Assembly (NCBI GenBank): GCA_021817045.1
Contig: JAKAWG010000016.1
Location: 1 to 64,000 of the forward strand
Direction: 5' to 3'
Source of the DNA: Acidobacteriota bacterium
Lineage (GTDB): Bacteria > Acidobacteriota > Terriglobia > UBA7540
DNA: 64,000 nucleotides
Shown here piece by piece: positions 1-64,000 of the stretch. Each line of letters starts with the position of its first letter. The first letter of the stretch is position 1. The notes beneath the pieces were generated by a model. It had not been told where the DNA came from. It saw only the letters and a list, made by a program, of their open reading frames with translations, and searched no databases. A program made the position numbers and the translations under genes.

Positions 1-121
1 CCAACAAACCGTTGATCCACGCCTGCATCTTTTCCAATAGGGATCTCTTCAGCCAGCGTTTCCGCTGTTTCTCCTCCTTACTCTCCTTCTTCTCGACCTT
101 TCCTTCTGTGCTAAGATTCAT
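1..121 (-). CDS. Partial hypothetical protein (5' end only; runs off the left edge)
   Basis: An ATG at 121 (minus strand) opens a frame with no stop to the window edge, giving about 40 residues that begin MNLSTEGKVEKKESK. A strong AGGAGGAG ribosome binding site lies about 11 bases upstream. The visible part is very rich in Lys, Glu and Arg and then becomes amphipathic (LEKMQAWINGLL). It starts 45 bases after the stop of the next minus-strand gene, so the two may be co-transcribed. I do not recognise a family. Confidence 0.5.
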   Translation of the reverse strand, partial: MNLSTEGKVEKKESKEEKQRKRWLKRSLLEKMQAWINGLL

Positions 122-166
122 CACGGCGGTTCTCCTCCTGAGTGATTTAATTTTCCGACAAAAGAT

Positions 167-757
167 TTATATCACTTCTGGAGTCTTCAGCCCCCTCTCC
201 TTCCTGGTCTGTTTACACACTTTATACCGCACTACCTCGAGTTCGGCCGCTTGCTCGGGATACATTTCGGCAAGAAACTGGCTCTCCTCGCGCAGCCGGT
301 CACAGTTCGCTTTCAACCGTTCCAACGAAGGCGGCCCGCCAGACGATTCGTAACCCAGCGCCTCCCGCACTTGCCCCGAGGACAGGCGCGTGTTCCCCAT
401 TACCGGCCCGATCTGCTGCAAGCGCGCCAGCGCCCGCGGGCCCGGCTTCGATCCCGAATCGTATTCCGGATCGCCCTGGTAACGGTCATACAAGTAGGCT
501 TGCAGCACCGAGCCCATCCGCCCCTCCAGCCGCTCCAACTCCTTCGAGATTGCCGCAATGTCATAAAACCGCACCATCAGCCCCTGGGCGAATTCCAGCG
601 CCTGCTCCGCGCCCCAAGGCCCTGGCGCGCGCGCCGCTGCCTGCCGCCGCTCCGTCACCCACAGGCGAATCGAGGCCGGCACCGCCATGGCCTTGGCCAG
701 ATTCCTTCGATTGGCCGCTACAACCTTCTCCGAAACCGTGTACTTACGCTTCGCCAT
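167..757 (-). CDS. Hypothetical protein, 196 aa
   Basis: A charged, soluble protein beginning MAKRKYTVSEKVVAANRRN. There is no signal peptide or membrane segment, and most of it looks helical, with Arg/Glu-rich stretches around residues 60-90 and 145-190. I do not recognise a domain, and I infer no function. No good ribosome binding site precedes the ATG. Instead a perfect 12-bp-arm palindrome (768-794) ends 11 bases upstream, so the native 5' region may have been replaced by a repeat. The gene reads towards the partial gene at the left edge, 45 bases away. Confidence 0.55.
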   Translation of the reverse strand: MAKRKYTVSEKVVAANRRNLAKAMAVPASIRLWVTERRQAAARAPGPWGAEQALEFAQGLMVRFYDIAAISKELERLEGRMGSVLQAYLYDRYQGDPEYDSGSKPGPRALARLQQIGPVMGNTRLSSGQVREALGYESSGGPPSLERLKANCDRLREESQFLAEMYPEQAAELEVVRYKVCKQTRKERGLKTPEVI

Positions 758-767
758 GAGTTTTTCT

Positions 768-794
768 GTAGCGCCGGTCGCGGACCGGCGCTAC
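768..794. repeat. GTAGC-type palindromic intergenic repeat
   Basis: GTAGCGCCGGTC, a 3-base spacer, then its exact reverse complement GACCGGCGCTAC: 12-bp arms with no mismatch. It belongs to a family that recurs at 989-1038, 3584-3606, 4252-4275 and 5449-5517 and inside the element at 1291-1410. It directly abuts the start region of the minus-strand gene ending at 757. Confidence 0.85.
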
Positions 795-988
795 CCGGTT
801 CTATGTTGGCCGGTTCGAATGAGATAGTGGAGACAGGCGAGACAAATGAGACGGTTTTTTCAGGACTTAGGTCAGTCCAACGCAGAGGCAGCGTGAGACC
901 CAATTGCGAGGTGAAGCCGAGTAAGCGCTACCTTAACGGCAGCGCGGTGGCTACGTGCAAGTTCCGCGAAGCGGGACACGGCCACCAA

Positions 989-1038
989 GTAGCGCCGAGC
1001 TTTAGCTCGGCAACTGCCGGCCTGAAGGCCGGCGCTAC
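989..1038. repeat. Double-hairpin GTAGC-type repeat
   Basis: Starts GTAGCGCCGAGC and ends GGCGCTAC. Inside it are two nested hairpins, CCGAGC/GCTCGG and GCCGGC/GCCGGC. The right end supplies the stop codon of the minus-strand HTH gene (TAG, complement of 1035-1037), which suggests that the repeat inserted into that gene. Confidence 0.8.
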
Positions 1039-1271
1039 CCTGCCGGGCGCTCCCGCTGCGGCAGGCTGGTAGATTGAGGTGGAAGAATTTGGCCGGCGGC
1101 AAGCCAGGTTTCGATTTCCGCCGGGTAGGCGAAAACGCGGCGCCGTCTTCCACCCGGAATACATCTTACAGGCAGGCCACGTTCCTTCTCCCATCGTAGG
1201 ACGGTGCGGACATCACGTCCGAGATAAACAGCAATTTCCTTCCAAGAGTTAAGCCTTGGCACCCGCGACAC
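1035..1271 (-). CDS. Short HTH DNA-binding protein, probably C-terminally truncated
   Basis: A 78-aa product with a MerR/excisionase-like helix-turn-helix. The key stretch is LNSWKEIAVYLGRDVRTVLR followed by WEKERGLPV and a GGRRRRVFAY wing, which reads as a DNA-binding domain over residues 6-60. In acidobacterial proteins this domain is often the N-terminus of a larger protein. Here only a short Pro/Gln/Arg tail follows, and the TAG stop is donated by the palindromic repeat at 989-1038. The start is GTG at 1271, with GGAGGGG about 8 bases upstream. The target is unknown. It may be a remnant rather than a working regulator. Confidence 0.6.
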   Translation of the reverse strand: MSRVPRLNSWKEIAVYLGRDVRTVLRWEKERGLPVRCIPGGRRRRVFAYPAEIETWLAAGQILPPQSTSLPQRERPAG

Positions 1272-1290
1272 GGTTCAACCCCTCCTCTGG

Positions 1291-1410
1291 CAGGTTGCTG
1301 AGAAACGCGTGAAAAGGTGGGTAGCGGCGATTTTACATCGCCATAAGCCCAACCTTTTCAATACAGCCGTGGCGGCATAAAGCCGCCGCTACACGTTTTT
1401 CAGCAACCTG
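1291..1410. mobile_element. 120-bp MITE-like palindromic element
   Basis: The ends are near-perfect inverted repeats: CAGGTTGCTGAGAAACGCGTG at the left and, at the right, the reverse complement of CAGGTTGCTGAAAAACGTG. Nested within is a second inverted pair, GTAGCGGCG (1321) and CGCCGCTAC (1392), and a third, AAAAGGT/ACCTTTT. The element is flanked on both sides by CTGG (1287-1290 and 1411-1414), which looks like a 4-bp target-site duplication. It has no coding capacity. It sits just upstream of the HTH gene start. Confidence 0.65.
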
Positions 1411-1769
1411 CTGGCGCGGTGCTTCCCCCCTGACCGGCTCGTGTTTTTAAGTGTCCGTCAGGATGATGACAAAAACACTGGTTTTAAGGTATCAGCGTGC
1501 CAGGCGGAAAGTCAAGTATTAACTCGTTTAATGACTGATTACAAATAAGTTAAAGGTTACCTCCGTTGCTCCTGCCGAGCCGTTCCTGGACCGTGACGCT
1601 GAGGCTTGATGTCGTATTTTGTCGTATTTCGTCGCTTGCGACTCTTCATGCCCCAGGGGAGAATATTCGGGCGGGGGGATTCCATTATTAAAGTCATACC
1701 CTGTTGGCTTCGTGGCATTCCCAGCACGCGGGGGGAAACACAAGCGTTTCAAATTTGAGGGAGGGAAGA
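1411..1769. other. Upstream region of the PEP-CTERM gene, no gene seen
   Basis: About 360 bases without a convincing reading frame. A short tandem repeat of TGTCGTATTT occurs twice, around 1610-1630, and the base composition is less GC-rich than its surroundings. Presumably it carries the promoter of the gene at 1770, but I could not identify clear -35/-10 or -24/-12 boxes. Confidence 0.4.
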
Positions 1770-2687
1770 ATGAAAATGAAGTGGCGGTTAAGTGTAATCT
1801 GTGCGGTTCTGGCGGCTTTTGTGGTGCTGAGCGCTTCGGCGGTCGCCGACCCGATCAATGTTCTTTGGTATCAGGGTGGCACGCAGACAAGTACCTCGTC
1901 GACATATCAAAGTGATGTCAACGCGCTAGCCTCGCTGGCGCCCAGTTCGCCGGGCAGCAACACCTGGAGCGTTACCTTTTGGAACAGTGGCGCGATGCCG
2001 AGCGGTTCCTATAACGTCCTCGTGGTGGCGTCACCAGAAGGTGGCTGGAGCTCGTACCCTGATTACTCGGCTTTGGATTCGGCGCTGTCCGGGGTCACGT
2101 TCGGCAACCGGCTCATGCTGACCGGACAGGACGCGGACTGGCACTATATGAATTTTCCCGGTGGCGCACCGGGCAGCAACAATCCTTCTAACGGCTTCAA
2201 TGGACCGGAGGGTTTCCTGCTCGACAGCGTCAACTGGGCAGGTAGCGGGACGGGTCTCGGCCTCGTCGCGCTGGGAGTCACTGGGACGGGCAGCTGCAGT
2301 AGCGCGCCCAACTATGGCCTCACCGGTTATTCGTCGGATTGCACGGGGACAGATAACGTGCAGATTCCGGCGTCAGAATCCAGCTTCCCGATTAACACGA
2401 ACCTGACGTCGGCGGGCCTCAGCAACTGGAGCACCTCGGCCCACACCGACTTTTATAACCTCGATACAAGCCTGTGGAACGGGATTAACCTCAACGGCAA
2501 TGGAAGTTGCACGCCCGGGGCTGGCTGCTACGTTACCATCGTAAGCGCCAGCACAGCAGGTGGCGGGATTACTCACCACGCTGGCGGTGCTGTTCCTGAG
2601 CCTGCCTCAGTGGCCATGCTTGCAGTAGGCGTTCTTGGTCTTGTTGGTCTCGAGGCCTACCGGAAGCGCAAGGCTTTTCAAGCCTAG
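1770..2687 (+). CDS. Secreted PEP-CTERM sorting domain protein
   Basis: A 305-aa exported protein. The start is ATG 1770, after GAGGGAGGGAAG. The N-terminus MKMKWRLSVICAVLAAFVVL followed by SASAVA is a classic signal peptide. The mature part is rich in Ser, Gly, Asn and Thr with four or more Cys, and I assign it no fold. The C-terminus has the PEP-CTERM tripartite signal: VPEP, a hydrophobic helix (SVAMLAVGVLGLVGL) and a basic tail (YRKRK). Such proteins are processed by exosortase and linked to exopolysaccharide or surface structures. No exosortase gene is in the window. An in-frame start further upstream (1704) is less likely, because it would bury the signal peptide. Confidence 0.85.
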   Translation: MKMKWRLSVICAVLAAFVVLSASAVADPINVLWYQGGTQTSTSSTYQSDVNALASLAPSSPGSNTWSVTFWNSGAMPSGSYNVLVVASPEGGWSSYPDYSALDSALSGVTFGNRLMLTGQDADWHYMNFPGGAPGSNNPSNGFNGPEGFLLDSVNWAGSGTGLGLVALGVTGTGSCSSAPNYGLTGYSSDCTGTDNVQIPASESSFPINTNLTSAGLSNWSTSAHTDFYNLDTSLWNGINLNGNGSCTPGAGCYVTIVSASTAGGGITHHAGGAVPEPASVAMLAVGVLGLVGLEAYRKRKAFQA

Positions 2688-2705
2688 TGCGGCGTGATTG
2701 TTTAC

Positions 2706-2815
2706 CACGCATCGTCATCCTGATGGCCGATATTTTTGGTCGGCCCGAAGGATATGCTCTTAGTCCAGCGGTCACAAGCAGATTCCTCCGCCTCGCGAAG
2801 CTCGGCGGAGGAATG
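2706..2815. repeat. Intergenic palindromic repeats after the PEP-CTERM gene
   Basis: Two hairpins in tandem. The first is around 2714-2757 (GTCATCCTGATGGCCGA with a poorly matched partner containing TCGGCCCGAAGGAT). The second is at 2782-2813, with perfect arms ATTCCTCCGCC/GGCGGAGGAAT. The motif AGCAGATTCCTC at 2777 is shared with the spacer upstream of rplQ (about 4130). They could also serve as a transcription terminator, though no T-run follows. Confidence 0.6.
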
Positions 2816-2917
2816 CCTATCGCCCAACTCAGCCGCACCCACTGACGAGAAGTATTCCCGCCCTCACATCCAGCCAGCCGAACGCAAGGCGGCGAAACTC
2901 AGGATATACTAAGCCAC

Positions 2918-3238
2918 ATGGATGCCGAAGGAATGATGCAGTTCATGCTCGGCCACCAGGCGAAATTGGATGCGCTCGTTGAGAGGAACGCTGAAGAGAT
3001 CGCCGAGCTGAAAGTGATTGCCGCCAAGCACGACGAGCAGATTACCGCCGTCACGGATTTGGTCGGCCGGCTCGCTCAGGCCGAAATTCGTCTCGTCGAC
3101 CGGATGGAAGGCCTGACTGACAGAGTGCAAGGCCAGGAAGAACGGCTGCAGTCGCTGGAAACCGCGAGCACGCGGTTCTTCGAGAGCATCGAACGCTACT
3201 TCCGAGGCCTCGGAGGAAATGGCCAGAAACAGCGATAA
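2918..3238 (+). CDS. Small coiled-coil protein, 106 aa
   Basis: Starts MDAEGMMQFMLGHQAKLDAL and is predicted to be almost entirely helical, with heptad-like spacing of Leu, Ile, Val and Ala through residues 8-90, typical of a single long coiled coil. It has no signal peptide, membrane segment or Cys. Proteins of this look are common, poorly characterised and may oligomerise or act as adaptors; I assign no function. The ribosome binding site is weak (AGGAT about 12 bases upstream). It converges on the tRNA-Cys gene. Confidence 0.55.
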   Translation: MDAEGMMQFMLGHQAKLDALVERNAEEIAELKVIAAKHDEQITAVTDLVGRLAQAEIRLVDRMEGLTDRVQGQEERLQSLETASTRFFESIERYFRGLGGNGQKQR

Positions 3239-3257
3239 TTCTCCTTTCTGAGCGGGC

Positions 3258-3332
3258 TGGAGGCGCGGGGGAGAATCGAACTCCCGCATAAAGGTTTTGC
3301 AGACCTCTCCCTTACCACTTGGGTACCGCGCC
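3258..3332 (-). tRNA. tRNA-Cys (anticodon GCA)
   Basis: The minus strand folds as a cloverleaf: acceptor GGCGCGG pairs with CCGCGCC, with discriminator T73 and encoded CCA (3258-3260). The T-arm contains GTTCGATTC and the anticodon loop reads CTGCAAA with GCA central. U73 and the GCA anticodon are Cys identity elements. It lies downstream of the ribosomal cluster and after tRNA-Gly on the same strand. Confidence 0.93.
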
Positions 3333-3426
3333 CTGAAAAGCCGCGGTTAGTGATAAGTGGCCAGCAACGACATTTGCCAGCACGCTTTACGTGTCACTAG
3401 CCGCTAATCGCTGGTCACTGATTTTT

Positions 3427-3501
3427 TGGAGCGGGAAACGGGATTCGAACCCGCGACTTCGACCTTGGCAAGGTCGCACTCTACCACTGAGTTATTCCCG
3501 C
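3427..3501 (-). tRNA. tRNA-Gly (anticodon GCC)
   Basis: The minus strand gives acceptor GCGGGAA paired with TTCCCGC, discriminator T and encoded CCA (3427-3429). The D-arm contains AACTCAGTGGTAGAG, the anticodon loop TTGCCAA has GCC, and the T-arm is GCGGGTTCGAATCCCGT. The gene length is normal. It is followed 94 bases downstream by tRNA-Cys. Confidence 0.95.
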
Positions 3502-3503
3502 TC

Positions 3504-3550
3504 GAAAAGAAACCGCTTTTCCCCCTTTACAAAGGGATTTTAAGAAGCGG
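3504..3550 (-). terminator. Probable rho-independent terminator after rplQ
   Basis: On the minus strand an outer stem CCGCTT/AAGCGG encloses an inner perfect stem CCCTTT/AAAGGG, followed by a T-rich stretch (TTTCTTTT). It lies between rplQ and tRNA-Gly. It would end the alpha-operon transcript, although the tRNAs could also be read through. Confidence 0.5.
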
Positions 3551-3583
3551 CAGTTGGAGTTGTCAAGGCGAAAGCAGACGCCT

Positions 3584-3606
3584 GCCGAGCTAAAGCTCGG
3601 CGCTAC
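3584..3606. repeat. GTAGC-type palindromic repeat near rplQ
   Basis: GCCGAGC, a TAAA loop, then GCTCGGC followed by GCTAC. Same family as 989-1038. It lies in the spacer between rplQ and the terminator. Confidence 0.7.
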
Positions 3607-3637
3607 ACCTGAAATTTAGGACACCACCGCAGGCAGG

Positions 3638-4114
3638 TTACTTCTCTTCGCCCTCTTCGGGCGGCAAGGGGCCCGGTCCCGCAGCTTGGGCTTCCTCGGC
3701 GGCTTTGCGGCGGCGTTCAAGGCGTCGAGCGCGCTCCTCGGCGCGCTTGGCCAGAACCTCCGTGCCCACCAGCTCGAGCACGGCCGTGTCCGCGCCATCG
3801 CCCTGACGCCATCCCGTGCGGACGATCCGGGTATAGCCGCCCGCGCGCGAGGCATAACGCGGCGCGATCTCCTCGAAGAGCTTCTTGACGGCCACGGCGC
3901 TCAAGCAATAAGCGGCGGCCAGCCGCCGGGCGTGCAGATCCCCGCGCTTGCCGAGGGTGATGACCTCTTCGGCGAGCCCGCGCGCCGCCTTGGCCTTGGC
4001 TAAGGTCGTTTCGATTCGCTCTTCGAGCAGCAGCGAGGTGACCAGGTTGCGGAGCAATGCCCGGCGATGAGACGTGTTGCGACTAAGCTTTTTTCCGTAA
4101 TTTCGATGACGCAT
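3638..4114 (-). CDS. rplQ: 50S ribosomal protein L17
   Basis: A 158-aa product starting [20 protein letters not shown], the conserved L17 N-terminus; this fixes the start at 4114 rather than at the longer in-frame start at 4243. L17 binds 23S rRNA near the exit-tunnel side of the 50S subunit. The family core is about 115-120 residues. Here a charged tail of some 40 residues rich in Arg, Ala and Glu follows and ends LPPEEGEEK. It is the last protein gene of the alpha cluster. The spacer to rpoA is unusually long (294 bases) and repeat-filled, so it may have its own promoter. Confidence 0.96.
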
Positions 4115-4119
4115 AACGA

Positions 4120-4290
4120 TTGACGCTAAAAGCAGATTCCTCGCAGAGTTTACCCTGCGCGCAAAAAGCAGATTCTTCGCTTCGCTCAGAATGACGAGCG
4201 CGAAGGGCTCGGAATGACGACCCAATAGGAGTTTGTGTGACAACTGCAGTTGTAGCGGCGGTCTATGACCGCCGGTCTTTATTCTTCAAT
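4120..4290. repeat. Repeat-filled spacer between rpoA and rplQ
   Basis: The 4115-4408 spacer holds two copies of an AGCAGATTC motif (about 4131 and 4172), a TCAGAATGACGAGC segment typical of dispersed intergenic repeats, and a GTAGC-type palindrome at 4252-4275 (GTAGCGGCGGTC/GACCGCCGG). Interrupting the normally tight rpoA-rplQ junction with repeats is unusual. Confidence 0.65.
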
Positions 4291-4408
4291 AGATTCGGCG
4301 CTCCCTTCCTGCGTCAGGGCAGGCTCCGAGCGCCGCCACAGCACAAATGCCACACAAGCTCAATGGGGGTCGGAATAGCGCTGCCCCGAGGCGTTTTTCT
4401 GCCGCCGG

Positions 4409-5425
4409 TCAGGGCTGAATGGGCGGCGGAGCGGGTGGCTCCGGCGCGGGCGGAAGCGGATTGCCCTTTTCGTCGAACCTCATGCCCAGACTCAAGCCCA
4501 TCAAACCCAGAATCTCCTTGATTTCGTTCAGCGACTTCCGACCGAAGTTCTTCGTCTTCAGCATCTCCGGCTCGGTTTTTTGCACCAGCTCGCGAATAGT
4601 CGAGATATTCGCGTTCTTGAGACAGTTGTAAGAGCGTACCGAAAGCTCAAGTTCCTCAACCGAGCGGTCGAGGTTTTCGTTGTGCATCAGGATCTGCCCC
4701 TCGACGCGGCCCGCTTCAGCCTCGGTAGGCTCTTCGAAGTTGATGAAGATCGTCATGTGGTCCTTAAGGAGCTTGGCAGCAAAGCCGACGGCGTCCTGCG
4801 GCGAGACGGAGCCATTGGTCCACACGTCAAGCGTCAGCTTGTCGTAGTCCGTCATCTGCCCGAGGCGCGCGGCTTCCACCGTGTAGTTCACCTTGCGGAT
4901 TGGCGAGTGAACCGAATCCACGGGGATGTAGCCGATCGGCAAGTCTTCGTCAAAGTTCCTTTCCGCGGAGACGTAGCCTCGCCCCATCTGAACGCGCATT
5001 TCGAGGTGGAGGCCGCCACCCTCGCTCACCGTCGCGATGTACACATCCTTGTCGAGAATATCGACGTCAGCATCCTCTTGGATCATGCGCGCCGTCACTT
5101 CACCCGGCTGGTCTACGTTCAGGCGAAGCGTCTTGGGCTCATCCACGTGCACTTTGAGGGGAATCTGCTTCAAGTTCAGTAAGATGTCGGTTGCGTCCTC
5201 CACCACGCCGGGAATGGAGGAAAACTCGTGCATGACACCCTCAATTTTCACTGCGGTGATCGCCGCTCCCTCGATCGAGGAGAGCAGCACGCGGCGAAGC
5301 GCGTTGCCGATGGTCGTGCCAAACCCGCGTTCGAACGGCTGCGCCTGGAAACGGCCGTACTTGTCGGTCAGCGTCTCCGAATCACAGACCAATCGCTTGG
5401 GCTTCTGAAATCCCGTCCACTGCAT
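4409..5425 (-). CDS. rpoA: DNA-directed RNA polymerase subunit alpha
   Basis: A 338-aa protein starting [12 protein letters not shown], preceded by AAGGAGGT. The N-terminal assembly domain (about 1-235) contains the conserved [20 protein letters not shown] segment that dimerises and binds beta and beta-prime. The C-terminal domain (about 265-330, [20 protein letters not shown]) is the UP-element and activator-binding alpha-CTD. A Pro-rich tail ([14 protein letters not shown]) ends the protein. It lies in the alpha cluster between rpsD and rplQ, but with a palindromic repeat in each flanking spacer. Confidence 0.98.
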
Positions 5426-5448
5426 TGCTGAAAGACCTCCTTTTAGCC

Positions 5449-5517
5449 GTAGCGGCGGTCTGCGACCGCCGGCAGCTGTCAGCTCAAGAAAAGCCGGCGC
5501 TCACAGAGTGCCGCTAC
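5449..5517. repeat. GTAGC-type double palindrome between rpsD and rpoA
   Basis: Begins GTAGCGGCGGTC and ends CCGCTAC, with internal arms CCGCCGGC and GCCGGCG. The repeat sits only 24 bases before the rpoA start, upstream of its ribosome binding site, so it would be transcribed as a hairpin within the alpha-operon mRNA. Confidence 0.8.
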
Positions 5518-5543
5518 AGCACCAAAACTTTAGTCATCCGCCC

Positions 5544-6173
5544 CTATTTCGAATAGAGCTCCACGATCATTTGCTCCTGAATGGGGAAATTCACATCTTC
5601 CCTCCTGGGGAGCGAGATCGCTCGACCCTTCATCTTTTCGCGGTCAAATTCGAGCCAGGAAGGAAGGGAACGGCTGCCGGAAAGATCCAGGGAGCGCTGG
5701 ATGGACGCCATCTGGCGGCTGCGTTCGTGAACCTCAATTTCCTGACCCGGGGACACCTGAAACGACGGAATGTTCACCCTTCGGCCTGAGACGACAATGT
5801 GCGAGTGACGCACAAGCTGCCGCGCCTCAGCGCGCGAGGTGGCAAGACCAAGGCGGTATACAACGTTGTCGAGACGCCGCTCCAGCATAAAGAGCAGGTT
5901 CTCGCCGGTAATTCCCTTAGTCCGCACCGCCCTTTCGAAATAGTGGCGAAACTGCTTTTCGAGAACGCCGTACAGGCGGCGTACCTTCTGCTTCTCGCGG
6001 AGCTGAAGACCGTAGCCAAGCACCTTGGGCCGCCGGGATTTGCCGTGCTGCCCGGGCGCGAAATTGCGCTTCTCGATCGCGCACTTGTCCGTCATGCACC
6101 GCTGCCCCTTAAGAAAGAGTTTGGTACCCTCCCTGCGACAAAGGCGGCAAACCGCCTCACGATATCGTGCCAA
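5544..6173 (-). CDS. rpsD: 30S ribosomal protein S4 (zinc-ribbon type)
   Basis: The start is a TTG at 6173, giving (M)[18 protein letters not shown] with GGGAGGT about 5 bases upstream and 209 residues, the usual S4 length; an in-frame start 63 bases earlier overlaps rpsK and is unlikely. The four N-terminal Cys (CRLC, then QRC and KC) mark the zinc-binding form. The S4 RNA-binding domain follows at about 95-160 ([20 protein letters not shown]). S4 nucleates 30S assembly at the 5' domain of 16S rRNA and is a classic autoregulator of the alpha operon. Confidence 0.96.
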
Positions 6174-6205
6174 ACCAACCTCCCAAAACCCTATTGAATC
6201 GATTC

Positions 6206-6616
6206 TCAGACTCTGCGCCGCTTTGGCGGCTTGCACCCATTGTGCGGGATCGGAGTGACGTCCTTAATCTGGCGCACTTCCAGACCGACCGTGGCGAGCG
6301 CGCGGATCGCAGACTCACGCCCGGCCCCTGGACCTTTCACTCGCACTTCCACGCTCTTCATTCCATGGTCGCGCGCGGCGCTGCCGGCGCGGATCGCCGC
6401 CTGCTGCGCGGCAAACGGAGTCCCTTTACGCGAGCCCCGGAAGCCGAGCGCGCCGGAACTCGACCAACAAACCAGCCGGCCGTCCAGATCGGTGATCGCG
6501 ATCATAGTGTTGTTGAACGACGCCTGAATGTGCACAATCCCCGCCGGCACCACACGCTTTTCTTTCTTCTTGAATGACTTTTTCTTGCCCGCCTTCGCGG
6601 GCGCCGCTTTGGCCAT
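6206..6616 (-). CDS. rpsK: 30S ribosomal protein S11
   Basis: A 136-aa product with a Lys-rich N-terminus, then [19 protein letters not shown], the S11 hallmark, and a C-terminal [16 protein letters not shown] that ends in the conserved basic tail. S11 lies on the 30S platform and contacts the mRNA near the E site. It sits between rpsM and rpsD in the standard alpha-cluster order. Confidence 0.97.
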
Positions 6617-6643
6617 AAATCTCCAGTCCTTTAGCCACGGTCA

Positions 6644-7030
6644 CTAAGTTTTTGCCGTCGCCTTCTTCTTGTTGGCAATCGTGCCCCGGCGCGGCCCTTT
6701 GCGCGTGCGCGCATTCGTATGTGTTCGCTGCCCTCGAACAGGAAGGTTGCGGCGATGGCGAAGACCGCGGTAGGAACCGACTTCGATTAACCGGCGAATG
6801 TTCAGCGCGATCTCCTTACGCAGGTCGCCTTCAATATTTCCTTCCTCTTCGATGATCTGGCGGATGCGGGTGACCTCCTCATCCGTCAAATCCTTCACTT
6901 TCTTGTTCGGATCAACGCTCGCGCGATACAAGATGGAAAGCGAGCGGGCCCGGCCGATCCCGTAAATATACGTCAGACCGATCTCGGCACGCTTGGCTTG
7001 AGGTAGATCAACACCAGCTATCCGCGCCAT
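6644..7030 (-). CDS. rpsM: 30S ribosomal protein S13
   Basis: 128 residues starting [20 protein letters not shown], with the helix-two-turn-helix region and the conserved C-terminal [20 protein letters not shown] that reaches toward the P-site tRNA. The length is normal. First large gene of the alpha cluster, following rpmJ; a palindromic repeat (7045-7122) lies just upstream. Confidence 0.97.
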
Positions 7031-7044
7031 AAAACCTCACCTCC

Positions 7045-7122
7045 AGGTCACAGGAGACAGGTAACAGAGGGCAGACCCGGTTTAAGGCTCGGACGCAGCC
7101 CATGCCCTGTAACCTGTCACCT
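7045..7122. repeat. Inverted repeat in the rpmJ-rpsM spacer
   Basis: Left arm GACAGGTAACAGAGGGCA and right arm the reverse complement of AGGTGACAGGTTACAGGGCA, around an approximately 28-base loop. It is imperfect but clear. A different family from the GTAGC palindromes. Confidence 0.55.
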
Positions 7123-7126
7123 CGTT

Positions 7127-7240
7127 TCATCCCTGCCGCTGTTTATGCTTTGGATTTTCGCAAATCACCCGGACTACACCTGCACGCTTGATGATCTTGC
7201 ACTTGCTGCAAATCCTGCGAACTGACGAACGCACCTTCAT
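7127..7240 (-). CDS. rpmJ: 50S ribosomal protein L36 (zinc type)
   Basis: A 37-codon gene between infA and rpsM. The product begins [20 protein letters not shown] and ends NPKHKQRQG. The Cys-X2-Cys, Cys, His pattern (CSKC, then C-ENPK-H) is the zinc-binding L36 form. L36 organises 23S rRNA helices near the base of the L7/L12 stalk. The position between infA and rpsM is the usual one. Confidence 0.96.
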
Positions 7241-7270
7241 TCTTCCGCCTCTCCTGAATTTGTCGCTGAC

Positions 7271-7489
7271 CTATTTGTAACGATAAACGATGCGTCCCCG
7301 TGTCAAATCGTAAGGAGACAGCTCGACGGCCACCTTATCGCCAGGAAGGATGCGAATGAAATTCTTTCGCATCTTGCCGGAGATATGAGCCAGCACGCGG
7401 TGCTTGTTCTCCAGCTCCACCCGGAACATCGCGTTCGGCAGCGGTTCAATCACCGTTGCCATAACTTCAATCGCTTCTTCCTTCGCCAT
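7271..7489 (-). CDS. infA: Translation initiation factor IF-1
   Basis: A 72-aa S1/OB-fold protein starting [20 protein letters not shown] and ending [12 protein letters not shown], the normal length and ends. IF-1 occupies the 30S A site during initiation. An in-frame GTG at 7504 would add five residues. No strong ribosome binding site is visible for either start; the gene starts 18 bases after map and may be translationally coupled to it. Confidence 0.95.
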
Positions 7490-7507
7490 AGCGTTTACTG
7501 GCACGGC

Positions 7508-8278
7508 CTACAGGCTTCCGCCTTTGGGCGGCGACCAATCCGTCAGCACATCCGGCCCGTTGCGGGTGACGGCCACCATGTGTTCAAAGTGGGACGAGTA
7601 ACCTCCGTCGGCTGTCACGGCCGTCCATCGATCTTCGAGGACGCGCACGCCCGGACCTCCAGTGTTAATCATAGGCTCAATCGCCAGCACCATGCCTTCT
7701 TTAAGGACCGGGCCATGTCCCGCCTTGCCGAAGTTTGGGACCTGGGGCTCTTCGTGCAGGTCGCGGCCAATACCATGCCCCACAAACTCGCGCACCACCG
7801 AATAGCCAGCCTGCTCGGCGTGGCGCTGAATGGCCGCCGAGATATCCCCCAGGCGGCGACCAAGCCGGACTTGCTCGATCCCCATCTGCAGCGACTCTTC
7901 GGTGACCCGCAGCAGCCGCTGGAGCGACGGAGAAATCGCACCTACGGGAACGGTGAGCGCCGAGTCGCCGTAAAATCCGTCCACGATGACACCTAAATCC
8001 AGGCTCACGATGTCACCCTCTTTCAACACCCGCCCGGAAGGGATGCCATGCACAATCTCTTCGTTCACCGAAGCGCACAGGCAGCGCGGATACCCGCGAT
8101 ACCCCTTGAAAGCCGGCTTCACACCCAACTGCCGAACGCGCTTTTCAACGTAAGTTTCCAGTTCAAGCGTGCTGCAACCGGGTTTCACTCTTCCGCTGAC
8201 TTCTTCCAGCAGTTCCCGGACCAGTTGGCCGCTGCGGCGCAACTTCTCAATTTCCGCCGCCGACTTGCAAATGATCAT
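7508..8278 (-). CDS. map: Type I methionine aminopeptidase
   Basis: 256 aa, the compact bacterial MetAP. The metal-binding residues are visible in VSLDLGVIVDGFYGDSALT (two Asp), the VGHGIGRDLHEEP segment (His) and MVLAIEPMI (Glu) near residue 200. It removes the N-terminal Met from nascent proteins in the cytosol. It overlaps adk by 4 bases (ATGA type), so it is translated from the spc transcript with secY and adk. Confidence 0.97.
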   Translation of the reverse strand: MIICKSAAEIEKLRRSGQLVRELLEEVSGRVKPGCSTLELETYVEKRVRQLGVKPAFKGYRGYPRCLCASVNEEIVHGIPSGRVLKEGDIVSLDLGVIVDGFYGDSALTVPVGAISPSLQRLLRVTEESLQMGIEQVRLGRRLGDISAAIQRHAEQAGYSVVREFVGHGIGRDLHEEPQVPNFGKAGHGPVLKEGMVLAIEPMINTGGPGVRVLEDRWTAVTADGGYSSHFEHMVAVTRNGPDVLTDWSPPKGGSL

Positions 8279-8976
8279 GACGCCTTCAGCACCCGGACGA
8301 TGGCTTCCCTCACCGTCTTCGGATCGGCGTTTCCATCCACCGCGCGCAGAGCGCCCATGTGCCGGTAGCGTTCGATCAGCGGCTTCGTCTGGCGCTCGTA
8401 TTCTCGCAGCCGCGTCCCAACAGCCTCCTCGGTATCGTCACCTCTTTGCACGAGCGAGCTTCCATCGAGATCGCAAACGCTGTCGCGACGAGGGGGATTG
8501 AAGTAAATATTATAAATGGCCCCGCACTTCGGGCACATTCGCCGCCCCGTCAACCGCTTCAGCACCGAGTCCCGGTCCACCCGAATATTCACCACCCGCA
8601 CGCTGCCGCGATGCGTACTTTTGAGTAGACCGTCCAGAAAGAGCGCCTGATGGACGCTGCGCGGGAAACCATCCAGAATGAATCCCCGCTCGCAATCCGG
8701 CTGGCTCAGCCTCTGCTCGACAATGGTACACACCAAGTCGTCGGGCACAAGGGCTCCTGACTCCATGATCGCCCGCACCCTCTTTCCCGTTACCGTTCCC
8801 CGCTCCACCGCGTCACGGAGCATCTCTCCCGTCGAGATGTGAGGAACGCACAGCCAGTTTGCAATTTCTCTCGCCTGGGTCCCTTTTCCGGCTCCAGGCG
8901 CGCCAAGCATCACAAGTAGAACCGGAAACTTCACTACGGCGCCGTCCGGCGACTCAGGAGGCCGCTCGTCGCCCAC
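8275..8976 (-). CDS. adk: Adenylate kinase
   Basis: Catalyses ATP + AMP = 2 ADP. The P-loop is GAPGAGKGTQA; STGEMLRDAVERGT is the AMP-binding segment, and DGFPRSVHQA the other conserved motif. The lid carries CPKCG and a later C-D-L-D, a zinc-stabilised lid. The encoded start at 8976 overlaps secY by 23 bases and adds about 20 residues before the P-loop strand; a GTG start nearer the P-loop (residues VKFPVLLVML) is possible. The secY-adk-map order is typical. Confidence 0.96.
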   Translation of the reverse strand: MGDERPPESPDGAVVKFPVLLVMLGAPGAGKGTQAREIANWLCVPHISTGEMLRDAVERGTVTGKRVRAIMESGALVPDDLVCTIVEQRLSQPDCERGFILDGFPRSVHQALFLDGLLKSTHRGSVRVVNIRVDRDSVLKRLTGRRMCPKCGAIYNIYFNPPRRDSVCDLDGSSLVQRGDDTEEAVGTRLREYERQTKPLIERYRHMGALRAVDGNADPKTVREAIVRVLKAS

Positions 8977-10360
8977 GGACTCGCCCCTTCTTCAGAAATC
9001 CCTCGTAATGCCGCATGATCAACTGCGCTTCAACCTGCTGCACCGTATCCATCGCCACGCCGACGACGATCAGGAGCGACGTCCCTCCGAAGTAAAAATG
9101 CACGTTCAACCCGTGCAAGAACCATCCTGGCATGTGCGAATCAAACCATGCTCCACCCAACCACACCGGCAAGTGATTCAATCGCACGCCGGCCAGCATG
9201 AACTCGGGAATTAACGCCACGAGAGCCAAGTATAATCCGGCAACCCACGTAATCTTGGTGAGGACGTCATCCATGTAGTCTGCCGTGCGCTTGCCGGGGC
9301 GAATTCCGGGAATGAATCCACCCTGCTTACGCACATTGTCCGCCACTTCGTCCGGGTTGTAGATGATGGAGAGATAGAAATGCGCGAAAAACATGATCAG
9401 CAGAGCGTAGGTGAGCGTATAGAGCGGCTCGCCCCATGCAAATAACGACAAAAATCCGCTGATGAATTTGCCGACTATTCCCCCCTTGATGAACAGGCCG
9501 ATCGTCTGAGGAAACGTCAGGAGAGAGACCGCAAAAATAATCGGCATCACGCCACCGCTGTTCACCTTGAGCGGCAGGTGCGTCGAGACGCCTCCCATCA
9601 CCCTCCGGCCGACGATGCGTTTGGCATACTGGATGGGAATTCGCCGCTCGCCGCGTTCGAAGAAGACGATAAACCCGACAATCGCCAGCATGAAGATCAG
9701 AAGCAGGGCCAGCGTGAAAGGGCTCCAGATGCGGGTCACGAAGACGTTACCGTACAGGTTCGCGATTGCGCCCGGCAAGCCAACGACAATGCCCGCAAAG
9801 ATAAGAAGAGACATCCCGTTGCCGATGCCTCGCGACGTAATCTGCTCGCCCAACCACATGATGAAAACTGCTCCGGAGGTGAGCGTAATCACCGTGGTCA
9901 AAATGAACCCAATGCCCGGGTTGTGGACCATCGGCACGCCCAGGCTGGTTTCGCGTTCCAGCGCGATGGCGATGCCGAGCGACTGAAACGCGCTCAAGCC
10001 GACCGTCATCCAGCGGGTGTAATCCGTGATTTTGCGGCGGCCCAACTCGCCTTCCTTCTGCAACTTTTCCAGGGTGGGCGAGACGACCGTGAGCAATTGA
10101 AGAATGATCTGTGCCGTGATATACGGCATGATCCCCAGAGCGAACACCGTCAGCCGGTTCAGGCTGCCGCCCGAAAACATCGAGAGCAGGCCAAACAATG
10201 AGTTGCTGTTCTCTCTGAAAAACTGCTGGATGATCGTGGAGTTGATGCCGGGTGTGGGCACAAAGGAACCCAACCGGTAAACCGCCATCAGCATTAAGGT
10301 GAACAGGATCCGCTTTCGGAGGTCCGGGATCTCGGTAATACTCTTGAGCGAGTCCATCAT
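8954..10360 (-). CDS. secY: Protein translocase subunit SecY
   Basis: A 468-aa inner-membrane channel with ten hydrophobic segments. It opens [20 protein letters not shown], followed by [13 protein letters not shown], and has [20 protein letters not shown] in the cytosolic loop before TM9, both SecY hallmarks. Forms the SecYEG channel with SecA. It overlaps rplO by 4 bases, which suggests translational coupling. Confidence 0.98.
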
Positions 10361-10809
10361 ACGGGAAGGACCTCAGCCGTGCCGCCGGCTCTTTTGATCT
10401 TCTCTAAAGCGGATTTCGAAAACAGGTGGGCCGAAACCTTGAGAGACGCCTTCAACTCCCCTTCCGCAAGCACTTTCAGTCCGTCGCCTAAATCCTTGAT
10501 GATTCCGCGTTCGAGCAGTGTGTCCGGTGTGACGTTTTCTCCCGGAGTGAACCCGGCGAGGTCGCCAAGATTCACGATCGCATAGCGCTTCTTGAAAATG
10601 TTGGTGAAGCCTCGCTTCGGCAGACGCCGTTGCAAAGGCATCTGACCACCTTCAAAACCAGGCCGCATGCTCGATCCGCTTCGGGAGCCCTGTCCCTTCG
10701 AACCTCGCGTCGCCGTCTTGCCGTGGCCGGAGCCCATCCCGCAGCCGATCCGCTTCCGGCGCTTATGCGCTCCGCGCGGGGGTTGAAGGGTGCCAATATG
10801 AATCGCCAT
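10357..10809 (-). CDS. rplO: 50S ribosomal protein L15
   Basis: 150 aa. The Gly/Arg-rich N-terminal extension ([20 protein letters not shown]) that threads into 23S rRNA is conserved, as is [18 protein letters not shown] globular part follows, ending [10 protein letters not shown]. Standard spc order, between rpmD and secY. Confidence 0.97.
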
Positions 10810-10826
10810 AAATTCCGAAACCGCCT

Positions 10827-11126
10827 TTACGCCTCGGTATCGTCAGCAGGAGCGCGATTCTCCGCTGCCTCGCCTTTTTCAACTTCAACAGCCCGAACCG
10901 TATATTCAGGGGTCGCCGTCCACGTCGGCTTGCGTGCCGAACTCACCACCTTCACCAGGTGCGGAATCCTGGAGACGAGGCCTCGCACGGCCGGCGTATC
11001 AGGCACTTCGACCGTCTGGTTTAGTCTGCGCAAGCCCAGGCTGCGCACCATCTGCTTCTGGCGGCGATCAAAGCCGATGGCACTCCTCACCCACCGCACG
11101 TGCAACACCTTGGAATGCTTCTTCAT
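10827..11126 (-). CDS. rpmD: 50S ribosomal protein L30 with a long C-terminal extension
   Basis: The L30 core is visible at residues 1-62 ([20 protein letters not shown] followed by [20 protein letters not shown]). The family is usually about 60 residues. Here 37 further residues follow and end in an acidic tail ([15 protein letters not shown]). Located between rpsE and rplO as usual. Confidence 0.93.
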
Positions 11127-11137
11127 GAAAGCCTGTC

Positions 11138-11635
11138 CTACAATTCCTGGGGGACTTTACCTCGCGACGCAGCCACCTCTTCCGCATCACACAGCTTGAG
11201 CAGCGCATCCATCGTGGCTTTCACCACGTTATGCGGATTCGTAGTGCCCAAAGACTTCGTCAGAACATTTTGCACGCCAGCCGCCTGCACAACAGCACGC
11301 ACCGTGCCGCCGGCAATCACTCCCGTGCCCGCCGCCGCCGGCTTCAAAAGCACCCTGCCCGCCCCAAACTTACCGAGCACGGCATGGGGGATTGAGGTGG
11401 GAGTGATGTTGACCTTAACGACGGATTTCTTGGCCGCTTCAATTCCCTTGCGAATAGCCATCGGCACTTCGCGCGCTTTGCCAGAGCCGTAGCCCACGTG
11501 ACCACCTCCGTCGCCCACAACTACGAGCGCGGAGAAACTCAGGTTCTTTCCGCCCTTCACAACTTTCGTGACCCGGTTGATCGAAATCACCTGATCTTTC
11601 AGTTGCAATGTATTCGGATCGATTCGATTCGCCAA
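11138..11635 (-). CDS. rpsE: 30S ribosomal protein S5
   Basis: 165 aa from a TTG start at 11635, giving (M)[27 protein letters not shown] lies about 8 bases upstream, which fits better than the in-frame GTG 15 bases earlier that lies inside the ribosome binding site. The double-stranded-RNA-binding S5 domain is visible in [21 protein letters not shown]5 contributes to decoding fidelity and mRNA helicase activity. spc order is preserved. Confidence 0.95.
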
Positions 11636-11654
11636 ACACCATCCTCCCACTGAG

Positions 11655-12023
11655 TCAAAACTTCAGCCCGCCTTCGCGCGCGGCTTCCGCCAGAGCTTTC
11701 ACCCGCCCGTGATACTCATAACCGCCGCGGTCAAAAACAACCGTGTCGATACCCTTTGCCTTCGCTCTCGCCGCCACGGCCGCGCCCACAGCCTTAGCTG
11801 CCGCTACGTTCCCGCCCTCTCTCACACTCTGCTTCACTTCCCGGTCCAGCGTCGACGCCGAAACCAGCGTCTTTCCCGACACGTCATCGACAACTTGCAC
11901 GTAGATATGGTTTAAGGATCGGTACACGTTAAGGCGCAGCCGCCCTTCACGGCGTCCGACTTTCTTCCGAATCCGCGCGTGGATGCGCCGGCGGACAGCG
12001 TCTTTCGAAAGCAATTTTAGCAT
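11655..12023 (-). CDS. rplR: 50S ribosomal protein L18
   Basis: 122 aa, with the basic N-terminus [20 protein letters not shown], the [17 protein letters not shown] segment and a C-terminal [20 protein letters not shown], all L18 signatures. It binds 5S rRNA with L5. Normal length and position. Confidence 0.97.
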
Positions 12024-12049
12024 CGTCGCTTAGCCCCTTCTACTCAGCC

Positions 12050-12598
12050 TTACTGCTTCCCGGTCGCGGCTCCTGCCGCCTTGCCCGCCTTCTTCTTCAG
12101 CCGTTCGCCGGTGTAACGGATACCCTTGTTTTTATACGGATCCGGCGGCCTTAACCCACGCAGGTTTGCGGCGACTTGTCCCACTTTTTGACGGTCCGCG
12201 CCGCGCACGATAAGGTGCGTCTGCTTTTCAACAGCCACCGAAACTCCCGCCGGAATGAGAAACTCCGCGGGATGCGAGTAGCCGAGATTCAGCACCACCT
12301 TGTCCCCTTTCACTTCCGCGCGGTAACCAATACCCACGATGTCCAGATGCTTCTCAAAGCCTTGCGTCACTCCGCGCACGGCGTTCGCCACCAAGCTTCG
12401 GATGAGTCCATGGATCGCGGCATCACCGTTCTCTTCCCGGCGCGTGAAAAGCCGGCCGTCTTCCTTTTCCAGGCGGATACCTCGCGGGAGGAAAACTTGC
12501 AACGTTCCCTTCGGTCCCATTACGGACACCGCCTCGCCTTCCACGCGAATCGTAGCTTCCGCCGGTACAACGATCACCTTATTGCCTATCCGCGACAT
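12050..12598 (-). CDS. rplF: 50S ribosomal protein L6
   Basis: 182 aa starting [20 protein letters not shown] with GGAG six bases upstream; a longer in-frame start at 12664 overlaps rpsH and is rejected. Two L6 repeats are present, the second ending with [21 protein letters not shown]6 lies near the sarcin-ricin loop. Ala/Lys-rich tail. Confidence 0.97.
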
Positions 12599-12635
12599 AG
12601 CTCCACAACTCTCCGTGATACCGTCTCTTAAGAAT

Positions 12636-13037
12636 CTAAGAAACGTTGCACAAGACTTCCCCACCTAGCCGGGACTGCCGGGCCCTCTTACCGGTCATCA
12701 AGCCCTTGGACGTGGTCAGAATGGTAACGCCCATGCCACCCTGAATCCGCGGAATCCTATCCTTGCCGACGTAAACACGCCGCCCCGGCCTTGAAATTCG
12801 CTCCAGGCTCGAAATCACGCTCCTGCCATCGGCGCCGTAACGCAAGTTGATTCGCAAGACCTTCTTCTTGCCCTCGTCGCTGATCTTATAGCTGCCGATA
12901 TAACCTTCCTCCTTCAAGATGGCGGCGACTCCCACTTTCAGCTTGGAAGAGGGCATGTCTACCCGCGAGTAACGCGCACGCATGGCGTTGCGAATTCGCG
13001 TCAGCATGTCGGCGATGGGATCCGTAACCGTGGCCAT
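12636..13037 (-). CDS. rpsH: 30S ribosomal protein S8
   Basis: 133 aa starting [20 protein letters not shown] with AGAGGAA upstream. The C-terminal [20 protein letters not shown] is the conserved S8 RNA-binding end. In E. coli, S8 is the autoregulator of the spc operon. The start was chosen at 13037 by homology; an extra ten residues from 13067 would overlap rpsN. Confidence 0.97.
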
Positions 13038-13047
13038 TAATTCCTCT

Positions 13048-13233
13048 TTACCAGCTCGATTTGGCAACTCCGGGAATATCTCCGCGAAGCGCCAGTTGAC
13101 GGAAGCACAAGCGGCACATTTCGAACCTGCGCAGGAACCCGCGCGGCCGCCCGCAGATGCGGCACCGGTTACGGTGACGAATCTTGAACTTAGGCTTCTT
13201 TGCCAGCTTTGCCATCTGAGAAGTTCGTGCCAC
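13048..13233 (-). CDS. rpsN: 30S ribosomal protein S14, zinc type
   Basis: 61 aa, the short zinc-ribbon form of S14. CRIC and CRLC flank a basic [12 protein letters not shown] stretch, and the protein ends [15 protein letters not shown], a conserved C-terminus. Same order as usual, between rplE and rpsH. Confidence 0.97.
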
Positions 13234-13236
13234 AGC

Positions 13237-13839
13237 CTATCCTCCCGTCTGCGCTGCCGCTTGCGTCTCGGAAGTCCGCCGGCGCGTTTCCTGCCGGAAG
13301 GGCAGCCCGAGGTGCCGCAAAAGCGACGCCCCCTCTGCGTCGGACCGGGCGTCCGTCACGATTGAGATGTTCATTCCCTTGATTTTTTCAACCTTCGCAT
13401 AGTCAATCTCAGGAAAGACCAATTGGTCCCGCAGGCCGAGCGTGTAATTCCCTCGCCCGTCGAAGGCCCGCGTCGAAAGCCCGCGAAAGTCGCGAACGCG
13501 CGGAAGAACCACATTCACCAGCCGATCGAAAAATTCGTACATTCGGTCGCCTCGCAGCGTTACCATCGCTCCGATCGGCATGTTCTTGCGCAGCTTAAAG
13601 TTGGCGATCGACTGGCTTGCCCGCGTAATGACGGGTTTCTGCCCGGTAATGAGCGAGAGTTCCCGGGTCGCCGAATCCAGCAGCTTGGCATTCTGAATCG
13701 CTTCGCCCAGCCCCATATTGACGACAATCTTTCTTAGGCGCGGAACTGCCGCCAATGACTTGTAGCGGAATTCGTCCATCAGCGCGGGCGTGACCTCTGC
13801 CCGGTATCGTTCCTTCAAACGTGGACTCATTGTTGGCAA
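13237..13839 (-). CDS. rplE: 50S ribosomal protein L5
   Basis: 200 aa. [20 protein letters not shown] and [20 protein letters not shown] are L5 signatures, and a late [20 protein letters not shown] completes the fold. L5 binds 5S rRNA and contacts the P-site tRNA. The C-terminus is extended by a short Arg/Thr/Ala tail. A start three codons later (13830) is equally plausible. Confidence 0.96.
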
Positions 13840-13879
13840 TCAACACCTCGAAACGTCAACGCCTTGTGGCTCTCACCCA

Positions 13880-14206
13880 TCATCGGTCCAGCACCTGGCC
13901 GCATTTCGTGCAGACTCGGACCTTCGTTCCTTCGGCCTTTTCCCGGTGCTGAATCCGCGTCGGACCGCAATCACCGCAGACCAGCGCAACGTTCGAGACG
14001 TGAATTGGGCCTTCCTTTTCCAGAACGCCACCCCGAATTTGCTTGGCCGGATTTGGCCGTGTGTGGCGCTTGATCATGTTGACGTGCTCGACAAACAGCA
14101 CGTTTCGGCGCGGACTCACGTCAAGCACCCGCCCTTCTTTTCCCTTGTCGCGCCCAGCCATAACTCGAACCGTGTCATTCTTGCGAATATCGAGCCCGCG
14201 GCCCAT
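13880..14206 (-). CDS. rplX: 50S ribosomal protein L24
   Basis: 108 aa with the KOW motif in KNDTVRVMAGRDKGKEGRVL and the conserved EGPIHVSNVALVCGDCG region. The C-terminal part has two CxxC pairs (CGDC, CTKC). L24 initiates 50S assembly. The gene overlaps rplN by one base. Confidence 0.96.
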   Translation of the reverse strand: MGRGLDIRKNDTVRVMAGRDKGKEGRVLDVSPRRNVLFVEHVNMIKRHTRPNPAKQIRGGVLEKEGPIHVSNVALVCGDCGPTRIQHREKAEGTKVRVCTKCGQVLDR

Positions 14207-14574
14207 CAGAGCACCTCCGGGGCCAGCGAAACGATCTTCAAGAACTTCTTGTCACGAAGCTCGCGGGCGACCGGACCAAAAACGCGCGTGCCTACCGGCT
14301 CGCCCGTCTCGTTGATGAGCACGGCCGCGTTTTCATCAAACCGGATATAGCTGCCGTCCCGGCGCCGCTGCTCCTTTCTCATCCGCACAATGACCGCCCT
14401 GACGACCTTCCCTTTGGCGATGGGGCTATCCGGCGCCGCTTCCTTTACCGCAGCCGTTACAACATCCCCGAGCCCAGCTTGAAGACCGACGTCACCGCCC
14501 ACCGGCAGAATGCAGGAAAGCTTCCGCGCTCCGGAGTTGTCCGCCACCCGGAGGATGGTCCTCATCCCGATCAT
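14206..14574 (-). CDS. rplN: 50S ribosomal protein L14
   Basis: 122 aa, the exact family length, starting [20 protein letters not shown] and containing [20 protein letters not shown] and [21 protein letters not shown]14 hallmarks. L14 forms intersubunit bridge B8. Overlaps rpsQ by 4 bases. Confidence 0.98.
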
Positions 14575-14849
14575 TGGCCGCCCTCCTGTTTCGAGGCCAC
14601 AGGATTAGCGCGCGCGATAACCGACGCCACTCGCCACCGCTTTCGTGCGCTCAGCGGCCGGGTCTCCTGAATTCGGACCCAGTCCCCCACCTGGCATTGG
14701 CCGCTCTCGTCATGGACGAGAAACTTCCGTGACCGCCGCACCACCCTTTTATACAGCGGATGAATAATCTGCCGGTCAACCATTACCACCACGGTCTTCT
14801 GCATCTTGTTGCTCGTGACCATGCCGATCTTTACTTGCCGTCTCTTCAT
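14571..14849 (-). CDS. rpsQ: 30S ribosomal protein S17
   Basis: 92 aa, OB-fold. [20 protein letters not shown], then [14 protein letters not shown] and [14 protein letters not shown], are characteristic. S17 stabilises the 5' domain of 16S rRNA. Located between rpmC and rplN. Confidence 0.97.
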
Positions 14850-14892
14850 AAACGTCTTGCTCTCGTTCCCAACGCTGACAATCTTCCCGCCC

Positions 14893-15102
14893 TCAATTCT
14901 GCTGTGCCGCGCTTTCGAGCTCCTTTTCGCGCTGCAGCGTCTTCACGCGGGCGATGTCTTTGCGGAGGACGCGAATTTTCGCCAACGTTTCGGTCTGCCC
15001 GTTGCGCAACTGAAACCTCAATCTGAAGAGCTGCTCGGAAAACTCCCGCTCTTTCACTTGCAGTTCCTGCGTCGTCCATTCCCGCATTTTTTCGGCTTTC
15101 AT
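14893..15102 (-). CDS. rpmC: 50S ribosomal protein L29
   Basis: 69 aa, two long helices: [20 protein letters not shown], then [13 protein letters not shown] and [12 protein letters not shown], matching L29. It sits at the tunnel exit next to L23. Normal S10-cluster position after rplP. Confidence 0.95.
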
Positions 15103-15126
15103 GACTCTCGTTCCCTGAACGGTTCG

Positions 15127-15540
15127 CTACGCCGCAGACCGCCTGACGAACTGCGTGGCCACCGCCAGCTTATGACTGGCCAGACGAAGCGCTTCGCGAG
15201 CGTCCACTTCGCTCACGCCTTCCATTTCGTAAATGATCCGTCCTGGCTTGACCACCGCTACCCAAAACTCCGGCGCTCCCTTTCCTTTACCCATGCGGGT
15301 TTCGGCCGGCTTTTTGGTCACAGGCTTATCGGGGAAAATACGGATCCACAACTTGCCGCCCCGCTTGATGAAGCGCATAATCGCCACGCGTCCCGCCTCG
15401 ATTTGACGCGCGGTCACCCATCCGGGCTCCAACACCTTGAGGCCGTAATCTCCGAACGAAAGCCTGGACCCTCGCCACGCTTTGCCACGCCGGCGCCCCC
15501 GCTGTTGTTTGCGGAACCTAACTTTTGAGGGCATTAACAT
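15127..15540 (-). CDS. rplP: 50S ribosomal protein L16
   Basis: 137 aa. [20 protein letters not shown] and GYGLK-like [20 protein letters not shown], then the [20 protein letters not shown] loop that lies near the peptidyl-transferase centre, identify L16. A Met two codons downstream (15534) is an alternative start. Confidence 0.97.
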
Positions 15541-15562
15541 CGCAACACAAAACCGTTCCTCT

Positions 15563-16261
15563 CTAGAGCGCCGGGACGGCAGGCAGGACTTCCGCTTGAG
15601 CCCGTTCCTGCACCTTCTCAGGCCGCCGTTTCTGCTCGAGAATCTCGCCGTTGTAAATCCAGCACTTCACTCCGATGACGCCGTAAGTTGTCTTCGCTTC
15701 CGCCATTCCAAAGTCGATGTCAGCCCGCAGCGTATGCAGAGGAAGGCGGCCCTGCAGGTACCACTCGGATCGCGCGATCTCGGCGCCGTTCAATCTTCCG
15801 CCGCACCTCACCTTGATGCCCTTGCATCCGAAGCGAAGCGCCGAATCGACCGCCTTACGCATCGCCCGGCGAAATGCAACGCGCTTCTCAAGCTGCAGGG
15901 CGATGGATTCGGCCACAAGCTGCGCGTTCAGTTCCGGCCGGCGCACCTCCTGAATACTAATCGGCAACACCTCGCGTCCCGTACGTTTCTGAATCTCCTG
16001 GCGCAACCGGTCGATTTCCGCTCCTTTTCGGCCGATGATGATGCCTGGTCGCGCGGTATGAATGGTAATCTTCAGTTTATTGCCCGGACGCTCGATCTCG
16101 ACCGCAGCCACGCCCGCGCTGTATAGCTCCGCCTTGAGCCGCTTCTTCAAAGCTAAATCTTCGTGCAGAAGATCCGGATAACTTTTCTTTGCAAACCAGC
16201 GGGACCGCCACGTCTTGTTGTACCCAAGCCGGAATCCGTACGGATGAACTTTCTGACCCAC
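15563..16261 (-). CDS. rpsC: 30S ribosomal protein S3
   Basis: 232 aa from a GTG at 16261, giving (M)[20 protein letters not shown], preceded by AAGGAGGT at five bases. The KH domain is recognisable at [20 protein letters not shown], and the C-terminal S3 domain follows ([20 protein letters not shown]). The in-frame TTG two codons upstream lies too close to the ribosome binding site. Confidence 0.97.
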
Positions 16262-16312
16262 GCACAACCTCCTTGACCGGTTGGAACTGCCTTGACCATC
16301 ACCGGTCAGGCC

Positions 16313-16663
16313 CTATCGCAATTCGCTCTCTGGTGCTTCCACAACCACCGTGATGTGGCTCATTCGCCGCTGGTACCGGTACGCCCGCCCCATCGGAGCC
16401 GGCCGAATACGCTTCATGCGCGGCGCATCGCTCACGTATGCCTTGGACACAATCAGCGCATCAACGTCCACATGTTCCGACTTCTGTTCAGCATTGGCAA
16501 TTGCGGACTGCAGTGCCTTTATCACTTCGTGCGTCACGCGTTTCTTGGTGACGCCGAGGATGCTCATGGCATCGCCGGCCCGACGTCCGCGGATGAGGTC
16601 CACCACAAGCCGAGCCTTCTGCGGCGAAACTCTTAGATATTTGATCGTCGCTCGTGCTTCCAT
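16313..16663 (-). CDS. rplV: 50S ribosomal protein L22
   Basis: 116 aa. YLRVSPQKARLVVDLIRGRR at the N-terminus and the C-terminal hairpin (RPAPMGRAYRYQRRMSHITV) that lines the exit tunnel are diagnostic. Between rpsS and rpsC. Confidence 0.97.
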   Translation of the reverse strand: MEARATIKYLRVSPQKARLVVDLIRGRRAGDAMSILGVTKKRVTHEVIKALQSAIANAEQKSEHVDVDALIVSKAYVSDAPRMKRIRPAPMGRAYRYQRRMSHITVVVEAPESELR

Positions 16664-16693
16664 TGAGGATCCTGTTTGCAGGCAACCGGACGC

Positions 16694-17017
16694 TTAGCCT
16701 GCTGGGCTGGCTGCCGGTGCCGGCTTCGGCGCCGCTGCGGCAGCCCGTTCGGCGGCCACCTTCACGCTGTGTCCCTTAAATGTCCGTGTCGGGGCAAATT
16801 CGCCAAGTTTGTGTCCTACCATGTTTTCTGTTATATAAACTGGAATAAATTTCTTCCCGTTGTGCACGGCAATCGTGTGGCCAACCATCTCAGGGAAGAT
16901 AGTTGAGCGCCTCGACCACGTTTTTACGACTTTCTTCTCAAACCGCCGGTTAAGCAGTTCGATCTTCTTCATCAGGTGATCGTCAACGAACGGTCCTTTT
17001 TTTAACGACCTTCCCAA
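16694..17017 (-). CDS. rpsS: 30S ribosomal protein S19
   Basis: 107 aa starting [20 protein letters not shown], with [20 protein letters not shown] and a [10 protein letters not shown] motif. The family core is about 90 residues. An Ala/Pro-rich tail of about 15 residues is added. S19 lies in the 30S head with S13. Confidence 0.97.
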
Positions 17018-17028
17018 ATCGTCCTCCC

Positions 17029-17856
17029 TTACTTCCTCTCGCGCCGTTTGACAATGAATCGGTCAGTGAGCTTATTGTTGCGGGTTTTGTAACCGCGAGT
17101 GGGTTGGCCCCACGGTGTGACCGGATGTCGGCCGCCCGACGTCTTTCCCTCTCCGCCGCCGTGGGGATGATCGACCGGATTCTTGGCTACCCCGCGCACC
17201 GTCGGCCGCCTCCCGAGCCACCTCGTGCGCCCTGCTTTTCCGTACGTCACGTTCTCATGGTCAAGATTTCCTACTTGTCCGATGGATGCCATGCATTCCA
17301 GATGAACCATGCGAACTTCGCCTGACGGCAGACGGATCTGAGCGTAGTCCCCTTCTTTCGACAACAACTGGGCTGACCCACCGGCACTGCGAACCAGTTG
17401 TCCGCCCTTTCCTCGGCGCAACTCAATGTTGTGGATTACGGTTCCGGCCGGAATACTCTTCAGCGGCAGAGCGTTTCCCACCACAATATCAGCGTCAGGC
17501 CCGGACACCACCTTGTCTCCGACCTTCAAGCCTGACGGACAAAGAATGTAGCGTTTTTCTCCGTCGGCATAGTGAAGGAGGGATATAAACGCCGACCGAT
17601 TTGGATCATATTCCACCGTTGCCACCCGCGCAACAATGCCCGCTTTGTCACGCTTGAAATCAATGATCCGGTAATGGCGCTTATTTCCGCCCCCGCGACG
17701 CCATATCGTGAGCCGACCCTCGCTGTTCCGTCCCGAAATCCGGTTTTTGGGTTCGAGCAGCGGCTTGTACGGCGTGGACGCACTCAGCTCTTCAAAGGTC
17801 AAACCGGTCTGAAAACGTCTCGTTTCCGTGTACGGCTTGTACGTTTTTACGCTCAT
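17029..17856 (-). CDS. rplB: 50S ribosomal protein L2
   Basis: 275 aa, the normal length. It begins [20 protein letters not shown] and carries the peptidyl-transferase-proximal segment [20 protein letters not shown] with the conserved His. L2 is needed for subunit association and peptidyl transfer. Between rplW and rpsS, S10 cluster. Confidence 0.98.
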
Positions 17857-17934
17857 GCTCTTCGGCTCCAGCCGTTTCTCCTAATCGACCGTCGCCCGGC
17901 GAGCGAGGATCAATGACGGCCGTCTGTCATCCAC

Positions 17935-18231
17935 CTACGGATTTTCTCCGTATTCAGGTGCTTTTTCGCCCGGTTTCAGCTTGACGTAGGCCTTCTTCCA
18001 ATCCACACGGTATCCCGACGTGCGGCCTCGCCGCCTCATTTTGCCCTGAAAATTTGACGTACGCACCGACTCCACCTTCACCTTAAAGGCATTCTGCACA
18101 GCCGCCTTGACCTCCGCTTTGTTGGCTCTCGGATCTACCTCAAAAACCAGCGTACGCGCCCGCTCTTTCACCAGCAGCCCCTTTTCGGTGATGATTGCTT
18201 TGCGGAGAATTTGATAGGGGCTTTTGTTCAC
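17935..18231 (-). CDS. rplW: 50S ribosomal protein L23
   Basis: 98 aa. YQILRKAIITEKGLLVKERA, then LVFEVDPRANKAEVKAAVQN, fit L23, the docking site for trigger factor and SRP at the tunnel exit. Overlaps rplD by 4 bases. Confidence 0.96.
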   Translation of the reverse strand: MNKSPYQILRKAIITEKGLLVKERARTLVFEVDPRANKAEVKAAVQNAFKVKVESVRTSNFQGKMRRRGRTSGYRVDWKKAYVKLKPGEKAPEYGENP

Positions 18232-18851
18232 CGCAGCGCCTCCTCCAGCCTCACGAGCGCCGATTCTGAAATCAGCAGCCCGTCATGGCTCAGCACGTCG
18301 TAAGCATGAAGTTCGTGATGGCGCTTCAAATCACAGCCTGGTAAATTACGAGCCGAAAGCTGGAGATTACGGTTCGGAGCGTCATTGACTACCAGCACCG
18401 ACTTCTCGATCCCGAGTTTGTCCAACGCGACCCTGAGTTGCTTCGTCTTGGGTTCGTTCAGTTCATAGGCATCCACAACTGTAAGTCTGCTGTCTTGAAA
18501 CTTCGCCGCCAGCGCCGAACGCAGTGCCCCAAGATACATTTTGGCAGGAAGCTTGGCCGAGTAATCACGCGGCTTGGGGCCGTGGGCGATGGAGCCGTGA
18601 CGCCACAGTGAACTCCGAATACCGCCTGCACGAGCGCGGCCCGTTCCCTTCTGTCTCCACGGCTTTTTTCCGCCACCACTCACTTCGCCCCGGCTCTTGG
18701 TCGAATGGGTGCCCCGGCGTAGGCTGGCCAAGCGCCCCTTCACGGCCTCCCACAGCAAATCTTGGTTGGGCGGCGCCGAAAACACCTCGTCGGGCAACTG
18801 ATGCTCACGAACTTTCACCCCTTCCAGATTCTTGACTTCAACAACGGCCAT
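18228..18851 (-). CDS. rplD: 50S ribosomal protein L4
   Basis: 207 aa. THSTKSRGEVSGGGKKPWRQ and KGTGRARAGGIRSSLWRHGS form the tunnel-lining loop diagnostic of L4. The C-terminal Rossmann-like part includes KSVLVVNDAPNRNLQLSARN. In E. coli, L4 is the attenuator/repressor of the S10 operon; here only the gene order supports similar control. Confidence 0.97.
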   Translation of the reverse strand: MAVVEVKNLEGVKVREHQLPDEVFSAPPNQDLLWEAVKGRLASLRRGTHSTKSRGEVSGGGKKPWRQKGTGRARAGGIRSSLWRHGSIAHGPKPRDYSAKLPAKMYLGALRSALAAKFQDSRLTVVDAYELNEPKTKQLRVALDKLGIEKSVLVVNDAPNRNLQLSARNLPGCDLKRHHELHAYDVLSHDGLLISESALVRLEEALR

Positions 18852-18873
18852 ATTTGAACCCCGCGCACCACAT

Positions 18874-19557
18874 TTACTTTTTCTTCGGAGATTCTGCCGT
18901 TCGCGCCGGTGCGGCCTTTCGCTTTGGGGCCTTCGCCTGCAGCACTACAACATAGCCGCCGTCGGGACCCGGTACAGCGCCCTCCACGACCAGCGTGTTT
19001 TCTTCGGGGATAACCCGCAGAATCCGTAGGTTCCTCACCGTCACACGCCCAGCGCCCATGTGACCCGCCGCCCGCATTCCTTTCAGCACACGAGATGGAA
19101 AGGCCGAGGCGCCGATCGAACCGGGCGCGCGATGAAACATCGATCCGTGCGAACCCGCTCCACCTCCAAAATGGTGCCGCTTGTGGAAACCAGCAAAACC
19201 ACGCCCCTTCGAAATGCCAATCACGTCCACAAGCTCATCTGGCTGAAACTGATCAACCAGAATCTTGTCGCCAGCCTTGACGCCATCGCCACCGTCTTTG
19301 AGGCGGATTTCCCGGAGGAACGAGCTCGGATTCGCCCCCGCTCGCTTGAAATGACCGTCCATCGGCCTTGTCACACGCTTCGGACCCGGCATCTCGACCA
19401 AGCCGAGTTGAACGGCGTCATAACCGTCCTTGCTCTTCGTCTTCCGCTGCGTCACTACGCACGGCCCCGCCTTCACAACAGTGGCCGGCGCCACATCGCC
19501 GTTAGCGCGGAAGATCTGCGTCATGCCAAGTTTCTTGCCGAGAATTCCGTTTACCAT
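18874..19557 (-). CDS. rplC: 50S ribosomal protein L3
   Basis: 227 aa starting [20 protein letters not shown]. The central [20 protein letters not shown] and [20 protein letters not shown] segments are L3 hallmarks and include the Gln/His-rich loop near the peptidyl-transferase centre. A GTG three codons upstream (19566) is an alternative start. A basic tail is added. Confidence 0.97.
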
Positions 19558-19620
19558 GTCTACCACTTATTGCCCGCCAGGTATCGCAACCGATTGTCGC
19601 CAGAGAGGGACTCACTGACG

Positions 19621-19956
19621 TCATTTCGTATGCTCTTTCCCGAACGCCTTGATCTCGATGTCCACCCCGGAAGGCAAATCCAGCTTCGTCAATGCGTCGA
19701 TGGTCGAGCCGGTCGGCTCGAGAATATCGACCAGCCTCTTATGCGTGCGAATTTCGAACTGTTCCCGCGATTTCTTATCCGTGTGCGGAGAACGAAGCAC
19801 GCAATACTTGTTCTTGACGGTAGGCAGCGGGATCGGTCCCGCCACCTGCGCGCCGTTGCGCTTGGCGGTGGAGACAATCTCCACCGCCGCCTGGTCCAAA
19901 ATCCGGTGATCGTAACCCTTTAGTCGAATTCTGATCTTTTCGTGCAGCGTACTCAC
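19621..19956 (-). CDS. rpsJ: 30S ribosomal protein S10 (NusE)
   Basis: 111 aa; [20 protein letters not shown], then [20 protein letters not shown] and a late [10 protein letters not shown], identify S10. Besides its ribosomal role, S10 acts as NusE in antitermination complexes. It follows tuf by 12 bases, so the str and S10 clusters appear to be joined in one transcript. Confidence 0.97.
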
Positions 19957-19968
19957 CTTTAGTCCTCC

Positions 19969-21159
<1,191 letters not shown>

Positions 21160-21218
21160 AACCCATTTGCCTCACTACAATGAATTTAAGTGCTTCTGCC
21201 TGGCTCGTTTCAAATCCG

Positions 21219-23372
<2,154 letters not shown>

Positions 23373-23543
23373 ACAAATAGGGTTCCGCTAAAACGATCTG
23401 TTGCGCGCGATGCGCGCGTATTTTTGCCTCCGGTTTTCGCCAGAGGCGGTTGCACCTAAGCTGCCTTTGTCGGCTTGGAGCGGCTCGCGCTTTCGGGAAA
23501 AGCACATCCCGCCCCGTTCAGAACGCCCAGGGATTGCCCGGGT

Positions 23544-24014
23544 CTACCAGCGGTAGTGAGCAAACGCTTTGTTCGCTTCGGCCATGCGATGGGTATCGTC
23601 CTTCTTCTTGATTGCTCCACCGCGGTGGTTAGCCGCGTCCAACAACTCGGCGGAAAGCTTTTCCACCATCGACTTTTCGCCGCGCTGCCGCGCATAGCCA
23701 ATAATCCAGCGGAGGCTGAGCGAGGTTTGACGGTTCCGGTTCACTTCCACCGGCACCTGGTAATTGGCGCCTCCCACTCGGCGGCTCTTCACCTCTAGAG
23801 CGGGTCTGACGTTCTCCAAAGCCTTCTTAAAGATCTTGATCGGGTCGTCGTTAGTGCGCTGTCGAATTTGCTCGAACGCGTCGTAAACGATACCCTGCGC
23901 CACAGACCTTTTCCCCTCGTACATCACGCAATTGATTAGCTTCTGGACGAGCGCATTGTCATAAACCGGATCTGCCGAAGTTGTCCGACGCTCAACAGTA
24001 CCCTTTCGAGGCAT
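23544..24014 (-). CDS. rpsG: 30S ribosomal protein S7
   Basis: 156 aa; [20 protein letters not shown], then [20 protein letters not shown] and the C-terminal [19 protein letters not shown]7 nucleates the 16S 3' domain and in E. coli represses the str operon by binding the rpsL-rpsG spacer. That spacer is 157 bases here, long enough to hold such a site, though I see no proven structure. Confidence 0.98.
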
Positions 24015-24171
24015 AACCTAACTCTTATCTCTCAGTCGTCAGCAGTGATCCGGACTCCGGCGGCCAACGTAGCTAACCGCTCCCACTTTCCTGCGCTCAA
24101 AACTAAAACTTCCAGCCTCGGCGTCCAACCTCAGCTTCCCGATGCCGTGACGCATTCGCCAGGCAGCAGTC

Positions 24172-24549
24172 TTACGACGCCTTCGGCCTCTTCGCACCGT
24201 ATTTCGAGCGTCCTTGTCGACGGTCAGTGACTCCGGCCGAATCCAGCGTCCCGCGAATTACATGATAGCGAACACCCGGAAGGTCCTTCACTCTGCCGCC
24301 GCGAATAAGAACAATCGAGTGCTCCTGAAGATTGTGACCGACGCCTGGAATGTACGTCGTCACTTCCATACTGTTGGTCAGGCGGACGCGGGCCACTTTC
24401 CGCAGCGCCGAGTTTGGCTTCTTCGGCGTCTGCGTGTATACGCGAATGCACACTCCCCGCTTCTGTGGGCACCCTTCAAGCGCCGGGCTGGATGTCTTGT
24501 AACGAGGCGTCCTTCGGCCCCGGCGTACCATTTGGCTGAACGTGGGCAC
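24172..24549 (-). CDS. rpsL: 30S ribosomal protein S12
   Basis: 125 aa from a GTG at 24549, giving (M)[20 protein letters not shown]. The decoding-centre loops [18 protein letters not shown] and [18 protein letters not shown] are intact; the Lys in KKPNSA, a site of streptomycin resistance in other bacteria, is the wild-type residue. A longer in-frame start at 24705 is rejected on homology. The promoter at 24753-24781 would give a leader of nearly 200 nucleotides. Confidence 0.96.
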
Positions 24550-24752
24550 GGCTGAACTATTCCACTCTCTCTTTTGCCGCTCTCGGCGCAGAGCCCCGTC
24601 AACGGCAAAGCCTATCAAATGTAACAAGCAGTATCGGCCGCTGTCAAGGCATCGCCGGAAAAGGCGTTTCTCCTTGATGGCAGGCCGCCGAACCTTCGCC
24701 TGCACGCTGTTTGCGGGGAACCCACGGAGGGGCGCTCGACGACAGCAAATTC

Positions 24753-24781
24753 ATTATACCCGGCAGGACGGCTCTTGAAAA
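24753..24781 (-). promoter_or_regulatory. Candidate sigma-70 promoter of the str-S10-spc-alpha cluster
   Basis: On the minus strand: -35 TTTTCA (4 of 6 consensus), exactly 17 bases, then a perfect -10 TATAAT. It lies just downstream of the frr stop and about 200 bases before rpsL, so the downstream clusters can be transcribed independently of frr. Confidence 0.6.
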
Positions 24782-24814
24782 TAGCGCGAGTGGTCTTGCG
24801 CGCACTGAGTCGCC

Positions 24815-25375
24815 TTACCGGATTTCAAGAATCTCTTGTTCCTTAGCCTTCCCCTGCGCATCAAGCTTGCCGATGAACTCATCGGTGAGCTTTTGAATCT
24901 CATCCAGGCCACGGCGTTCATCATCTTCGGAGATCCGTTTGTCCTTGAACTGCTTCTTGAGCGCCTCGTTAGCGTCACGCCGGACGCTCCGGACGCCGAG
25001 CCGATGCCTTTCTAGCGCGGCATGCACACGTTTCACCATCTCCTTCCGCCTTTCCTCCGTCAAAGGCGGAACGGGAACCCGCAAAATTTTGCCATCGCTC
25101 ACGGGATTCAGCCCTAGATCAGAGGACCGAATAGCCTTTTCAATCACCGCCAACAGGCCCGGGTCCCAAGGTTGCACGGTAACCATCGTCGGTTCCGGAA
25201 CCCCCAGCGTCGCCACTTGGTTAAGTGGCGATGGCGTTCCGTAATAGTCCACTTTGACGTGCTCCAGCAAGGAAGCTGACGCCCGTCCGGTTCGCACTGC
25301 GGCCAACTCGTGTTGAAAATCCTCAACGGATTTGGCCATGCGGCTCTTTGCCTCGGCCAACATCTCCTTTACCAT
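24815..25375 (-). CDS. frr: Ribosome recycling factor
   Basis: 186 aa, normal length. LAAVRTGRASASLLEHVKVD, then YYGTPSPLNQVATLGVPEP and LTEERRKEMVKRVH, are RRF signatures. With EF-G it splits post-termination ribosomes. It follows pyrH with a 21-base gap, in the common rpsB-tsf-pyrH-frr order. Confidence 0.98.
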   Translation of the reverse strand: MVKEMLAEAKSRMAKSVEDFQHELAAVRTGRASASLLEHVKVDYYGTPSPLNQVATLGVPEPTMVTVQPWDPGLLAVIEKAIRSSDLGLNPVSDGKILRVPVPPLTEERRKEMVKRVHAALERHRLGVRSVRRDANEALKKQFKDKRISEDDERRGLDEIQKLTDEFIGKLDAQGKAKEQEILEIR

Positions 25376-25396
25376 GGCTCCGCCTCCGACGCTAGC

Positions 25397-26113
25397 CTAG
25401 CGAGTAACCAGCGACCCCACTTGCTCTCCCGAAATGACGCGCCTCAGGTTTCCAGGTACGTTCAAGTTAAACACAATAATGGGCAGAGCGTTGTCCATGC
25501 AGAGCGAAATGGCCGTCGTATCCATCACCGCGAGGCCCCGCTGCAGAACATCCAGATAGCTGATGCGCAAAAACATCTTCGCGCCAGGCGACGTCTGCGG
25601 GTCACGGTCGTAAACACCATTCACCTTCGTGGCTTTCAGAATTACGTCGGCCTTCACTTCCATGCCGCGAAGCGCCGCCGCTGTATCCGTGGAAAAGTAT
25701 GGGCTCCCGGTGCCTCCGGCCAGGATCGCGAGACGCCCCTTCTCAAGATGGCGGATCACCCGCCGACGAATAAACGGCTCGGCGATTTCTCGCATCTCCA
25801 TCGCGGTAACAACCCTCGTCAGTGACCCCGTCTTTTCGAGGGCATCTTGCAGCGCCAAGGCGTTAATGACCGTAGCCAGCATCCCCATATGATCGGCCAC
25901 TACACGATCAAAGCCTCCTTCTGAGGCCGAGACCCCGCGAATGAAATTGCCTCCTCCCACGACGATGGCAATCTGAACTCCAGCCTCGTGGACCTCGTGG
26001 ATTTCTCGTGCGATCCGCCCAACGGCTTCCGGATCCACGCCAAACCCGCGCCCGCCTATCAAGGCCTCGCCGCTCAGCTTAAGCAAAATGCGATGGAAAG
26101 CCGGTTCGCTCAT
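25397..26113 (-). CDS. pyrH: Uridylate kinase (UMP kinase)
   Basis: 238 aa, amino-acid-kinase fold. [20 protein letters not shown] and [20 protein letters not shown] bind the phosphates; [20 protein letters not shown] and [14 protein letters not shown] are typical bacterial UMPK segments. It makes UDP from UMP and is allosterically controlled (GTP/UTP) in characterised homologues. Confidence 0.98.
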
Positions 26114-26203
26114 AGGGCCGGAGCCAAGTGTCTGATCGCGCGCCCTCGCGCCTCGTTGCGACCCGCCGCATCGGAAGGGAGAATCTCCCGGAGCCGGTCT
26201 ATG

Positions 26204-26842
26204 TTAGCGTTCTGGACCATTCTCCGAGCCATCCCAACTAGCTCTTTCTCCCACCTTGAATCGCGCATACCGGCTGACGGTGATGTTCTCGCCGAATTTG
26301 GCGATTTTCGTTGCAATCAGCTCACCGACCGTCGTTGCCGCTGACGTATCCTTGATGAAGCGCTGCTCGTAAAGGCAGTTTTCTTCGTAAAATTTTCCAA
26401 GCCGCCCCTCAACGATCTTGTCGGCCACTGCTGGTGGCTTGCCCGAAACCGCGGCTTGTTCGCGCAGGATGGCCCTTTCCCGTTCGAGAATCTCAGGCGC
26501 AATATTCTCCTTGCGAATGAATTTCGGATCAGCCGCACAAATGTGCATCGCCAAGTCATGAGCCAATTGCGCGAATTCCTCGTTTCGTGCCACAAAATCA
26601 CTTTCGCAGTTGACCTCTACGATGACGGCAATCTTCGATCCGGGATGGACGTACGTGCCAATAAGGCCCTCGGAAGTGGTTCTTCCAGCCTTCTTGGCGG
26701 CGGCGGCTTGCCCTCGTTTGCGAAGCACGGTAAACGCCTTTTCAAAATCTCCGTCCGCTTCCTCCAGCGCCTTCTTGCACTCCATCATCGGCGCCCCGCT
26801 CGCCTCGCGCAGCTTCTTAACGTCTCCCGCTGAAACTCCCAT
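26204..26842 (-). CDS. tsf: Elongation factor Ts (short form)
   Basis: 212 aa starting MGVSAGDVKKLREASGAPMM with GGAGGATC before ATG 26842. ECKKALEEADGDFEKAFTVL is the N-terminal UBA-like domain, and CESDFVARNEEFAQLAHDLA the core motif that dissociates GDP from EF-Tu. It is shorter than the roughly 280-residue E. coli protein and resembles the compact Thermus form, lacking part of the C-terminal subdomain. Confidence 0.96.
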   Translation of the reverse strand: MGVSAGDVKKLREASGAPMMECKKALEEADGDFEKAFTVLRKRGQAAAAKKAGRTTSEGLIGTYVHPGSKIAVIVEVNCESDFVARNEEFAQLAHDLAMHICAADPKFIRKENIAPEILERERAILREQAAVSGKPPAVADKIVEGRLGKFYEENCLYEQRFIKDTSAATTVGELIATKIAKFGENITVSRYARFKVGERASWDGSENGPER

Positions 26843-26946
26843 GATCCTCCGCCCGTATACCCTTCGACCCAACGCTCTGTGCACCGCCAGACCAGATCCG
26901 GCGCGCCGACATGCGGATTCCGGTGGTCATCCACCGTCGCGGCATG

Positions 26947-27942
26947 TCAAAGCTGATCGTTCGCGTCTTCCCCTTCCGGTTGCCTCTCGCCCTTCGCCGG
27001 ACGGCCACGACCTCCTGGCCTTCGCCGTCCCTTCGGAATTCTAACCCGGCCGTCCTCCACTTCCTCGGCCGCCTCGACGGTCGCAGCCGGCTCCGCTCCC
27101 TCGTTAAAGTAAGCCATTTCCTGCGCCAATACATCGTCGGAAACCCGCTCCCTTCTCTCCTTCTGCGTTTCCTCGAACGCAGCGCGCTCTCGCTCCGCTT
27201 CAATCTCCGCGGCGATTCTCTCCGCCGCAAGCTTTTCTTCTTCGAGCCTCTTCTCCTCCGCGACCTGCCGTCCTTCCAGGACGGCGTCGGCGATACGCAT
27301 AGTGAACAGCCGGATCGACCGCAGCGCATCATCATTTCCGGGAATTACATAATCTACCAAGTCAGGATCACAATTCGTGTCCACAATCGCTACCACTGGA
27401 ATTCCCAGCTTGACCGCTTCCTTCACGGCGATATGCTCATGGTTCGAGTCGATGACAAACAGCGCGTCCGGCAATCCCGACATGTCCTTGATTCCCGCCA
27501 AGTTGTACTCAAGGTGCTGCCGCTCACGCTCGAGCCGGAGAACTTCCTTCTTCGGAAGCAAGTCGTAACGTCCGTCCCGGCTCATTTCTTCCAGTTCCTT
27601 CAGCCGTTGGATGGACTTCTGAATCGTCGAATAGTTCGTCAGCAAGCCACCCAGCCATCGGTGGTTGACGTAATACATACTGCAACGCGCCGCCTCCTCT
27701 GCGATCGCCTCCTGCGCCTGCCGCTTGGTGCCGACGAAGAGCAGCGTCTTTCCCTCCTGCGTCAACTCGGCGACGAACTTCGCGGCCTCCTTAAAGAGCT
27801 TCAGAGTCTTCTGGAGGTCAATGATGTAGATGCCGTTCCGCTCCCCGTATATATACTCTTTCATCTTGGGATTCCATCGGCGCGTTTGATGTCCGAAGTG
27901 AACCCCGGCCTCCAGAAATTCCTTCATGTTTATGATGGACAA
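26947..27942 (-). CDS. rpsB: 30S ribosomal protein S2 with a long charged C-terminal extension
   Basis: 331 aa. The start is TTG 27942 with GGGAGGA about 5 bases upstream, giving (M)[23 protein letters not shown] 27927 is the alternative. The S2 core ends around residue 230 ([20 protein letters not shown]). The remaining 100 residues form a Glu/Arg-rich probable coiled coil, then a Gly/Arg/Pro-rich tail. S2 is usually about 240-260 residues. First gene of rpsB-tsf-pyrH-frr. Confidence 0.96.
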
Positions 27943-28024
27943 AGATCCTCCCTGGGCGTTCAGGTGTTCAGTTTCTATAGAGTTGTTGAGGTCTCAAGCC
28001 GCAGCCAGAATCCGAAACCCACAC

Positions 28025-28420
28025 TCAACGTTTCGAGAACTGAAACCGCTTGCGAGCACCCTTCTGGCCATACTTTTTGCGCTCTTTAACGCGCGAATCC
28101 CGAGTTAGAAAGCCGCCTTGCCGTAACTGGCTTCTGAACTCGGGATTGAACGCTGCCAACGCACGCGCCAAGCCCATGCGGGCAGCTCCGACCTGACCGT
28201 GAAGGCCACCGCCACGCAGAAGAATCAGGACGTCAAGCTTTCCCATTGTGTCGGTTGCCGCGAGAGGCTGCTGCAATTCCACCCGCATGGCCTCGGAAGG
28301 CACGTACTGGTCGAGCGGGCGACGGTTGATGACAATCTTGCCATCGCCGGACCTGAGATAAACGCGGGCCACCGCAGACTTACGGCGGCCCGTTCCGCGA
28401 AACTGGGCTGTGTCTGACAC
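28025..28420 (-). CDS. rpsI: 30S ribosomal protein S9
   Basis: 131 aa from GTG 28420 with GAGGGA upstream. [20 protein letters not shown] at the N-terminus and the C-terminal [20 protein letters not shown], whose last Lys/Arg touch the P-site tRNA anticodon loop. It follows rplM after an unusually long 263-base spacer. Confidence 0.97.
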
Positions 28421-28683
28421 TTTATCCCTCTAACTTCGCTCGTAATGCGAAGTGATGAAATCTCCGGACCAACTTTTGCCTCACCCTGATAAGCTCACCC
28501 CGTTGCCAGAACAAAAAAATTCAACCTGACCTCGGCGCGCCGACTCCTAAACATTGGGCAGAGGCACGACGGCCCGGGTCGCCAAAATTTTCGTCGAGAC
28601 CGGCCGCGGCGCGGACTCCTCATAGGTCGGGACATTCCACGCCCGGTCTACCCGAGCCAGACCCCGCTCACTATAGTTTAGGG
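28421..28683. other. Unusually long rplM-rpsI spacer, no gene called
   Basis: rplM and rpsI are usually nearly adjacent; here 263 bases separate them. On the minus strand an open frame with no start codon of its own runs about 48 codons from the rplM stop region (NYSERGLARVDRAWNVPTYE onward) and ends near 28550. A 12-base perfect palindrome TCGGCGCGCCGA and a T-run follow. I found no known RNA or protein family here. Confidence 0.35.
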
Positions 28684-29115
28684 TTAACTGAGGCGGAACT
28701 CTTCGGGTTTCTGCGCGGAGTGAGAATGAACTGGCCCCGAGTACACTCTTAACCGTGTTGCCACCCGGTCGCCGAGGCGGGTCTTCGGCAACATGCCCCG
28801 AACTGCTTCCCGAACCAACTCCTGGGGCCTGGATTCCAGGTACTTGCCCGCGGCGATTTCCTTGAGCCCTCCGGGATAGCCTGTATGACGGCGGTAAACC
28901 TTGCTCTCCATTTTGCGACCGCTGAGAACCACTTTTCCCGCGTTCACGATGATCAGCCCTTCGCGGTGATCTTCATGCGGGGTGTAGTCCGGCCAGTCTT
29001 TGCCCATGAGCATCCGCGCCGCACGAGCAGCCAGACGGCCAAGCCGCTGACCCTCCGCATCGACAACTCGCCACCGAACCTTGCCTCGTTTCTTTCGCTG
29101 AAAGTAAGTGCCCAC
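28684..29115 (-). CDS. rplM: 50S ribosomal protein L13
   Basis: 143 aa from GTG 29115 with CGGGAG six bases upstream, giving (M)GTYFQRKKRGKVRWRVVDAE, matching the family's 142 residues. An upstream in-frame GTG at 29139 would sit only about 3 bases after the predicted transcription start. DYTPHEDHREGLIIVNAGKV and a later YRRHTGYPGGLKEI are L13 hallmarks. Divergent from the VWFA gene. Confidence 0.96.
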   Translation of the reverse strand: MGTYFQRKKRGKVRWRVVDAEGQRLGRLAARAARMLMGKDWPDYTPHEDHREGLIIVNAGKVVLSGRKMESKVYRRHTGYPGGLKEIAAGKYLESRPQELVREAVRGMLPKTRLGDRVATRLRVYSGPVHSHSAQKPEEFRLS

Positions 29116-29148
29116 AGGTCGCTCCCGCTGGTTAACCACAAACTCTTA

Positions 29149-29177
29149 TTAATATCCTAGCATCAACGCTTTGTCAA
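29149..29177 (-). promoter_or_regulatory. Strong sigma-70 promoter of rplM-rpsI
   Basis: Minus strand: perfect -35 TTGACA (29172-29177), exactly 17 bases, -10 TATTAA (29149-29154, 5 of 6). The expected start near 29142 gives an approximately 27-base leader before GTG 29115. One of the best promoter matches in the window. Confidence 0.8.
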
Positions 29178-29201
29178 CCGGAGCCAATGGTGGTCCACAA
29201 G

Positions 29202-29230
29202 TTGACCGAAACAAAGCGCGGTGGCATGAT
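29202..29230 (+). promoter_or_regulatory. Candidate promoter of the VWFA gene
   Basis: Plus strand: TTGACC (5 of 6), 17 bases, CATGAT (4 of 6). It is back to back with the rplM promoter and 34 bases before the chosen start at 29264. Confidence 0.45.
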
Positions 29231-29263
29231 GAAAGTGGCCAAAAGTTGGCAGGAGTGACTCCT

Positions 29264-30421
29264 ATGTCCCGGAAAATGCGACAGATTCTGGCATTGTTCG
29301 CTTTGGCAGGACTGATCTGGGCTGGCGGTTGGTGGTGGACTCAGCGCTCCTTTGGAGCGCCGCAATCCGCGCCCGGCCCGGCCGGTGAGCCCGGCGAGAC
29401 CGTAATTCCACCGAACCACCACGCGCAGCAACAAGGCCCCCAGGAGCAGCCCGGCGAGACCGTCACGCCTCCGCATCCCCAGCAGGCACCGCCACCGCTC
29501 AAGACGCCCGAGAAGATCAACCCGAAACAGATCTACACGCTCTCTACCTCGACCAATCTGGTGAACCTGAACGTGCTGGTGACCGATGACAGCGGCGATC
29601 CCATCACCAATCTCCAGAAAACCAACTTTCGCGTGTATGACAACGGCGTGCAGCAGACCGTCACGAATTTCGGAGCGGTTCAAGCCCCCATTACGGTCTG
29701 TCTGCTCGTGGAGTTTAGCAACGAATGGTGGCCGCTGGTGTATCAGGCCCTCGAAGAGGCATACTCGTTCATCGGCGTGATGAGACCCAGCGATTGGGTT
29801 GCCGCTGTTTCCTTCGATCTCAAACCGCACATCCTCACCGATTTCACGCACAACCGCCAGCAGGTGGAAGCCGCCCTGAACGAGTTGCAGTTCCCCGGGT
29901 TTTCCGAAGACAACTTATATGATTCCCTGGCCTTCGTCATCAACCGCATGAGGAATATTAAGGGCCGAAAGGCAATTGTGGCGATCTGCAGCGGCTACGA
30001 TACGTTCAGCAAGCTGACCTACGATCAGATGTTGAAGATCGCCAAGGCATCCACCACGCCGATTTATCCGGTCAGCATTCTGGAATGGCTGGCCGTGCGG
30101 ACGCCGGGCGGTTACAACATCGATTACTGGCAGGCGCGCAACGGGCTGGACTACATCGCCAAGTATTCTGGAGGCCAGGCTTTCTTCCCACGCTTCGAAG
30201 GTGCGTTGCCAGGGGTCTACCAACAGATCGCGCAGCAATTACGGCAGCAGTACAGCTTGGGCTTTGTTCCGAATAGTTCAGGGAAGAACGGGAAATATCA
30301 CAAACTGAAAGTGGATTTGGTGGACGCGCAGGGAAATCCGCTGCGGATCGTGAACCAGAAGGGCAAGAACATCAAGTATAAGCTTGTCTACCGTGAGGGT
30401 TATTACTCACCGAAGAGCTGA
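29264..30421 (+). CDS. VWFA-related acidobacterial domain protein, membrane-anchored or secreted
   Basis: 385 aa, ATG 29264 with AGGAG upstream. N-terminal hydrophobic segment (QILALFALAGLIWAGGWWWT) is a signal or anchor. A Pro/Gln-rich linker at about 30-85 with a repeated PGETV-PP unit follows, then LVNLNVLVTDDSGDPITNLQ and the VWA-like fold to about 345, ending SLGFVPNSSGKNGKYHKLKV. This matches the VWFA-related family that is expanded in Acidobacteria (TIGR03436 type). The usual metal-site DxSxS is replaced by VEFSNE, so metal binding is doubtful. Function unknown, probably protein-protein contact outside the membrane. Confidence 0.88.
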   Translation: MSRKMRQILALFALAGLIWAGGWWWTQRSFGAPQSAPGPAGEPGETVIPPNHHAQQQGPQEQPGETVTPPHPQQAPPPLKTPEKINPKQIYTLSTSTNLVNLNVLVTDDSGDPITNLQKTNFRVYDNGVQQTVTNFGAVQAPITVCLLVEFSNEWWPLVYQALEEAYSFIGVMRPSDWVAAVSFDLKPHILTDFTHNRQQVEAALNELQFPGFSEDNLYDSLAFVINRMRNIKGRKAIVAICSGYDTFSKLTYDQMLKIAKASTTPIYPVSILEWLAVRTPGGYNIDYWQARNGLDYIAKYSGGQAFFPRFEGALPGVYQQIAQQLRQQYSLGFVPNSSGKNGKYHKLKVDLVDAQGNPLRIVNQKGKNIKYKLVYREGYYSPKS

Positions 30422-30593
30422 TGCCCCGGGGCTACCAGGAGGCCGCAAGACGAGCCTTGTGCCCTAAGCACTTTGATTGAGCTTCTGACTCAAGAGTGAC
30501 TCCGAGAAAAGCTTGTGAGATGGCGGCGAGGCGCCTGGGCGTTTCCGCGCGACATTCTCTCCCTCCGGATTCGTCCGGCCGGTCAGGCACAAC

Positions 30594-31343
30594 GTGACTT
30601 CTCAGCTCAGCGAAACTGGATTGCTTTCTGCGATCGACCGCGAGCGGCTTCCACATCATATCGCCGTTATCATGGACGGAAACGGGCGGTGGGCGCAAAA
30701 GCGTCGCCTGCCGCGAATTGCTGGACATCGCGCCGGGATGCGCGCCGTGCGTCAGGGAGTGGAGGCCTGCCGCCGGCTCGGCGTCCCTTACCTCACGCTA
30801 TATGCGTTTTCTGTGGAGAACTGGAAGCGACCGCAGGCGGAAGTTGATCTGCTCATGGCCCTTTTGCGGGAATTCCTGAAGAAGGAAATGAGGCAGATGA
30901 ACCGCTACCGAATCCGGCTCAGGGTGATTGGACGAACGCGGGAGCTGCCGAAGGCCGTGCAACAAGACCTGCGAAAGGCGATCGAGGCAACGAAGCGCAA
31001 CACCGGACTGACACTCTCTCTCGCTCTGAATTACGGAGCCCGGGCTGAGATCGTGGACGCTCTTCGCAAGCTTGTCCGCAAGCTCAAGCGAAGCGGAAAG
31101 GGCGAAGTGAGCGAGCGGGCGATCAGCCAGGCCCTTTACACACGGGGCCTGCCAGACCCCGACCTTCTGATCCGCACCAGCGGGGAGATGCGTCTCAGCA
31201 ACTTTCTGCTTTGGCAGGCGGCCTACGCGGAGTTGTGGGTGACGGACACGTTGTGGCCGGATTTCACTCGCCGGGACTTGTATCAAGCAGTGCTCGACTA
31301 CCAGAAGCGCGAACGGCGCTACGGCGGACTTGGCCTGAGCTAA
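30594..31343 (+). CDS. uppS: Undecaprenyl diphosphate synthase
   Basis: 249 aa from GTG 30594. HHIAVIMDGNGRWAQKRRLP contains the catalytic Asp and the phosphate-binding residues; TLYAFSVENWKRPQAEVDLL and the later DLLIRTSGEMRLSNFLLWQA, then ELWVTDTLWPDF, complete the cis-prenyltransferase signature. It builds the C55 lipid carrier for peptidoglycan and O-antigen from IPP and FPP. First of a run uppS-cdsA-dxr-rseP-ispG. Confidence 0.97.
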   Translation: MTSQLSETGLLSAIDRERLPHHIAVIMDGNGRWAQKRRLPRIAGHRAGMRAVRQGVEACRRLGVPYLTLYAFSVENWKRPQAEVDLLMALLREFLKKEMRQMNRYRIRLRVIGRTRELPKAVQQDLRKAIEATKRNTGLTLSLALNYGARAEIVDALRKLVRKLKRSGKGEVSERAISQALYTRGLPDPDLLIRTSGEMRLSNFLLWQAAYAELWVTDTLWPDFTRRDLYQAVLDYQKRERRYGGLGLS

Positions 31344-31586
31344 CAATGAATAGCCCGCCATGAAGCGCGAATTGTGGCGTCGCCGAAGGTTGCGCCGCTC
31401 TGCCCTGCGACCGGACCCGCGTGAATTATACGTGGCGGCCTCGTCACTTGCAGTCCGCCATTCGTCGTTGTGCGTATTCTGCGCGCCTCTCAAGCTTTAG
31501 CAGGGAGGGCACAGAGGGGTCTCGGTGACCCCCGTGTTGAGGCCTGTCCGGGAACGGAAGGCACAAAGACGCTTGCGCCAACAACC

Positions 31587-32417
31587 ATGAGAACACGCAT
31601 TCTGACGGGAATCGCTCTGGTAGCTCCGGTCGTGTATCTGGCTGGCTGGTCGCCTCGCTGGCTTTTTATGGCGGTTTTGTTGCTGCTCGTGGAACGTGGA
31701 CTCTACGAGTTCTTCTTCATCAGCCGCAGGACGGGAACAGAGGTTTATCCGGCGCTTGGCTACCTGGCCGCGGCGCTGGTGTGCGCGGCACAATGGGTCG
31801 GCTTGCGGCATGATGGGCTCCTTGCGCTGGCAACTTTCGCGGCACTGGTGCTGGTCATCCTTGCAGCGGCGCTGGCGCGGTCTGCCTCCCTGGGCGGATA
31901 TTTGGCCGGCGTGTCCGTCACCGTGCTTGGAGTTTTCTATGTAGCTTTTAACCTCTCCTGCCTGTTTCCCTTGCGCTTTTCCGAGATCGCCACAGGGTTT
32001 GCAGGAGGGCGGGAGATCATGTTCTTCATTGTGGCGGTTATCGTGACGGGTGATACCTTCGCCTATTTCACCGGCCGCCTCTTCGGCCGCCGGTTCATGT
32101 TTCCCACTGTTTCGCCGAAAAAGACCTTCGAGGGTGCGGTGGGAGGGATGGTCGGAAGCATGCTGGCAGGATGGATCTGCATGCGATGGGTATGGCGAAC
32201 GGCGGATTGGAAGTCGGCGCTCCTGCTTGCTCTGTGCGTCGGCGTAGCAGGCCAGTTGGGAGACTTGGCGGAGTCCGCGTTCAAACGATGCGCAAACCTT
32301 AAGGACTCGGGTAACATTCTGCCCGGGCACGGCGGGTTGTTGGACCGGCTTGACAGCATGTTATTTGGCGCCCCCGTAATGTGGCTGGCGCTGGTGATGC
32401 GTAGCATGATGCGCTGA
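31587..32417 (+). CDS. cdsA: Phosphatidate cytidylyltransferase
   Basis: 276 aa, integral membrane with about eight segments, starting MRTRILTGIALVAPVVYLAG. The signature near the C-terminus is VSPKKTFEGAVGGMVGSMLA, then GQLGDLAESAFKRCANLKDS and LPGHGGLLDRLDSMLFGAPV, containing the conserved Asp/Lys residues. Makes CDP-diacylglycerol from phosphatidate and CTP. An upstream in-frame start (31470) is rejected because the hydrophobic N-terminus begins at 31587. Confidence 0.96.
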   Translation: MRTRILTGIALVAPVVYLAGWSPRWLFMAVLLLLVERGLYEFFFISRRTGTEVYPALGYLAAALVCAAQWVGLRHDGLLALATFAALVLVILAAALARSASLGGYLAGVSVTVLGVFYVAFNLSCLFPLRFSEIATGFAGGREIMFFIVAVIVTGDTFAYFTGRLFGRRFMFPTVSPKKTFEGAVGGMVGSMLAGWICMRWVWRTADWKSALLLALCVGVAGQLGDLAESAFKRCANLKDSGNILPGHGGLLDRLDSMLFGAPVMWLALVMRSMMR

Positions 32418-32440
32418 CTTGGCTCCGGAGTAAACATCGA

Positions 32441-33634
32441 ATGGCACAAGGTCTTTGTATTCTTGGTTCGACTGGGTCAATCGGCCAGAACACGTTGCGA
32501 GTGGTCAGGGGTCTTGGGGACCGCTTTCGGGTGATCGCTTTGTGCGCCGGGAAGAGCGTAGGATTGCTGGCCGAACAGACGATGGAGTTTAAGCCGACGC
32601 TGGTGGTGGTAGGTTCCAACGAGTGGGTGGATCCGCTTCGCAGCGAGCTCGATCAACGAGGCTACCGGGAGCCCGTAAGGATTGAGGCTGGCGCGGAGCA
32701 CAGCGCCGAGGCAGCGACACTGCCGGAAGTCAACACCGTGGTTTCTGCCTCGCACGGCATCACCGGCCTGCTTGCCACATACGCGGCGGTCAAAGCCGGT
32801 AAGCGCGTGGGGCTTGCTAACAAGGAAACGTTGGTGGTGGCCGGTGAGTTGGTGATGGGTGAGGCGAGCCGGAGCGGCGCCGAAATTCTTCCCATCGACA
32901 GCGAACACTGCGCAGTCCACCAGTGTCTCCGTAGCGGGAGGCAGCGGGAAATTCGCCGCCTGATTCTCACGGGCTCGGGTGGCCCATTCCTGAAAACGCC
33001 GGCCACGAAATTCGACTCGATCACCCCGGAGGAAGCCTTGAATCACCCCGTTTGGCGCATGGGTGGCCGGATCACGGTTGATTCGGCGACTCTCATGAAC
33101 AAAGGGCTTGAAATTATCGAGGCGCACTGGCTTTTCGGGTTGGAACCAGAGCAAATCGAAGTGATGATCCATCCCGAGTCCGTCATTCATTCCATGATAG
33201 AATTCGTAGATAGGTGTGTGATGGCGCAACTAGCAGTGGCGGATATGCGGATCCCGATTCAATACGCCCTGACGTTTCCTGAGCGCGTACCCGCAGGCGA
33301 AGATTCCCTCATTCTGGATCTCACCACGATCCGCCGCCTGACGTTCCGCCGGCCTGACACGCGACGTTTCCCGTGTCTTCGTCTCGGCCGCGCCGCGATT
33401 GAGGACGGCGGTTGTGCACCTTGCGCGCTCAATGCCGCCGACGAAGTAGCCGTCAGCGCTTTCCTCGAGCGCCGACTGCCGTTCAGCTCCATTCCGCGCG
33501 TCATTGAGACCGTGATGCGGCGGGCGCCGCGCTCGTACTTCAATTCAATTAGTGACGTGTTCGAGTTTGACCGTGAAGCCCGGCGCTGGGCGGCGGAGAG
33601 CATGGCGGCTTCTGTGGTCCACCAAGGAGTATAG
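32441..33634 (+). CDS. dxr: 1-deoxy-D-xylulose 5-phosphate reductoisomerase
   Basis: 397 aa. NADPH site ILGSTGSIGQNTLRVVRGLG; LANKETLVVAGELV, PIDSEHCAVHQCL (metal-binding Asp/Glu) and NHPVWRMGGRITVDSATLMN then KGLEIIEAHWLFGLE are catalytic motifs. Second step of the MEP pathway; in the same run as ispG and uppS, so IPP formation and use are clustered. The length is normal. Confidence 0.98.
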   Translation: MAQGLCILGSTGSIGQNTLRVVRGLGDRFRVIALCAGKSVGLLAEQTMEFKPTLVVVGSNEWVDPLRSELDQRGYREPVRIEAGAEHSAEAATLPEVNTVVSASHGITGLLATYAAVKAGKRVGLANKETLVVAGELVMGEASRSGAEILPIDSEHCAVHQCLRSGRQREIRRLILTGSGGPFLKTPATKFDSITPEEALNHPVWRMGGRITVDSATLMNKGLEIIEAHWLFGLEPEQIEVMIHPESVIHSMIEFVDRCVMAQLAVADMRIPIQYALTFPERVPAGEDSLILDLTTIRRLTFRRPDTRRFPCLRLGRAAIEDGGCAPCALNAADEVAVSAFLERRLPFSSIPRVIETVMRRAPRSYFNSISDVFEFDREARRWAAESMAASVVHQGV

Positions 33635-33635
33635 C

Positions 33636-34967
33636 TTGAACCTTCTTTCCAACTTTGTAACCGATGTCATCGTGGTGGCGGTCGTGCTCGGCTTTATGAT
33701 CTTCGTCCACGAGCTGGGTCATTTCCTCGCTGCCAAGCGGTTCGGAGTCCGCGTCCTAGTGTTCTCGCTCGGCTTCGGGAAGCGACTCGCAGGCTTTGAA
33801 AGCGGCGGAACAGACTATCGCCTCAGCGCGCTGCCTCTTGGTGGGTACGTCAAGATGGCGGGCGAAGACCCTTCCGAATCACACCATGACGATCCCGGAG
33901 ACTTCCTTGCACACCCACGCTGGCAGCGATTCATTATCGCCGTCACGGGTCCGGCCATGAACGTGCTCACCGCCTTCGTGTTACTTGCGGCGCTTTATCG
34001 GTTCCATTATCCGAAGCCGGCCTACGAAGAGCAGACGGCGCGCATCGGTTCCGTTCAGCCTGGCTCACCCGCGGCTGCCGCAGGAATTAAGCCCGGAGAC
34101 GTTGTGGTCCGTCTCGGCAACATCGAACATCCTAAGTGGCAAAGTTTGGAGCTCAAAATCCTTACCACCGCGGGCCAGCCGATCCCCATCGAAGTGCTTC
34201 GAAATGGCCGCTTGTTGAGTCTTACGTTGACGCCGAAGGCCGAGGGTGTGAACGACTGGGGTCAGGCGGGACTAAGTCCGTGCCTGCCGAGCGTGGTGGG
34301 AGGAGTCGAAGAGGGCTTTCCGGCCGCGCGAGCAGGCGTTCAGCCGGGCGATCGAGTGTTAGGTGTGGACGGCCGCAGCGTCCCGTGCTTCCAAAGTCTG
34401 GCTTCTTTGTTGGAAAACGACGCCGGCAAGCCCGTCACGCTGAACATCGAGCGCCATGGCAGACAGTTTGCCATCACTTTGCGTCCGGTACATAAAGTCA
34501 TTTCGGGAGAAGACCGGTGGATTATCGGCGTTACCGCCCGGACGGACGTGGTGATCCGCCAGCTTTCGTGGCGAAAGGCCGTCGAGGCGTCGATTCGCGA
34601 CAACGTGACCAGCGTGTCGGCGCTGCTTGTGGTTCTGGAAAAGATCGTGACGCGGCACATGTCGGCCCGCTCGCTTTCCGGGCCCATCGGCATTGCGCAG
34701 ATGTCCGGCGAAGCTTACCGTGCCGGCCTCCCCGATCTGCTGATGCTTGTCGCGTTCATCAGCCTGCAGCTTGGCATCTTGAACCTGATGCCCATTCCCA
34801 TGCTGGACGGCGGCATGATTGTAATGCTTTTGGTCGAGAGCGTGATTCGCCGTGACCTCAGCTTGCACGTGAAAGAAAGGATTGCGCAGGCCGGCATCTT
34901 CCTGCTTGTGCTCCTGTTCGTATTCATCATGTATAATGACATCGTAAAGACCTTGGCGCACTATTAA
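33636..34967 (+). CDS. rseP: RseP-type site-2 membrane metalloprotease
   Basis: 443 aa from TTG 33636, one base after the dxr stop, with AAGGAG six bases upstream. FVHELGHFLAAKRFGVRV holds the zinc-binding HExxH in the first membrane segment; the third zinc ligand lies in LNLMPIPMLDGGMIVMLLVE. Two PDZ domains (about 130-290) lie between. It cleaves anti-sigma factors and signal-peptide remnants in the membrane. A longer in-frame start at 33552 lies inside dxr. Confidence 0.96.
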   Translation: MNLLSNFVTDVIVVAVVLGFMIFVHELGHFLAAKRFGVRVLVFSLGFGKRLAGFESGGTDYRLSALPLGGYVKMAGEDPSESHHDDPGDFLAHPRWQRFIIAVTGPAMNVLTAFVLLAALYRFHYPKPAYEEQTARIGSVQPGSPAAAAGIKPGDVVVRLGNIEHPKWQSLELKILTTAGQPIPIEVLRNGRLLSLTLTPKAEGVNDWGQAGLSPCLPSVVGGVEEGFPAARAGVQPGDRVLGVDGRSVPCFQSLASLLENDAGKPVTLNIERHGRQFAITLRPVHKVISGEDRWIIGVTARTDVVIRQLSWRKAVEASIRDNVTSVSALLVVLEKIVTRHMSARSLSGPIGIAQMSGEAYRAGLPDLLMLVAFISLQLGILNLMPIPMLDGGMIVMLLVESVIRRDLSLHVKERIAQAGIFLLVLLFVFIMYNDIVKTLAHY

Positions 34968-35100
34968 GCTGTCGCGGCGATGTTCTTAGCCACCCTTACT
35001 CCTCCTCTCGGCGCCAAGGAGGGGCCCCGCGATGCGGAGGGGTGGTTGGGCGGCGGGGACGCCGGCGCCGCAATCGCCTTCGACGGCAAGGACCTGCGTT

Positions 35101-36261
35101 ATGAATTTCAGCGAGCACGAACATTTTCCGCCTCGGCGAAAAACCCGTCCCGTCAAGGTAGGCCGTTTGACCGTCGGCGGCGATGCCCCGATCGTTGTCC
35201 AGTCGATGACGAAGACGGACACGAGAGATGTGGATCGAACGGTGGAACAGATCCACGAAATGGAGGCGGCCGGCTGCGAGGTTGTGCGACTCGCCGTGCC
35301 GGACATCGAAACCGCTCATGCGCTTGCCGAAATCCGCAAGCGCTGTCCCGACTCGATCCTTGTTTCGGACATTCATTTTCAATACAAGTTTGCCCTCATT
35401 GCCCTTGACGCCGGCATTGACAAGCTGCGCATCAACCCCGGCAACATCGGAGACGCGGAAAAAGTGCGCACCGTCGTCCGGCGGGCCCAGGAGCAGCGCG
35501 TGCCCATCCGCATCGGCGTCAATGCAGGGTCGCTCGAAAGGCGTCTGCTGGAAAAATACGGTTATCCTACGCCCGAAGCGATGGTCGAAAGCGCGCAGTA
35601 TCACATTCAAATTCTCGAAGACTTGGGCTTTACGGACACCATCGTTTCTTTGAAGGCCTCGAACGTGAAGATGGCCGTCGCGGCGTACCGCTTGCTTGCC
35701 AACCAAGTGGATTATCCTTTCCACCTTGGCATTACCGAGGCGGGAACTCAGTTTTCCGGCACCGTGAAATCCTGCGTGGGCATCGGAATGCTTCTCGCCG
35801 AGGGCATCGGAGATACGATTCGCGTTTCGCTCGCCACGCATCCTGTCGAGGAAGTCCGCGTGGCTTACGAACTTTTGAAGGCGCTCGAATTGCGCGGCCG
35901 CGGGCCGGTCGTCGTGGCGTGCCCGACGTGCGGCAGACTTGAAGTCAACCTCTTCAAAATCGCCGGCGATATCGAGCAGGCAACCAAGCACATCAAGATG
36001 CCGCTCACGCTGGCCGTCATGGGTTGCGCGGTGAACGGACCGGGCGAAGCCCGCGAGGCTGACTTGGGCGTCGCCGCCGGTCGCGGCAATGGCATGATTT
36101 ACCGGGAAGGCAAGGCCATTCGCCGCGTCAAAGAAGAAGAGATTGTTCCCGCCCTGCTCGAAGAAATCGAGCGGTACGTCGCCGACAAAACCGCGGGCGT
36201 AGCTACCGAACCCGCCGAGCCGCCACATGAGGCCGGCAGTCCCCTCGTCGTAATTCAATAA
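35101..36261 (+). CDS. ispG: (E)-4-hydroxy-3-methylbut-2-enyl-diphosphate synthase
   Basis: 386 aa from ATG 35101 with AAGGACC upstream. VGGDAPIVVQSMTKTDTRDV, DIHFQYKFALIALDAGIDKL, then RINPGNIGD form the TIM-barrel; the [4Fe-4S] site is ACPTCGR and MGCAVNGPGEAREADLGVAA. It reduces MEcPP to HMBPP in the MEP pathway. The compact two-domain bacterial form. The C-terminus has about 20 extra residues. Confidence 0.97.
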   Translation: MNFSEHEHFPPRRKTRPVKVGRLTVGGDAPIVVQSMTKTDTRDVDRTVEQIHEMEAAGCEVVRLAVPDIETAHALAEIRKRCPDSILVSDIHFQYKFALIALDAGIDKLRINPGNIGDAEKVRTVVRRAQEQRVPIRIGVNAGSLERRLLEKYGYPTPEAMVESAQYHIQILEDLGFTDTIVSLKASNVKMAVAAYRLLANQVDYPFHLGITEAGTQFSGTVKSCVGIGMLLAEGIGDTIRVSLATHPVEEVRVAYELLKALELRGRGPVVVACPTCGRLEVNLFKIAGDIEQATKHIKMPLTLAVMGCAVNGPGEAREADLGVAAGRGNGMIYREGKAIRRVKEEEIVPALLEEIERYVADKTAGVATEPAEPPHEAGSPLVVIQ

Positions 36262-36732
36262 GCGGCTTATACACTCGCAGGCCGGAACTGCGTCTCGTCG
36301 GCTTTACGCCGCCAACCGTAGCCGGTAGCCATCTCTGAAACGGCAATGCCATGTCAAGCGGCTTTTGACCAGACTGCTCCTTCGGCTTGGGCAGGCTCTG
36401 CTCGCCCAAGCGATCTCAGGCGGCGCCAGCCGCCGCACTGCTGTGGCCCTCTTTTCCGCAGCGGCATCTCAAGTGGGCAGGTCGGAGACTGAGCCCCGAC
36501 CTTTGAAGTGCGATGTCTCAGGACGCGGGTTGTGCTCTCGAAGATCGAGTTTGCCGACCACCTCGTCGGTTCCAGTCATCTCTCCAGGGTCACTCCGGCT
36601 CGGGCCGAGGCCCTCAGTCTGTGATTCGGGAGCAGGTCCTCATCACGGCGCGGGCTTGGGGTGGCGGTCACCACCAACGAACGATACCCTCAAGGGGGCA
36701 CCCTTTCATACAGTGTAGTTGAAGGGCGGCAT
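36262..36732. other. Geneless spacer after ispG with hairpins
   Basis: 470 bases without a credible gene; the longest frame has low-complexity Ser/Pro/Arg composition and no recognisable domain. Two inverted pairs are visible at about 36395-36440: CTTGGGC/GCCCAAG and GGCGGC/GCCGCC, which could end ispG transcription although no T-run follows. Confidence 0.4.
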
Positions 36733-37974
36733 TCATCGTCGGATGCCGCGCACTCCTTCGATGACGCGATCGACTTCTTCAACGGTCGTATAGCACGCAC
36801 ACCCTGCGCGGACGAGGCCTTCGGCGCCGAGACCTAGCCGTTCGACAACCGTGGCTGCATAGAAATTCCCGTGCGAAACGAAGACGCCAAGTTCCGCAAG
36901 TTGCCGCGCCACCTCGGAGGAGGCGACATTTCGGACGGCGAACGCTATGGTTGGAGTTCGTGCCGCCGAAGGCGGCGGACCGAATAGCTTCACCCCGGCG
37001 ATGCCCGCAAGCCCTTCCCACACCCGTTCACACAGGCTGCGGCCGCGCCGGTCGAGCTCTGCTACAACCGCTTCCAGCCGTTCGCGCCGCGAGGCGCCAC
37101 TTGAAAGCGACGCAAGGAACTCCACGGCGGCGGCGGCCCCGACGATGCCTTCATGATTCTGAGTTCCTGTTTCCGCCCTCTCCGGAGCTGACTCAGGAGC
37201 AGGGAGAAGCTTTGGAAAATCGACTGCTTCAAGCAGGCCCTTCTTGCCGAATAGAACGCCGAGGTGAGGGCCGTAAAATTTGTAGGCAGAGCAGGCAAGA
37301 AAATCGCAACCCCAGGCTCTCGCATCCGTGACGATATGAGGCGTGGAGTGGACCGCGTCCGCGAAGAGCAGAGCTCCGGCAGCGTGTGCCACTACAGCGG
37401 CGCGGCGGATGTCATTGATCGTACCCAAAGCGTTCGAAGCCACGCCGACGGCGACGAGCTTCGTGCGCTTGCCAACCTTGCTCTCCAAATCCTGCCAATC
37501 AAGCTGGCCCGTTTCTGGAATCATCCTGGCCACCCGGATGGTGACGCCGCGCTCGCGTGCCAAGGCCTGCCACGGCGCGACGTTCGCATGATGATCCAGC
37601 TCGGTAATGACAATCTCGTCCCCCGGACCGCAGCCCCGGCCGAGCGCGCGCGACAGGTGGAACGTCAGCGTCGTCATGTTGGGGCCGAACACGATCTCCC
37701 CCGGGCTTGCATTCAGAAAATCCGCCAAGACCTCCCGAGCAGACCTGACGGCGCTATCGGTCTCGACGCTGGTCGAGTAAAGCCAATGGGTGTTCGCGTT
37801 GTGGTGATAGAGGTACTCGCTGATGGCGTCGACGACGACGCGGGGAACCTGCGTTCCCCCGGGGCCGTCAAAATACGCTACCAAGTTGCCGCGTTGGCGG
37901 CGGGCCAAGGCGGGAAACTGGGCGCGAATTTGTTCGACGGATGCGATCAAGTTGGGCCGCGCTGTAGTGCTCAC
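36733..37974 (-). CDS. Cysteine-desulfurase-like PLP enzyme (class V aminotransferase fold)
   Basis: 413 aa from GTG 37974 (an in-frame start at 38055 overlaps the divergent promoter region). Fold-type I PLP protein: TELDHHANVAPWQALARERG is the SufS/Csd-like substrate loop, FADAVHSTPHIVTDARAWGC holds the PLP Asp and His, and CSAYKFYGPHLGVLFGKKG the Schiff-base Lys. It matches the Csd-like subfamily (VC1184 type) rather than housekeeping IscS/SufS. The mobile catalytic-Cys loop is replaced by RAGCACYTTVEEVDRV, so desulfurase activity is uncertain. No suf/isc genes adjoin. Confidence 0.85.
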   Translation of the reverse strand: MSTTARPNLIASVEQIRAQFPALARRQRGNLVAYFDGPGGTQVPRVVVDAISEYLYHHNANTHWLYSTSVETDSAVRSAREVLADFLNASPGEIVFGPNMTTLTFHLSRALGRGCGPGDEIVITELDHHANVAPWQALARERGVTIRVARMIPETGQLDWQDLESKVGKRTKLVAVGVASNALGTINDIRRAAVVAHAAGALLFADAVHSTPHIVTDARAWGCDFLACSAYKFYGPHLGVLFGKKGLLEAVDFPKLLPAPESAPERAETGTQNHEGIVGAAAAVEFLASLSSGASRRERLEAVVAELDRRGRSLCERVWEGLAGIAGVKLFGPPPSAARTPTIAFAVRNVASSEVARQLAELGVFVSHGNFYAATVVERLGLGAEGLVRAGCACYTTVEEVDRVIEGVRGIRR

Positions 37975-38058
37975 ATCGGATAGAATACGATGTTTTCTAG
38001 CTTTTTCCAGGACCTTGCAGAATGTGGGGCACAGCGCAGGTGGGGAAAGGAACATTCT

Positions 38059-39555
38059 ATGCTGAAACGTTTGAGCTGCCCAAAGCAGGACGTCATACGC
38101 ATTGCACCTCTCGTTTCCCTAAACACGAGGACGTTCGTCCGCGATCACCGAACGTTCGGGCATAGGCTGCCGATTCCAGGCCGCCTCTACCGAGCAGGGC
38201 GAGGCGCCCTCGCGGTACTTTTGTTCGGACCGCTCGTTGTTTCCGTCCGTGTTTTCGGCCGGCGGCTGCGCCGGGCGCCGCAGACAAGAATCATGGCACT
38301 CACATCCCAACCCGGTTCCTTCTCCGAGCCGTCTGTTGCCATTGATCCGCACGATCCTCAACACGTTGTCGTCGCCTATCAGGACAACGCCCACGTTGCC
38401 TATTCTTTCGATGCGGGCCGTGACTGGGCTTCGAGCAGCGTCGCTCCGCGCAATTATAGCGTCTCTGGCGACGTCTCGGTGACCTACGATAACCGTGGCC
38501 ATGCCATTGTCTGCTTCATCGCGTTCGACAAGCTCGGCACCTACAATTACTGGGCCCACGACGGAGGCCGTAACGGGATCTTCATCCGGCGATCGCTCGA
38601 TGGCGGCAAGACCTGGGAGCCTCGGACCATTGCCGTCATCAAGCACCCGACCAAAGTCGGCATTCCGTGGGAAGACAAGCCTTACATCGTGGCAGATCAG
38701 ACAGGCGGCCCGTTCAGCGGCAACCTTTACGTGGGCTGGACGCGCTGGACGCTGGCCAACTCGGAGATCATGTTTTCGCGGTCGACAGACGACGGAAAGA
38801 CGTGGTCCCCGCCCATCGAGATCGACAACCATCCCGGCCTACCGCGAGACGACAACGGAGCTGATGAAGGTTTTTCCGGTACGATAGGCCCTGACGGCAC
38901 GCTGTACGTGGTGTGGGCCGACGGCAGCCACATCGTCTTCACCACGTCGCGCAATGGCGGGCGCACCTTCGCGCGAACGCGTGACATCATTCATACGGCG
39001 CCGATTATGTTCAAGGTGCAGGATGTCTCGCGCAGCAACGGCTTCCCGGTGATTGCAATCGACCCACGCGGCCCGAAGCGAGGCGGCCGCCTGTACGTCG
39101 CCTGGGGAGATTACCGCAACGGGGACCTCGACGTCTTCTGCGCCACCTCGGCCGATCACGGGCTAACCTGGTCTCCGGCAGTGCGAGTGAATTCTGACCC
39201 CGTTCACGACGGCGCGGACCAGTTCTTTCCCTGGCTTGCAGTGGATCCGATCACTGGCGCAGCCAACATCGTGTTTTACGACCGGCGCAGTGACCCAACC
39301 AACAACAAGTCAATCATTGTGCTCGCACGCTCGACCGACGGCGGACGCAGGTTCGTCAATTATGCGTGGACCCGAAAACCGTTCGACCCTCACGGGACCT
39401 TTATCGGCGACTACACGGGGCTCGCCGCTCGAGCCGGACGCGTTTATGGCGCGTGGACCATAGTTCCATCCGGAGCAGTTCCCGCCAGCAGCCGCCATGC
39501 ACCTTACCATCATGACGTCGTACAGGCAGGAGTCGCTGTATTTTCCAAACGGTGA
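38059..39555 (+). CDS. BNR/Asp-box repeat protein, sialidase-like
   Basis: 498 aa from ATG 38059 with GAAAGGAAC upstream. From residue about 85 it is a six-bladed propeller with Asp-boxes of the S-x-D-x-G-x-T-W type: SFDAGRDW, SLDGGKTW, STDDGKTW, SRNGGRTF, SADHGLTW and STDGGRRF. No catalytic sialidase arginine triad could be confirmed by eye, so this may be a non-enzymatic propeller. The N-terminus is odd: about 55 polar residues precede a single hydrophobic segment (GALAVLLFGPLVVSVRVF) instead of a normal signal peptide. Divergent from the PLP gene. Confidence 0.8.
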   Translation: MLKRLSCPKQDVIRIAPLVSLNTRTFVRDHRTFGHRLPIPGRLYRAGRGALAVLLFGPLVVSVRVFGRRLRRAPQTRIMALTSQPGSFSEPSVAIDPHDPQHVVVAYQDNAHVAYSFDAGRDWASSSVAPRNYSVSGDVSVTYDNRGHAIVCFIAFDKLGTYNYWAHDGGRNGIFIRRSLDGGKTWEPRTIAVIKHPTKVGIPWEDKPYIVADQTGGPFSGNLYVGWTRWTLANSEIMFSRSTDDGKTWSPPIEIDNHPGLPRDDNGADEGFSGTIGPDGTLYVVWADGSHIVFTTSRNGGRTFARTRDIIHTAPIMFKVQDVSRSNGFPVIAIDPRGPKRGGRLYVAWGDYRNGDLDVFCATSADHGLTWSPAVRVNSDPVHDGADQFFPWLAVDPITGAANIVFYDRRSDPTNNKSIIVLARSTDGGRRFVNYAWTRKPFDPHGTFIGDYTGLAARAGRVYGAWTIVPSGAVPASSRHAPYHHDVVQAGVAVFSKR

Positions 39556-39591
39556 ATGCGCCCAATTAGCGACGAAACATCGAGTTTCGCG

Positions 39592-40596
39592 CTACCGAGG
39601 ATTGCGGGGCATTTTCATATCCTGCCGGCTGCCGATGATAAGGCTTGTGGGGGCCGGCAGGGAAACTCGGCTGACGTCCTCGAAGCCGACTTCGCGCAGC
39701 CACGCTTCGTACTCATCCGCGCTATAGGTGTTGCCTGCGGGCGTTCCGACCAGCATGTTAAGAGCAAAAAGCGCGGCTTGTTTGGGCGCGGTCTTGTCAG
39801 ATTCCAAAATAAAGTCCTGAATGACCACGCGGCCTCGCGGCGCCAGAGCTTCAAAGCAGCGGCGCAGCAAATCACGGTTCTCCTCCGGGCTCAGCATGTG
39901 ACAGATGGCGGAAACCAGCACAAGGTTAAAGTCGCCGCCGAGGCGGTCACACCGAAGATCCCCGATACGAGTATCGATTCGTCCCGTCAGGTCAGCCTCG
40001 CGGATGTGGCGCTGTGCGATCAGTACCACTTTGGCCTGGTCGAGTACCGTCGCGTGAAGCTTATCGCTGGCGCGAGCAAAGGCTAACGAGTAAGCAGCAG
40101 AACCACCTCCGACGTCCAGTAACCGCTCGACTCCTTCCGTGCCCACGGCCTCGGCGACCAGGGTCGCACGCTCGCTCGCGTTGTAGTGCATGGCCGCAAT
40201 AAAGTTGCGGGTCCACTCGTCGCTCGGCTGGTCCGATCCCGGCGATCCGACCGATGTGCCGGCCCGAACGCATTCCGTTAGTGTCGACCACCGGTGCCAC
40301 AAATTCGCGACGTGGAGCAAGCCTGGGCGGGCATCGTCCTCCGAACCTTTCATGAAATAGCGCACCGTCGCCGGCGTGTTGCAAAACATTTCGCGCTGTT
40401 TCGTGAGTAGGCCCATCGCCACCAGGGCATTCAGCAGCATCTCTGTGGCGCGCGCATCGGTTGAAAGCTTTCGGGCTAAGGCGCCTGCGGTTGATCCGAG
40501 ACCGATTGCGTTGAAGACGTCCAGTTCAAGCGCTGTAAGCGCTGCGCGGCTTTCCATATACCCGCGCAGCATCTGATTGAGGTCGTTGGGAAGCAT
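39592..40596 (-). CDS. SAM-dependent O-methyltransferase family protein
   Basis: 334 aa starting MLPNDLNQMLRGYMESRAAL. The N-terminal winged-helix dimerisation domain (about 10-95) and the C-terminal Rossmann SAM domain with VERLLDVGGGSAAYSLAFAR (motif I), then GDFNLVLVSAICHMLSPEEN and RGRVVIQDFILE, resemble plant-type small-molecule O-methyltransferases and hydroxyneurosporene methyltransferase. Substrate unknown. An upstream in-frame start (40644) is less likely. It converges with the sialidase-like gene, 36 bases apart. Confidence 0.85.
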   Translation of the reverse strand: MLPNDLNQMLRGYMESRAALTALELDVFNAIGLGSTAGALARKLSTDARATEMLLNALVAMGLLTKQREMFCNTPATVRYFMKGSEDDARPGLLHVANLWHRWSTLTECVRAGTSVGSPGSDQPSDEWTRNFIAAMHYNASERATLVAEAVGTEGVERLLDVGGGSAAYSLAFARASDKLHATVLDQAKVVLIAQRHIREADLTGRIDTRIGDLRCDRLGGDFNLVLVSAICHMLSPEENRDLLRRCFEALAPRGRVVIQDFILESDKTAPKQAALFALNMLVGTPAGNTYSADEYEAWLREVGFEDVSRVSLPAPTSLIIGSRQDMKMPRNPR

Positions 40597-40928
40597 GCCG
40601 ACAGTATATCGGACGCACGGCTCGAGGCGGAAGACGCGGCGCACCGGCGTTTCCGGTCCGACAAAGGCGGCACCTAAACGGGGGCGAGCGAGATTTCGCG
40701 CCCGGGCACGTGAGACGTGCAGTTAGCTCCCGAATCTGGTAAGCTTGGCGCGCGTTAAGGGCAGTGACAAACGGGCTAAAGAATCATTGAAAGCAAAATC
40801 CGGCACAACGGCTGAACTGTTGATGGGAACTGGAGTGCGCGAGGGCAGTTTGCCGTTTCATGAGCCCGGCGAACACCCTTGCGACGGTTTGGGACCGTGA
40901 AATCCTTTGCCAGGGGGAATTATTGAGA
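40597..40928. other. Divergent intergenic region upstream of the microprotein gene
   Basis: 332 bases between divergent genes, without a credible gene. A short hairpin ACGGT-TTGGG-ACCGT lies at about 40887-40901, shortly before the microprotein ribosome binding site. Presumably carries promoters in both directions, none clearly matched. Confidence 0.35.
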
Positions 40929-41024
40929 ATGTCTACCATTAAGTCGATTCTAACGGATATACAGTTCTGGGTCCCATTGGGAGTACTCGTGTTGGGAATC
41001 GGTCTCCTAGCATACGTCCATTGA
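40929..41024 (+). CDS. 31-aa single-span membrane microprotein
   Basis: ATG 40929, with an AGGGGGAA ribosome binding site about 12 bases upstream, and stop at 41024, one base before the start of the transporter gene. It begins MSTIKSILTDIQFWVPLGVL, the rest being hydrophobic (VLGIGLLAYVH): a short amphipathic N-terminus, then one transmembrane helix. Its spacing and strand argue for translational coupling to the transporter, perhaps as a stabilising or regulatory subunit. Too short for family assignment by eye. Confidence 0.65.
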   Translation: MSTIKSILTDIQFWVPLGVLVLGIGLLAYVH

Positions 41025-41025
41025 A

Positions 41026-42333
41026 ATGGTTGCTAAGCCGCAAACCTCTGTCGAAGAACATCCGGCAAACACGGCTCGATCCTTGCACGTGCTCGGGGTT
41101 ATGTGCGGACTGGCGGCTGCGACGTGGCTGGCAGGTGCTGAAGCGCCCACGAAGCTCGTAACCACGGGACTATCGCCTTTTCTGATTTCACTGGCTATGG
41201 TTGGCGGCGTGTTTGTTGCCCGATGGACGCTCCCGACCGCGATTAAAGGGACCGGCTACGTCTTTACCGACCTTCGGCAAAAGTCTCACCTAATAGCCTG
41301 GGCGGTCTTGGCAGGTTCGCTTTGGGCGCTCGGCAACACGCTCACGGTTTTCGCCGTACGCGACGTTGGCCTTTCCATCGCCTTTCCGCTATGGAACGTG
41401 AACAGCTTAGTGGGCGTGTGCTGGGGCTGTTTTCTCTTCCGCGAATTGCGCGGTGCGGGGGTCGGCACCTGGGCGAAGGTTGTGGGAGGAGCCGTGGCAA
41501 TCCTCGCTGGCGCGGTGCTTTTGGCCTACGCGTCATCCCACGGGCCTGCCTCATCGGCTCATCGCGCGATCACCGGAGTCGCAGCCGCCATAGGAGCCGC
41601 GTTTATGTTCGGCACGATGTACGTCCCATACCGCAAGGCCTATCTGAGCGGCATGAATCCGGTTTCGTTTGTGACCGTCTTTACTGTGGGGGAAGTCATC
41701 ACCATGTGCGCGCTCGCTATTAGTTTTGGGGGCGGCGCCGAAACCGTGATGCGCGAGCTCACGAAGGCTCGGTCTGATCTCTTTTGGCTTTTTCTCGGCG
41801 GATTTTGCTGGGTGATCGGCGACCTGTTCCAGAACTATGCTGCCAAATACATCGGCATCGGACGGGGCATTCCGCTTTCCAACACCAATCAACTTTGGGG
41901 ATTGGCATGGGGAGCTCTGGTGTTCGGTGAATTGGCCGGGAGAGGCAGTTCGACGGAATGGCTAGTCGTAACGGGATCGGCGACGATGCTTCTCGGTGCT
42001 GCGTCGATTAGCAGCGCAGTCGCTCCAGAACGGGAACAGGTCTCTACGCAGGAGGCGATGGCGCGAGAATGTATCCGTTATGGGCTCAGCGTTCGACATA
42101 CCGAGGCTTCCTTGCGGGGAGAGGATGTGATTGCCGCCGACGCTCCAGCACACCGCTGGTGGGACGCATTGATTGTGATCGGTGCGGTTAGCATCTTTGC
42201 GTGGCTGGGCTGGCTTGCGAAAATCCCTCCGATCAGCGTGCAGATTGGTTGGATGACGGCGCTGGTTCTCATCATGTTAGCGGTCCTCGTTGGGTGCGGC
42301 TGGATTTTGTGGCGGCAGACACGATTTTCGTAA
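41026..42333 (+). CDS. GRP/RhaT-type sugar transporter, 10 membrane spans
   Basis: 435 aa. About ten hydrophobic segments in two five-span halves of the DMT superfamily. FMFGTMYVPYRKAYLSGMNP and GIGRGIPLSNTNQLWGLAWG match the GRP (glucose/rhamnose uptake) family. The N-terminus has a 40-residue soluble lead before TM1, and a 50-residue polar segment precedes the last two helices (FAWLGWLAKIPPI onward). Substrate unknown, but the sugar-oxidoreductase-like gene downstream fits a carbohydrate or polyol. It is preceded by the microprotein at one-base spacing. Confidence 0.85.
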   Translation: MVAKPQTSVEEHPANTARSLHVLGVMCGLAAATWLAGAEAPTKLVTTGLSPFLISLAMVGGVFVARWTLPTAIKGTGYVFTDLRQKSHLIAWAVLAGSLWALGNTLTVFAVRDVGLSIAFPLWNVNSLVGVCWGCFLFRELRGAGVGTWAKVVGGAVAILAGAVLLAYASSHGPASSAHRAITGVAAAIGAAFMFGTMYVPYRKAYLSGMNPVSFVTVFTVGEVITMCALAISFGGGAETVMRELTKARSDLFWLFLGGFCWVIGDLFQNYAAKYIGIGRGIPLSNTNQLWGLAWGALVFGELAGRGSSTEWLVVTGSATMLLGAASISSAVAPEREQVSTQEAMARECIRYGLSVRHTEASLRGEDVIAADAPAHRWWDALIVIGAVSIFAWLGWLAKIPPISVQIGWMTALVLIMLAVLVGCGWILWRQTRFS

Positions 42334-42438
42334 TGCGTAACCTAACCGCGGATTGATCGAAACGCCGGGAGATGGGGCAAAATTCGAGGTTGGTCATCAA
42401 GGATTCTTAAGCCGTGTCCAGATCGGGAGGTCACGAGG

Positions 42439-43467
42439 ATGCGTAAGCTCGGAGTGGCAGTGGTCGGAGTCGGGAAGCTCGGAAGGCGTCACGCGGAAAA
42501 CTTGAAGCGGCGAATCCCGGAGGCGCAGCTTGTGGCTGTGGCTGACATCGACGGCAGAGTTGCTTTGCAGGTGGCAACAGAACTAGAAGTGGAACATTCC
42601 TACAACGCGCTCGACGGCCTGTTGGAACGTAGGGATGTGCAAGCGATCGTGATTGCCTCTCCTTCCAAGTTCCATGGTGAGCTGATTCAGGCTGCAGCCA
42701 AAGCCGGCAAGCACGTCTTTTGTGAAAAGCCTTTGGCCCTAACCCTCGAGCAAGGCGACGCGGCCCTCGCAGCCGTGAACAAGGCCGGCGTCCAACTTCA
42801 GATCGGCTTTATGAGGCGCTTTGATCCTGCTTACGCTGCAGCCAAGAAGCGAATCGAAGCGGGAGACATCGGCGACCCCATCATTTTTAAGTCGGTGGGA
42901 CGTGACAAACATCCCCCGCCACGCAGTTTTTTTGAAAACGGAGTGAATGGAACAATTTTCAGTGATGCTGCGATTCACGACTTTGACTTGGCACGCTGGA
43001 TGATGGGAGACGAGATTGTCGAGGTGCACACCTTCGCGGGACTTCTGGCGTGTCCGGAGTTGGCACGTTTGGTCGACTTGGACGCAGGATTAGTGAATCT
43101 GCGCTTTGGGCGTGGCGGAATTGGAAGCGTTGAGGCCTTCCGCAAAGCGAGTTATGGATATGACATTCGGACAGAAATATTGGGCACAAAAGGGGCTTTG
43201 CACATCGGCTATCTTCACCAGACGCCGGTGCTGCTGTTGACCGAGGCCGGCGTTACATACGACGTTGTGGACCACTGGCTCGAGCGCTTTTCCAATGCCT
43301 ACCAGAGCGAGCTGCATGAGTTTGTCCTTTCCGTTTTAGGAGGCCGGCCAACCTGGCCTGCCGGAGAAGATGGCCGTGCCGCTCTCGCCGTTGCGATTGC
43401 AGCCGAAAACTCTTACCGCCAAGCTCGGCCGATTTCAATCAGTGCGCAGCGCCGGGCGGCACCTTAG
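42439..43467 (+). CDS. Gfo/Idh/MocA family oxidoreductase (myo-inositol/sugar dehydrogenase-like)
   Basis: 342 aa. Rossmann GVGKLGRRHAENLKRRIPEA binds NAD(P); HVFCEKPLALTLEQGDAALA holds the family EKP motif, and IFSDAAIHDFDLARWMMGDE the catalytic Asp-x-x-x-His-like pair (AIHDFD). The C-terminal alpha/beta domain follows (SYGYDIRTEILGTKGALHIG). It most resembles inositol 2-dehydrogenases. A purine-rich site (GGGAGGTCACGAGG) precedes ATG 42439. Likely linked to the transporter 106 bases upstream. Confidence 0.88.
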   Translation: MRKLGVAVVGVGKLGRRHAENLKRRIPEAQLVAVADIDGRVALQVATELEVEHSYNALDGLLERRDVQAIVIASPSKFHGELIQAAAKAGKHVFCEKPLALTLEQGDAALAAVNKAGVQLQIGFMRRFDPAYAAAKKRIEAGDIGDPIIFKSVGRDKHPPPRSFFENGVNGTIFSDAAIHDFDLARWMMGDEIVEVHTFAGLLACPELARLVDLDAGLVNLRFGRGGIGSVEAFRKASYGYDIRTEILGTKGALHIGYLHQTPVLLLTEAGVTYDVVDHWLERFSNAYQSELHEFVLSVLGGRPTWPAGEDGRAALAVAIAAENSYRQARPISISAQRRAAP

Positions 43468-43665
43468 CCCGGCTCGCGGTGATTCCGGTTGAACCGAGGG
43501 TCCTCACAAAAATCTAATCCAGAATTCCAAGTCAACATTAGCGATAGTACGCCTCAGCCGCGCGCCTGGAACATGACATCAATGTGATGCGGGTCACAGA
43601 AGGCCGTCTACCGGGACCAGATAATCTCATTGTGCGGGATTGTCGCCCGTGTGGAGACGGCTCTT

Positions 43666-45174
43666 ATGCATGGGATCTTGGGGTCTCCGGCTGCACGACT
43701 TTCGGAGGAGGAACGGAAGGCAGCTTTTGCCCGTGCGAAGAAAGCCGAAGTCGTTGAGCGGCAAAAGCTGCCCGTCCGTTATCACGTCGAGGATTTTGAG
43801 ACCGCAGACCGTCCACGCCGTTTTCTTGAAGCCTTTGCGGCCATCCTGAAACACACGAGCTACCGGCTGGCACTGGATCACTATGTTCGCGTGACCGCCC
43901 GGTGCGCGCGGTGCGCCGTAGCCTGCCCGATCTATGAAACCACCGGGGACCCTCGCGATATACCCTGCCGGCGTTCCGAGCTTCTCCTGTCCATCTATCG
44001 GCGGCACTTTACCCTTTCTGGCATCCTCCGGGCAAGGCTGCTTGGCGATCCGGGCCTGACGGACGAGCGCATTCAGGAAATTGCGGATTCCTACTATGAC
44101 TGCACAGCTTGCCGGCGATGCCACTTTGAATGTCCGATGGGCATCGATCATGGACTGATTACCCACCTCGGCCGATACACTCTCTCTGAAATCGGGATTG
44201 CGCCTCGTGCCTTGGTGGTCAGCACGCGGGAGCAATTGACGGGACGCACCGCAAATACCTCCGCTATTCCGCTTCCGGCACTGTTGGACACGCTGGAATT
44301 TCTGGCTGAGGACATCAAGGAAGAGAAGGGAATTGCGGTTCAGTTTCCGGTGGATCAGGAAGGAGCGGAGTACCTTTTCCTCCCTGCCGTATCCGACTAC
44401 ATTATGGAGGCCGAAACGCTCAAGGGCATCGCCGCGGTGTTCAAGGCGACTGGTGACACCTGGACCATTGGCTCGCGCTACTTCGATGCCATCAACTACG
44501 GCCTCTTTTACAGCGATCAGGTGCTGGAGCACGCTCTTCGCAAGATCAAGGAGGAAGCTGAACGGCTGAAGGTGAAAAAAATCCTGATCGGCGAGTGCGG
44601 CCATGCTTCCCGGTCCGCGAAGTATTTCTACCCGGCCTTCTGCGGTGGTCCAAATGCTTTACCCGCGGTCAGCATCCTCGAATATACGCACCAGGCTCTG
44701 AAAGAGGGACGTATCAGGCTCGACCCGAAGGTCGTCAAAGAGGCTGTCACCTACCACGATCCGTGCAATTTCGCCCGCCCGGGGTGGATTGTCAATCAGC
44801 CCCGGGAGACTCTGAAAGCATTTTGCTCGGGCTACGTCGAGATGACGCCGAGCGGGCGTGAGAACCTCTGTTGCGGCGGGGGCGGGGGAACGGTATCGAT
44901 TGACGAGATCCGGCCTTATCGAACGCGAGTCTCAGGAAAAATCAAAGCCGAGCAGATTCGGTCTACCGGAGCACAATACTGCGTCGCGCCCTGCGCCAAC
45001 TGCAAAAAACAACTTCGGGAGCTGATGGAAGACCAGCACGTTGACTGCGAGATTCTCGGCCTCCACGACCTGATCTATAAAGCGATCATTCTGCCCCCCG
45101 ATCGGGGAAGCGCTTCAGGCGCGGACGACGCAGCGGAAGGCAGCGGTTTGAACCGCGCCGTTACCGCGGATTGA
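43666..45174 (+). CDS. HdrD/DsrK-like iron-sulfur CCG protein
   Basis: 502 aa. Two N-terminal [4Fe-4S] motifs: CARCAVACP (about 80-88) with a distal IPCRR, and CTACRRCHFECP (about 150-165). Two C-terminal CCG domains: GECGHASRSAKYFYP and YHDPCNFARPGWI with NLCCGGGGG and a final CVAPCANCKK, which ligate a catalytic [4Fe-4S] as in HdrD, DsrK and TmcB. No signal peptide or membrane span, hence cytosolic. It heads a four-gene cluster with a NarI-like cytochrome, a ferredoxin and NrfD. Start ATG 43666 chosen; TTG 43630 and GTG 43651 are in frame. Confidence 0.85.
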   Translation: MHGILGSPAARLSEEERKAAFARAKKAEVVERQKLPVRYHVEDFETADRPRRFLEAFAAILKHTSYRLALDHYVRVTARCARCAVACPIYETTGDPRDIPCRRSELLLSIYRRHFTLSGILRARLLGDPGLTDERIQEIADSYYDCTACRRCHFECPMGIDHGLITHLGRYTLSEIGIAPRALVVSTREQLTGRTANTSAIPLPALLDTLEFLAEDIKEEKGIAVQFPVDQEGAEYLFLPAVSDYIMEAETLKGIAAVFKATGDTWTIGSRYFDAINYGLFYSDQVLEHALRKIKEEAERLKVKKILIGECGHASRSAKYFYPAFCGGPNALPAVSILEYTHQALKEGRIRLDPKVVKEAVTYHDPCNFARPGWIVNQPRETLKAFCSGYVEMTPSGRENLCCGGGGGTVSIDEIRPYRTRVSGKIKAEQIRSTGAQYCVAPCANCKKQLRELMEDQHVDCEILGLHDLIYKAIILPPDRGSASGADDAAEGSGLNRAVTAD

Positions 45175-45239
45175 CATAACCCTCTTTCGTTTTGTGCCGC
45201 GAGCGCATTAGTCGCAGCCGGAGCGGTACCGTTGAAACC

Positions 45240-46055
45240 GTGGCCTTCACATCCCTCCGGTTAAAGAGGAGGTTTGATACGGAAGCGTGGATCGAATTCG
45301 GGCGCGGCCCGCTATTCCGCCTGTGCTTCGCACTGTTGGTGCTTGGCCTGATTCGGATTCTGGCGCTGACGTGGGCCGGCATTTTTGACGTTTACCGTCA
45401 CAGTCCCGACAAAATCTTACCGTGGAAAGAGATCACCAAGAAGACCTTGGCGTGGCTCATTCCCGTCCGGAAGTTATGGACGGCGCGGCCGGTTTATAGC
45501 GCGATCTCGTTCCTCTTCCACCTCGGCTTGATCCTCACTCCCCTGTTTCTGGCCTCTCACAACCTGTTGTGGCAGAAGGGGGTGGGCTTTAGTTTGCCCT
45601 CCTTGCCGCAGAGGGTGGCAAACATCCTCACCCTGCTTGTTGTTGGCGCGGCTTTGTCTATCTTTTTCGGGCGCGTACTTTATCCGGCCGCGCGAGCGAT
45701 CAGCCGCGCGCAGGACTACCTCTGGCCGCTCTTACTCGCCGTTCCCTTCGCAACCGGGTACGTGGCGTCCAACCCCGTCATCAGTCCAAGGACGTATGAA
45801 CTCATGATGCTGCTCCACGTCTATGCCGGCGATCTCATTCTGGTCATGATCCCGTTTACGAAGCTGGCCCATTGCGTGCTGGCGCCGCTTTCGCAGCTTG
45901 TAACTCATCTGGCCTGGAAATTTCCTGCCGGAGCGGGCGACCGGGTGGCCGAAACCCTTGGTTACGCGGCGATGCCGACGTGGTTACCCCAGGCGCGGCT
46001 TCGTGCGAGGCCTGAAGCGCCGAACCCCGAACAAGGGCAGGTGATTCAGAAATGA
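45240..46055 (+). CDS. NarI/DsrM-like membrane cytochrome b
   Basis: 271 aa from GTG 45240 (an upstream start would add 16 polar residues). About five membrane helices: LFRLCFALLVLGLIRILALT, SAISFLFHLGLILTPLFLAS, NILTLLVVGAALSIFF, YLWPLLLAVPFATGYV and MMLLHVYAGDLILVMIPFTK. His residues at the helix ends (FHLGLI, ASHN, LLHVYAG, LAHC) are likely heme b ligands. It is the quinone-reactive partner in DsrM/TmcC/NarI-type modules. Overlaps the next gene by 4 bases. Confidence 0.82.
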   Translation: MAFTSLRLKRRFDTEAWIEFGRGPLFRLCFALLVLGLIRILALTWAGIFDVYRHSPDKILPWKEITKKTLAWLIPVRKLWTARPVYSAISFLFHLGLILTPLFLASHNLLWQKGVGFSLPSLPQRVANILTLLVVGAALSIFFGRVLYPAARAISRAQDYLWPLLLAVPFATGYVASNPVISPRTYELMMLLHVYAGDLILVMIPFTKLAHCVLAPLSQLVTHLAWKFPAGAGDRVAETLGYAAMPTWLPQARLRARPEAPNPEQGQVIQK

Positions 46056-46819
46056 AAACAGCTATCCTCACAGATACGACCAAGTGCATTGGATGTCACC
46101 TGTGCGTGGAAGCATGCAAAGAGGTCAACCACCTGCCGAATGACATGCCTCGCCGGTGGGACATGAGGGATGGGCTTTCCGCCGATAACTGGACCGCCGT
46201 CATCCGTCGCGACGACGACAAGTTTGTTCGCAAGCAGTGCCGGCACTGCCTCGAGCCGGCTTGCGTTGCTTCCTGCCCGGTGGCAGCTCTCCACAAGACA
46301 AATCTCGGGCCCGTTGTTTACGACAAGACGCGATGCATTGGCTGCCGCTATTGCATGATGGCCTGCCCGTATGGCATCCCGCGCTACCAGTGGGACTCCA
46401 CCGTGCCGTACATTCAGAAGTGCGTTCTTTGCTACGACACGCGGCTGAAACATGGCCGCGAGCCAGCCTGCACCGAGATTTGCCCCACCAAGGCCACGAT
46501 TTTTGGCGACCGCGACAAGCTCCTCGGCGAAGCTCACCAGAGGATTCGCCAGAATCCCGGCAAATACATCCATCGCGTATGGGGAGAGCACGAGCTTGGT
46601 GGAACGTCGGTTCTTTACATCTCCGACGTGGATCTGTCGTTTCTCACCTACGGCGCGCGCTTCGGAGAAAAGCCCCTGCCGGTTGCGACTCGGCCGGCCA
46701 TGGAGGCCGTTCCTTTCACCTTCCTTGGCGTCGCCATGGCGATGGCAGGGCTGCGCTGGATCATCGGACGGCGCGACAAGGTGCAGCGGGAAGAAGGCAG
46801 CCAGGAGCCGGAGGAATAA
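46052..46819 (+). CDS. HybA/DmsB-like four-cluster ferredoxin subunit with a C-terminal anchor
   Basis: 255 aa starting MKTAILTDTTKCIGCHLCVE. Sixteen Cys in four groups (CIGC-C-C, CRHC-C-C, CIGCRYCMMACP, CVLC-C-C) give four [4Fe-4S] clusters. One C-terminal membrane helix (AVPFTFLGVAMAMAGLRWII) follows. Family members such as HybA and DsrO carry a Tat signal; none is present here, so the clusters would be cytosolic unless it is exported with a partner. Starts in an ATGA overlap and ends adjacent to the NrfD gene. Confidence 0.85.
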   Translation: MKTAILTDTTKCIGCHLCVEACKEVNHLPNDMPRRWDMRDGLSADNWTAVIRRDDDKFVRKQCRHCLEPACVASCPVAALHKTNLGPVVYDKTRCIGCRYCMMACPYGIPRYQWDSTVPYIQKCVLCYDTRLKHGREPACTEICPTKATIFGDRDKLLGEAHQRIRQNPGKYIHRVWGEHELGGTSVLYISDVDLSFLTYGARFGEKPLPVATRPAMEAVPFTFLGVAMAMAGLRWIIGRRDKVQREEGSQEPEE

Positions 46820-48910
46820 ATGGACAGGGTCAGGCGGCTGAAACTCCTGCTCTGGATGCCGGTAGGGCTGGGCTTTGCCGTAACCGTCGATCGGTTTTTT
46901 TTCGGGCTTGGCGCAGCCACCCACCTCTCAGATGCCACGCCCTGGGGACTGTGGATTGGCTTCGACGTGATGAGCGGGGTCGCCTTGGCCGCAGGTGGCT
47001 TTGTCCTGACCGCTACCGTCTATATTTTCAGACTCGAGCGGTTCCACTCTATTGTCCGTCCGGCAGTCCTGACGGCGTTCCTCGGATACGTCGCTGTGGT
47101 CGCTGGCTTATTGTTCGATCTCGGCCTTCCGTGGCACATCTGGCACCTGATCATTTATTGGAATCCGCACTCGCCCCTGTTTGAGGTGGGTTGGTGCGTG
47201 ATGCTCTATCTGACGGTTCTGACGCTGGAGTTCTTTCCTGTACCTGCGGAGGACGTCTCGTCATTAGCCCGCGTCCGGCGGTTCCTGGTCAAGATGCGCA
47301 TTCCCCTCGTCATCCTGGGAATCGCTCTGTCCACCCTGCATCAGTCATCGCTCGGATCGCTTTTCCTGATCATGCCCTACCGTTTATACCCGCTTTGGTA
47401 CTCTCCCATTCTCCCGGTGCTCTTTTTCATTTCCGCAATCGCGCTGGGACTCATGATGGCGATCTTTGAGAGTCATTTTACGGCGTACTTCTACCGGCGA
47501 AAGCCGGAAACCGCCGTGCTTGCCTCGCTGGCTTCCGCTGCGCGCTGGGTGCTGATCCTCTACTTAGTCGTCCGCTTTAGCGATCTCGCGGCACGCGGGC
47601 AACTGCACGACCTCGTAGGCAGTGCGTGGCAAGTGAAGATGTTCTGGTTTGAAATCGTCGTGGCAGGCTTGTTACCCGTCGTTCTCTTCTCCATTTCAAA
47701 ATTCAACCGTCGGCCGGGTTGGCAGTGGGGGACGGCGGCGGTCGGTGTGGGCGGAATTGTGCTCGACCGCGTCAACGTGGGAGGGCTGATCGACCTAAGC
47801 CGGGGCGCCGCGCTCTACCTGCCTTCGTGGCAGGAGATCGTCACAAGCCTTGCCATTGTTGCCGGAGCCGTTCTTGTCTTCCTTTTCATCATCGAGCACT
47901 TCAGGGTCTGGGAAGAAAGACCGGTCGATCCAAAAGCGGACCCCAAACGTCTCCCGGAGCTAAATCCGGTCGGCGAAACCTGGCTGGGCGCTCCGGTGAT
48001 TGCGGCTCGAATCAAGTATTCATTAGCGTTCGTCTTGGCGGCGGCCTTAGCTTTCTCCTTCCTGGCGAATCCGAAGGTTGAGGCGACAGGCATCGTGCCC
48101 GTGCCGGCTCACCGGGCACGCGGGGACGTGGGAAAACTGCCGGGCATCTCGTCCCGCGTATCGTTTAACAGTTCCCTCACTCCCAGCCCCTCCCCCGCAA
48201 GCGGGAGAGGCGGGACCGCAAAGCGGTGGGTGAGGGCAAAGCGCCAGAAGGCGACGGCAATTCCGGCGGGCGTGCTCTACCTGGACGGCGATCTGACAGG
48301 GTGGGGAGTGACCTTCTACCACCAGCGCGAAGTTGAACGCAACGGAGGCGAGAAGTCATGCGCGATTTGCCACCACATGAATATGCCGCACGATCAGAAC
48401 TCGGGCTGCTATGAGTGCCACCGGGACATGTATCAGCCAACCGACGCGTTCCGGCATAACTGGCACGCTTCTCGGAGCGGCGCGAATCTTGCGTGCATCC
48501 AGTGCCACGAGGCGGGCTATCCCCGAACATCCGCGCAGGTGAAGCCTTGCACGGACTGCCACAAGGACATGATTCCCCCCGGGGCGACCATTCAGGTTAG
48601 CAGTGAAAACCTTGTTGACGCCTCCGGAGAAATTCGGCGTCTCATCACTCCCGGCAGCGTGGTCAAGATCAACACTTACACTGCCGTCTCTTACGTAGAC
48701 GCCATGCACGAGCTTTGCGTTGGCTGTCACGCGCAGGTGGCAGAGCGCGAAAAGAAACCGGAAGTGGCGCAGTGCGCCGAGTGCCACAAGGGGAAATTGA
48801 ACTATTCGGACACAGTCAACCTGCTCTATCAGCGCACCGCGGTAGCCGGCCGGCGGGTCGTCATGCCGCCGCCTCCGGCAAGCCCCGGCGGCGCAGCGAT
48901 GAAGCCGTAG
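46820..48910 (+). CDS. NrfD/HybB-type membrane protein fused to a hexaheme cytochrome c
   Basis: 696 aa. Residues 1-430: about ten membrane helices with the HybB hallmark ALSTLHQSSLGSLFLIMPYR, then one more helix near 395-420 (SLAFVLAAALAFSFLA) that would put the C-terminus outside. Residues about 475-696: a soluble cytochrome with six CxxCH hemes at about 514, 530, 559, 577, 633 and 652 (CAICH, CYECH, CIQCH, CTDCH, CVGCH, CAECH). In DsrMKJOP and Hmc these are separate genes (DsrP plus DsrJ, HmcC plus HmcA). The linker at about 450-475 is encoded by a dispersed palindromic repeat. Confidence 0.87.
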   Translation: MDRVRRLKLLLWMPVGLGFAVTVDRFFFGLGAATHLSDATPWGLWIGFDVMSGVALAAGGFVLTATVYIFRLERFHSIVRPAVLTAFLGYVAVVAGLLFDLGLPWHIWHLIIYWNPHSPLFEVGWCVMLYLTVLTLEFFPVPAEDVSSLARVRRFLVKMRIPLVILGIALSTLHQSSLGSLFLIMPYRLYPLWYSPILPVLFFISAIALGLMMAIFESHFTAYFYRRKPETAVLASLASAARWVLILYLVVRFSDLAARGQLHDLVGSAWQVKMFWFEIVVAGLLPVVLFSISKFNRRPGWQWGTAAVGVGGIVLDRVNVGGLIDLSRGAALYLPSWQEIVTSLAIVAGAVLVFLFIIEHFRVWEERPVDPKADPKRLPELNPVGETWLGAPVIAARIKYSLAFVLAAALAFSFLANPKVEATGIVPVPAHRARGDVGKLPGISSRVSFNSSLTPSPSPASGRGGTAKRWVRAKRQKATAIPAGVLYLDGDLTGWGVTFYHQREVERNGGEKSCAICHHMNMPHDQNSGCYECHRDMYQPTDAFRHNWHASRSGANLACIQCHEAGYPRTSAQVKPCTDCHKDMIPPGATIQVSSENLVDASGEIRRLITPGSVVKINTYTAVSYVDAMHELCVGCHAQVAEREKKPEVAQCAECHKGKLNYSDTVNLLYQRTAVAGRRVVMPPPPASPGGAAMKP
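48174..48235. repeat. Palindromic repeat lying in frame in the NrfD-cytochrome gene
   Basis: CCTCACTCCCAGCCCCTCCC begins it and GCGGTGGGTGAGGG ends it, with a central CCCGC-AAGCGGG hairpin and a CCGC-AAAGCGG hairpin. This GTGAGGG/CCCTCAC-ended element type is normally intergenic; a related copy is at 52010-52066. Here it reads through in frame as TPSPSPASGRGG and more, between the membrane and heme domains. Confidence 0.75.
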
Positions 48911-48932
48911 TGAGAGGTGTAGGAGGTTCGCG

Positions 48933-49769
48933 TTGTCAGCGTTCTTGCATTCAATCCTGTTGATGTGCGGCGCGTTTGCGACCGGCATCGTTGGAGCGCT
49001 CACCGGCCTGGGCGGCGGGGTCATCCTCGTTCCCATGCTCGTGTTGCTCTTTGACGTCAACATGCGCTACGCGGCCGGGGCGTCACTCATTGCGGTCATT
49101 GCAACCTCTTCGGGAGCTGCAGCCGCTCTCCTGAGCGAGGGTTACACGAACCTGCGTATCGGGATGTTCCTTCAACTCACCTCCATCGCTGGCGGCATCG
49201 CGGGCGCCTTGCTCGCCGGGTTTGTCCCGGTCCCTGCCCTGTTCACGGTATTTGGCGCGGTGCTGCTTTACTCCAGTTTAATGACCGTTCGCCGGAAAGA
49301 AGAAAGCGAGCAGGGCCGGCCTTCTGATCGTTTGGCGACGCGCCTGAAACTGGAAAGCAGTTATCCCGTCCTTGGCGGCTGGCGCTCTTACAAAGTCGTC
49401 CGAACTTCCCCCGGCGCGCTCTTGATGAGCGTGGCCGGGTTCATTTCAGGACTTTTGGGCATCGGCGCGGGCGCGGTCAATGTGCTGGTGATGGATCAGG
49501 TGATGAGGCTTCCTTACAAGGTTTCAACCAGCACCAGCAATTTCATGATTGGAATCACCGCCGCGGCCAGCGCGGGGGTTTATCTGGATCAAGGCTTCAT
49601 TGACCCGGTTATAACCATGCCCGTGATGCTTGGCGTGCTCGGGGGCGCCGCCGTCGGTGCGAGGCTTCTCATGATCGTAAGAGCCAAGCCTGTGAGGTTG
49701 CTCTTCAGCGTGATCGTCTTTCTGACGGCTCTCGAGATGATCTACAAAGGTGTATCTCAATGGCGCTGA
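48933..49769 (+). CDS. TauE/SafE family sulfite/sulfonate exporter, copy 1
   Basis: 278 aa from TTG 48933 with AGGAGG eight bases upstream. Eight or so membrane helices; GALTGLGGGVILVPMLVLLF and a second GFISGLLGIGAGAVNVLVMD form the two family repeats. Members export sulfite, sulfoacetate or other organosulfonates. The gene follows the redox complex directly (22 bases) and overlaps a DUF1634 gene by 10 bases. A near-duplicate lies at 52615-53451. Substrate inferred only from family. Confidence 0.88.
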   Translation: MSAFLHSILLMCGAFATGIVGALTGLGGGVILVPMLVLLFDVNMRYAAGASLIAVIATSSGAAAALLSEGYTNLRIGMFLQLTSIAGGIAGALLAGFVPVPALFTVFGAVLLYSSLMTVRRKEESEQGRPSDRLATRLKLESSYPVLGGWRSYKVVRTSPGALLMSVAGFISGLLGIGAGAVNVLVMDQVMRLPYKVSTSTSNFMIGITAAASAGVYLDQGFIDPVITMPVMLGVLGGAAVGARLLMIVRAKPVRLLFSVIVFLTALEMIYKGVSQWR

Positions 49770-50134
49770 TCATGCGGCGCGTCGAAAGACTGATTGGTTT
49801 GGTCCTTCTTGCCGGCGTGTTGGCTTCGGCGGCAACGGTTTTGGCGGGTGGTGTGCTGTTTCTATGGCATCACGGTTCAGACCCCGTTCATTACCGCGTG
49901 TTTCGTGGAGAGCCCTCCGACCTCAAGACCTTTGAAGGGATTTGGGAAGAAGTTCTGCACGGCTCAGGTCGGGGAGTTATCCAGTTTGGGTTGATCATGC
50001 TGGTCGCCGTTCAATTGGTTCGGGTGGGTTTAACCGGCATTCTATTTGGCTTGATTCGCGATAGAGCTTTTGTGGTTATCACGTTTTTGGTTTTAGGTCT
50101 GTTGACGTATGCGTTGTTTCTCGTGGGACGCTGA
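49760..50134 (+). CDS. DUF1634 family membrane protein
   Basis: 124 aa with three membrane helices: LIGLVLLAGVLASAATVLAG, IQFGLIMLVAVQLVRVGLTG and VVITFLVLGLLTYALFL. The DUF1634 family is a known neighbour of TauE/SafE genes and probably an accessory subunit. Overlap with the transporter (10 bases) supports coupling. The second transporter copy lacks this partner. Confidence 0.82.
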   Translation: MALIMRRVERLIGLVLLAGVLASAATVLAGGVLFLWHHGSDPVHYRVFRGEPSDLKTFEGIWEEVLHGSGRGVIQFGLIMLVAVQLVRVGLTGILFGLIRDRAFVVITFLVLGLLTYALFLVGR

Positions 50135-50180
50135 GCGCTTGGAGTTCCTGCATTCGGGGTTCGGTGTGCCGGGTCTTGGA

Positions 50181-50264
50181 CAGCCCCGAAGGGGCGCTCA
50201 ATCCCAGCCCAGGCCAACGGCCTGGGTTGAGCCCCGTCCCCCGAATTCGAGCCCTGGAAGGGCG
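50181..50264. repeat. REP-like palindromes left of the RAYT gene
   Basis: Three short hairpins: GCCCC-GAA-GGGGC (50183-50195), CCCAGGCC-AAC-GGCCTGGG (50208-50226) and GCCCT-GGA-AGGGC (50250-50262). Their position beside a Y1 transposase fits REP elements mobilised by a RAYT. Confidence 0.7.
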
Positions 50265-50285
50265 AACTAGACGTGAGGCACCCGT

Positions 50286-50737
50286 ATGGGTCAGGCTCTC
50301 AGTAGGCTTTACATTCAGCTGATCTTCAACACCAAAGGGCGCGAGCCGATGTTGCTGAGAGGTGTGCACGTCCAGATGCACGCTTATCTGGGCGGCGTCC
50401 TCAACCGTCACGACTGCCCAGCGATCCGGGTAGGCAGCAAGGCCGACCACGTACATGCTCTGTTTCGCCTCTCGAAGAACTGCTCACTGGCCGAGGTGGT
50501 GGAGGAGGTCAAGACCGGTTCCTCCCGCTGGATCAAGACGCGGGCCAGGGGACTGGGCGGCTCTCATTGGCAGGCCGGCTACGGAGGATTCTCAGTGAGC
50601 GCAGGCATTTGCATGAGGTCGCGGAGTACATCGAGCGGCACAAGTCACATCATCGGTCATTGAGCTTCCAGGATGAGTATCGACGGTTCCTGGAGCAGCA
50701 CGAGATCGAATATGACGAACGCTACGTGTGGGATTAA
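50286..50737 (+). pseudogene. Frameshifted REP-associated (RAYT/IS200-like) transposase
   Basis: MGQALSRLYIQLIFNTKGRE opens a Y1_Tnp domain; the HUH motif is DHVHALF. The frame continues to about 50600 (WQAGYGGFSVS) and then the homologous tail switches frame: ERRHLHEVAEYIERHKSHH, then SFQDEYRRFLEQHEIEYDER and YVWD, ending at the TAA at 50735-50737. One missing base near 50599-50604 explains the shift. The first frame runs on to a spurious stop at 50663. The probable catalytic Tyr (EYIERH) is in the lost part, so the enzyme is probably inactive. REP-like palindromes flank it. Confidence 0.8.
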
Positions 50738-50749
50738 GCCAGGATGGGG

Positions 50750-50840
50750 CGCCCTTTCAGGGCTGGATAGTTCGGAAAGCATCCCCGCTGACCCTGGGCG
50801 TTGCCCAGGGCTGGCATAGATCGGCCCTTGGGGCCTGCCA
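50750..50840. repeat. REP-like palindromes right of the RAYT gene
   Basis: CGCCCT-TTC-AGGGC near 50750, CCCTGGGC-GTT-GCCCAGGG (50792-50810) and GGCCC-TTG-GGGCC (50823-50835). The GNC-GCCC pattern resembles the left-hand set, consistent with paired REPs (BIME-like) around the transposase. Confidence 0.7.
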
Positions 50841-50852
50841 AAGGTAGAAACT

Positions 50853-50880
50853 CCCGGGCGGGGTTAAAACTCCGCCCTCC
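50853..50880. repeat. GGCGGGGTT-type palindrome before kinase copy 1
   Basis: GGGCGGGGTT-AA-AACTCCGCCC is an inverted repeat with one mismatch per arm, followed by TCC. A matching GGCGAGGTT-CA-AACCCCGCC followed by CTCCTA lies before transporter copy 2 (52538-52563). Both lie upstream of the duplicated cassettes, so a shared regulatory or repeat role is possible. Confidence 0.55.
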
Positions 50881-50904
50881 AGGTTTCGTCAAGGAGGTGT
50901 CGTC

Positions 50905-51747
50905 ATGGCGATTATAACCATTTCGCGCGGTTCGATGAGCGGGGGAGAGGCGCTGGCCAACTGCCTGGGCGCGACCCTGGGCTATCCGGTTCTTGCCCGC
51001 GAGGTGCTCATCGAGGCAGCCGCAAGGTTGGGTGTCTCTGAGGAACTCTTGAGGGAGAAAATCCAGACGACCTCGGGAGGCTTTGAGAAGCTGCGAGAAG
51101 ATCGCCGCATCTACCTCCTTGCGCTGCAATCGGCCTTAGCGGACCGGTGTGTCTCGGGCAACCTCATTTATCACGGAAATGCTGGCCATCTTCTGCTAAA
51201 GGGCCTGCCCACGCTTCTACGAGTGCGCCTGATTGCATCGATCGCCGCGCGCGTCCGCGCCGTTGTCGAGCGGCAGGGTTTGGATCCGGAGCCAGCCAGG
51301 GAGTACATCAAGTACGTTGATCAGGAACGCGTTGAATGGAACAAGTTTGTCTACGGCGTCGACTGGCGAGACCCGAAGAACTATGACCTCGTTGTCAACC
51401 TGCGAAATGTCAGCCTTCAGGCTGCCTGCGTCATGATCTCATCGGTGGTGATGCTGCCGACGTACACCAGTACTCCCGAAGTAAAGAAGCAGCTCCAGGA
51501 TTTCGCCTTGGCGTGCCGGGTCCAACTTGCTCTGGCTGTGGACCCGGGGTTCCGGGGACTGCCATTCGCTGTTCATGCCGATGGCGGAAAGGTGGAAATC
51601 TCCTGGCAGGCAGCTTCCGGCGCAGTGGGCGCGAGGCCGGCCCAGTTAAACAAAGACCTGATCAGGCACACGGCCATCTTGGTGGAAGGAGTGCGGGAAG
51701 TCACTCTGCTCCCTGAAAGAATCGAACCGCTCCCGCAAGCGGGATGA
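50905..51747 (+). CDS. Cytidylate-kinase-like protein with BON-like C-terminus, copy 1
   Basis: 280 aa, AAGGAGGT nine bases before ATG 50905. MAIITISRGSMSGGEALANC is a P-loop-like N-terminus of the cytidylate kinase-like family, with YPVLAREVLIEAAARLGVSE and LIYHGNAGHLLLKGLPTLLR typical. The last 80 residues resemble a BON-like alpha/beta domain (AVHADGGKVEISWQ). The P-loop is SRGSMSGG, lacking the usual GKG(S/T), so phosphotransfer is uncertain. It lies after the TauE/SafE-DUF1634 pair, with the RAYT remnant between. Substrate unknown. Confidence 0.8.
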   Translation: MAIITISRGSMSGGEALANCLGATLGYPVLAREVLIEAAARLGVSEELLREKIQTTSGGFEKLREDRRIYLLALQSALADRCVSGNLIYHGNAGHLLLKGLPTLLRVRLIASIAARVRAVVERQGLDPEPAREYIKYVDQERVEWNKFVYGVDWRDPKNYDLVVNLRNVSLQAACVMISSVVMLPTYTSTPEVKKQLQDFALACRVQLALAVDPGFRGLPFAVHADGGKVEISWQAASGAVGARPAQLNKDLIRHTAILVEGVREVTLLPERIEPLPQAG

Positions 51748-51779
51748 TTAGAGCCGGCGTGAAAACTCGTCGCAACTCG

Positions 51780-51866
51780 TTGACAGCCAAGCCGATCCGT
51801 AGTATTTTACGGTGTAGGTTCGAAGCACGGAAGTGGCCCCACGCTTACCCCGAAAAGTCGGGGTTT
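51780..51866 (+). promoter_or_regulatory. Promoter-like box and hairpin, possible small RNA
   Basis: TTGACA (51780-51785), 17 bases, TATTTT (51803-51808, 4 of 6), then about 40 bases later a perfect CCCCGA-AAAG-TCGGGG hairpin followed by TTT (51848-51866). The T-run is short. No reading frame is close behind. It could make a transcript of about 50 nucleotides. Confidence 0.35.
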
Positions 51867-52009
51867 CCCCTCTCTACAACCAGGTTGGGTGACTGCATGG
51901 AAGTTCGGAAACTTACCGTCAAGCGGCATGAGTATCTTGCTCATGCTCGCCTCCGCTCTTTGCTCCGGCGCATCGTGGCGAGTGCCCTACCCCGCTTAAC
52001 TCTTGGCAG

Positions 52010-52066
52010 TCCCCTCGCCCCCTCGGGGGAGACGGTGGCGAGCGTAGCGAGCCGGGTGAGGGGGTC
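52010..52066. repeat. GTGAGGG-type dispersed repeat
   Basis: CCCCTCGCCCCCTCGGGGGA at the left and CCGGGTGAGGGGG at the right, with GGCGAGC-GTA-GCGAGCC arms. It shares outer arms CCCTC/GAGGG with the copy in the NrfD-cytochrome gene (48174-48235). Confidence 0.6.
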
Positions 52067-52500
52067 GCCAGAGGCCATGATTGTAAAGAGTTATGCGGGA
52101 CACCGCACTCGAAACTCTCTAAACCGGAATGTTCTGTGTTCTCAGCATGATGGCGCGTCTAGCTCCCCCTCCGATTGCGCATTTTGGGTGCGCCCATGGC
52201 AGGCTTCATTCACACAAAAGAGCCCGGGGCTTCCTGATGTGTGCGCTGCTTACTATCGGAGGAAAAGAGGACAAAGGAAAAAGATTGTTTATGACGAACA
52301 AACTGCATTCAACCAGTTGAAACCAAAGGATAATTATCACGATCAATGACCAACAATCTCCCGAAGTCCACGTATCTAACGGATTCTAAATGATTAACTG
52401 GAATTGATTGTTGGCAAAAGCATAAGTTATAGAAAATACTGTATTTAGTCGGAAATGGCGAAATTGTTTGTGCAGAATGGGTGATTCACGTCTAGTTGGC

Positions 52501-52568
52501 GCGGGAGGAGCGAGAATAGCGCGAAGCGCCTCGCAACGGCGAGGTTCAAACCCCGCCCTCCTACCCGC
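52501..52568. other. Candidate structured RNA / three-way-junction palindrome
   Basis: Outer stem GCGGGAGGAG with CTCCT-A-CCCGC (one bulge) encloses two hairpins: CGAG-aata-GCGC-gaa-GCGC-CTCG and GGCGAGGT-TCAA-ACCCCGCC. It lies 47 bases before transporter copy 2. Not a tRNA. It could be an RNA control element of the downstream gene or simply another repeat. Confidence 0.45.
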
Positions 52569-52614
52569 GTGGTGAGAGGTCCGGTCTCATCAGTTGACTT
52601 GAAGGCGGTTGGGG

Positions 52615-53451
52615 ATGGGTAGTTGGATTTTCAGCTCGTATTTGTTGGGTGGCTCGCTCCTGGCAGGCTTGATTGGCTCCCTGACGGGCCTTGGAGGCGG
52701 GGTGCTTCTGGTTCCCATGCTCGTGCTGCTTTTTCATGTGAATGTGCGCTACGCCGTGGGAGCGTCACTCATCTCCGTGATCGCCACATCCTCCGGAGCC
52801 GCATCCGCATACCTCAGCGAGGGTTACACGAACCTTAGAATTGGCATGTTCTTGCAGGTTGCGGCCACATCGGGTGCTATCCTAGGGGCCGTCGTTGCGG
52901 AGCACCTTCATGCAGCGACGATCGCGATCATATTTGGAGCCGTCCTTCTATACTCCGCCTATCTTTCCTTTCGACGCCAGGAAGAAGCCGAGTTGGACCG
53001 TCCGTCCGACCCGCTGGCGGTTCGCCTGCAGATGGAAGGTAGCTACCCCGTCGCAGGTGGATGGAAATCCTACCGGGTATCCAACGTGGGCGGAGGATTT
53101 TCGTTGATGCTGGGTGCCGGCACGCTCTCAGGATTGTTGGGAATTGGCTCTGGAGCTGTGAAAGTGCTGGCGATGGATCAACTGATGCGCTTGCCGTACA
53201 AGGTCTCAACCACCACGAGCAATTTCATGATCGGTATCACCGCGGCGGCCAGCGCCGGAATTTATCTGCACCAAGGCTTTATCGACCCGGGCCTGACCAT
53301 GCCGGTGATGCTGGGAGTTTTTCTGGGCGCGTTCGGCGGCGCCAAGCTGTTGATGGCGGTTCCGACGAAGCCGCTCAGGATATTCTTTAGCTTCATCATC
53401 TTTATAATGGCTGCAGAGATGATTTATAGCGGCCTGACAGGGAAACTCTGA
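52615..53451 (+). CDS. TauE/SafE family sulfite/sulfonate exporter, copy 2
   Basis: 278 aa from ATG 52615 with AAGGCGG upstream, the same length as copy 1. Closely related to it throughout: GSLTGLGGGVLLVPMLVLLF, GASLISVIATSSGAASAYLS and EGYTNLRIGMFLQVAAT are shared with minor changes. Eight or so membrane helices. There is no DUF1634 partner; the kinase-like gene follows after 14 bases. A tandem duplicate that has diverged, with substrate unknown. Confidence 0.88.
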   Translation: MGSWIFSSYLLGGSLLAGLIGSLTGLGGGVLLVPMLVLLFHVNVRYAVGASLISVIATSSGAASAYLSEGYTNLRIGMFLQVAATSGAILGAVVAEHLHAATIAIIFGAVLLYSAYLSFRRQEEAELDRPSDPLAVRLQMEGSYPVAGGWKSYRVSNVGGGFSLMLGAGTLSGLLGIGSGAVKVLAMDQLMRLPYKVSTTTSNFMIGITAAASAGIYLHQGFIDPGLTMPVMLGVFLGAFGGAKLLMAVPTKPLRIFFSFIIFIMAAEMIYSGLTGKL

Positions 53452-53465
53452 GGAGGAAGTCCCTC

Positions 53466-54305
53466 ATGGCAATCATCACCATCTCGCGCGGTTCGATGAG
53501 CGGCGGCATGGCCTTCGCCGAGTGCCTGGCGGCAACACTGGGCTATCCGTCGCTCGCCCGAGAGGTTCTTGTGGAGGCTGCCGGGAAACTCGGTGTGCCC
53601 GAAGAGACGCTGCACGGCAAAATTGAAAGAAGCGCGAGGTTTTGGGAGCGCATGACGTCCGACCGGAGGATTTATCTCGTCGCCCTGCAATCCGCGCTCG
53701 CCGACGCCTCTGTCGGCGGAGATTTGATCTATCACGGTAATGCAGGGCACCTCTTGCTGAACGATCTCCCGACTGTGCTTCGCGTGCGGCTGATCGCGCC
53801 CCTGCCGATGCGTATCCGCGAGCTCATGAGCCGCAAAGGAATGGATTATCAGGCGGCGAAAGAATACATCAACATGATGGATGAGGAACGAGTGCGGTGG
53901 ACAAAATTTGTTTACGGCCTGGACTGGCGCGATCCGCGCAACTACGATCTGGTCATCAATCTCAAAAACGTTACGATTGAGACGGCGTGTGCCATGGTCT
54001 CGGCGGCTGTAAAGCTGCCGGCCTACGCGACCACCGAGGAAGTGAAGAAGAAGCTTCGCGACTTTTTGCTTGCGTGTCGGGTGAAGGTGGCTCTTGCGGC
54101 TAACCCGGAGACACGCGGCACTGCTTTCGAGGTGAAGGCTGACGGCGACGCGGTCGAGGTCTTCGGAGAGCTCGCAACGGGCGGCGTGCTAATCCGCAAA
54201 GCCGGACCTAGCGAAGAGGACGTTCGGCTGATTGCGCGAACTGTGGGCGGAGTGAAGGAAGCGACGGTCAATTTGCACCATTTCCCCGCGTTCCCAGACG
54301 CGTAA
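53466..54305 (+). CDS. Cytidylate-kinase-like protein with BON-like C-terminus, copy 2
   Basis: 279 aa with AGGAGGAAG before ATG 53466. The first 14 residues are identical to copy 1 (MAIITISRGSMSGG), and ALQSALADASVGGDLIYHGN and EERVRWTKFVYGLDWRDPRN parallel it. As in copy 1 there is no canonical GKGS/T loop. A BON-like end (AFEVKADGDAVEVFG) is followed by LIARTVGGVKEATVN. The pairing with a TauE/SafE gene in both copies suggests a shared job, unknown at present. Confidence 0.8.
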   Translation: MAIITISRGSMSGGMAFAECLAATLGYPSLAREVLVEAAGKLGVPEETLHGKIERSARFWERMTSDRRIYLVALQSALADASVGGDLIYHGNAGHLLLNDLPTVLRVRLIAPLPMRIRELMSRKGMDYQAAKEYINMMDEERVRWTKFVYGLDWRDPRNYDLVINLKNVTIETACAMVSAAVKLPAYATTEEVKKKLRDFLLACRVKVALAANPETRGTAFEVKADGDAVEVFGELATGGVLIRKAGPSEEDVRLIARTVGGVKEATVNLHHFPAFPDA

Positions 54306-54349
54306 GCCTGCGTGGGTTGGTCAGGCACGGAACGGAACGGCGAGACGAC

Positions 54350-54994
54350 ATGCAGGGCACGGCGAGTAAACCTGAGCGCGCTCCCAAGCCGCCAAAGCCT
54401 GGCGGATCGGATGTGCCTTTGTTCCCCATTTTCACGCGGCTTGGCGGCAGGCGGGTGCTGGTTGCTGGCGGAGGCGCGATGGCAACCGTCCGGGTACGGC
54501 AATTGCTCGCCGCGGGCGCGAACGTTACCGTGATTTCGCCCCGTTTCTGCGAGGAATTGCGGAGCCTGGCGCGGAGCCAAAGGCGGAGGATCGAGTTAGT
54601 GAGGAGGGAATTGCGGCGAACGGATGTGACGCGCGAGTTCGTCATCGTCGTTGGTGCTACGAACGATCCTGTGACGCAGCTTGTTCTGGCCGATGAGGCG
54701 GAGAAGGCTGGCTTGCTTTACAACGTCGTGGACGCGCCCGACCGGTGCAATTATTTCACGCCGGCGGTTGTTGAAAGGGGCGGGCTCCAGATCGCCATAT
54801 GCAGCAGCGGACAGAGTCCGGTCTTATCCGGCCGCATGCGTCAGTTGCTGGACCAGGCGCTGCCGAAAGAAACGGGTGAATGGGTGGCCCTCCTCGGAGA
54901 ACTGCGTGAAAGATTGAAAAGAGCCTTTCCACGCGATTTGAAGAGGCGGAAAGAGCTCATCAACGAATTTATTGAAAGGGTGACACAGTCATGA
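54350..54994 (+). CDS. Siroheme synthase N-domain (precorrin-2 dehydrogenase/ferrochelatase)
   Basis: 214 aa. PLFPIFTRLGGRRVLVAGGG, with the NAD-binding GGGAMATVRVRQLLAAGANV, then the family segments LLYNVVDAPDRCNYFTPAVV and LQIAICSSGQSPVLSGRMRQ. This is the CysG(N)/Met8 dehydrogenase that turns precorrin-2 into sirohydrochlorin, and in some homologues inserts iron. It lacks the C-terminal methyltransferase, which is the next gene, overlapping by 4 bases. An in-frame start at 54317 exists; ATG 54350 is preferred, with weak ribosome binding signals. Confidence 0.88.
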   Translation: MQGTASKPERAPKPPKPGGSDVPLFPIFTRLGGRRVLVAGGGAMATVRVRQLLAAGANVTVISPRFCEELRSLARSQRRRIELVRRELRRTDVTREFVIVVGATNDPVTQLVLADEAEKAGLLYNVVDAPDRCNYFTPAVVERGGLQIAICSSGQSPVLSGRMRQLLDQALPKETGEWVALLGELRERLKRAFPRDLKRRKELINEFIERVTQS

Positions 54995-55938
54995 TTTCTC
55001 ATGAGTGGCGTAAGGGCTTGCAGCCCACCCATAGTGATGAAAATGGTCCATCTCGTCACCCCCGCGAAGGCGGGGGTCCAGCTTCCTGGATTCCCGCTTT
55101 CGCGGGAATGACTCGCAAAGAGCGCCCTCCCAAAGAGCACACTCCGGGCAAGGTTTACATCGTCGGGGCGGGGCCAGGGGCGCACGATTTAATCACGCTA
55201 CGAGGGCTTAGAGCGCTGCGCTTGGCCGACGTCGTTTTTTACGACGCGCTCGTCAGCCCCGAGCTGCTGGCGGAAGCTCCGTCTGCGGATCTGATCTTCG
55301 TTGGCAAAAGGTGCGGACGCCATCCTGTTGAGCAGCACGAGACGGTCCGCATGATGATCGAGCGGGCCCGCAGGGGGGACATTGTGGTGCGCCTCAAGGG
55401 AGGCGATCCGATGATTTACGGCCGAGGAGGTGAAGAGGCCCTTGCCTGCAACGAAGCGCTTATCGAATACGAAATCATTCCCGGTGTCTGCTCGGCCTTG
55501 GGTGCGGCGAGCTTTGCCGGGATTCCGCTCACTCATCGTGGCGTCGCCTCATCGGTGGCTTTTGTAACCGCGCACAGCGCTGCCTGCTTGGGCAAGCCGG
55601 ATTTGAGTTGGGGTCATCTCGTAAAAGCCGTCGATACCCTGGTTATTTTCATGGGAGGCTCGTGGCTGGAACCCATCGCTTCCGCACTCGTGGGATTTGG
55701 CTTGCCGCCGGAAACGGCCGCGGCTGTCGTCAGCCATGCGACCCATGAGAATCAACAGACGGTTGTCGGATCGCTCCGGGACATCGCACAACGAGTAAAG
55801 GAAGCCCACTTGGCTACGCCGGTGTTGATCATTGTGGGGGCCGTGGCAGAGTTCGGCGAAACCCTTAACTGGTTTGAGCGCCAGCGCCTCGTGGCGTCAT
55901 GCACCGCTGCGGAGGATTTCCCGACTTCGGCACTTTGA
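54991..55938 (+). CDS. cobA: Uroporphyrinogen-III C-methyltransferase (SUMT)
   Basis: 315 aa from the ATGA overlap at 54991. The enzyme starts at about residue 53: GKVYIVGAGPGAHDLITLRG, DIVVRLKGGDPMIYGRGGEE and IEYEIIPGVCSALGAASFAG are the SAM-binding and GDPF-like motifs. It methylates C2 and C7 of uroporphyrinogen III, giving precorrin-2 for siroheme and corrinoids. Residues about 22-41 (HPREGGGPASWIPAFAGMT) are read from a dispersed palindromic repeat. ATG 55108 could be a repeat-free start, but its ribosome binding site is poor. Confidence 0.92.
   Translation: MISHEWRKGLQPTHSDENGPSRHPREGGGPASWIPAFAGMTRKERPPKEHTPGKVYIVGAGPGAHDLITLRGLRALRLADVVFYDALVSPELLAEAPSADLIFVGKRCGRHPVEQHETVRMMIERARRGDIVVRLKGGDPMIYGRGGEEALACNEALIEYEIIPGVCSALGAASFAGIPLTHRGVASSVAFVTAHSAACLGKPDLSWGHLVKAVDTLVIFMGGSWLEPIASALVGFGLPPETAAAVVSHATHENQQTVVGSLRDIAQRVKEAHLATPVLIIVGAVAEFGETLNWFERQRLVASCTAAEDFPTSAL
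55054..55112. repeat. CGTCACCCCC-type palindromic repeat in frame within cobA
   Basis: CACCCCCGCGAAGGCGGGGG hairpin, then ATTCCCGC-TTTC-GCGGGAAT. The sequence is a widespread intergenic repeat type that yields the PAFAGMT peptide when read through. Here it lies in the first 41 codons of cobA without a stop or shift. Confidence 0.85.
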
Positions 55939-56081
55939 GCGTCGCTGGAATCTTCGTGCGCGCGTCGCTCCTCTTGGGTCGGCGCCGCAAGCCTTACCAG
56001 CGCACTTCTTCCTAAGACCCCTTGCGCAGCGCGGACCGGAGGGCAAGGTCTATATCTCGGGAACAACGAATCTGCCTGATG

Positions 56082-56638
56082 GGATGAAAATGTGGGTGAT
56101 ACTCGGGCGTGAAAGAGAGCAGCATGATGCTCTCATAAGAACCGGGAAATTCCGCTCAGGCCCTTTCTATCGTGATGCCGCACTACCGATCACAGGACGT
56201 CAGCACCTTAAGTTCACTGCCTATTTCAACGGCGCGTGGCAGAACGCGAGGGTGCTCTCCTTGGTTGGCGAAGGCGGCACAAACCTCCGCGGAAAGCTTT
56301 TCAAGTTGACAGACCCGGACGTAATCGATAGCGACAAAATTCTCGACTCTAGGTTCACGCTTTCGATGCCTCCTATTACGCCCCAGGTGAAAGCTGTCGT
56401 CATCGTGAAACACGCGCATTTAAGTATTCCAGGCGTGGGACAGTCTGCAACGAGTGTCGAGGAGAACATCCGTATGTTCACAGTGCCTGGAACAGGCGTG
56501 AGACCAGCGAAGGGATGGAGCGCAATGCCAGCAGGACAAAGCCTTTACAGGGTAGCCTACGACTTCATTGACGGCGCCGCGGGCGAAAAGCAAGCAACTT
56601 GGTCAGTAGATATTGTTACCAAGCGGGTCAGTAGGTGA
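56082..56638 (+). CDS. Hypothetical protein, 185 aa, 5' end doubtful
   Basis: The frame is open from inside cobA (55832) and the coding look begins near 56043 with GKVYISGTTNLPDGMKMWVI, but there is no ATG, GTG or TTG between the cobA stop and 56082. ATG 56082 would cut the first strand of this beta-rich domain, so the 5' end may have been lost by deletion or the start is a rare codon. Remaining residues are soluble with a late KQATWSVDIVTKRVSR. I do not recognise a family. Confidence 0.4.
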
Positions 56639-56681
56639 ACAAGGCTGCCAAAATTTTCAGCGCAGCGCCGGGAAAGGTGTT

Positions 56682-57155
56682 GTGATCGCGGACCTCATCG
56701 GCGGGATCGGTGGTGTCTTAGGCATCGGGTCTGCGCTACGCACGTACTGGCTGACTCGACCCAAGATCACCCTGCTTCAACACCTCGCGTGGGGCCGCAC
56801 CGACTTCCACCGTCTCGGCAACCATCTGCAACTGGGCGTCACAATCCTTGTGGCGAATCCGCGGACAGTACCAAACGCAATCGTAAAGTGGTCCGCCGAA
56901 ATAGAACTTGCAGACGGCAGGAAGCGCATCGTTGAGATGCCGATGGGTAAGCTGGCGGGTGCAGGGAAGGAACCATCGCCCTACGGCACCGTTCCTATAA
57001 CTGTCCCTCCGTTTTCGTGCGTCCCCGTCACTCTCTGTTTATTCGACCTTCCACCAGACACCCGGGTCCCTTTGGACTTGAGGGTTATCGCGACGGATCT
57101 GCGCGGTCGCAAGCACCGGGGCGGGAAGATCTCGGCAAATCTGGAACGCGCTTAA
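56682..57155 (+). CDS. Hypothetical protein, 157 aa
   Basis: From GTG 56682 with GGGAAAGG upstream. IADLIGGIGGVLGIGSALRT is a hydrophobic N-terminal helix (anchor or signal-like), then a beta-rich domain (HLQLGVTILVANPRTVPNAI, VKWSAEIELADGRKRIVEMP, FDLPPDTRVPLDLRVIATDL). No family recognised. It starts 44 bases after the previous gene, so the two may form a unit that separates cobA from the CbiA-type gene. Confidence 0.5.
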   Translation: MIADLIGGIGGVLGIGSALRTYWLTRPKITLLQHLAWGRTDFHRLGNHLQLGVTILVANPRTVPNAIVKWSAEIELADGRKRIVEMPMGKLAGAGKEPSPYGTVPITVPPFSCVPVTLCLFDLPPDTRVPLDLRVIATDLRGRKHRGGKISANLERA

Positions 57156-57312
57156 CGAGGCCCCGGCAGATGAGCGTGGGTCTAACCGTTTCGTCAGAGC
57201 CAAGGATGAACGACGGGACAGGAGGGTAAGGTGCGGGCCTATCGTGCCTGACTTGCTCCGCAATGTCCGGACGGCCCTTCCCGTGGTCTCGTGATTTCTG
57301 CGCCGCCGTGGG

Positions 57313-58758
57313 CTACGACGCGAGCGCGCTCTGGCCGGTATCTTGCGGAAGGAAAACGAGCGGCTTGGCTGATTTGAAGCGACGAGCTGCGGCGATGAGA
57401 CCTTTGATCCAGGCGGGCGTTGCGAGCGCGTGTAAATGCGTGTAACTGGCCCAGCAATTGTTGACGATCATCCCGTCCCGTCCCGTCCCGCACCCGGTTC
57501 CACGCTCGACCTTGCAGGCGGTCAAGAAGAGCCCGGGATCGCCCATGATCCTCGAATAGTGGAATTCGTGGCCGCGCAACCGAGTGCCTGGCGGGAAGAA
57601 CGGATTCAGCCGGTCCACCATAAGCTGGCTGTAGCCATGACCTTGTGGCGTGCCGCACACCTCAACCTCGACGGGAAAAACCCGCGCCATGGGATACCGC
57701 CGTCCTCGCCAATTAATTGCCCGCGCAAGCAACATCAGCCCGCCGCATTCAGCATAAACTGGCAAACCGTTGGCAATGTGGCTGCGAATGGACTCTAAAA
57801 AGGGCTGGTTCTGTGAAATCTGTGAGCCGTGCGTTTCCGGAAACCCGCCGCCGATGTAGAGAGCGTCCACGTCGTCGGAAGCGCTGGTTCCCAAAAGCGC
57901 GGAGAAAGGCACAAGTGACGCGCCGGATTTCTCGATCGCTTCCAGGTTTTCGGGGTAATAAAACGTGAAGGCGGAATCTTTCAAGTAACCGATTCGCAGT
58001 CCGTGCCCGTCTTCCGAAGTTTCACTCAGGGCGCGCGGCGGCACGAAGGGAGGAGCCGACCGGGCAATTTCAAGAATCCTCGCCAGATCCAAACGGTCGT
58101 TGAATAGAGCAAGGACATTGCCGCGGACTCGCTCAACGTCGGGATGCTCATCCGGCGTGACGAGGCCCAAATGACGGCTTGGCAACAACACCTCTCTATT
58201 CGCCCGAGGAACGGCGCCGACGACGGGCACACCACATGTCTCTTCCACCGCCCCTCGCAACAGGCGCTCATGCCTGCGTCCACCGAATTGATTTAGAATC
58301 ACCCCGCCGATCCGGACCTCCGGATCCAATTTCTGGCAGCCCAATACCAGCGCCGCCACGGTGCGCGTCGCCTTGGTAGCGTTCACCACCAGAAGGACCG
58401 GGGCGCGAAGCTGCTTGGCCAGTTCCGCGGTGCTGTGAGTGCCTTGGGCATCGACGCCATCGTACATGCCGCGGTTGCCTTCGATGACGCTAAGTCCGGC
58501 CGGCTCGGCACGCGTAAAAAAGGACCAGGCCGCGCTTTCCCACCCCATCAAAAAGCTGTCAAGGTTGCGGGCTGGACCTCCCGACGCCCAGCTCAGCCAT
58601 GCAGTATCAATGTAGTCCGGACCTTTCTTGAAGGCGACGACGGGAATGGCTCTTTCTCGGGCCAATAGGATCAGCCCAAGGGCGGCTAAGGTCTTGCCGG
58701 AATCTCCAGATGTTCCGGCGACCACAATACGCGGAAGTGAACGAAAACGCGCCTCCAC
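57313..58758 (-). CDS. Cobyrinate a,c-diamide synthase family (CbiA/CobB or DsrN-like) amidase
   Basis: 481 aa. N-terminal DethioB-like ATP domain: VVAGTSGDSGKTLAALGLIL (P-loop variant), then KKGPDYIDTAWLSWASGGPA and IEGNRGMYDGVDAQGTHSTA. C-terminal class I-like glutamine amidotransferase: ALYIGGGFPETHG and LPVYAECGGLMLLARAINWR with the catalytic Cys. It amidates two carboxylates of a corrin or siroheme. CbiA/CobB acts in cobalamin synthesis, DsrN on siroheme of sulfite reductase; the sirohydrochlorin genes next door fit either. It is convergent with the two hypotheticals. Confidence 0.85.
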   Translation of the reverse strand: MEARFRSLPRIVVAGTSGDSGKTLAALGLILLARERAIPVVAFKKGPDYIDTAWLSWASGGPARNLDSFLMGWESAAWSFFTRAEPAGLSVIEGNRGMYDGVDAQGTHSTAELAKQLRAPVLLVVNATKATRTVAALVLGCQKLDPEVRIGGVILNQFGGRRHERLLRGAVEETCGVPVVGAVPRANREVLLPSRHLGLVTPDEHPDVERVRGNVLALFNDRLDLARILEIARSAPPFVPPRALSETSEDGHGLRIGYLKDSAFTFYYPENLEAIEKSGASLVPFSALLGTSASDDVDALYIGGGFPETHGSQISQNQPFLESIRSHIANGLPVYAECGGLMLLARAINWRGRRYPMARVFPVEVEVCGTPQGHGYSQLMVDRLNPFFPPGTRLRGHEFHYSRIMGDPGLFLTACKVERGTGCGTGRDGMIVNNCWASYTHLHALATPAWIKGLIAAARRFKSAKPLVFLPQDTGQSALAS

Positions 58759-58869
58759 AGAACGAATTCTGGCATTTCGAGGGAAGCCTGCCAGTGATTT
58801 GAATCACTGAATCTGATGCCCTAGCGTTTCAAACTTTGAGCGTGAGATTTGTGGGAGCCGAGGTGCAAA

Positions 58870-59787
58870 ATGGCAAAGCAAACGGTCGATCACGGGGCGG
58901 CGACTGCGCCACGTCAGCCGGTCGCGGGTCTGATTAATCTGAAGAACATCCTGTTTGCCACCGATTTCTCTTCCTGCTCGCAAACCGTCCAGGCCCGCAT
59001 AGCCAGCCTGGCTCGCCGGTACGAAGCAAAGGTCCTTATCGCGCACGTGGTGTCGCCGCGGCACTACCCTCCCATTCCTCCAGAGGCGGAAGTCTTACAG
59101 GAGCGGACTTGGCGAGACAGCCGTAGGCATCTCGAAGAAATAGCGAAATCCAAAGAGATGATGGACTTCCCTCATGAGGTTTTATTAGGGCACGGTGAGG
59201 TGGACAAAGTCTTGCTGGAGATGATCCAGGCGCACGACATTGACTTAGTCGTGGTGGGCACGCACGGACGCCGGGGATTAAGCCGGCTCGCGCTCGGCTC
59301 GGTAGCGGAGGGGTTGATCCGGAATTCGCCGTGCCCGGTGCTGACGTGTGGTCCGCACGTCCCGGACAGCGAATCTCCAGAATTCCAAATTCATCATGTC
59401 CTTCTGGCAACTGACCTGCCGGGAATTTCACCCGCCGCTCTTTCGTACGCGCTGTCATTTGCCGTGGAATTTTCTGCCCGTCTCACGGTTCTCCACGTTG
59501 CTCCGGTAAGTTTATTGAACAGACGGCAGCTTCAAGAGGATTTGCAAACCCGGTTCCGCGCCGTGATCCCGGAGGATGTAGCCGCCTGGTGTGAACCAGA
59601 ATACGTCGTTGAACCTGGCGATCCAGCTGGAGGCATCCTCCGCGTAGCCGACAACCGCCAAGCCGACGTGCTGGTGCAGAGTGTCCGTCGAGCCCGGGGT
59701 TGGACGAGCTTTCACATCGGTAACATTCTCTCGACGGTGCTTACACAGGCGAAATGTCCTGTGCTGACGGTCCGGTCAGTTCAATAG
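58870..59787 (+). CDS. Tandem universal stress protein
   Basis: 305 aa from ATG 58870 with GAGGTG upstream. Two Usp domains: the first (about 20-155) has LKNILFATDFSSCSQTVQAR and the ATP-binding GTHGRRGLSRLALGSVAEGL; the second (about 170-305) begins IHHVLLATDLPGISPAALSY but its binding loop is degenerate (VRRARGWTSFHIGNILSTVL). Likely a stress-induced regulator of unknown partner. Its last 7 bases overlap the convergent LutC-like gene. Confidence 0.88.
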   Translation: MAKQTVDHGAATAPRQPVAGLINLKNILFATDFSSCSQTVQARIASLARRYEAKVLIAHVVSPRHYPPIPPEAEVLQERTWRDSRRHLEEIAKSKEMMDFPHEVLLGHGEVDKVLLEMIQAHDIDLVVVGTHGRRGLSRLALGSVAEGLIRNSPCPVLTCGPHVPDSESPEFQIHHVLLATDLPGISPAALSYALSFAVEFSARLTVLHVAPVSLLNRRQLQEDLQTRFRAVIPEDVAAWCEPEYVVEPGDPAGGILRVADNRQADVLVQSVRRARGWTSFHIGNILSTVLTQAKCPVLTVRSVQ

Positions 59788-60503
59788 ATGGTATCTTCTA
59801 CCAGGACTGCGTGAACGTGGGTGGGGCCATGAACGCCGCGAATGGTGATTTGCTCGATATCCGCGGTCCGGCTGGTCCCGGTGATGAAGACGACCGATCG
59901 GCCCGAAATGGGCACATTGCTTTCGCGCGAGAACGGAAGCCCCGCAAGCACTGCTTCCAAGCTTTCAACGACTTGAGCGCGCCGGTACAATGCGACGTGG
60001 ACAGGCGGCGCTAGAGAAGTCATCTGGCCGCCCTCCGTAACACTGCTCACAACCAGAGTGCCGGACTCAGCCAGCACAAAGTCGACTCCGGTTATGCCCG
60101 CAGCCGCCCCGAAACCTTCGGCACGCAGGCGGGCTAGATCCTCCCCGGAAATTTCTCCGGCATCGGGCCAGGTTATGACCGAACGGCCCAATGCCTTGAT
60201 TCGATCGGCCACCCTGAGCATAGCGAGAACCGGATTGCGGGAAAGCATCACCGGACCCGGCTCGCAAGAGCCAAGGATCGCCTGCAGGATACGGTCAAGT
60301 TCTTCGGTGGACGCGGCGCGATGAACCGTTCCGGTAACCGCTTGAAGCTCCGCCTCGAACTTATCCACGAGCGCCGTCCGAGGAACAGGAGGCATCACTT
60401 GGCCGAGTTCCGGCAACGGCTCCGGATCGCGATGGCGCGTTGCCGGAGAAGGGTCCTCAAGCGCCTTCCGGATGCGCTTCAACATTTCCTCTTTAGTTGT
60501 CAC
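59781..60503 (-). CDS. LutC-like (LUD domain) protein
   Basis: 240 aa. LUD domain: ITGVDFVLAESGTLVVSSVT and the C-terminal GRSVVFITGTSRTADIEQIT, then IRGVHGPTHVHAVLV, match LutC of the LutABC L-lactate oxidation complex. No LutA or LutB is adjacent, though an HdrD-like CCG protein is in the window. Orphan LUD proteins are common and their function is uncertain. It follows the GH38 gene with a 37-base gap on the same strand. Confidence 0.85.
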   Translation of the reverse strand: MTTKEEMLKRIRKALEDPSPATRHRDPEPLPELGQVMPPVPRTALVDKFEAELQAVTGTVHRAASTEELDRILQAILGSCEPGPVMLSRNPVLAMLRVADRIKALGRSVITWPDAGEISGEDLARLRAEGFGAAAGITGVDFVLAESGTLVVSSVTEGGQMTSLAPPVHVALYRRAQVVESLEAVLAGLPFSRESNVPISGRSVVFITGTSRTADIEQITIRGVHGPTHVHAVLVEDTIY

Positions 60504-60540
60504 AGTAGTGCCTGGAATTTTCCTTTAGGGGCGATAACGC

Positions 60541-63500
60541 TCAGACCCTTGCGGGCGGCGTGGGCCCGGCCACGTGCGCGAACCAGACTTTCACGGATTT
60601 AATCTCGTAAGGCGTAACCGAGACGACGACGGCTTTGCCATCCGATTCGAGCGGAAGGTCTTCCTCCTCCCCTTCCATAAGATTCGTCTGCGCCGCGCGC
60701 TGCGCCGCTTTGGGCAGGCGAAGCCGCGTTTGCGCTGGCTTTCCCTCGAACTCGAAGAAGCGGAAAATGAGCGCGTTATCATCTTCCGCCTTCTTGACCG
60801 CCGTCAGGATGACGTTGGCGGGCTCAATCCCTGCGAAGGAGTATGAAGCGGGCAGCGCGCCTTCGTGCGCCTCCATAGCTAGGGGCAAGAGACGATAATT
60901 CAGCTCATAGCCACGGCGCTCGGTTCCGCCCTCACGCCAACCGCCGAGATGAGGGTATAAAGCGTAAGTGAATTCGTGAAATCCCTGATCCGCAATGGGG
61001 TCGGGGTAAGTCGGCGATCGCAGGAGCGTCAGCCGGATTACCATTTCTTCCATCGTGTCGTAGCCGTACTTACAGGTATTCAGGAGACTGAAACCGCGCT
61101 GAGAGTCGGAAAGATCGCCCCAGCGCTGCGCGCACACTTCAAATTCCGCCTCCTGGGCAAGCAGTGGGTCATACTTGAATGGCCCCGTATCGATCAAGGT
61201 CGCCTCAGTGAAGGGCACCGGCGGCTTTCCCGGTACGTGAGGAATCGCCGGGCGCTCGATGGTTCCGTAAGGAATTTCGTAAGTCGCCGACTTAGTCTTA
61301 ACGTCCACCGGGAAGGCGACCTTCAGCATGATGTGTTGTTCGTGCCAGTCCGCCTGCATGTGGACATCGACACGAGGAATTTCCGGATACATGCAAATAT
61401 CCTGCACGAATGACGACTTCTGAAAGCTCTTCTTCACGCGCACGACGGCGCGAACCGGCGTGTTTTCTACCAGCTTCACCTCGTCTGGGTGCAGCAATTC
61501 TGTTTTCGACTTCTCATAATCGGGGTTGATGTTCCACGCATCCCAGTGCCTCGGTTTGTCTACGAACGTCTCCAGCAGATTCCCCTGCGCGCCCGGCTTC
61601 AGAATGTTCCGCCCGTCTTTCTTATTCACAAGGCTGGTGATACAGCCCGTCGCCGGATCGATTTTCGCGCGCAGAAATTCGTTTTCGAGCGTTGTTCCGC
61701 TCGCTTTAAGCGTGGACGCCACAGGCCGGGCGTGACCAACGGAGGCGACATGAAAGACCTTGTACCCGAAAGCCGACACGGCGCGCGCCAGGAACCGCAC
61801 CTTGACGGTGTGAACCGTATCGTCCCTGGAAATAACGGATGACGGCACCACGGTTCCCGCCGGATCGCGCACTTCAATTTCCTCGATGGCGCCGGGGAAT
61901 TGGACTTCCGCTTCGGTAACATCCGTCCGCTCCCAACTCAGCGAATTGAAGACGGCAACGGGGACACCTTCTCCGCGTGTGTCAACGCGCTCCGCGAGTA
62001 GCCTTACGGAGCCGTAAAGAACCGGCTCGAGAGCCAGCTTGACGAACTCGAGATTTTCCGCCTCATCGACGTAGTTGATGTGAATGCCGGATCCTGCCAT
62101 CATGTCGTGAAATTGATCGAAAAGCGTTCGCCGCCAGCAATCTTCAAAGCGCCCCTGCGGGTACTCACGCCCATGCAGCGTCGCGAGCGACCCGAATTTC
62201 TCCGAATTCAGCAAAAGTTCTTCGCTTTCGCGCATCCTCTTCTTGCTGTCGGCCTGGGTCGTGTACGTACCGCGATGATATTGCAAGTAAAGCTCGCTCT
62301 TCCACACGGGAAGGTTGAGGCTTGCCAGGTTGCGCTCCACGTCATTGAAGAATTCTTGCGACGTGCTGAACTTGAAAGTCGGGAACGCAGCTTGAGGGGA
62401 ATTCTGCCAGCGAAGGGCTGCGTCCAGCATTTGGCGCGTCGGCCCCCCGCCGTGGTCGCCCACCCCGTAAAGCAGCATTTGCTCGTGGAAACCGGAGCAC
62501 GCCGGAGTGTCGCCGGCTATGAATTCCGAACACTGCACCGGATTGATGCCGTTACTGTAACCGTGCGGGAAATAGGTGAGCACGCGGCTGCCGTCCGGTG
62601 ATTCCCACCAGAACAGCTTGTAAGGGAACTTCGTGGTGTCGTTCCAGTACATCTTCTGAGTTACAAAGTAGTCCACGCCTGACCGTTTATAAATCTGGGC
62701 CAGTTGCCAGCTATATCCGAACGAATCCGGATTCCAACCGATCTTAACGTCCACGCCGAACTTTTGCTGAAAGTAGCGCTTGCCGGTCAGAAGCTGGCGC
62801 ACCAGCGATTCGCCGCAAGGCATGTTCAGATCGGGCTCGCACCACATCCCGCCCACCATTTCCCAACGGCCGTCTTTCACGCGCTCTTGAATCGCCTTGA
62901 ACAGGTCAGGATATTTGTTCTCCAACCACAGAAAATCCTGTGCCGTCGATTGCGCGTAAGTGAATTGCGGGTATTCGTCCATCAGCTCAATGACCGTCCC
63001 GAACGTGTCCCGCACCACCTCGACCGTTTCCGTCCAAGGCCACAGCCACGCGAGGTCAATGTGGGCATTGCCCACCGCGCGGATCGTGTATTGCTTCAAC
63101 CACTCGGCCAGCGGCGCCATTTTCCGGTCCGCCTCAGCGAGGGATTGATTGAAAGCATTCTGGTCGCCGTGGTCCAGCGCTGAAAAATCCACCGCGTGTA
63201 CGGCGGCGCTCAATTGCGGCTCGCGCTCTTCGCGCTCGCGCGGGAATCCAGCAAGCATTGCCTGCACGGCAAGAATCTCATCGAGTAGCGTGGCGGGATT
63301 GGACTTGTTGGGAGGGTAATCCGCCTGGAGGCGCGCGAAACGGATGGCTGCGGCGCCTGTTTCGGCTGGGGCATAAATGGCGACCAGGAACTTCTCACCC
63401 GGCCGGGCCTGTTCTGTCAAGAGCAGCGGTTGCTGAAGGTTTCCTGGGACCATTTCCGCCAGCCCGCCGTTAACAAAGAGGCGCATCGGCGCGCGCCCGC

Positions 63501-63882
63501 GATAATCCACGCGCACATCGAGCCGCACCGGCAAACCTTGAATATTGTACCCGCCCATAGAACGAGGAATTTCGATCCACCGCCGAAACCAGACGGGACC
63601 TTCACTCAGAGTTTTCCCCACTCCCACGCTCGTCCAGCCCGAGTTGCCCGCCATAGGGTTCTCTGGATGAGGAGTGTTATCAGCGCGCGCCTGCCATCCA
63701 GGGAGGGTCACAGACGTCATGGCGCGCAGCTTCTCCAGCGCGAAGCGGAAGGGATTATCCAGTTGAATTCGGATCGGACCTCGGCCTTGCGCGAAAAGCG
63801 GCGACATTCCCGCGCGAATGTTCTCCAAAAGCAACGACGCCCCGGAAACTTGAAGGAATTTCCGGCGGTTCCATAAGGTCAT
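60541..63882 (-). CDS. GH38 alpha-mannosidase with a Tat-type signal
   Basis: 1113 aa from ATG 63882 with AAGGAGAA upstream; an in-frame start 51 bases earlier is less likely. Twin-arginine signal MTLWNRRKFLQVSGAS. GH38 catalytic domain (about 250-560): VGNAHIDLAWLWPWTETVEV (zinc His and Asp) and KIGWNPDSFGYSWQLAQIYK (nucleophile Asp). The middle-domain helices and a C-terminal beta-sandwich follow to the end. It cleaves terminal alpha-mannose from glycans. Bacterial GH38 enzymes are often cytosolic; export here suggests degradation of extracellular mannoglycans. Confidence 0.93.
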   Translation of the reverse strand: MTLWNRRKFLQVSGASLLLENIRAGMSPLFAQGRGPIRIQLDNPFRFALEKLRAMTSVTLPGWQARADNTPHPENPMAGNSGWTSVGVGKTLSEGPVWFRRWIEIPRSMGGYNIQGLPVRLDVRVDYRGRAPMRLFVNGGLAEMVPGNLQQPLLLTEQARPGEKFLVAIYAPAETGAAAIRFARLQADYPPNKSNPATLLDEILAVQAMLAGFPREREEREPQLSAAVHAVDFSALDHGDQNAFNQSLAEADRKMAPLAEWLKQYTIRAVGNAHIDLAWLWPWTETVEVVRDTFGTVIELMDEYPQFTYAQSTAQDFLWLENKYPDLFKAIQERVKDGRWEMVGGMWCEPDLNMPCGESLVRQLLTGKRYFQQKFGVDVKIGWNPDSFGYSWQLAQIYKRSGVDYFVTQKMYWNDTTKFPYKLFWWESPDGSRVLTYFPHGYSNGINPVQCSEFIAGDTPACSGFHEQMLLYGVGDHGGGPTRQMLDAALRWQNSPQAAFPTFKFSTSQEFFNDVERNLASLNLPVWKSELYLQYHRGTYTTQADSKKRMRESEELLLNSEKFGSLATLHGREYPQGRFEDCWRRTLFDQFHDMMAGSGIHINYVDEAENLEFVKLALEPVLYGSVRLLAERVDTRGEGVPVAVFNSLSWERTDVTEAEVQFPGAIEEIEVRDPAGTVVPSSVISRDDTVHTVKVRFLARAVSAFGYKVFHVASVGHARPVASTLKASGTTLENEFLRAKIDPATGCITSLVNKKDGRNILKPGAQGNLLETFVDKPRHWDAWNINPDYEKSKTELLHPDEVKLVENTPVRAVVRVKKSFQKSSFVQDICMYPEIPRVDVHMQADWHEQHIMLKVAFPVDVKTKSATYEIPYGTIERPAIPHVPGKPPVPFTEATLIDTGPFKYDPLLAQEAEFEVCAQRWGDLSDSQRGFSLLNTCKYGYDTMEEMVIRLTLLRSPTYPDPIADQGFHEFTYALYPHLGGWREGGTERRGYELNYRLLPLAMEAHEGALPASYSFAGIEPANVILTAVKKAEDDNALIFRFFEFEGKPAQTRLRLPKAAQRAAQTNLMEGEEEDLPLESDGKAVVVSVTPYEIKSVKVWFAHVAGPTPPARV

Positions 63883-64000
63883 CGAAAAGATTCTCCTTAG
63901 TTGCACTAATGGACGCCTACGGATCGCAGGCAACCCGCTAGCATGAACCGCGGTCGAATTCTTGTCAAACTGTTCTGGACGGTTGATCCAGGAGCGGGGA
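63883..64000. other. Right edge, no gene seen
   Basis: 118 bases upstream of the GH38 start; it contains that gene's ribosome binding site and presumably its promoter. No clear boxes recognised. Confidence 0.4.

Follow-up and report, generated by a model that had tools for sequence, protein, structure and literature searches.

A compact Hmc-related, probable electron-transfer cassette, with a hexaheme cytochrome fused to its NrfD subunit, in dsr-bearing bacteria of many phyla

The window, a stretch of 64,000 nucleotides from an Acidobacteriota genome, carries at 43666-48910 on the forward strand four open reading frames in the order K, M, Fd and N, as verified by an ORF check. The genes are tightly packed, with 17 bases between K and M, a 4-base overlap between M and Fd, and no base between Fd and N; judging by relatives, M may start up to about 30 codons further in. 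The features of the cassette and of its downstream neighbourhood are as follows.

43666 (ATG) or 43630 (TTG) to 45174, + strand: K, cytoplasmic CCG/HdrD-type Fe-S protein, DsrK/HmcF/TmcB-like
45192-46055, + strand: M, NarI/TmcC/HmcE-like membrane cytochrome b
46052-46819, + strand: Fd, HmcB/HybA-like 4x[4Fe-4S] ferredoxin with a C-terminal tail anchor and without signal peptide
46820-48910, + strand: N, HmcC/HybB-type NrfD of 10 TM helices, followed by an 11th helix and a hexaheme cytochrome
48128-48256, + strand: linker insertion of 43 aa (residues 437-479) carrying a dispersed palindromic repeat
48260-48907, + strand: hexaheme c domain, class III/HmcA-NhcA type
54317-54994, + strand: precorrin-2 dehydrogenase-like siroheme gene, DsrV-like (TIGR01470, 144 bits; synteny)
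54991-55938, + strand: uroporphyrinogen-III C-methyltransferase, DsrWa-like (TIGR01469, 277 bits; synteny)
57313-58758, - strand: cobyrinate a,c-diamide synthase family, DsrN-like (CobB/CbiA family, 404 bits)

The original prediction of a compact Dsr/Hmc-like complex holds, both in the domain content of the subunits and in their intact cofactor motifs. Pfam assigns CCG and Fer4 domains to K, Fer4_11 to Fd, and NrfD plus Cytochrom_CIII to the last frame, while the best NCBIfam matches are DsrK/TmcB/HmcF, TmcC/HmcE, HmcB and HmcC, each below its family cut-off. Among relatives, all 16 Fd cysteines, the CCG and cluster cysteines of K and the four histidines of M are kept. The cassette apparently encodes an undescribed, compact membrane electron-transfer complex, related to Hmc, in which the cytochrome is fused to the membrane subunit; it was not found in the papers searched, which dealt with Acidobacteria that carry dsr, Thermonerobacter, Electryoneota, FCB phyla, NrfD complexes or ANME partners.

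K consists of one CCG catalytic domain (PF02754, 42.5 bits) and two [4Fe-4S] motifs, with a match to Fer4_8 (PF13183), which is the composition that defines the CCG/HdrD family. It is not a DsrK equivalog: it scores 283 bits against a cut-off of 400 (205 for TmcB, 203 for HmcF with a cut-off of 750), and the true DsrK of locus L004 reaches 730. Cysteines C323, C379, C414, C415 and C455 are invariant in the alignment of relatives, and identity across phyla is about 60-80%. In the tree, cassette K proteins form their own clade (SH-aLRT 99) apart from DsrK. Paralogues named dsrM2K2 are reported in the dsr-genome literature; DsrK-like proteins other than DsrK, which are probably these paralogues, also fall outside the cassette clade. 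M matches TmcC (about 130 bits) and HmcE (126 bits, cut-off 275), and its H110, H123, H209 and H227 are kept in 90-100% of 70 sequences, so that two hemes b are expected on these four residues.

N belongs to the 10-TM type of the NrfD/PsrC superfamily, having an NrfD domain (PF03916, 72 bits), 10 helices, a 4x[4Fe-4S] ferredoxin as partner and the fold of ActC, the best PDB match. It scores 313.6 bits for HmcC (cut-off 550) and 21.6 for DsrP (cut-off 350). Its orientation is N-in, like that of HmcC and HybB, with 18.8 K/R in inside loops versus 4.4 outside, and on this distribution the inverted arrangement of SoeC was rejected. NrfD is linked to the cytochrome by an 11th helix (about residues 392-420 by topology; 392-415 in the structure model, pLDDT 77.5), which puts the hexaheme domain on the periplasmic side. 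In the NrfD phylogeny, the fused proteins form a clade of their own, apart from HmcC, and E. coli HybB has yet another position.

The fusion of NrfD and hexaheme cytochrome in one frame, absent from DsrMKJOP, Hmc and Tmc, had been noticed from the window alone. That the fusion arose locally, by an insertion or through an error in sequencing or assembly, had to be considered, as the window's copy has a dispersed repeat in its linker: part of the insertion matches 9 other places in its own genome, and the repeat gives a strong hairpin. A search of genome contigs matched 187 stretches, far more than chance would give, and the same fusion, always with exactly six CxxCH motifs, was found in 76 complete relatives from at least 8 phyla, which include Acidobacteriota, FCB lineages and Myxococcota. 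The insertion occurs in the window's genome only, residues 437-479 being absent in more than 90% of relatives; nearly all of the complete relatives carry the fusion without it, and an artefact is ruled out for practical purposes.

The type of the cytochrome is a point beyond the original prediction. Profile searches of PDB sequences retrieved HmcA (1z1n, 1.1e-23) and the nine-heme cytochrome (19hc, 5.1e-10), and NCBIfam gave weak HmcA/9HemeCytC matches; by sequence, the domain is nearest to these two, below family cut-offs. Five histidines outside the CxxCH motifs are invariant. A QrcA/ActA origin was rejected, its PDB profile match being weaker than that of HmcA. The profile was needed, since phmmer with the single fusion sequence found no matches in the PDB, and Foldseek on the isolated cytochrome model (pLDDT 71, modelled without hemes) gave nothing useful.

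The side of the membrane on which Fd resides is a matter of conflicting evidence. Fd scores 240 bits for HmcB (cut-off 420) and its 16 cysteines are invariant. As first observed in the window, it has no signal: neither signal peptide nor N-terminal extension occurs in any relative with a readable start, in contrast to the controls HmcB (HmcB-type loci L116-L120) and HybA, which carry Tat-like signals. The conclusion originally drawn from this, a cytosolic ferredoxin, finds no support in the topology analysis. The predicted tail helix (residues 222-238) is followed by a conserved RR (R240, R241), and in all 74 informative copies more K/R follow the helix than precede it; together with the N-in NrfD, whose P-side loops are short and conserved, these charges favour the periplasm. 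Such hitchhiking has a proposed precedent in a signal-less, tail-anchored ferredoxin homologue, which would leave the cytoplasm together with a Tat partner (PMC10924467). The cassette encodes no Tat partner, and the acidobacterial sister pairs of Fd and NrfD, whose neighbours are sensor kinases rather than a catalytic subunit, likewise lack signals. A cytosolic Fd, docking on the N side and joining K directly to NrfD in a topology for which the family has no known example, is conceivable but somewhat doubtful against the tail charges, the NrfD orientation and the Tat export of HmcB and HybA. Rather unlikely, in our view, is the stronger proposal built upon it: a previously undescribed, dsr-specific respiratory complex common to sulfite/sulfate reducers of many phyla, in which Fd on the inner face of NrfD would link menaquinone with the CCG site in K and with the covalently attached periplasmic hexaheme, a three-way coupling with a new topology.

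Hmc (HmcABCDEF of Desulfovibrio) offers the closest set of parts, with HmcA-type cytochrome, HmcB-type ferredoxin, HmcC-type NrfD, HmcE-type cytochrome b, HmcF-type CCG protein and a link to sulfate respiration. It differs in that HmcA is separate with sixteen hemes, against six fused to NrfD here; the cassette genes leave no room for HmcD, Fd lacks the Tat signal of HmcB, N falls outside the HmcC clade, the HmcB, HmcC, HmcE and HmcF scores given above (240/420, 314/550, 126/275 and 203/750) stay below cut-off, and the cassette occurs in Acidobacteriota, FCB lineages and Myxococcota rather than Desulfovibrio. DsrMKJOP (Hme) likewise combines a CCG protein, cytochrome b, ferredoxin, NrfD and cytochrome c, and shares genomes, sometimes a gene run, with the cassette, which comes in addition to it; the cassette K is apart from DsrK, its NrfD is not DsrP-like, and six CxxCH motifs stand in place of the absent triheme DsrJ. 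With TmcABCD the cassette shares TmcB/TmcC-like subunits and a class III cytochrome, to which it adds NrfD and ferredoxin, its own cytochrome being hexaheme and fused. HybA-HybB of Hyd-2 pair a HybB-like NrfD with a HybA-like tail-anchored ferredoxin; the cassette Fd lacks the Tat signal, E. coli HybB branches elsewhere, and the cassette holds no large or small subunit of group-2 [NiFe] hydrogenases. QrcABCD and alternative complex III share the NrfD fold and a penta- or hexaheme cytochrome, but the cassette has no Mo-enzyme-like subunit, includes K and M, and its cytochrome is nearer HmcA than ActA. The [FeFe] hydrogenase system of PMC10924467 also pairs a signal-less tail-anchored ferredoxin with a HybB-like protein, but there a Tat-dependent hydrogenase is encoded alongside.

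The window's genome holds aprBA-qmoABC-dsrAB-dsrL, DsrP and a DsrC with both C-terminal cysteines; this draft has a single [NiFe]-hydrogenase large-subunit match, which looks like a soluble group 3 enzyme, and few c7-type cytochromes, two points that weigh against the periplasmic supply of electrons proposed below. Linkage to dsr and spread over phyla had both been missed by the original prediction. The cassette was found almost only in bacteria, of many phyla, that carry DsrAB: of the 66 carriers that hold all four genes, K included, 60 also have dsrA, which is present in 44/50 and 21/30 genomes of two carrier sets. Five Myxococcota have M-Fd-N without K, in the locus or elsewhere, and all five lack dsrA (p = 3.5e-5). 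Across 396 Acidobacteriota genomes, dsrA occurs in 16 of 17 fusion carriers versus 16 of 379 others (p = 7.6e-19); because the latter 16 do without the fusion, it is not essential for Dsr. Two Bryobacteraceae (L020, L021) with dsrA but no close K count against a dsr-complex reading. In L004, dsrMKJOP runs straight into the cassette, which adjoins dsrAB in L043, L044, L045, L049, L050, L063, L067, L080, L136, L137 and L138. The siroheme block downstream is common to the window, L004, L005 and L007, and a DsrN-like homologue adjoins dsrAB/dsrL in other loci. As DsrMKJOP is normally also present (DsrP above cut-off in 43/51 carriers), the cassette is an extra complex.

We consider it fairly probable, from gene content and context, that K-M-Fd-N forms a compact transmembrane complex of the Hmc type for electron transfer, which sulfite/sulfate reducers other than the classical Desulfovibrio group use as part of their dsr equipment, beside DsrMKJOP. 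Such a 'mini-Hmc' may exchange electrons among cytochromes of the periplasm, menaquinone and DsrC in the cytoplasm, its partner and the direction of flow being inferred. The HmcA-like hexaheme arm would communicate with periplasmic c-type cytochromes, Fd would pass electrons to menaquinone at the NrfD P side, a step probably accompanied by the electrogenic uptake of protons that has been proposed in HmcC and QrcD, and M would conduct electrons through the membrane as far as K, where the CCG site would reduce (in reverse, oxidise) a DsrC disulfide or trisulfide; the candidate DsrC link rests on dsrA co-occurrence. Placing Fd at the P side is in tension with its missing export signal.

No sequence feature fixes the direction, and electrons might instead flow outward: DsrC persulfide or menaquinol would supply them, and the hexaheme arm would deliver them to periplasmic cytochromes, for instance when facultative anaerobes respire oxygen, oxidise sulfur or transfer electrons out of the cell. 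One carrier, MAG CO124 (L014), reportedly alternates between reducing sulfate and respiring oxygen (PMC10564751), and these genomes hold DsrL, formerly known from sulfur oxidizers only (PMC6018796); nevertheless, the subunits resemble Hmc/Qrc, discussed as quinone-reducing (PMC6303296), and reductive Dsr use was inferred in PMC10564751; we regard outward flow as rather unlikely. Less probable still is a redox sensor, in which NrfD-Fd would report the quinone/cytochrome state to nearby PAS histidine kinase and response regulators instead of serving bulk respiration. Of 81 loci, 54 do have PAS histidine-kinase clusters and 52 response-regulator clusters, mostly downstream, and related non-dsr Fd-NrfD pairs lie in GcvH-Fd-NrfD-kinase-regulator operons; but TauE/siroheme genes take this place in the window, L004, L005 and L007, and six hemes, a cytochrome b and an intact CCG site exceed what a sensor needs.

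Bacteria that reduce sulfite/sulfate occur widely beyond the classical groups, among them Acidobacteriota, Zixibacteria, Calditrichota and Ignavibacteriota, but electron entry to their Dsr pathway is poorly known. Most examined carriers hold the cassette as a second complex next to DsrMKJOP. It provides a marker, to which annotation tools give sub-cut-off scores for Hmc, HybB or DsrK, and offers experiments a concrete object on which to follow the route of periplasmic electrons to sulfite reduction.

The NrfD-hexaheme fusion of the original prediction is real and old. It belongs to a cassette of four ORFs with operon-like packing, which Pfam and NCBIfam assigned as follows, every score falling short of the cut-off for the equivalog in question:

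43666-45174, + strand: K, CCG protein (DsrK-HmcF-TmcB)
45192-46055, + strand: M, cytochrome b (TmcC/HmcE)
46052-46819, + strand: Fd, 16-Cys ferredoxin (HmcB/HybA)
46820-48910, + strand: N, NrfD (HmcC/HybB) fused to a hexaheme cytochrome

A single frame of N contains NrfD and the six CxxCH motifs. One scan of the genome collection gave 187 confirmed matches; the 80 fetched loci, most with the order K-M-Fd-N, include members of Acidobacteriota, Zixibacteria, Calditrichota, LCP-89, Ignavibacteriota, Bacteroidota, Kryptoniota and Myxococcota. Exactly six CxxCH motifs, near-identically spaced, occur in 76 complete N ORFs. Relatives thus hold the fusion, and the absence that would have argued for an artefact was not found. 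They also keep the eight Fe-S cysteines of K plus C323, C379, C414, C415, C455 and C458, four histidines of M (90-100%), 16/16 cysteines of Fd and five non-motif histidines in the heme domain of N.

The window copy of N is set apart from its relatives by an insertion of 43 linker residues (437-479), the core of which is a dispersed palindromic repeat (48174-48240; nine other matches in the genome), in frame between NrfD and the cytochrome and translated as LTPSPSPASGRGG. A second insertion of 23 aa, between hemes 4 and 5 (48596-48664), occurs in <10% of relatives. Other NrfD proteins end in three CxxCH (loci L103, L105, L129 and L082 of other genomes) and are dispersed in the NrfD tree, so cytochrome-NrfD fusions may have more than one origin.

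In that tree, six-heme proteins form one group (support 67/66 with all rows; 85/96 with 28 rows, the long branch L089 being left out), separate from DsrP, HmcC and E. coli HybB, the three comparisons initially proposed, and from non-fused acidobacterial NrfDs. Cassette K likewise forms a clade (SH-aLRT 99) that excludes DsrK and the other DsrK-like paralogues of the same genomes; against the DsrK model it scores 248-298 bits (cut-off 400), whereas the true DsrK of L004 reaches 730. The top profile matches of the heme domain are 16-heme HmcA (1z1n, 1.1e-23), then nine-heme cytochromes, and the predicted model gives the NrfD part an ActC fold. The complex is a compact Hmc relative that fails Hmc's defining features.

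The average over 77 sequences shows ten NrfD helices in N, positive charges alternating toward the inside (K/R sums: 18.8 in inside loops versus 4.4 in outside loops), and an eleventh that places the hemes outside. In the model, helix 392-415 is set off by a loop, and one may view the fusion as NrfD joined to what was once a cytochrome's signal anchor. The most unusual point about the system is where Fd lies. Tat-like signals are present in E. coli HybA and in HmcB-type proteins; Fd, in contrast, has no signal at its N-terminus in any relative whose start could be read. This part of the original prediction stands; the cytosolic location drawn from it may not hold, as the tail offers conflicting evidence. 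A conserved RR follows the tail helix, and K/R are more numerous after than before it in 74 copies versus 0, as in a tail anchor of N-out orientation. In another system, a signal-less relative is thought to be exported together with a hydrogenase that bears a Tat signal (PMC10924467); the cassette encodes no Tat-bearing export partner. The missing signal and partner thus stand against the tail pattern, and Fd may lie on either side of the membrane.

The window's genome carries aprBA-qmoABC-dsrAB-dsrL, DsrP, and a DsrC whose C-terminus, ...KGACKLAGLPKPTGCV, retains both functional cysteines. Among carrier genomes, dsrA was present in 44/50 of a first set and 21/30 of a second (one genome common to both). 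It occurred in 60 of the 66 genomes with K in the locus (two loci without the six-heme fusion omitted), versus none of five Myxococcota without K (p = 3.5e-5, but the five are close relatives). Among 396 Acidobacteriota genomes, 32 had dsrA, 17 the fusion and 16 both (Fisher p = 7.6e-19, uncorrected for phylogeny), but several families include both joint presence and joint absence. The 17th fusion genome is G128 (locus L136); one of the 17 copies (L099) has a seventh CxxCH. L004 shows the run dsrL-dsrMKJOP-K-M-Fd-N, and the cassette adjoins dsrAB, dsrN or dsrL in at least 11 other loci. DsrP is present in 43/51 carriers, so the cassette adds to DsrMKJOP and does not replace it.

Five Myxococcota loci (L070, L071, L072, L073 and L076) have M-Fd-N with the six-heme fusion and neither K nor dsrA, a reduced form of the complex. 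Two Bryobacteraceae loci (L020, L021) keep M-Fd-N and dsrA; the genome's best K match is just 36% identical, which suggests replacement of K.

Papers on dsr-bearing Acidobacteria report DsrMKJOP and dsrM2K2; the cassette is absent from the main texts of those under open licence, and may have been described earlier. For MAG CO124 (L014), NrfD proteins were assigned to DsrP, QrcD, HydB and DmsC (PMC10564751), the fused protein probably being counted as 'HydB'. For Thermonerobacter, of which L077 is a ChocPot relative, dsrM-2/dsrK-2 are listed after dsrC and the cassette complex is not reported.

Behind the cassette (48933-54305), TauE/SafE and PF13189 cytidylate-kinase-like genes, two of each, repeat as TauE-kinase pairs together with a DUF1634 gene; these genes are syntenic in L004, L005 and L007. 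PAS histidine kinase and response-regulator genes are found near the cassette in >50 loci, chiefly downstream of N (including L005, L008, L010, L012, L015, L016 and L027-L042), and a weakly NifX/Nitro_FeMo-Co-like gene precedes K in 22. A non-dsr Acidobacteriota operon (L144:3177-9936, L145:4124-10645, L147:3177-8715) combines a signal-less tail-anchored ferredoxin, an NrfD sometimes with three CxxCH, a histidine kinase, a response regulator and often a membrane GcvH-like protein. It contains no catalytic subunit and is possibly a redox-sensing module.

No evident periplasmic hydrogenase was found in the window's draft genome. By analogy with Hmc and Qrc (PMC6303296, PMC8076601), we infer an electron path that may run one way or the other. 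It would link a periplasmic cytochrome, via the hexaheme arm and Fd, to menaquinone on the P side of NrfD, and the b hemes of M would extend it to the CCG site of K, with DsrC as the predicted substrate. In Myxococcota, K and dsrA are missing together, which is consistent with K having a substrate related to DsrC.
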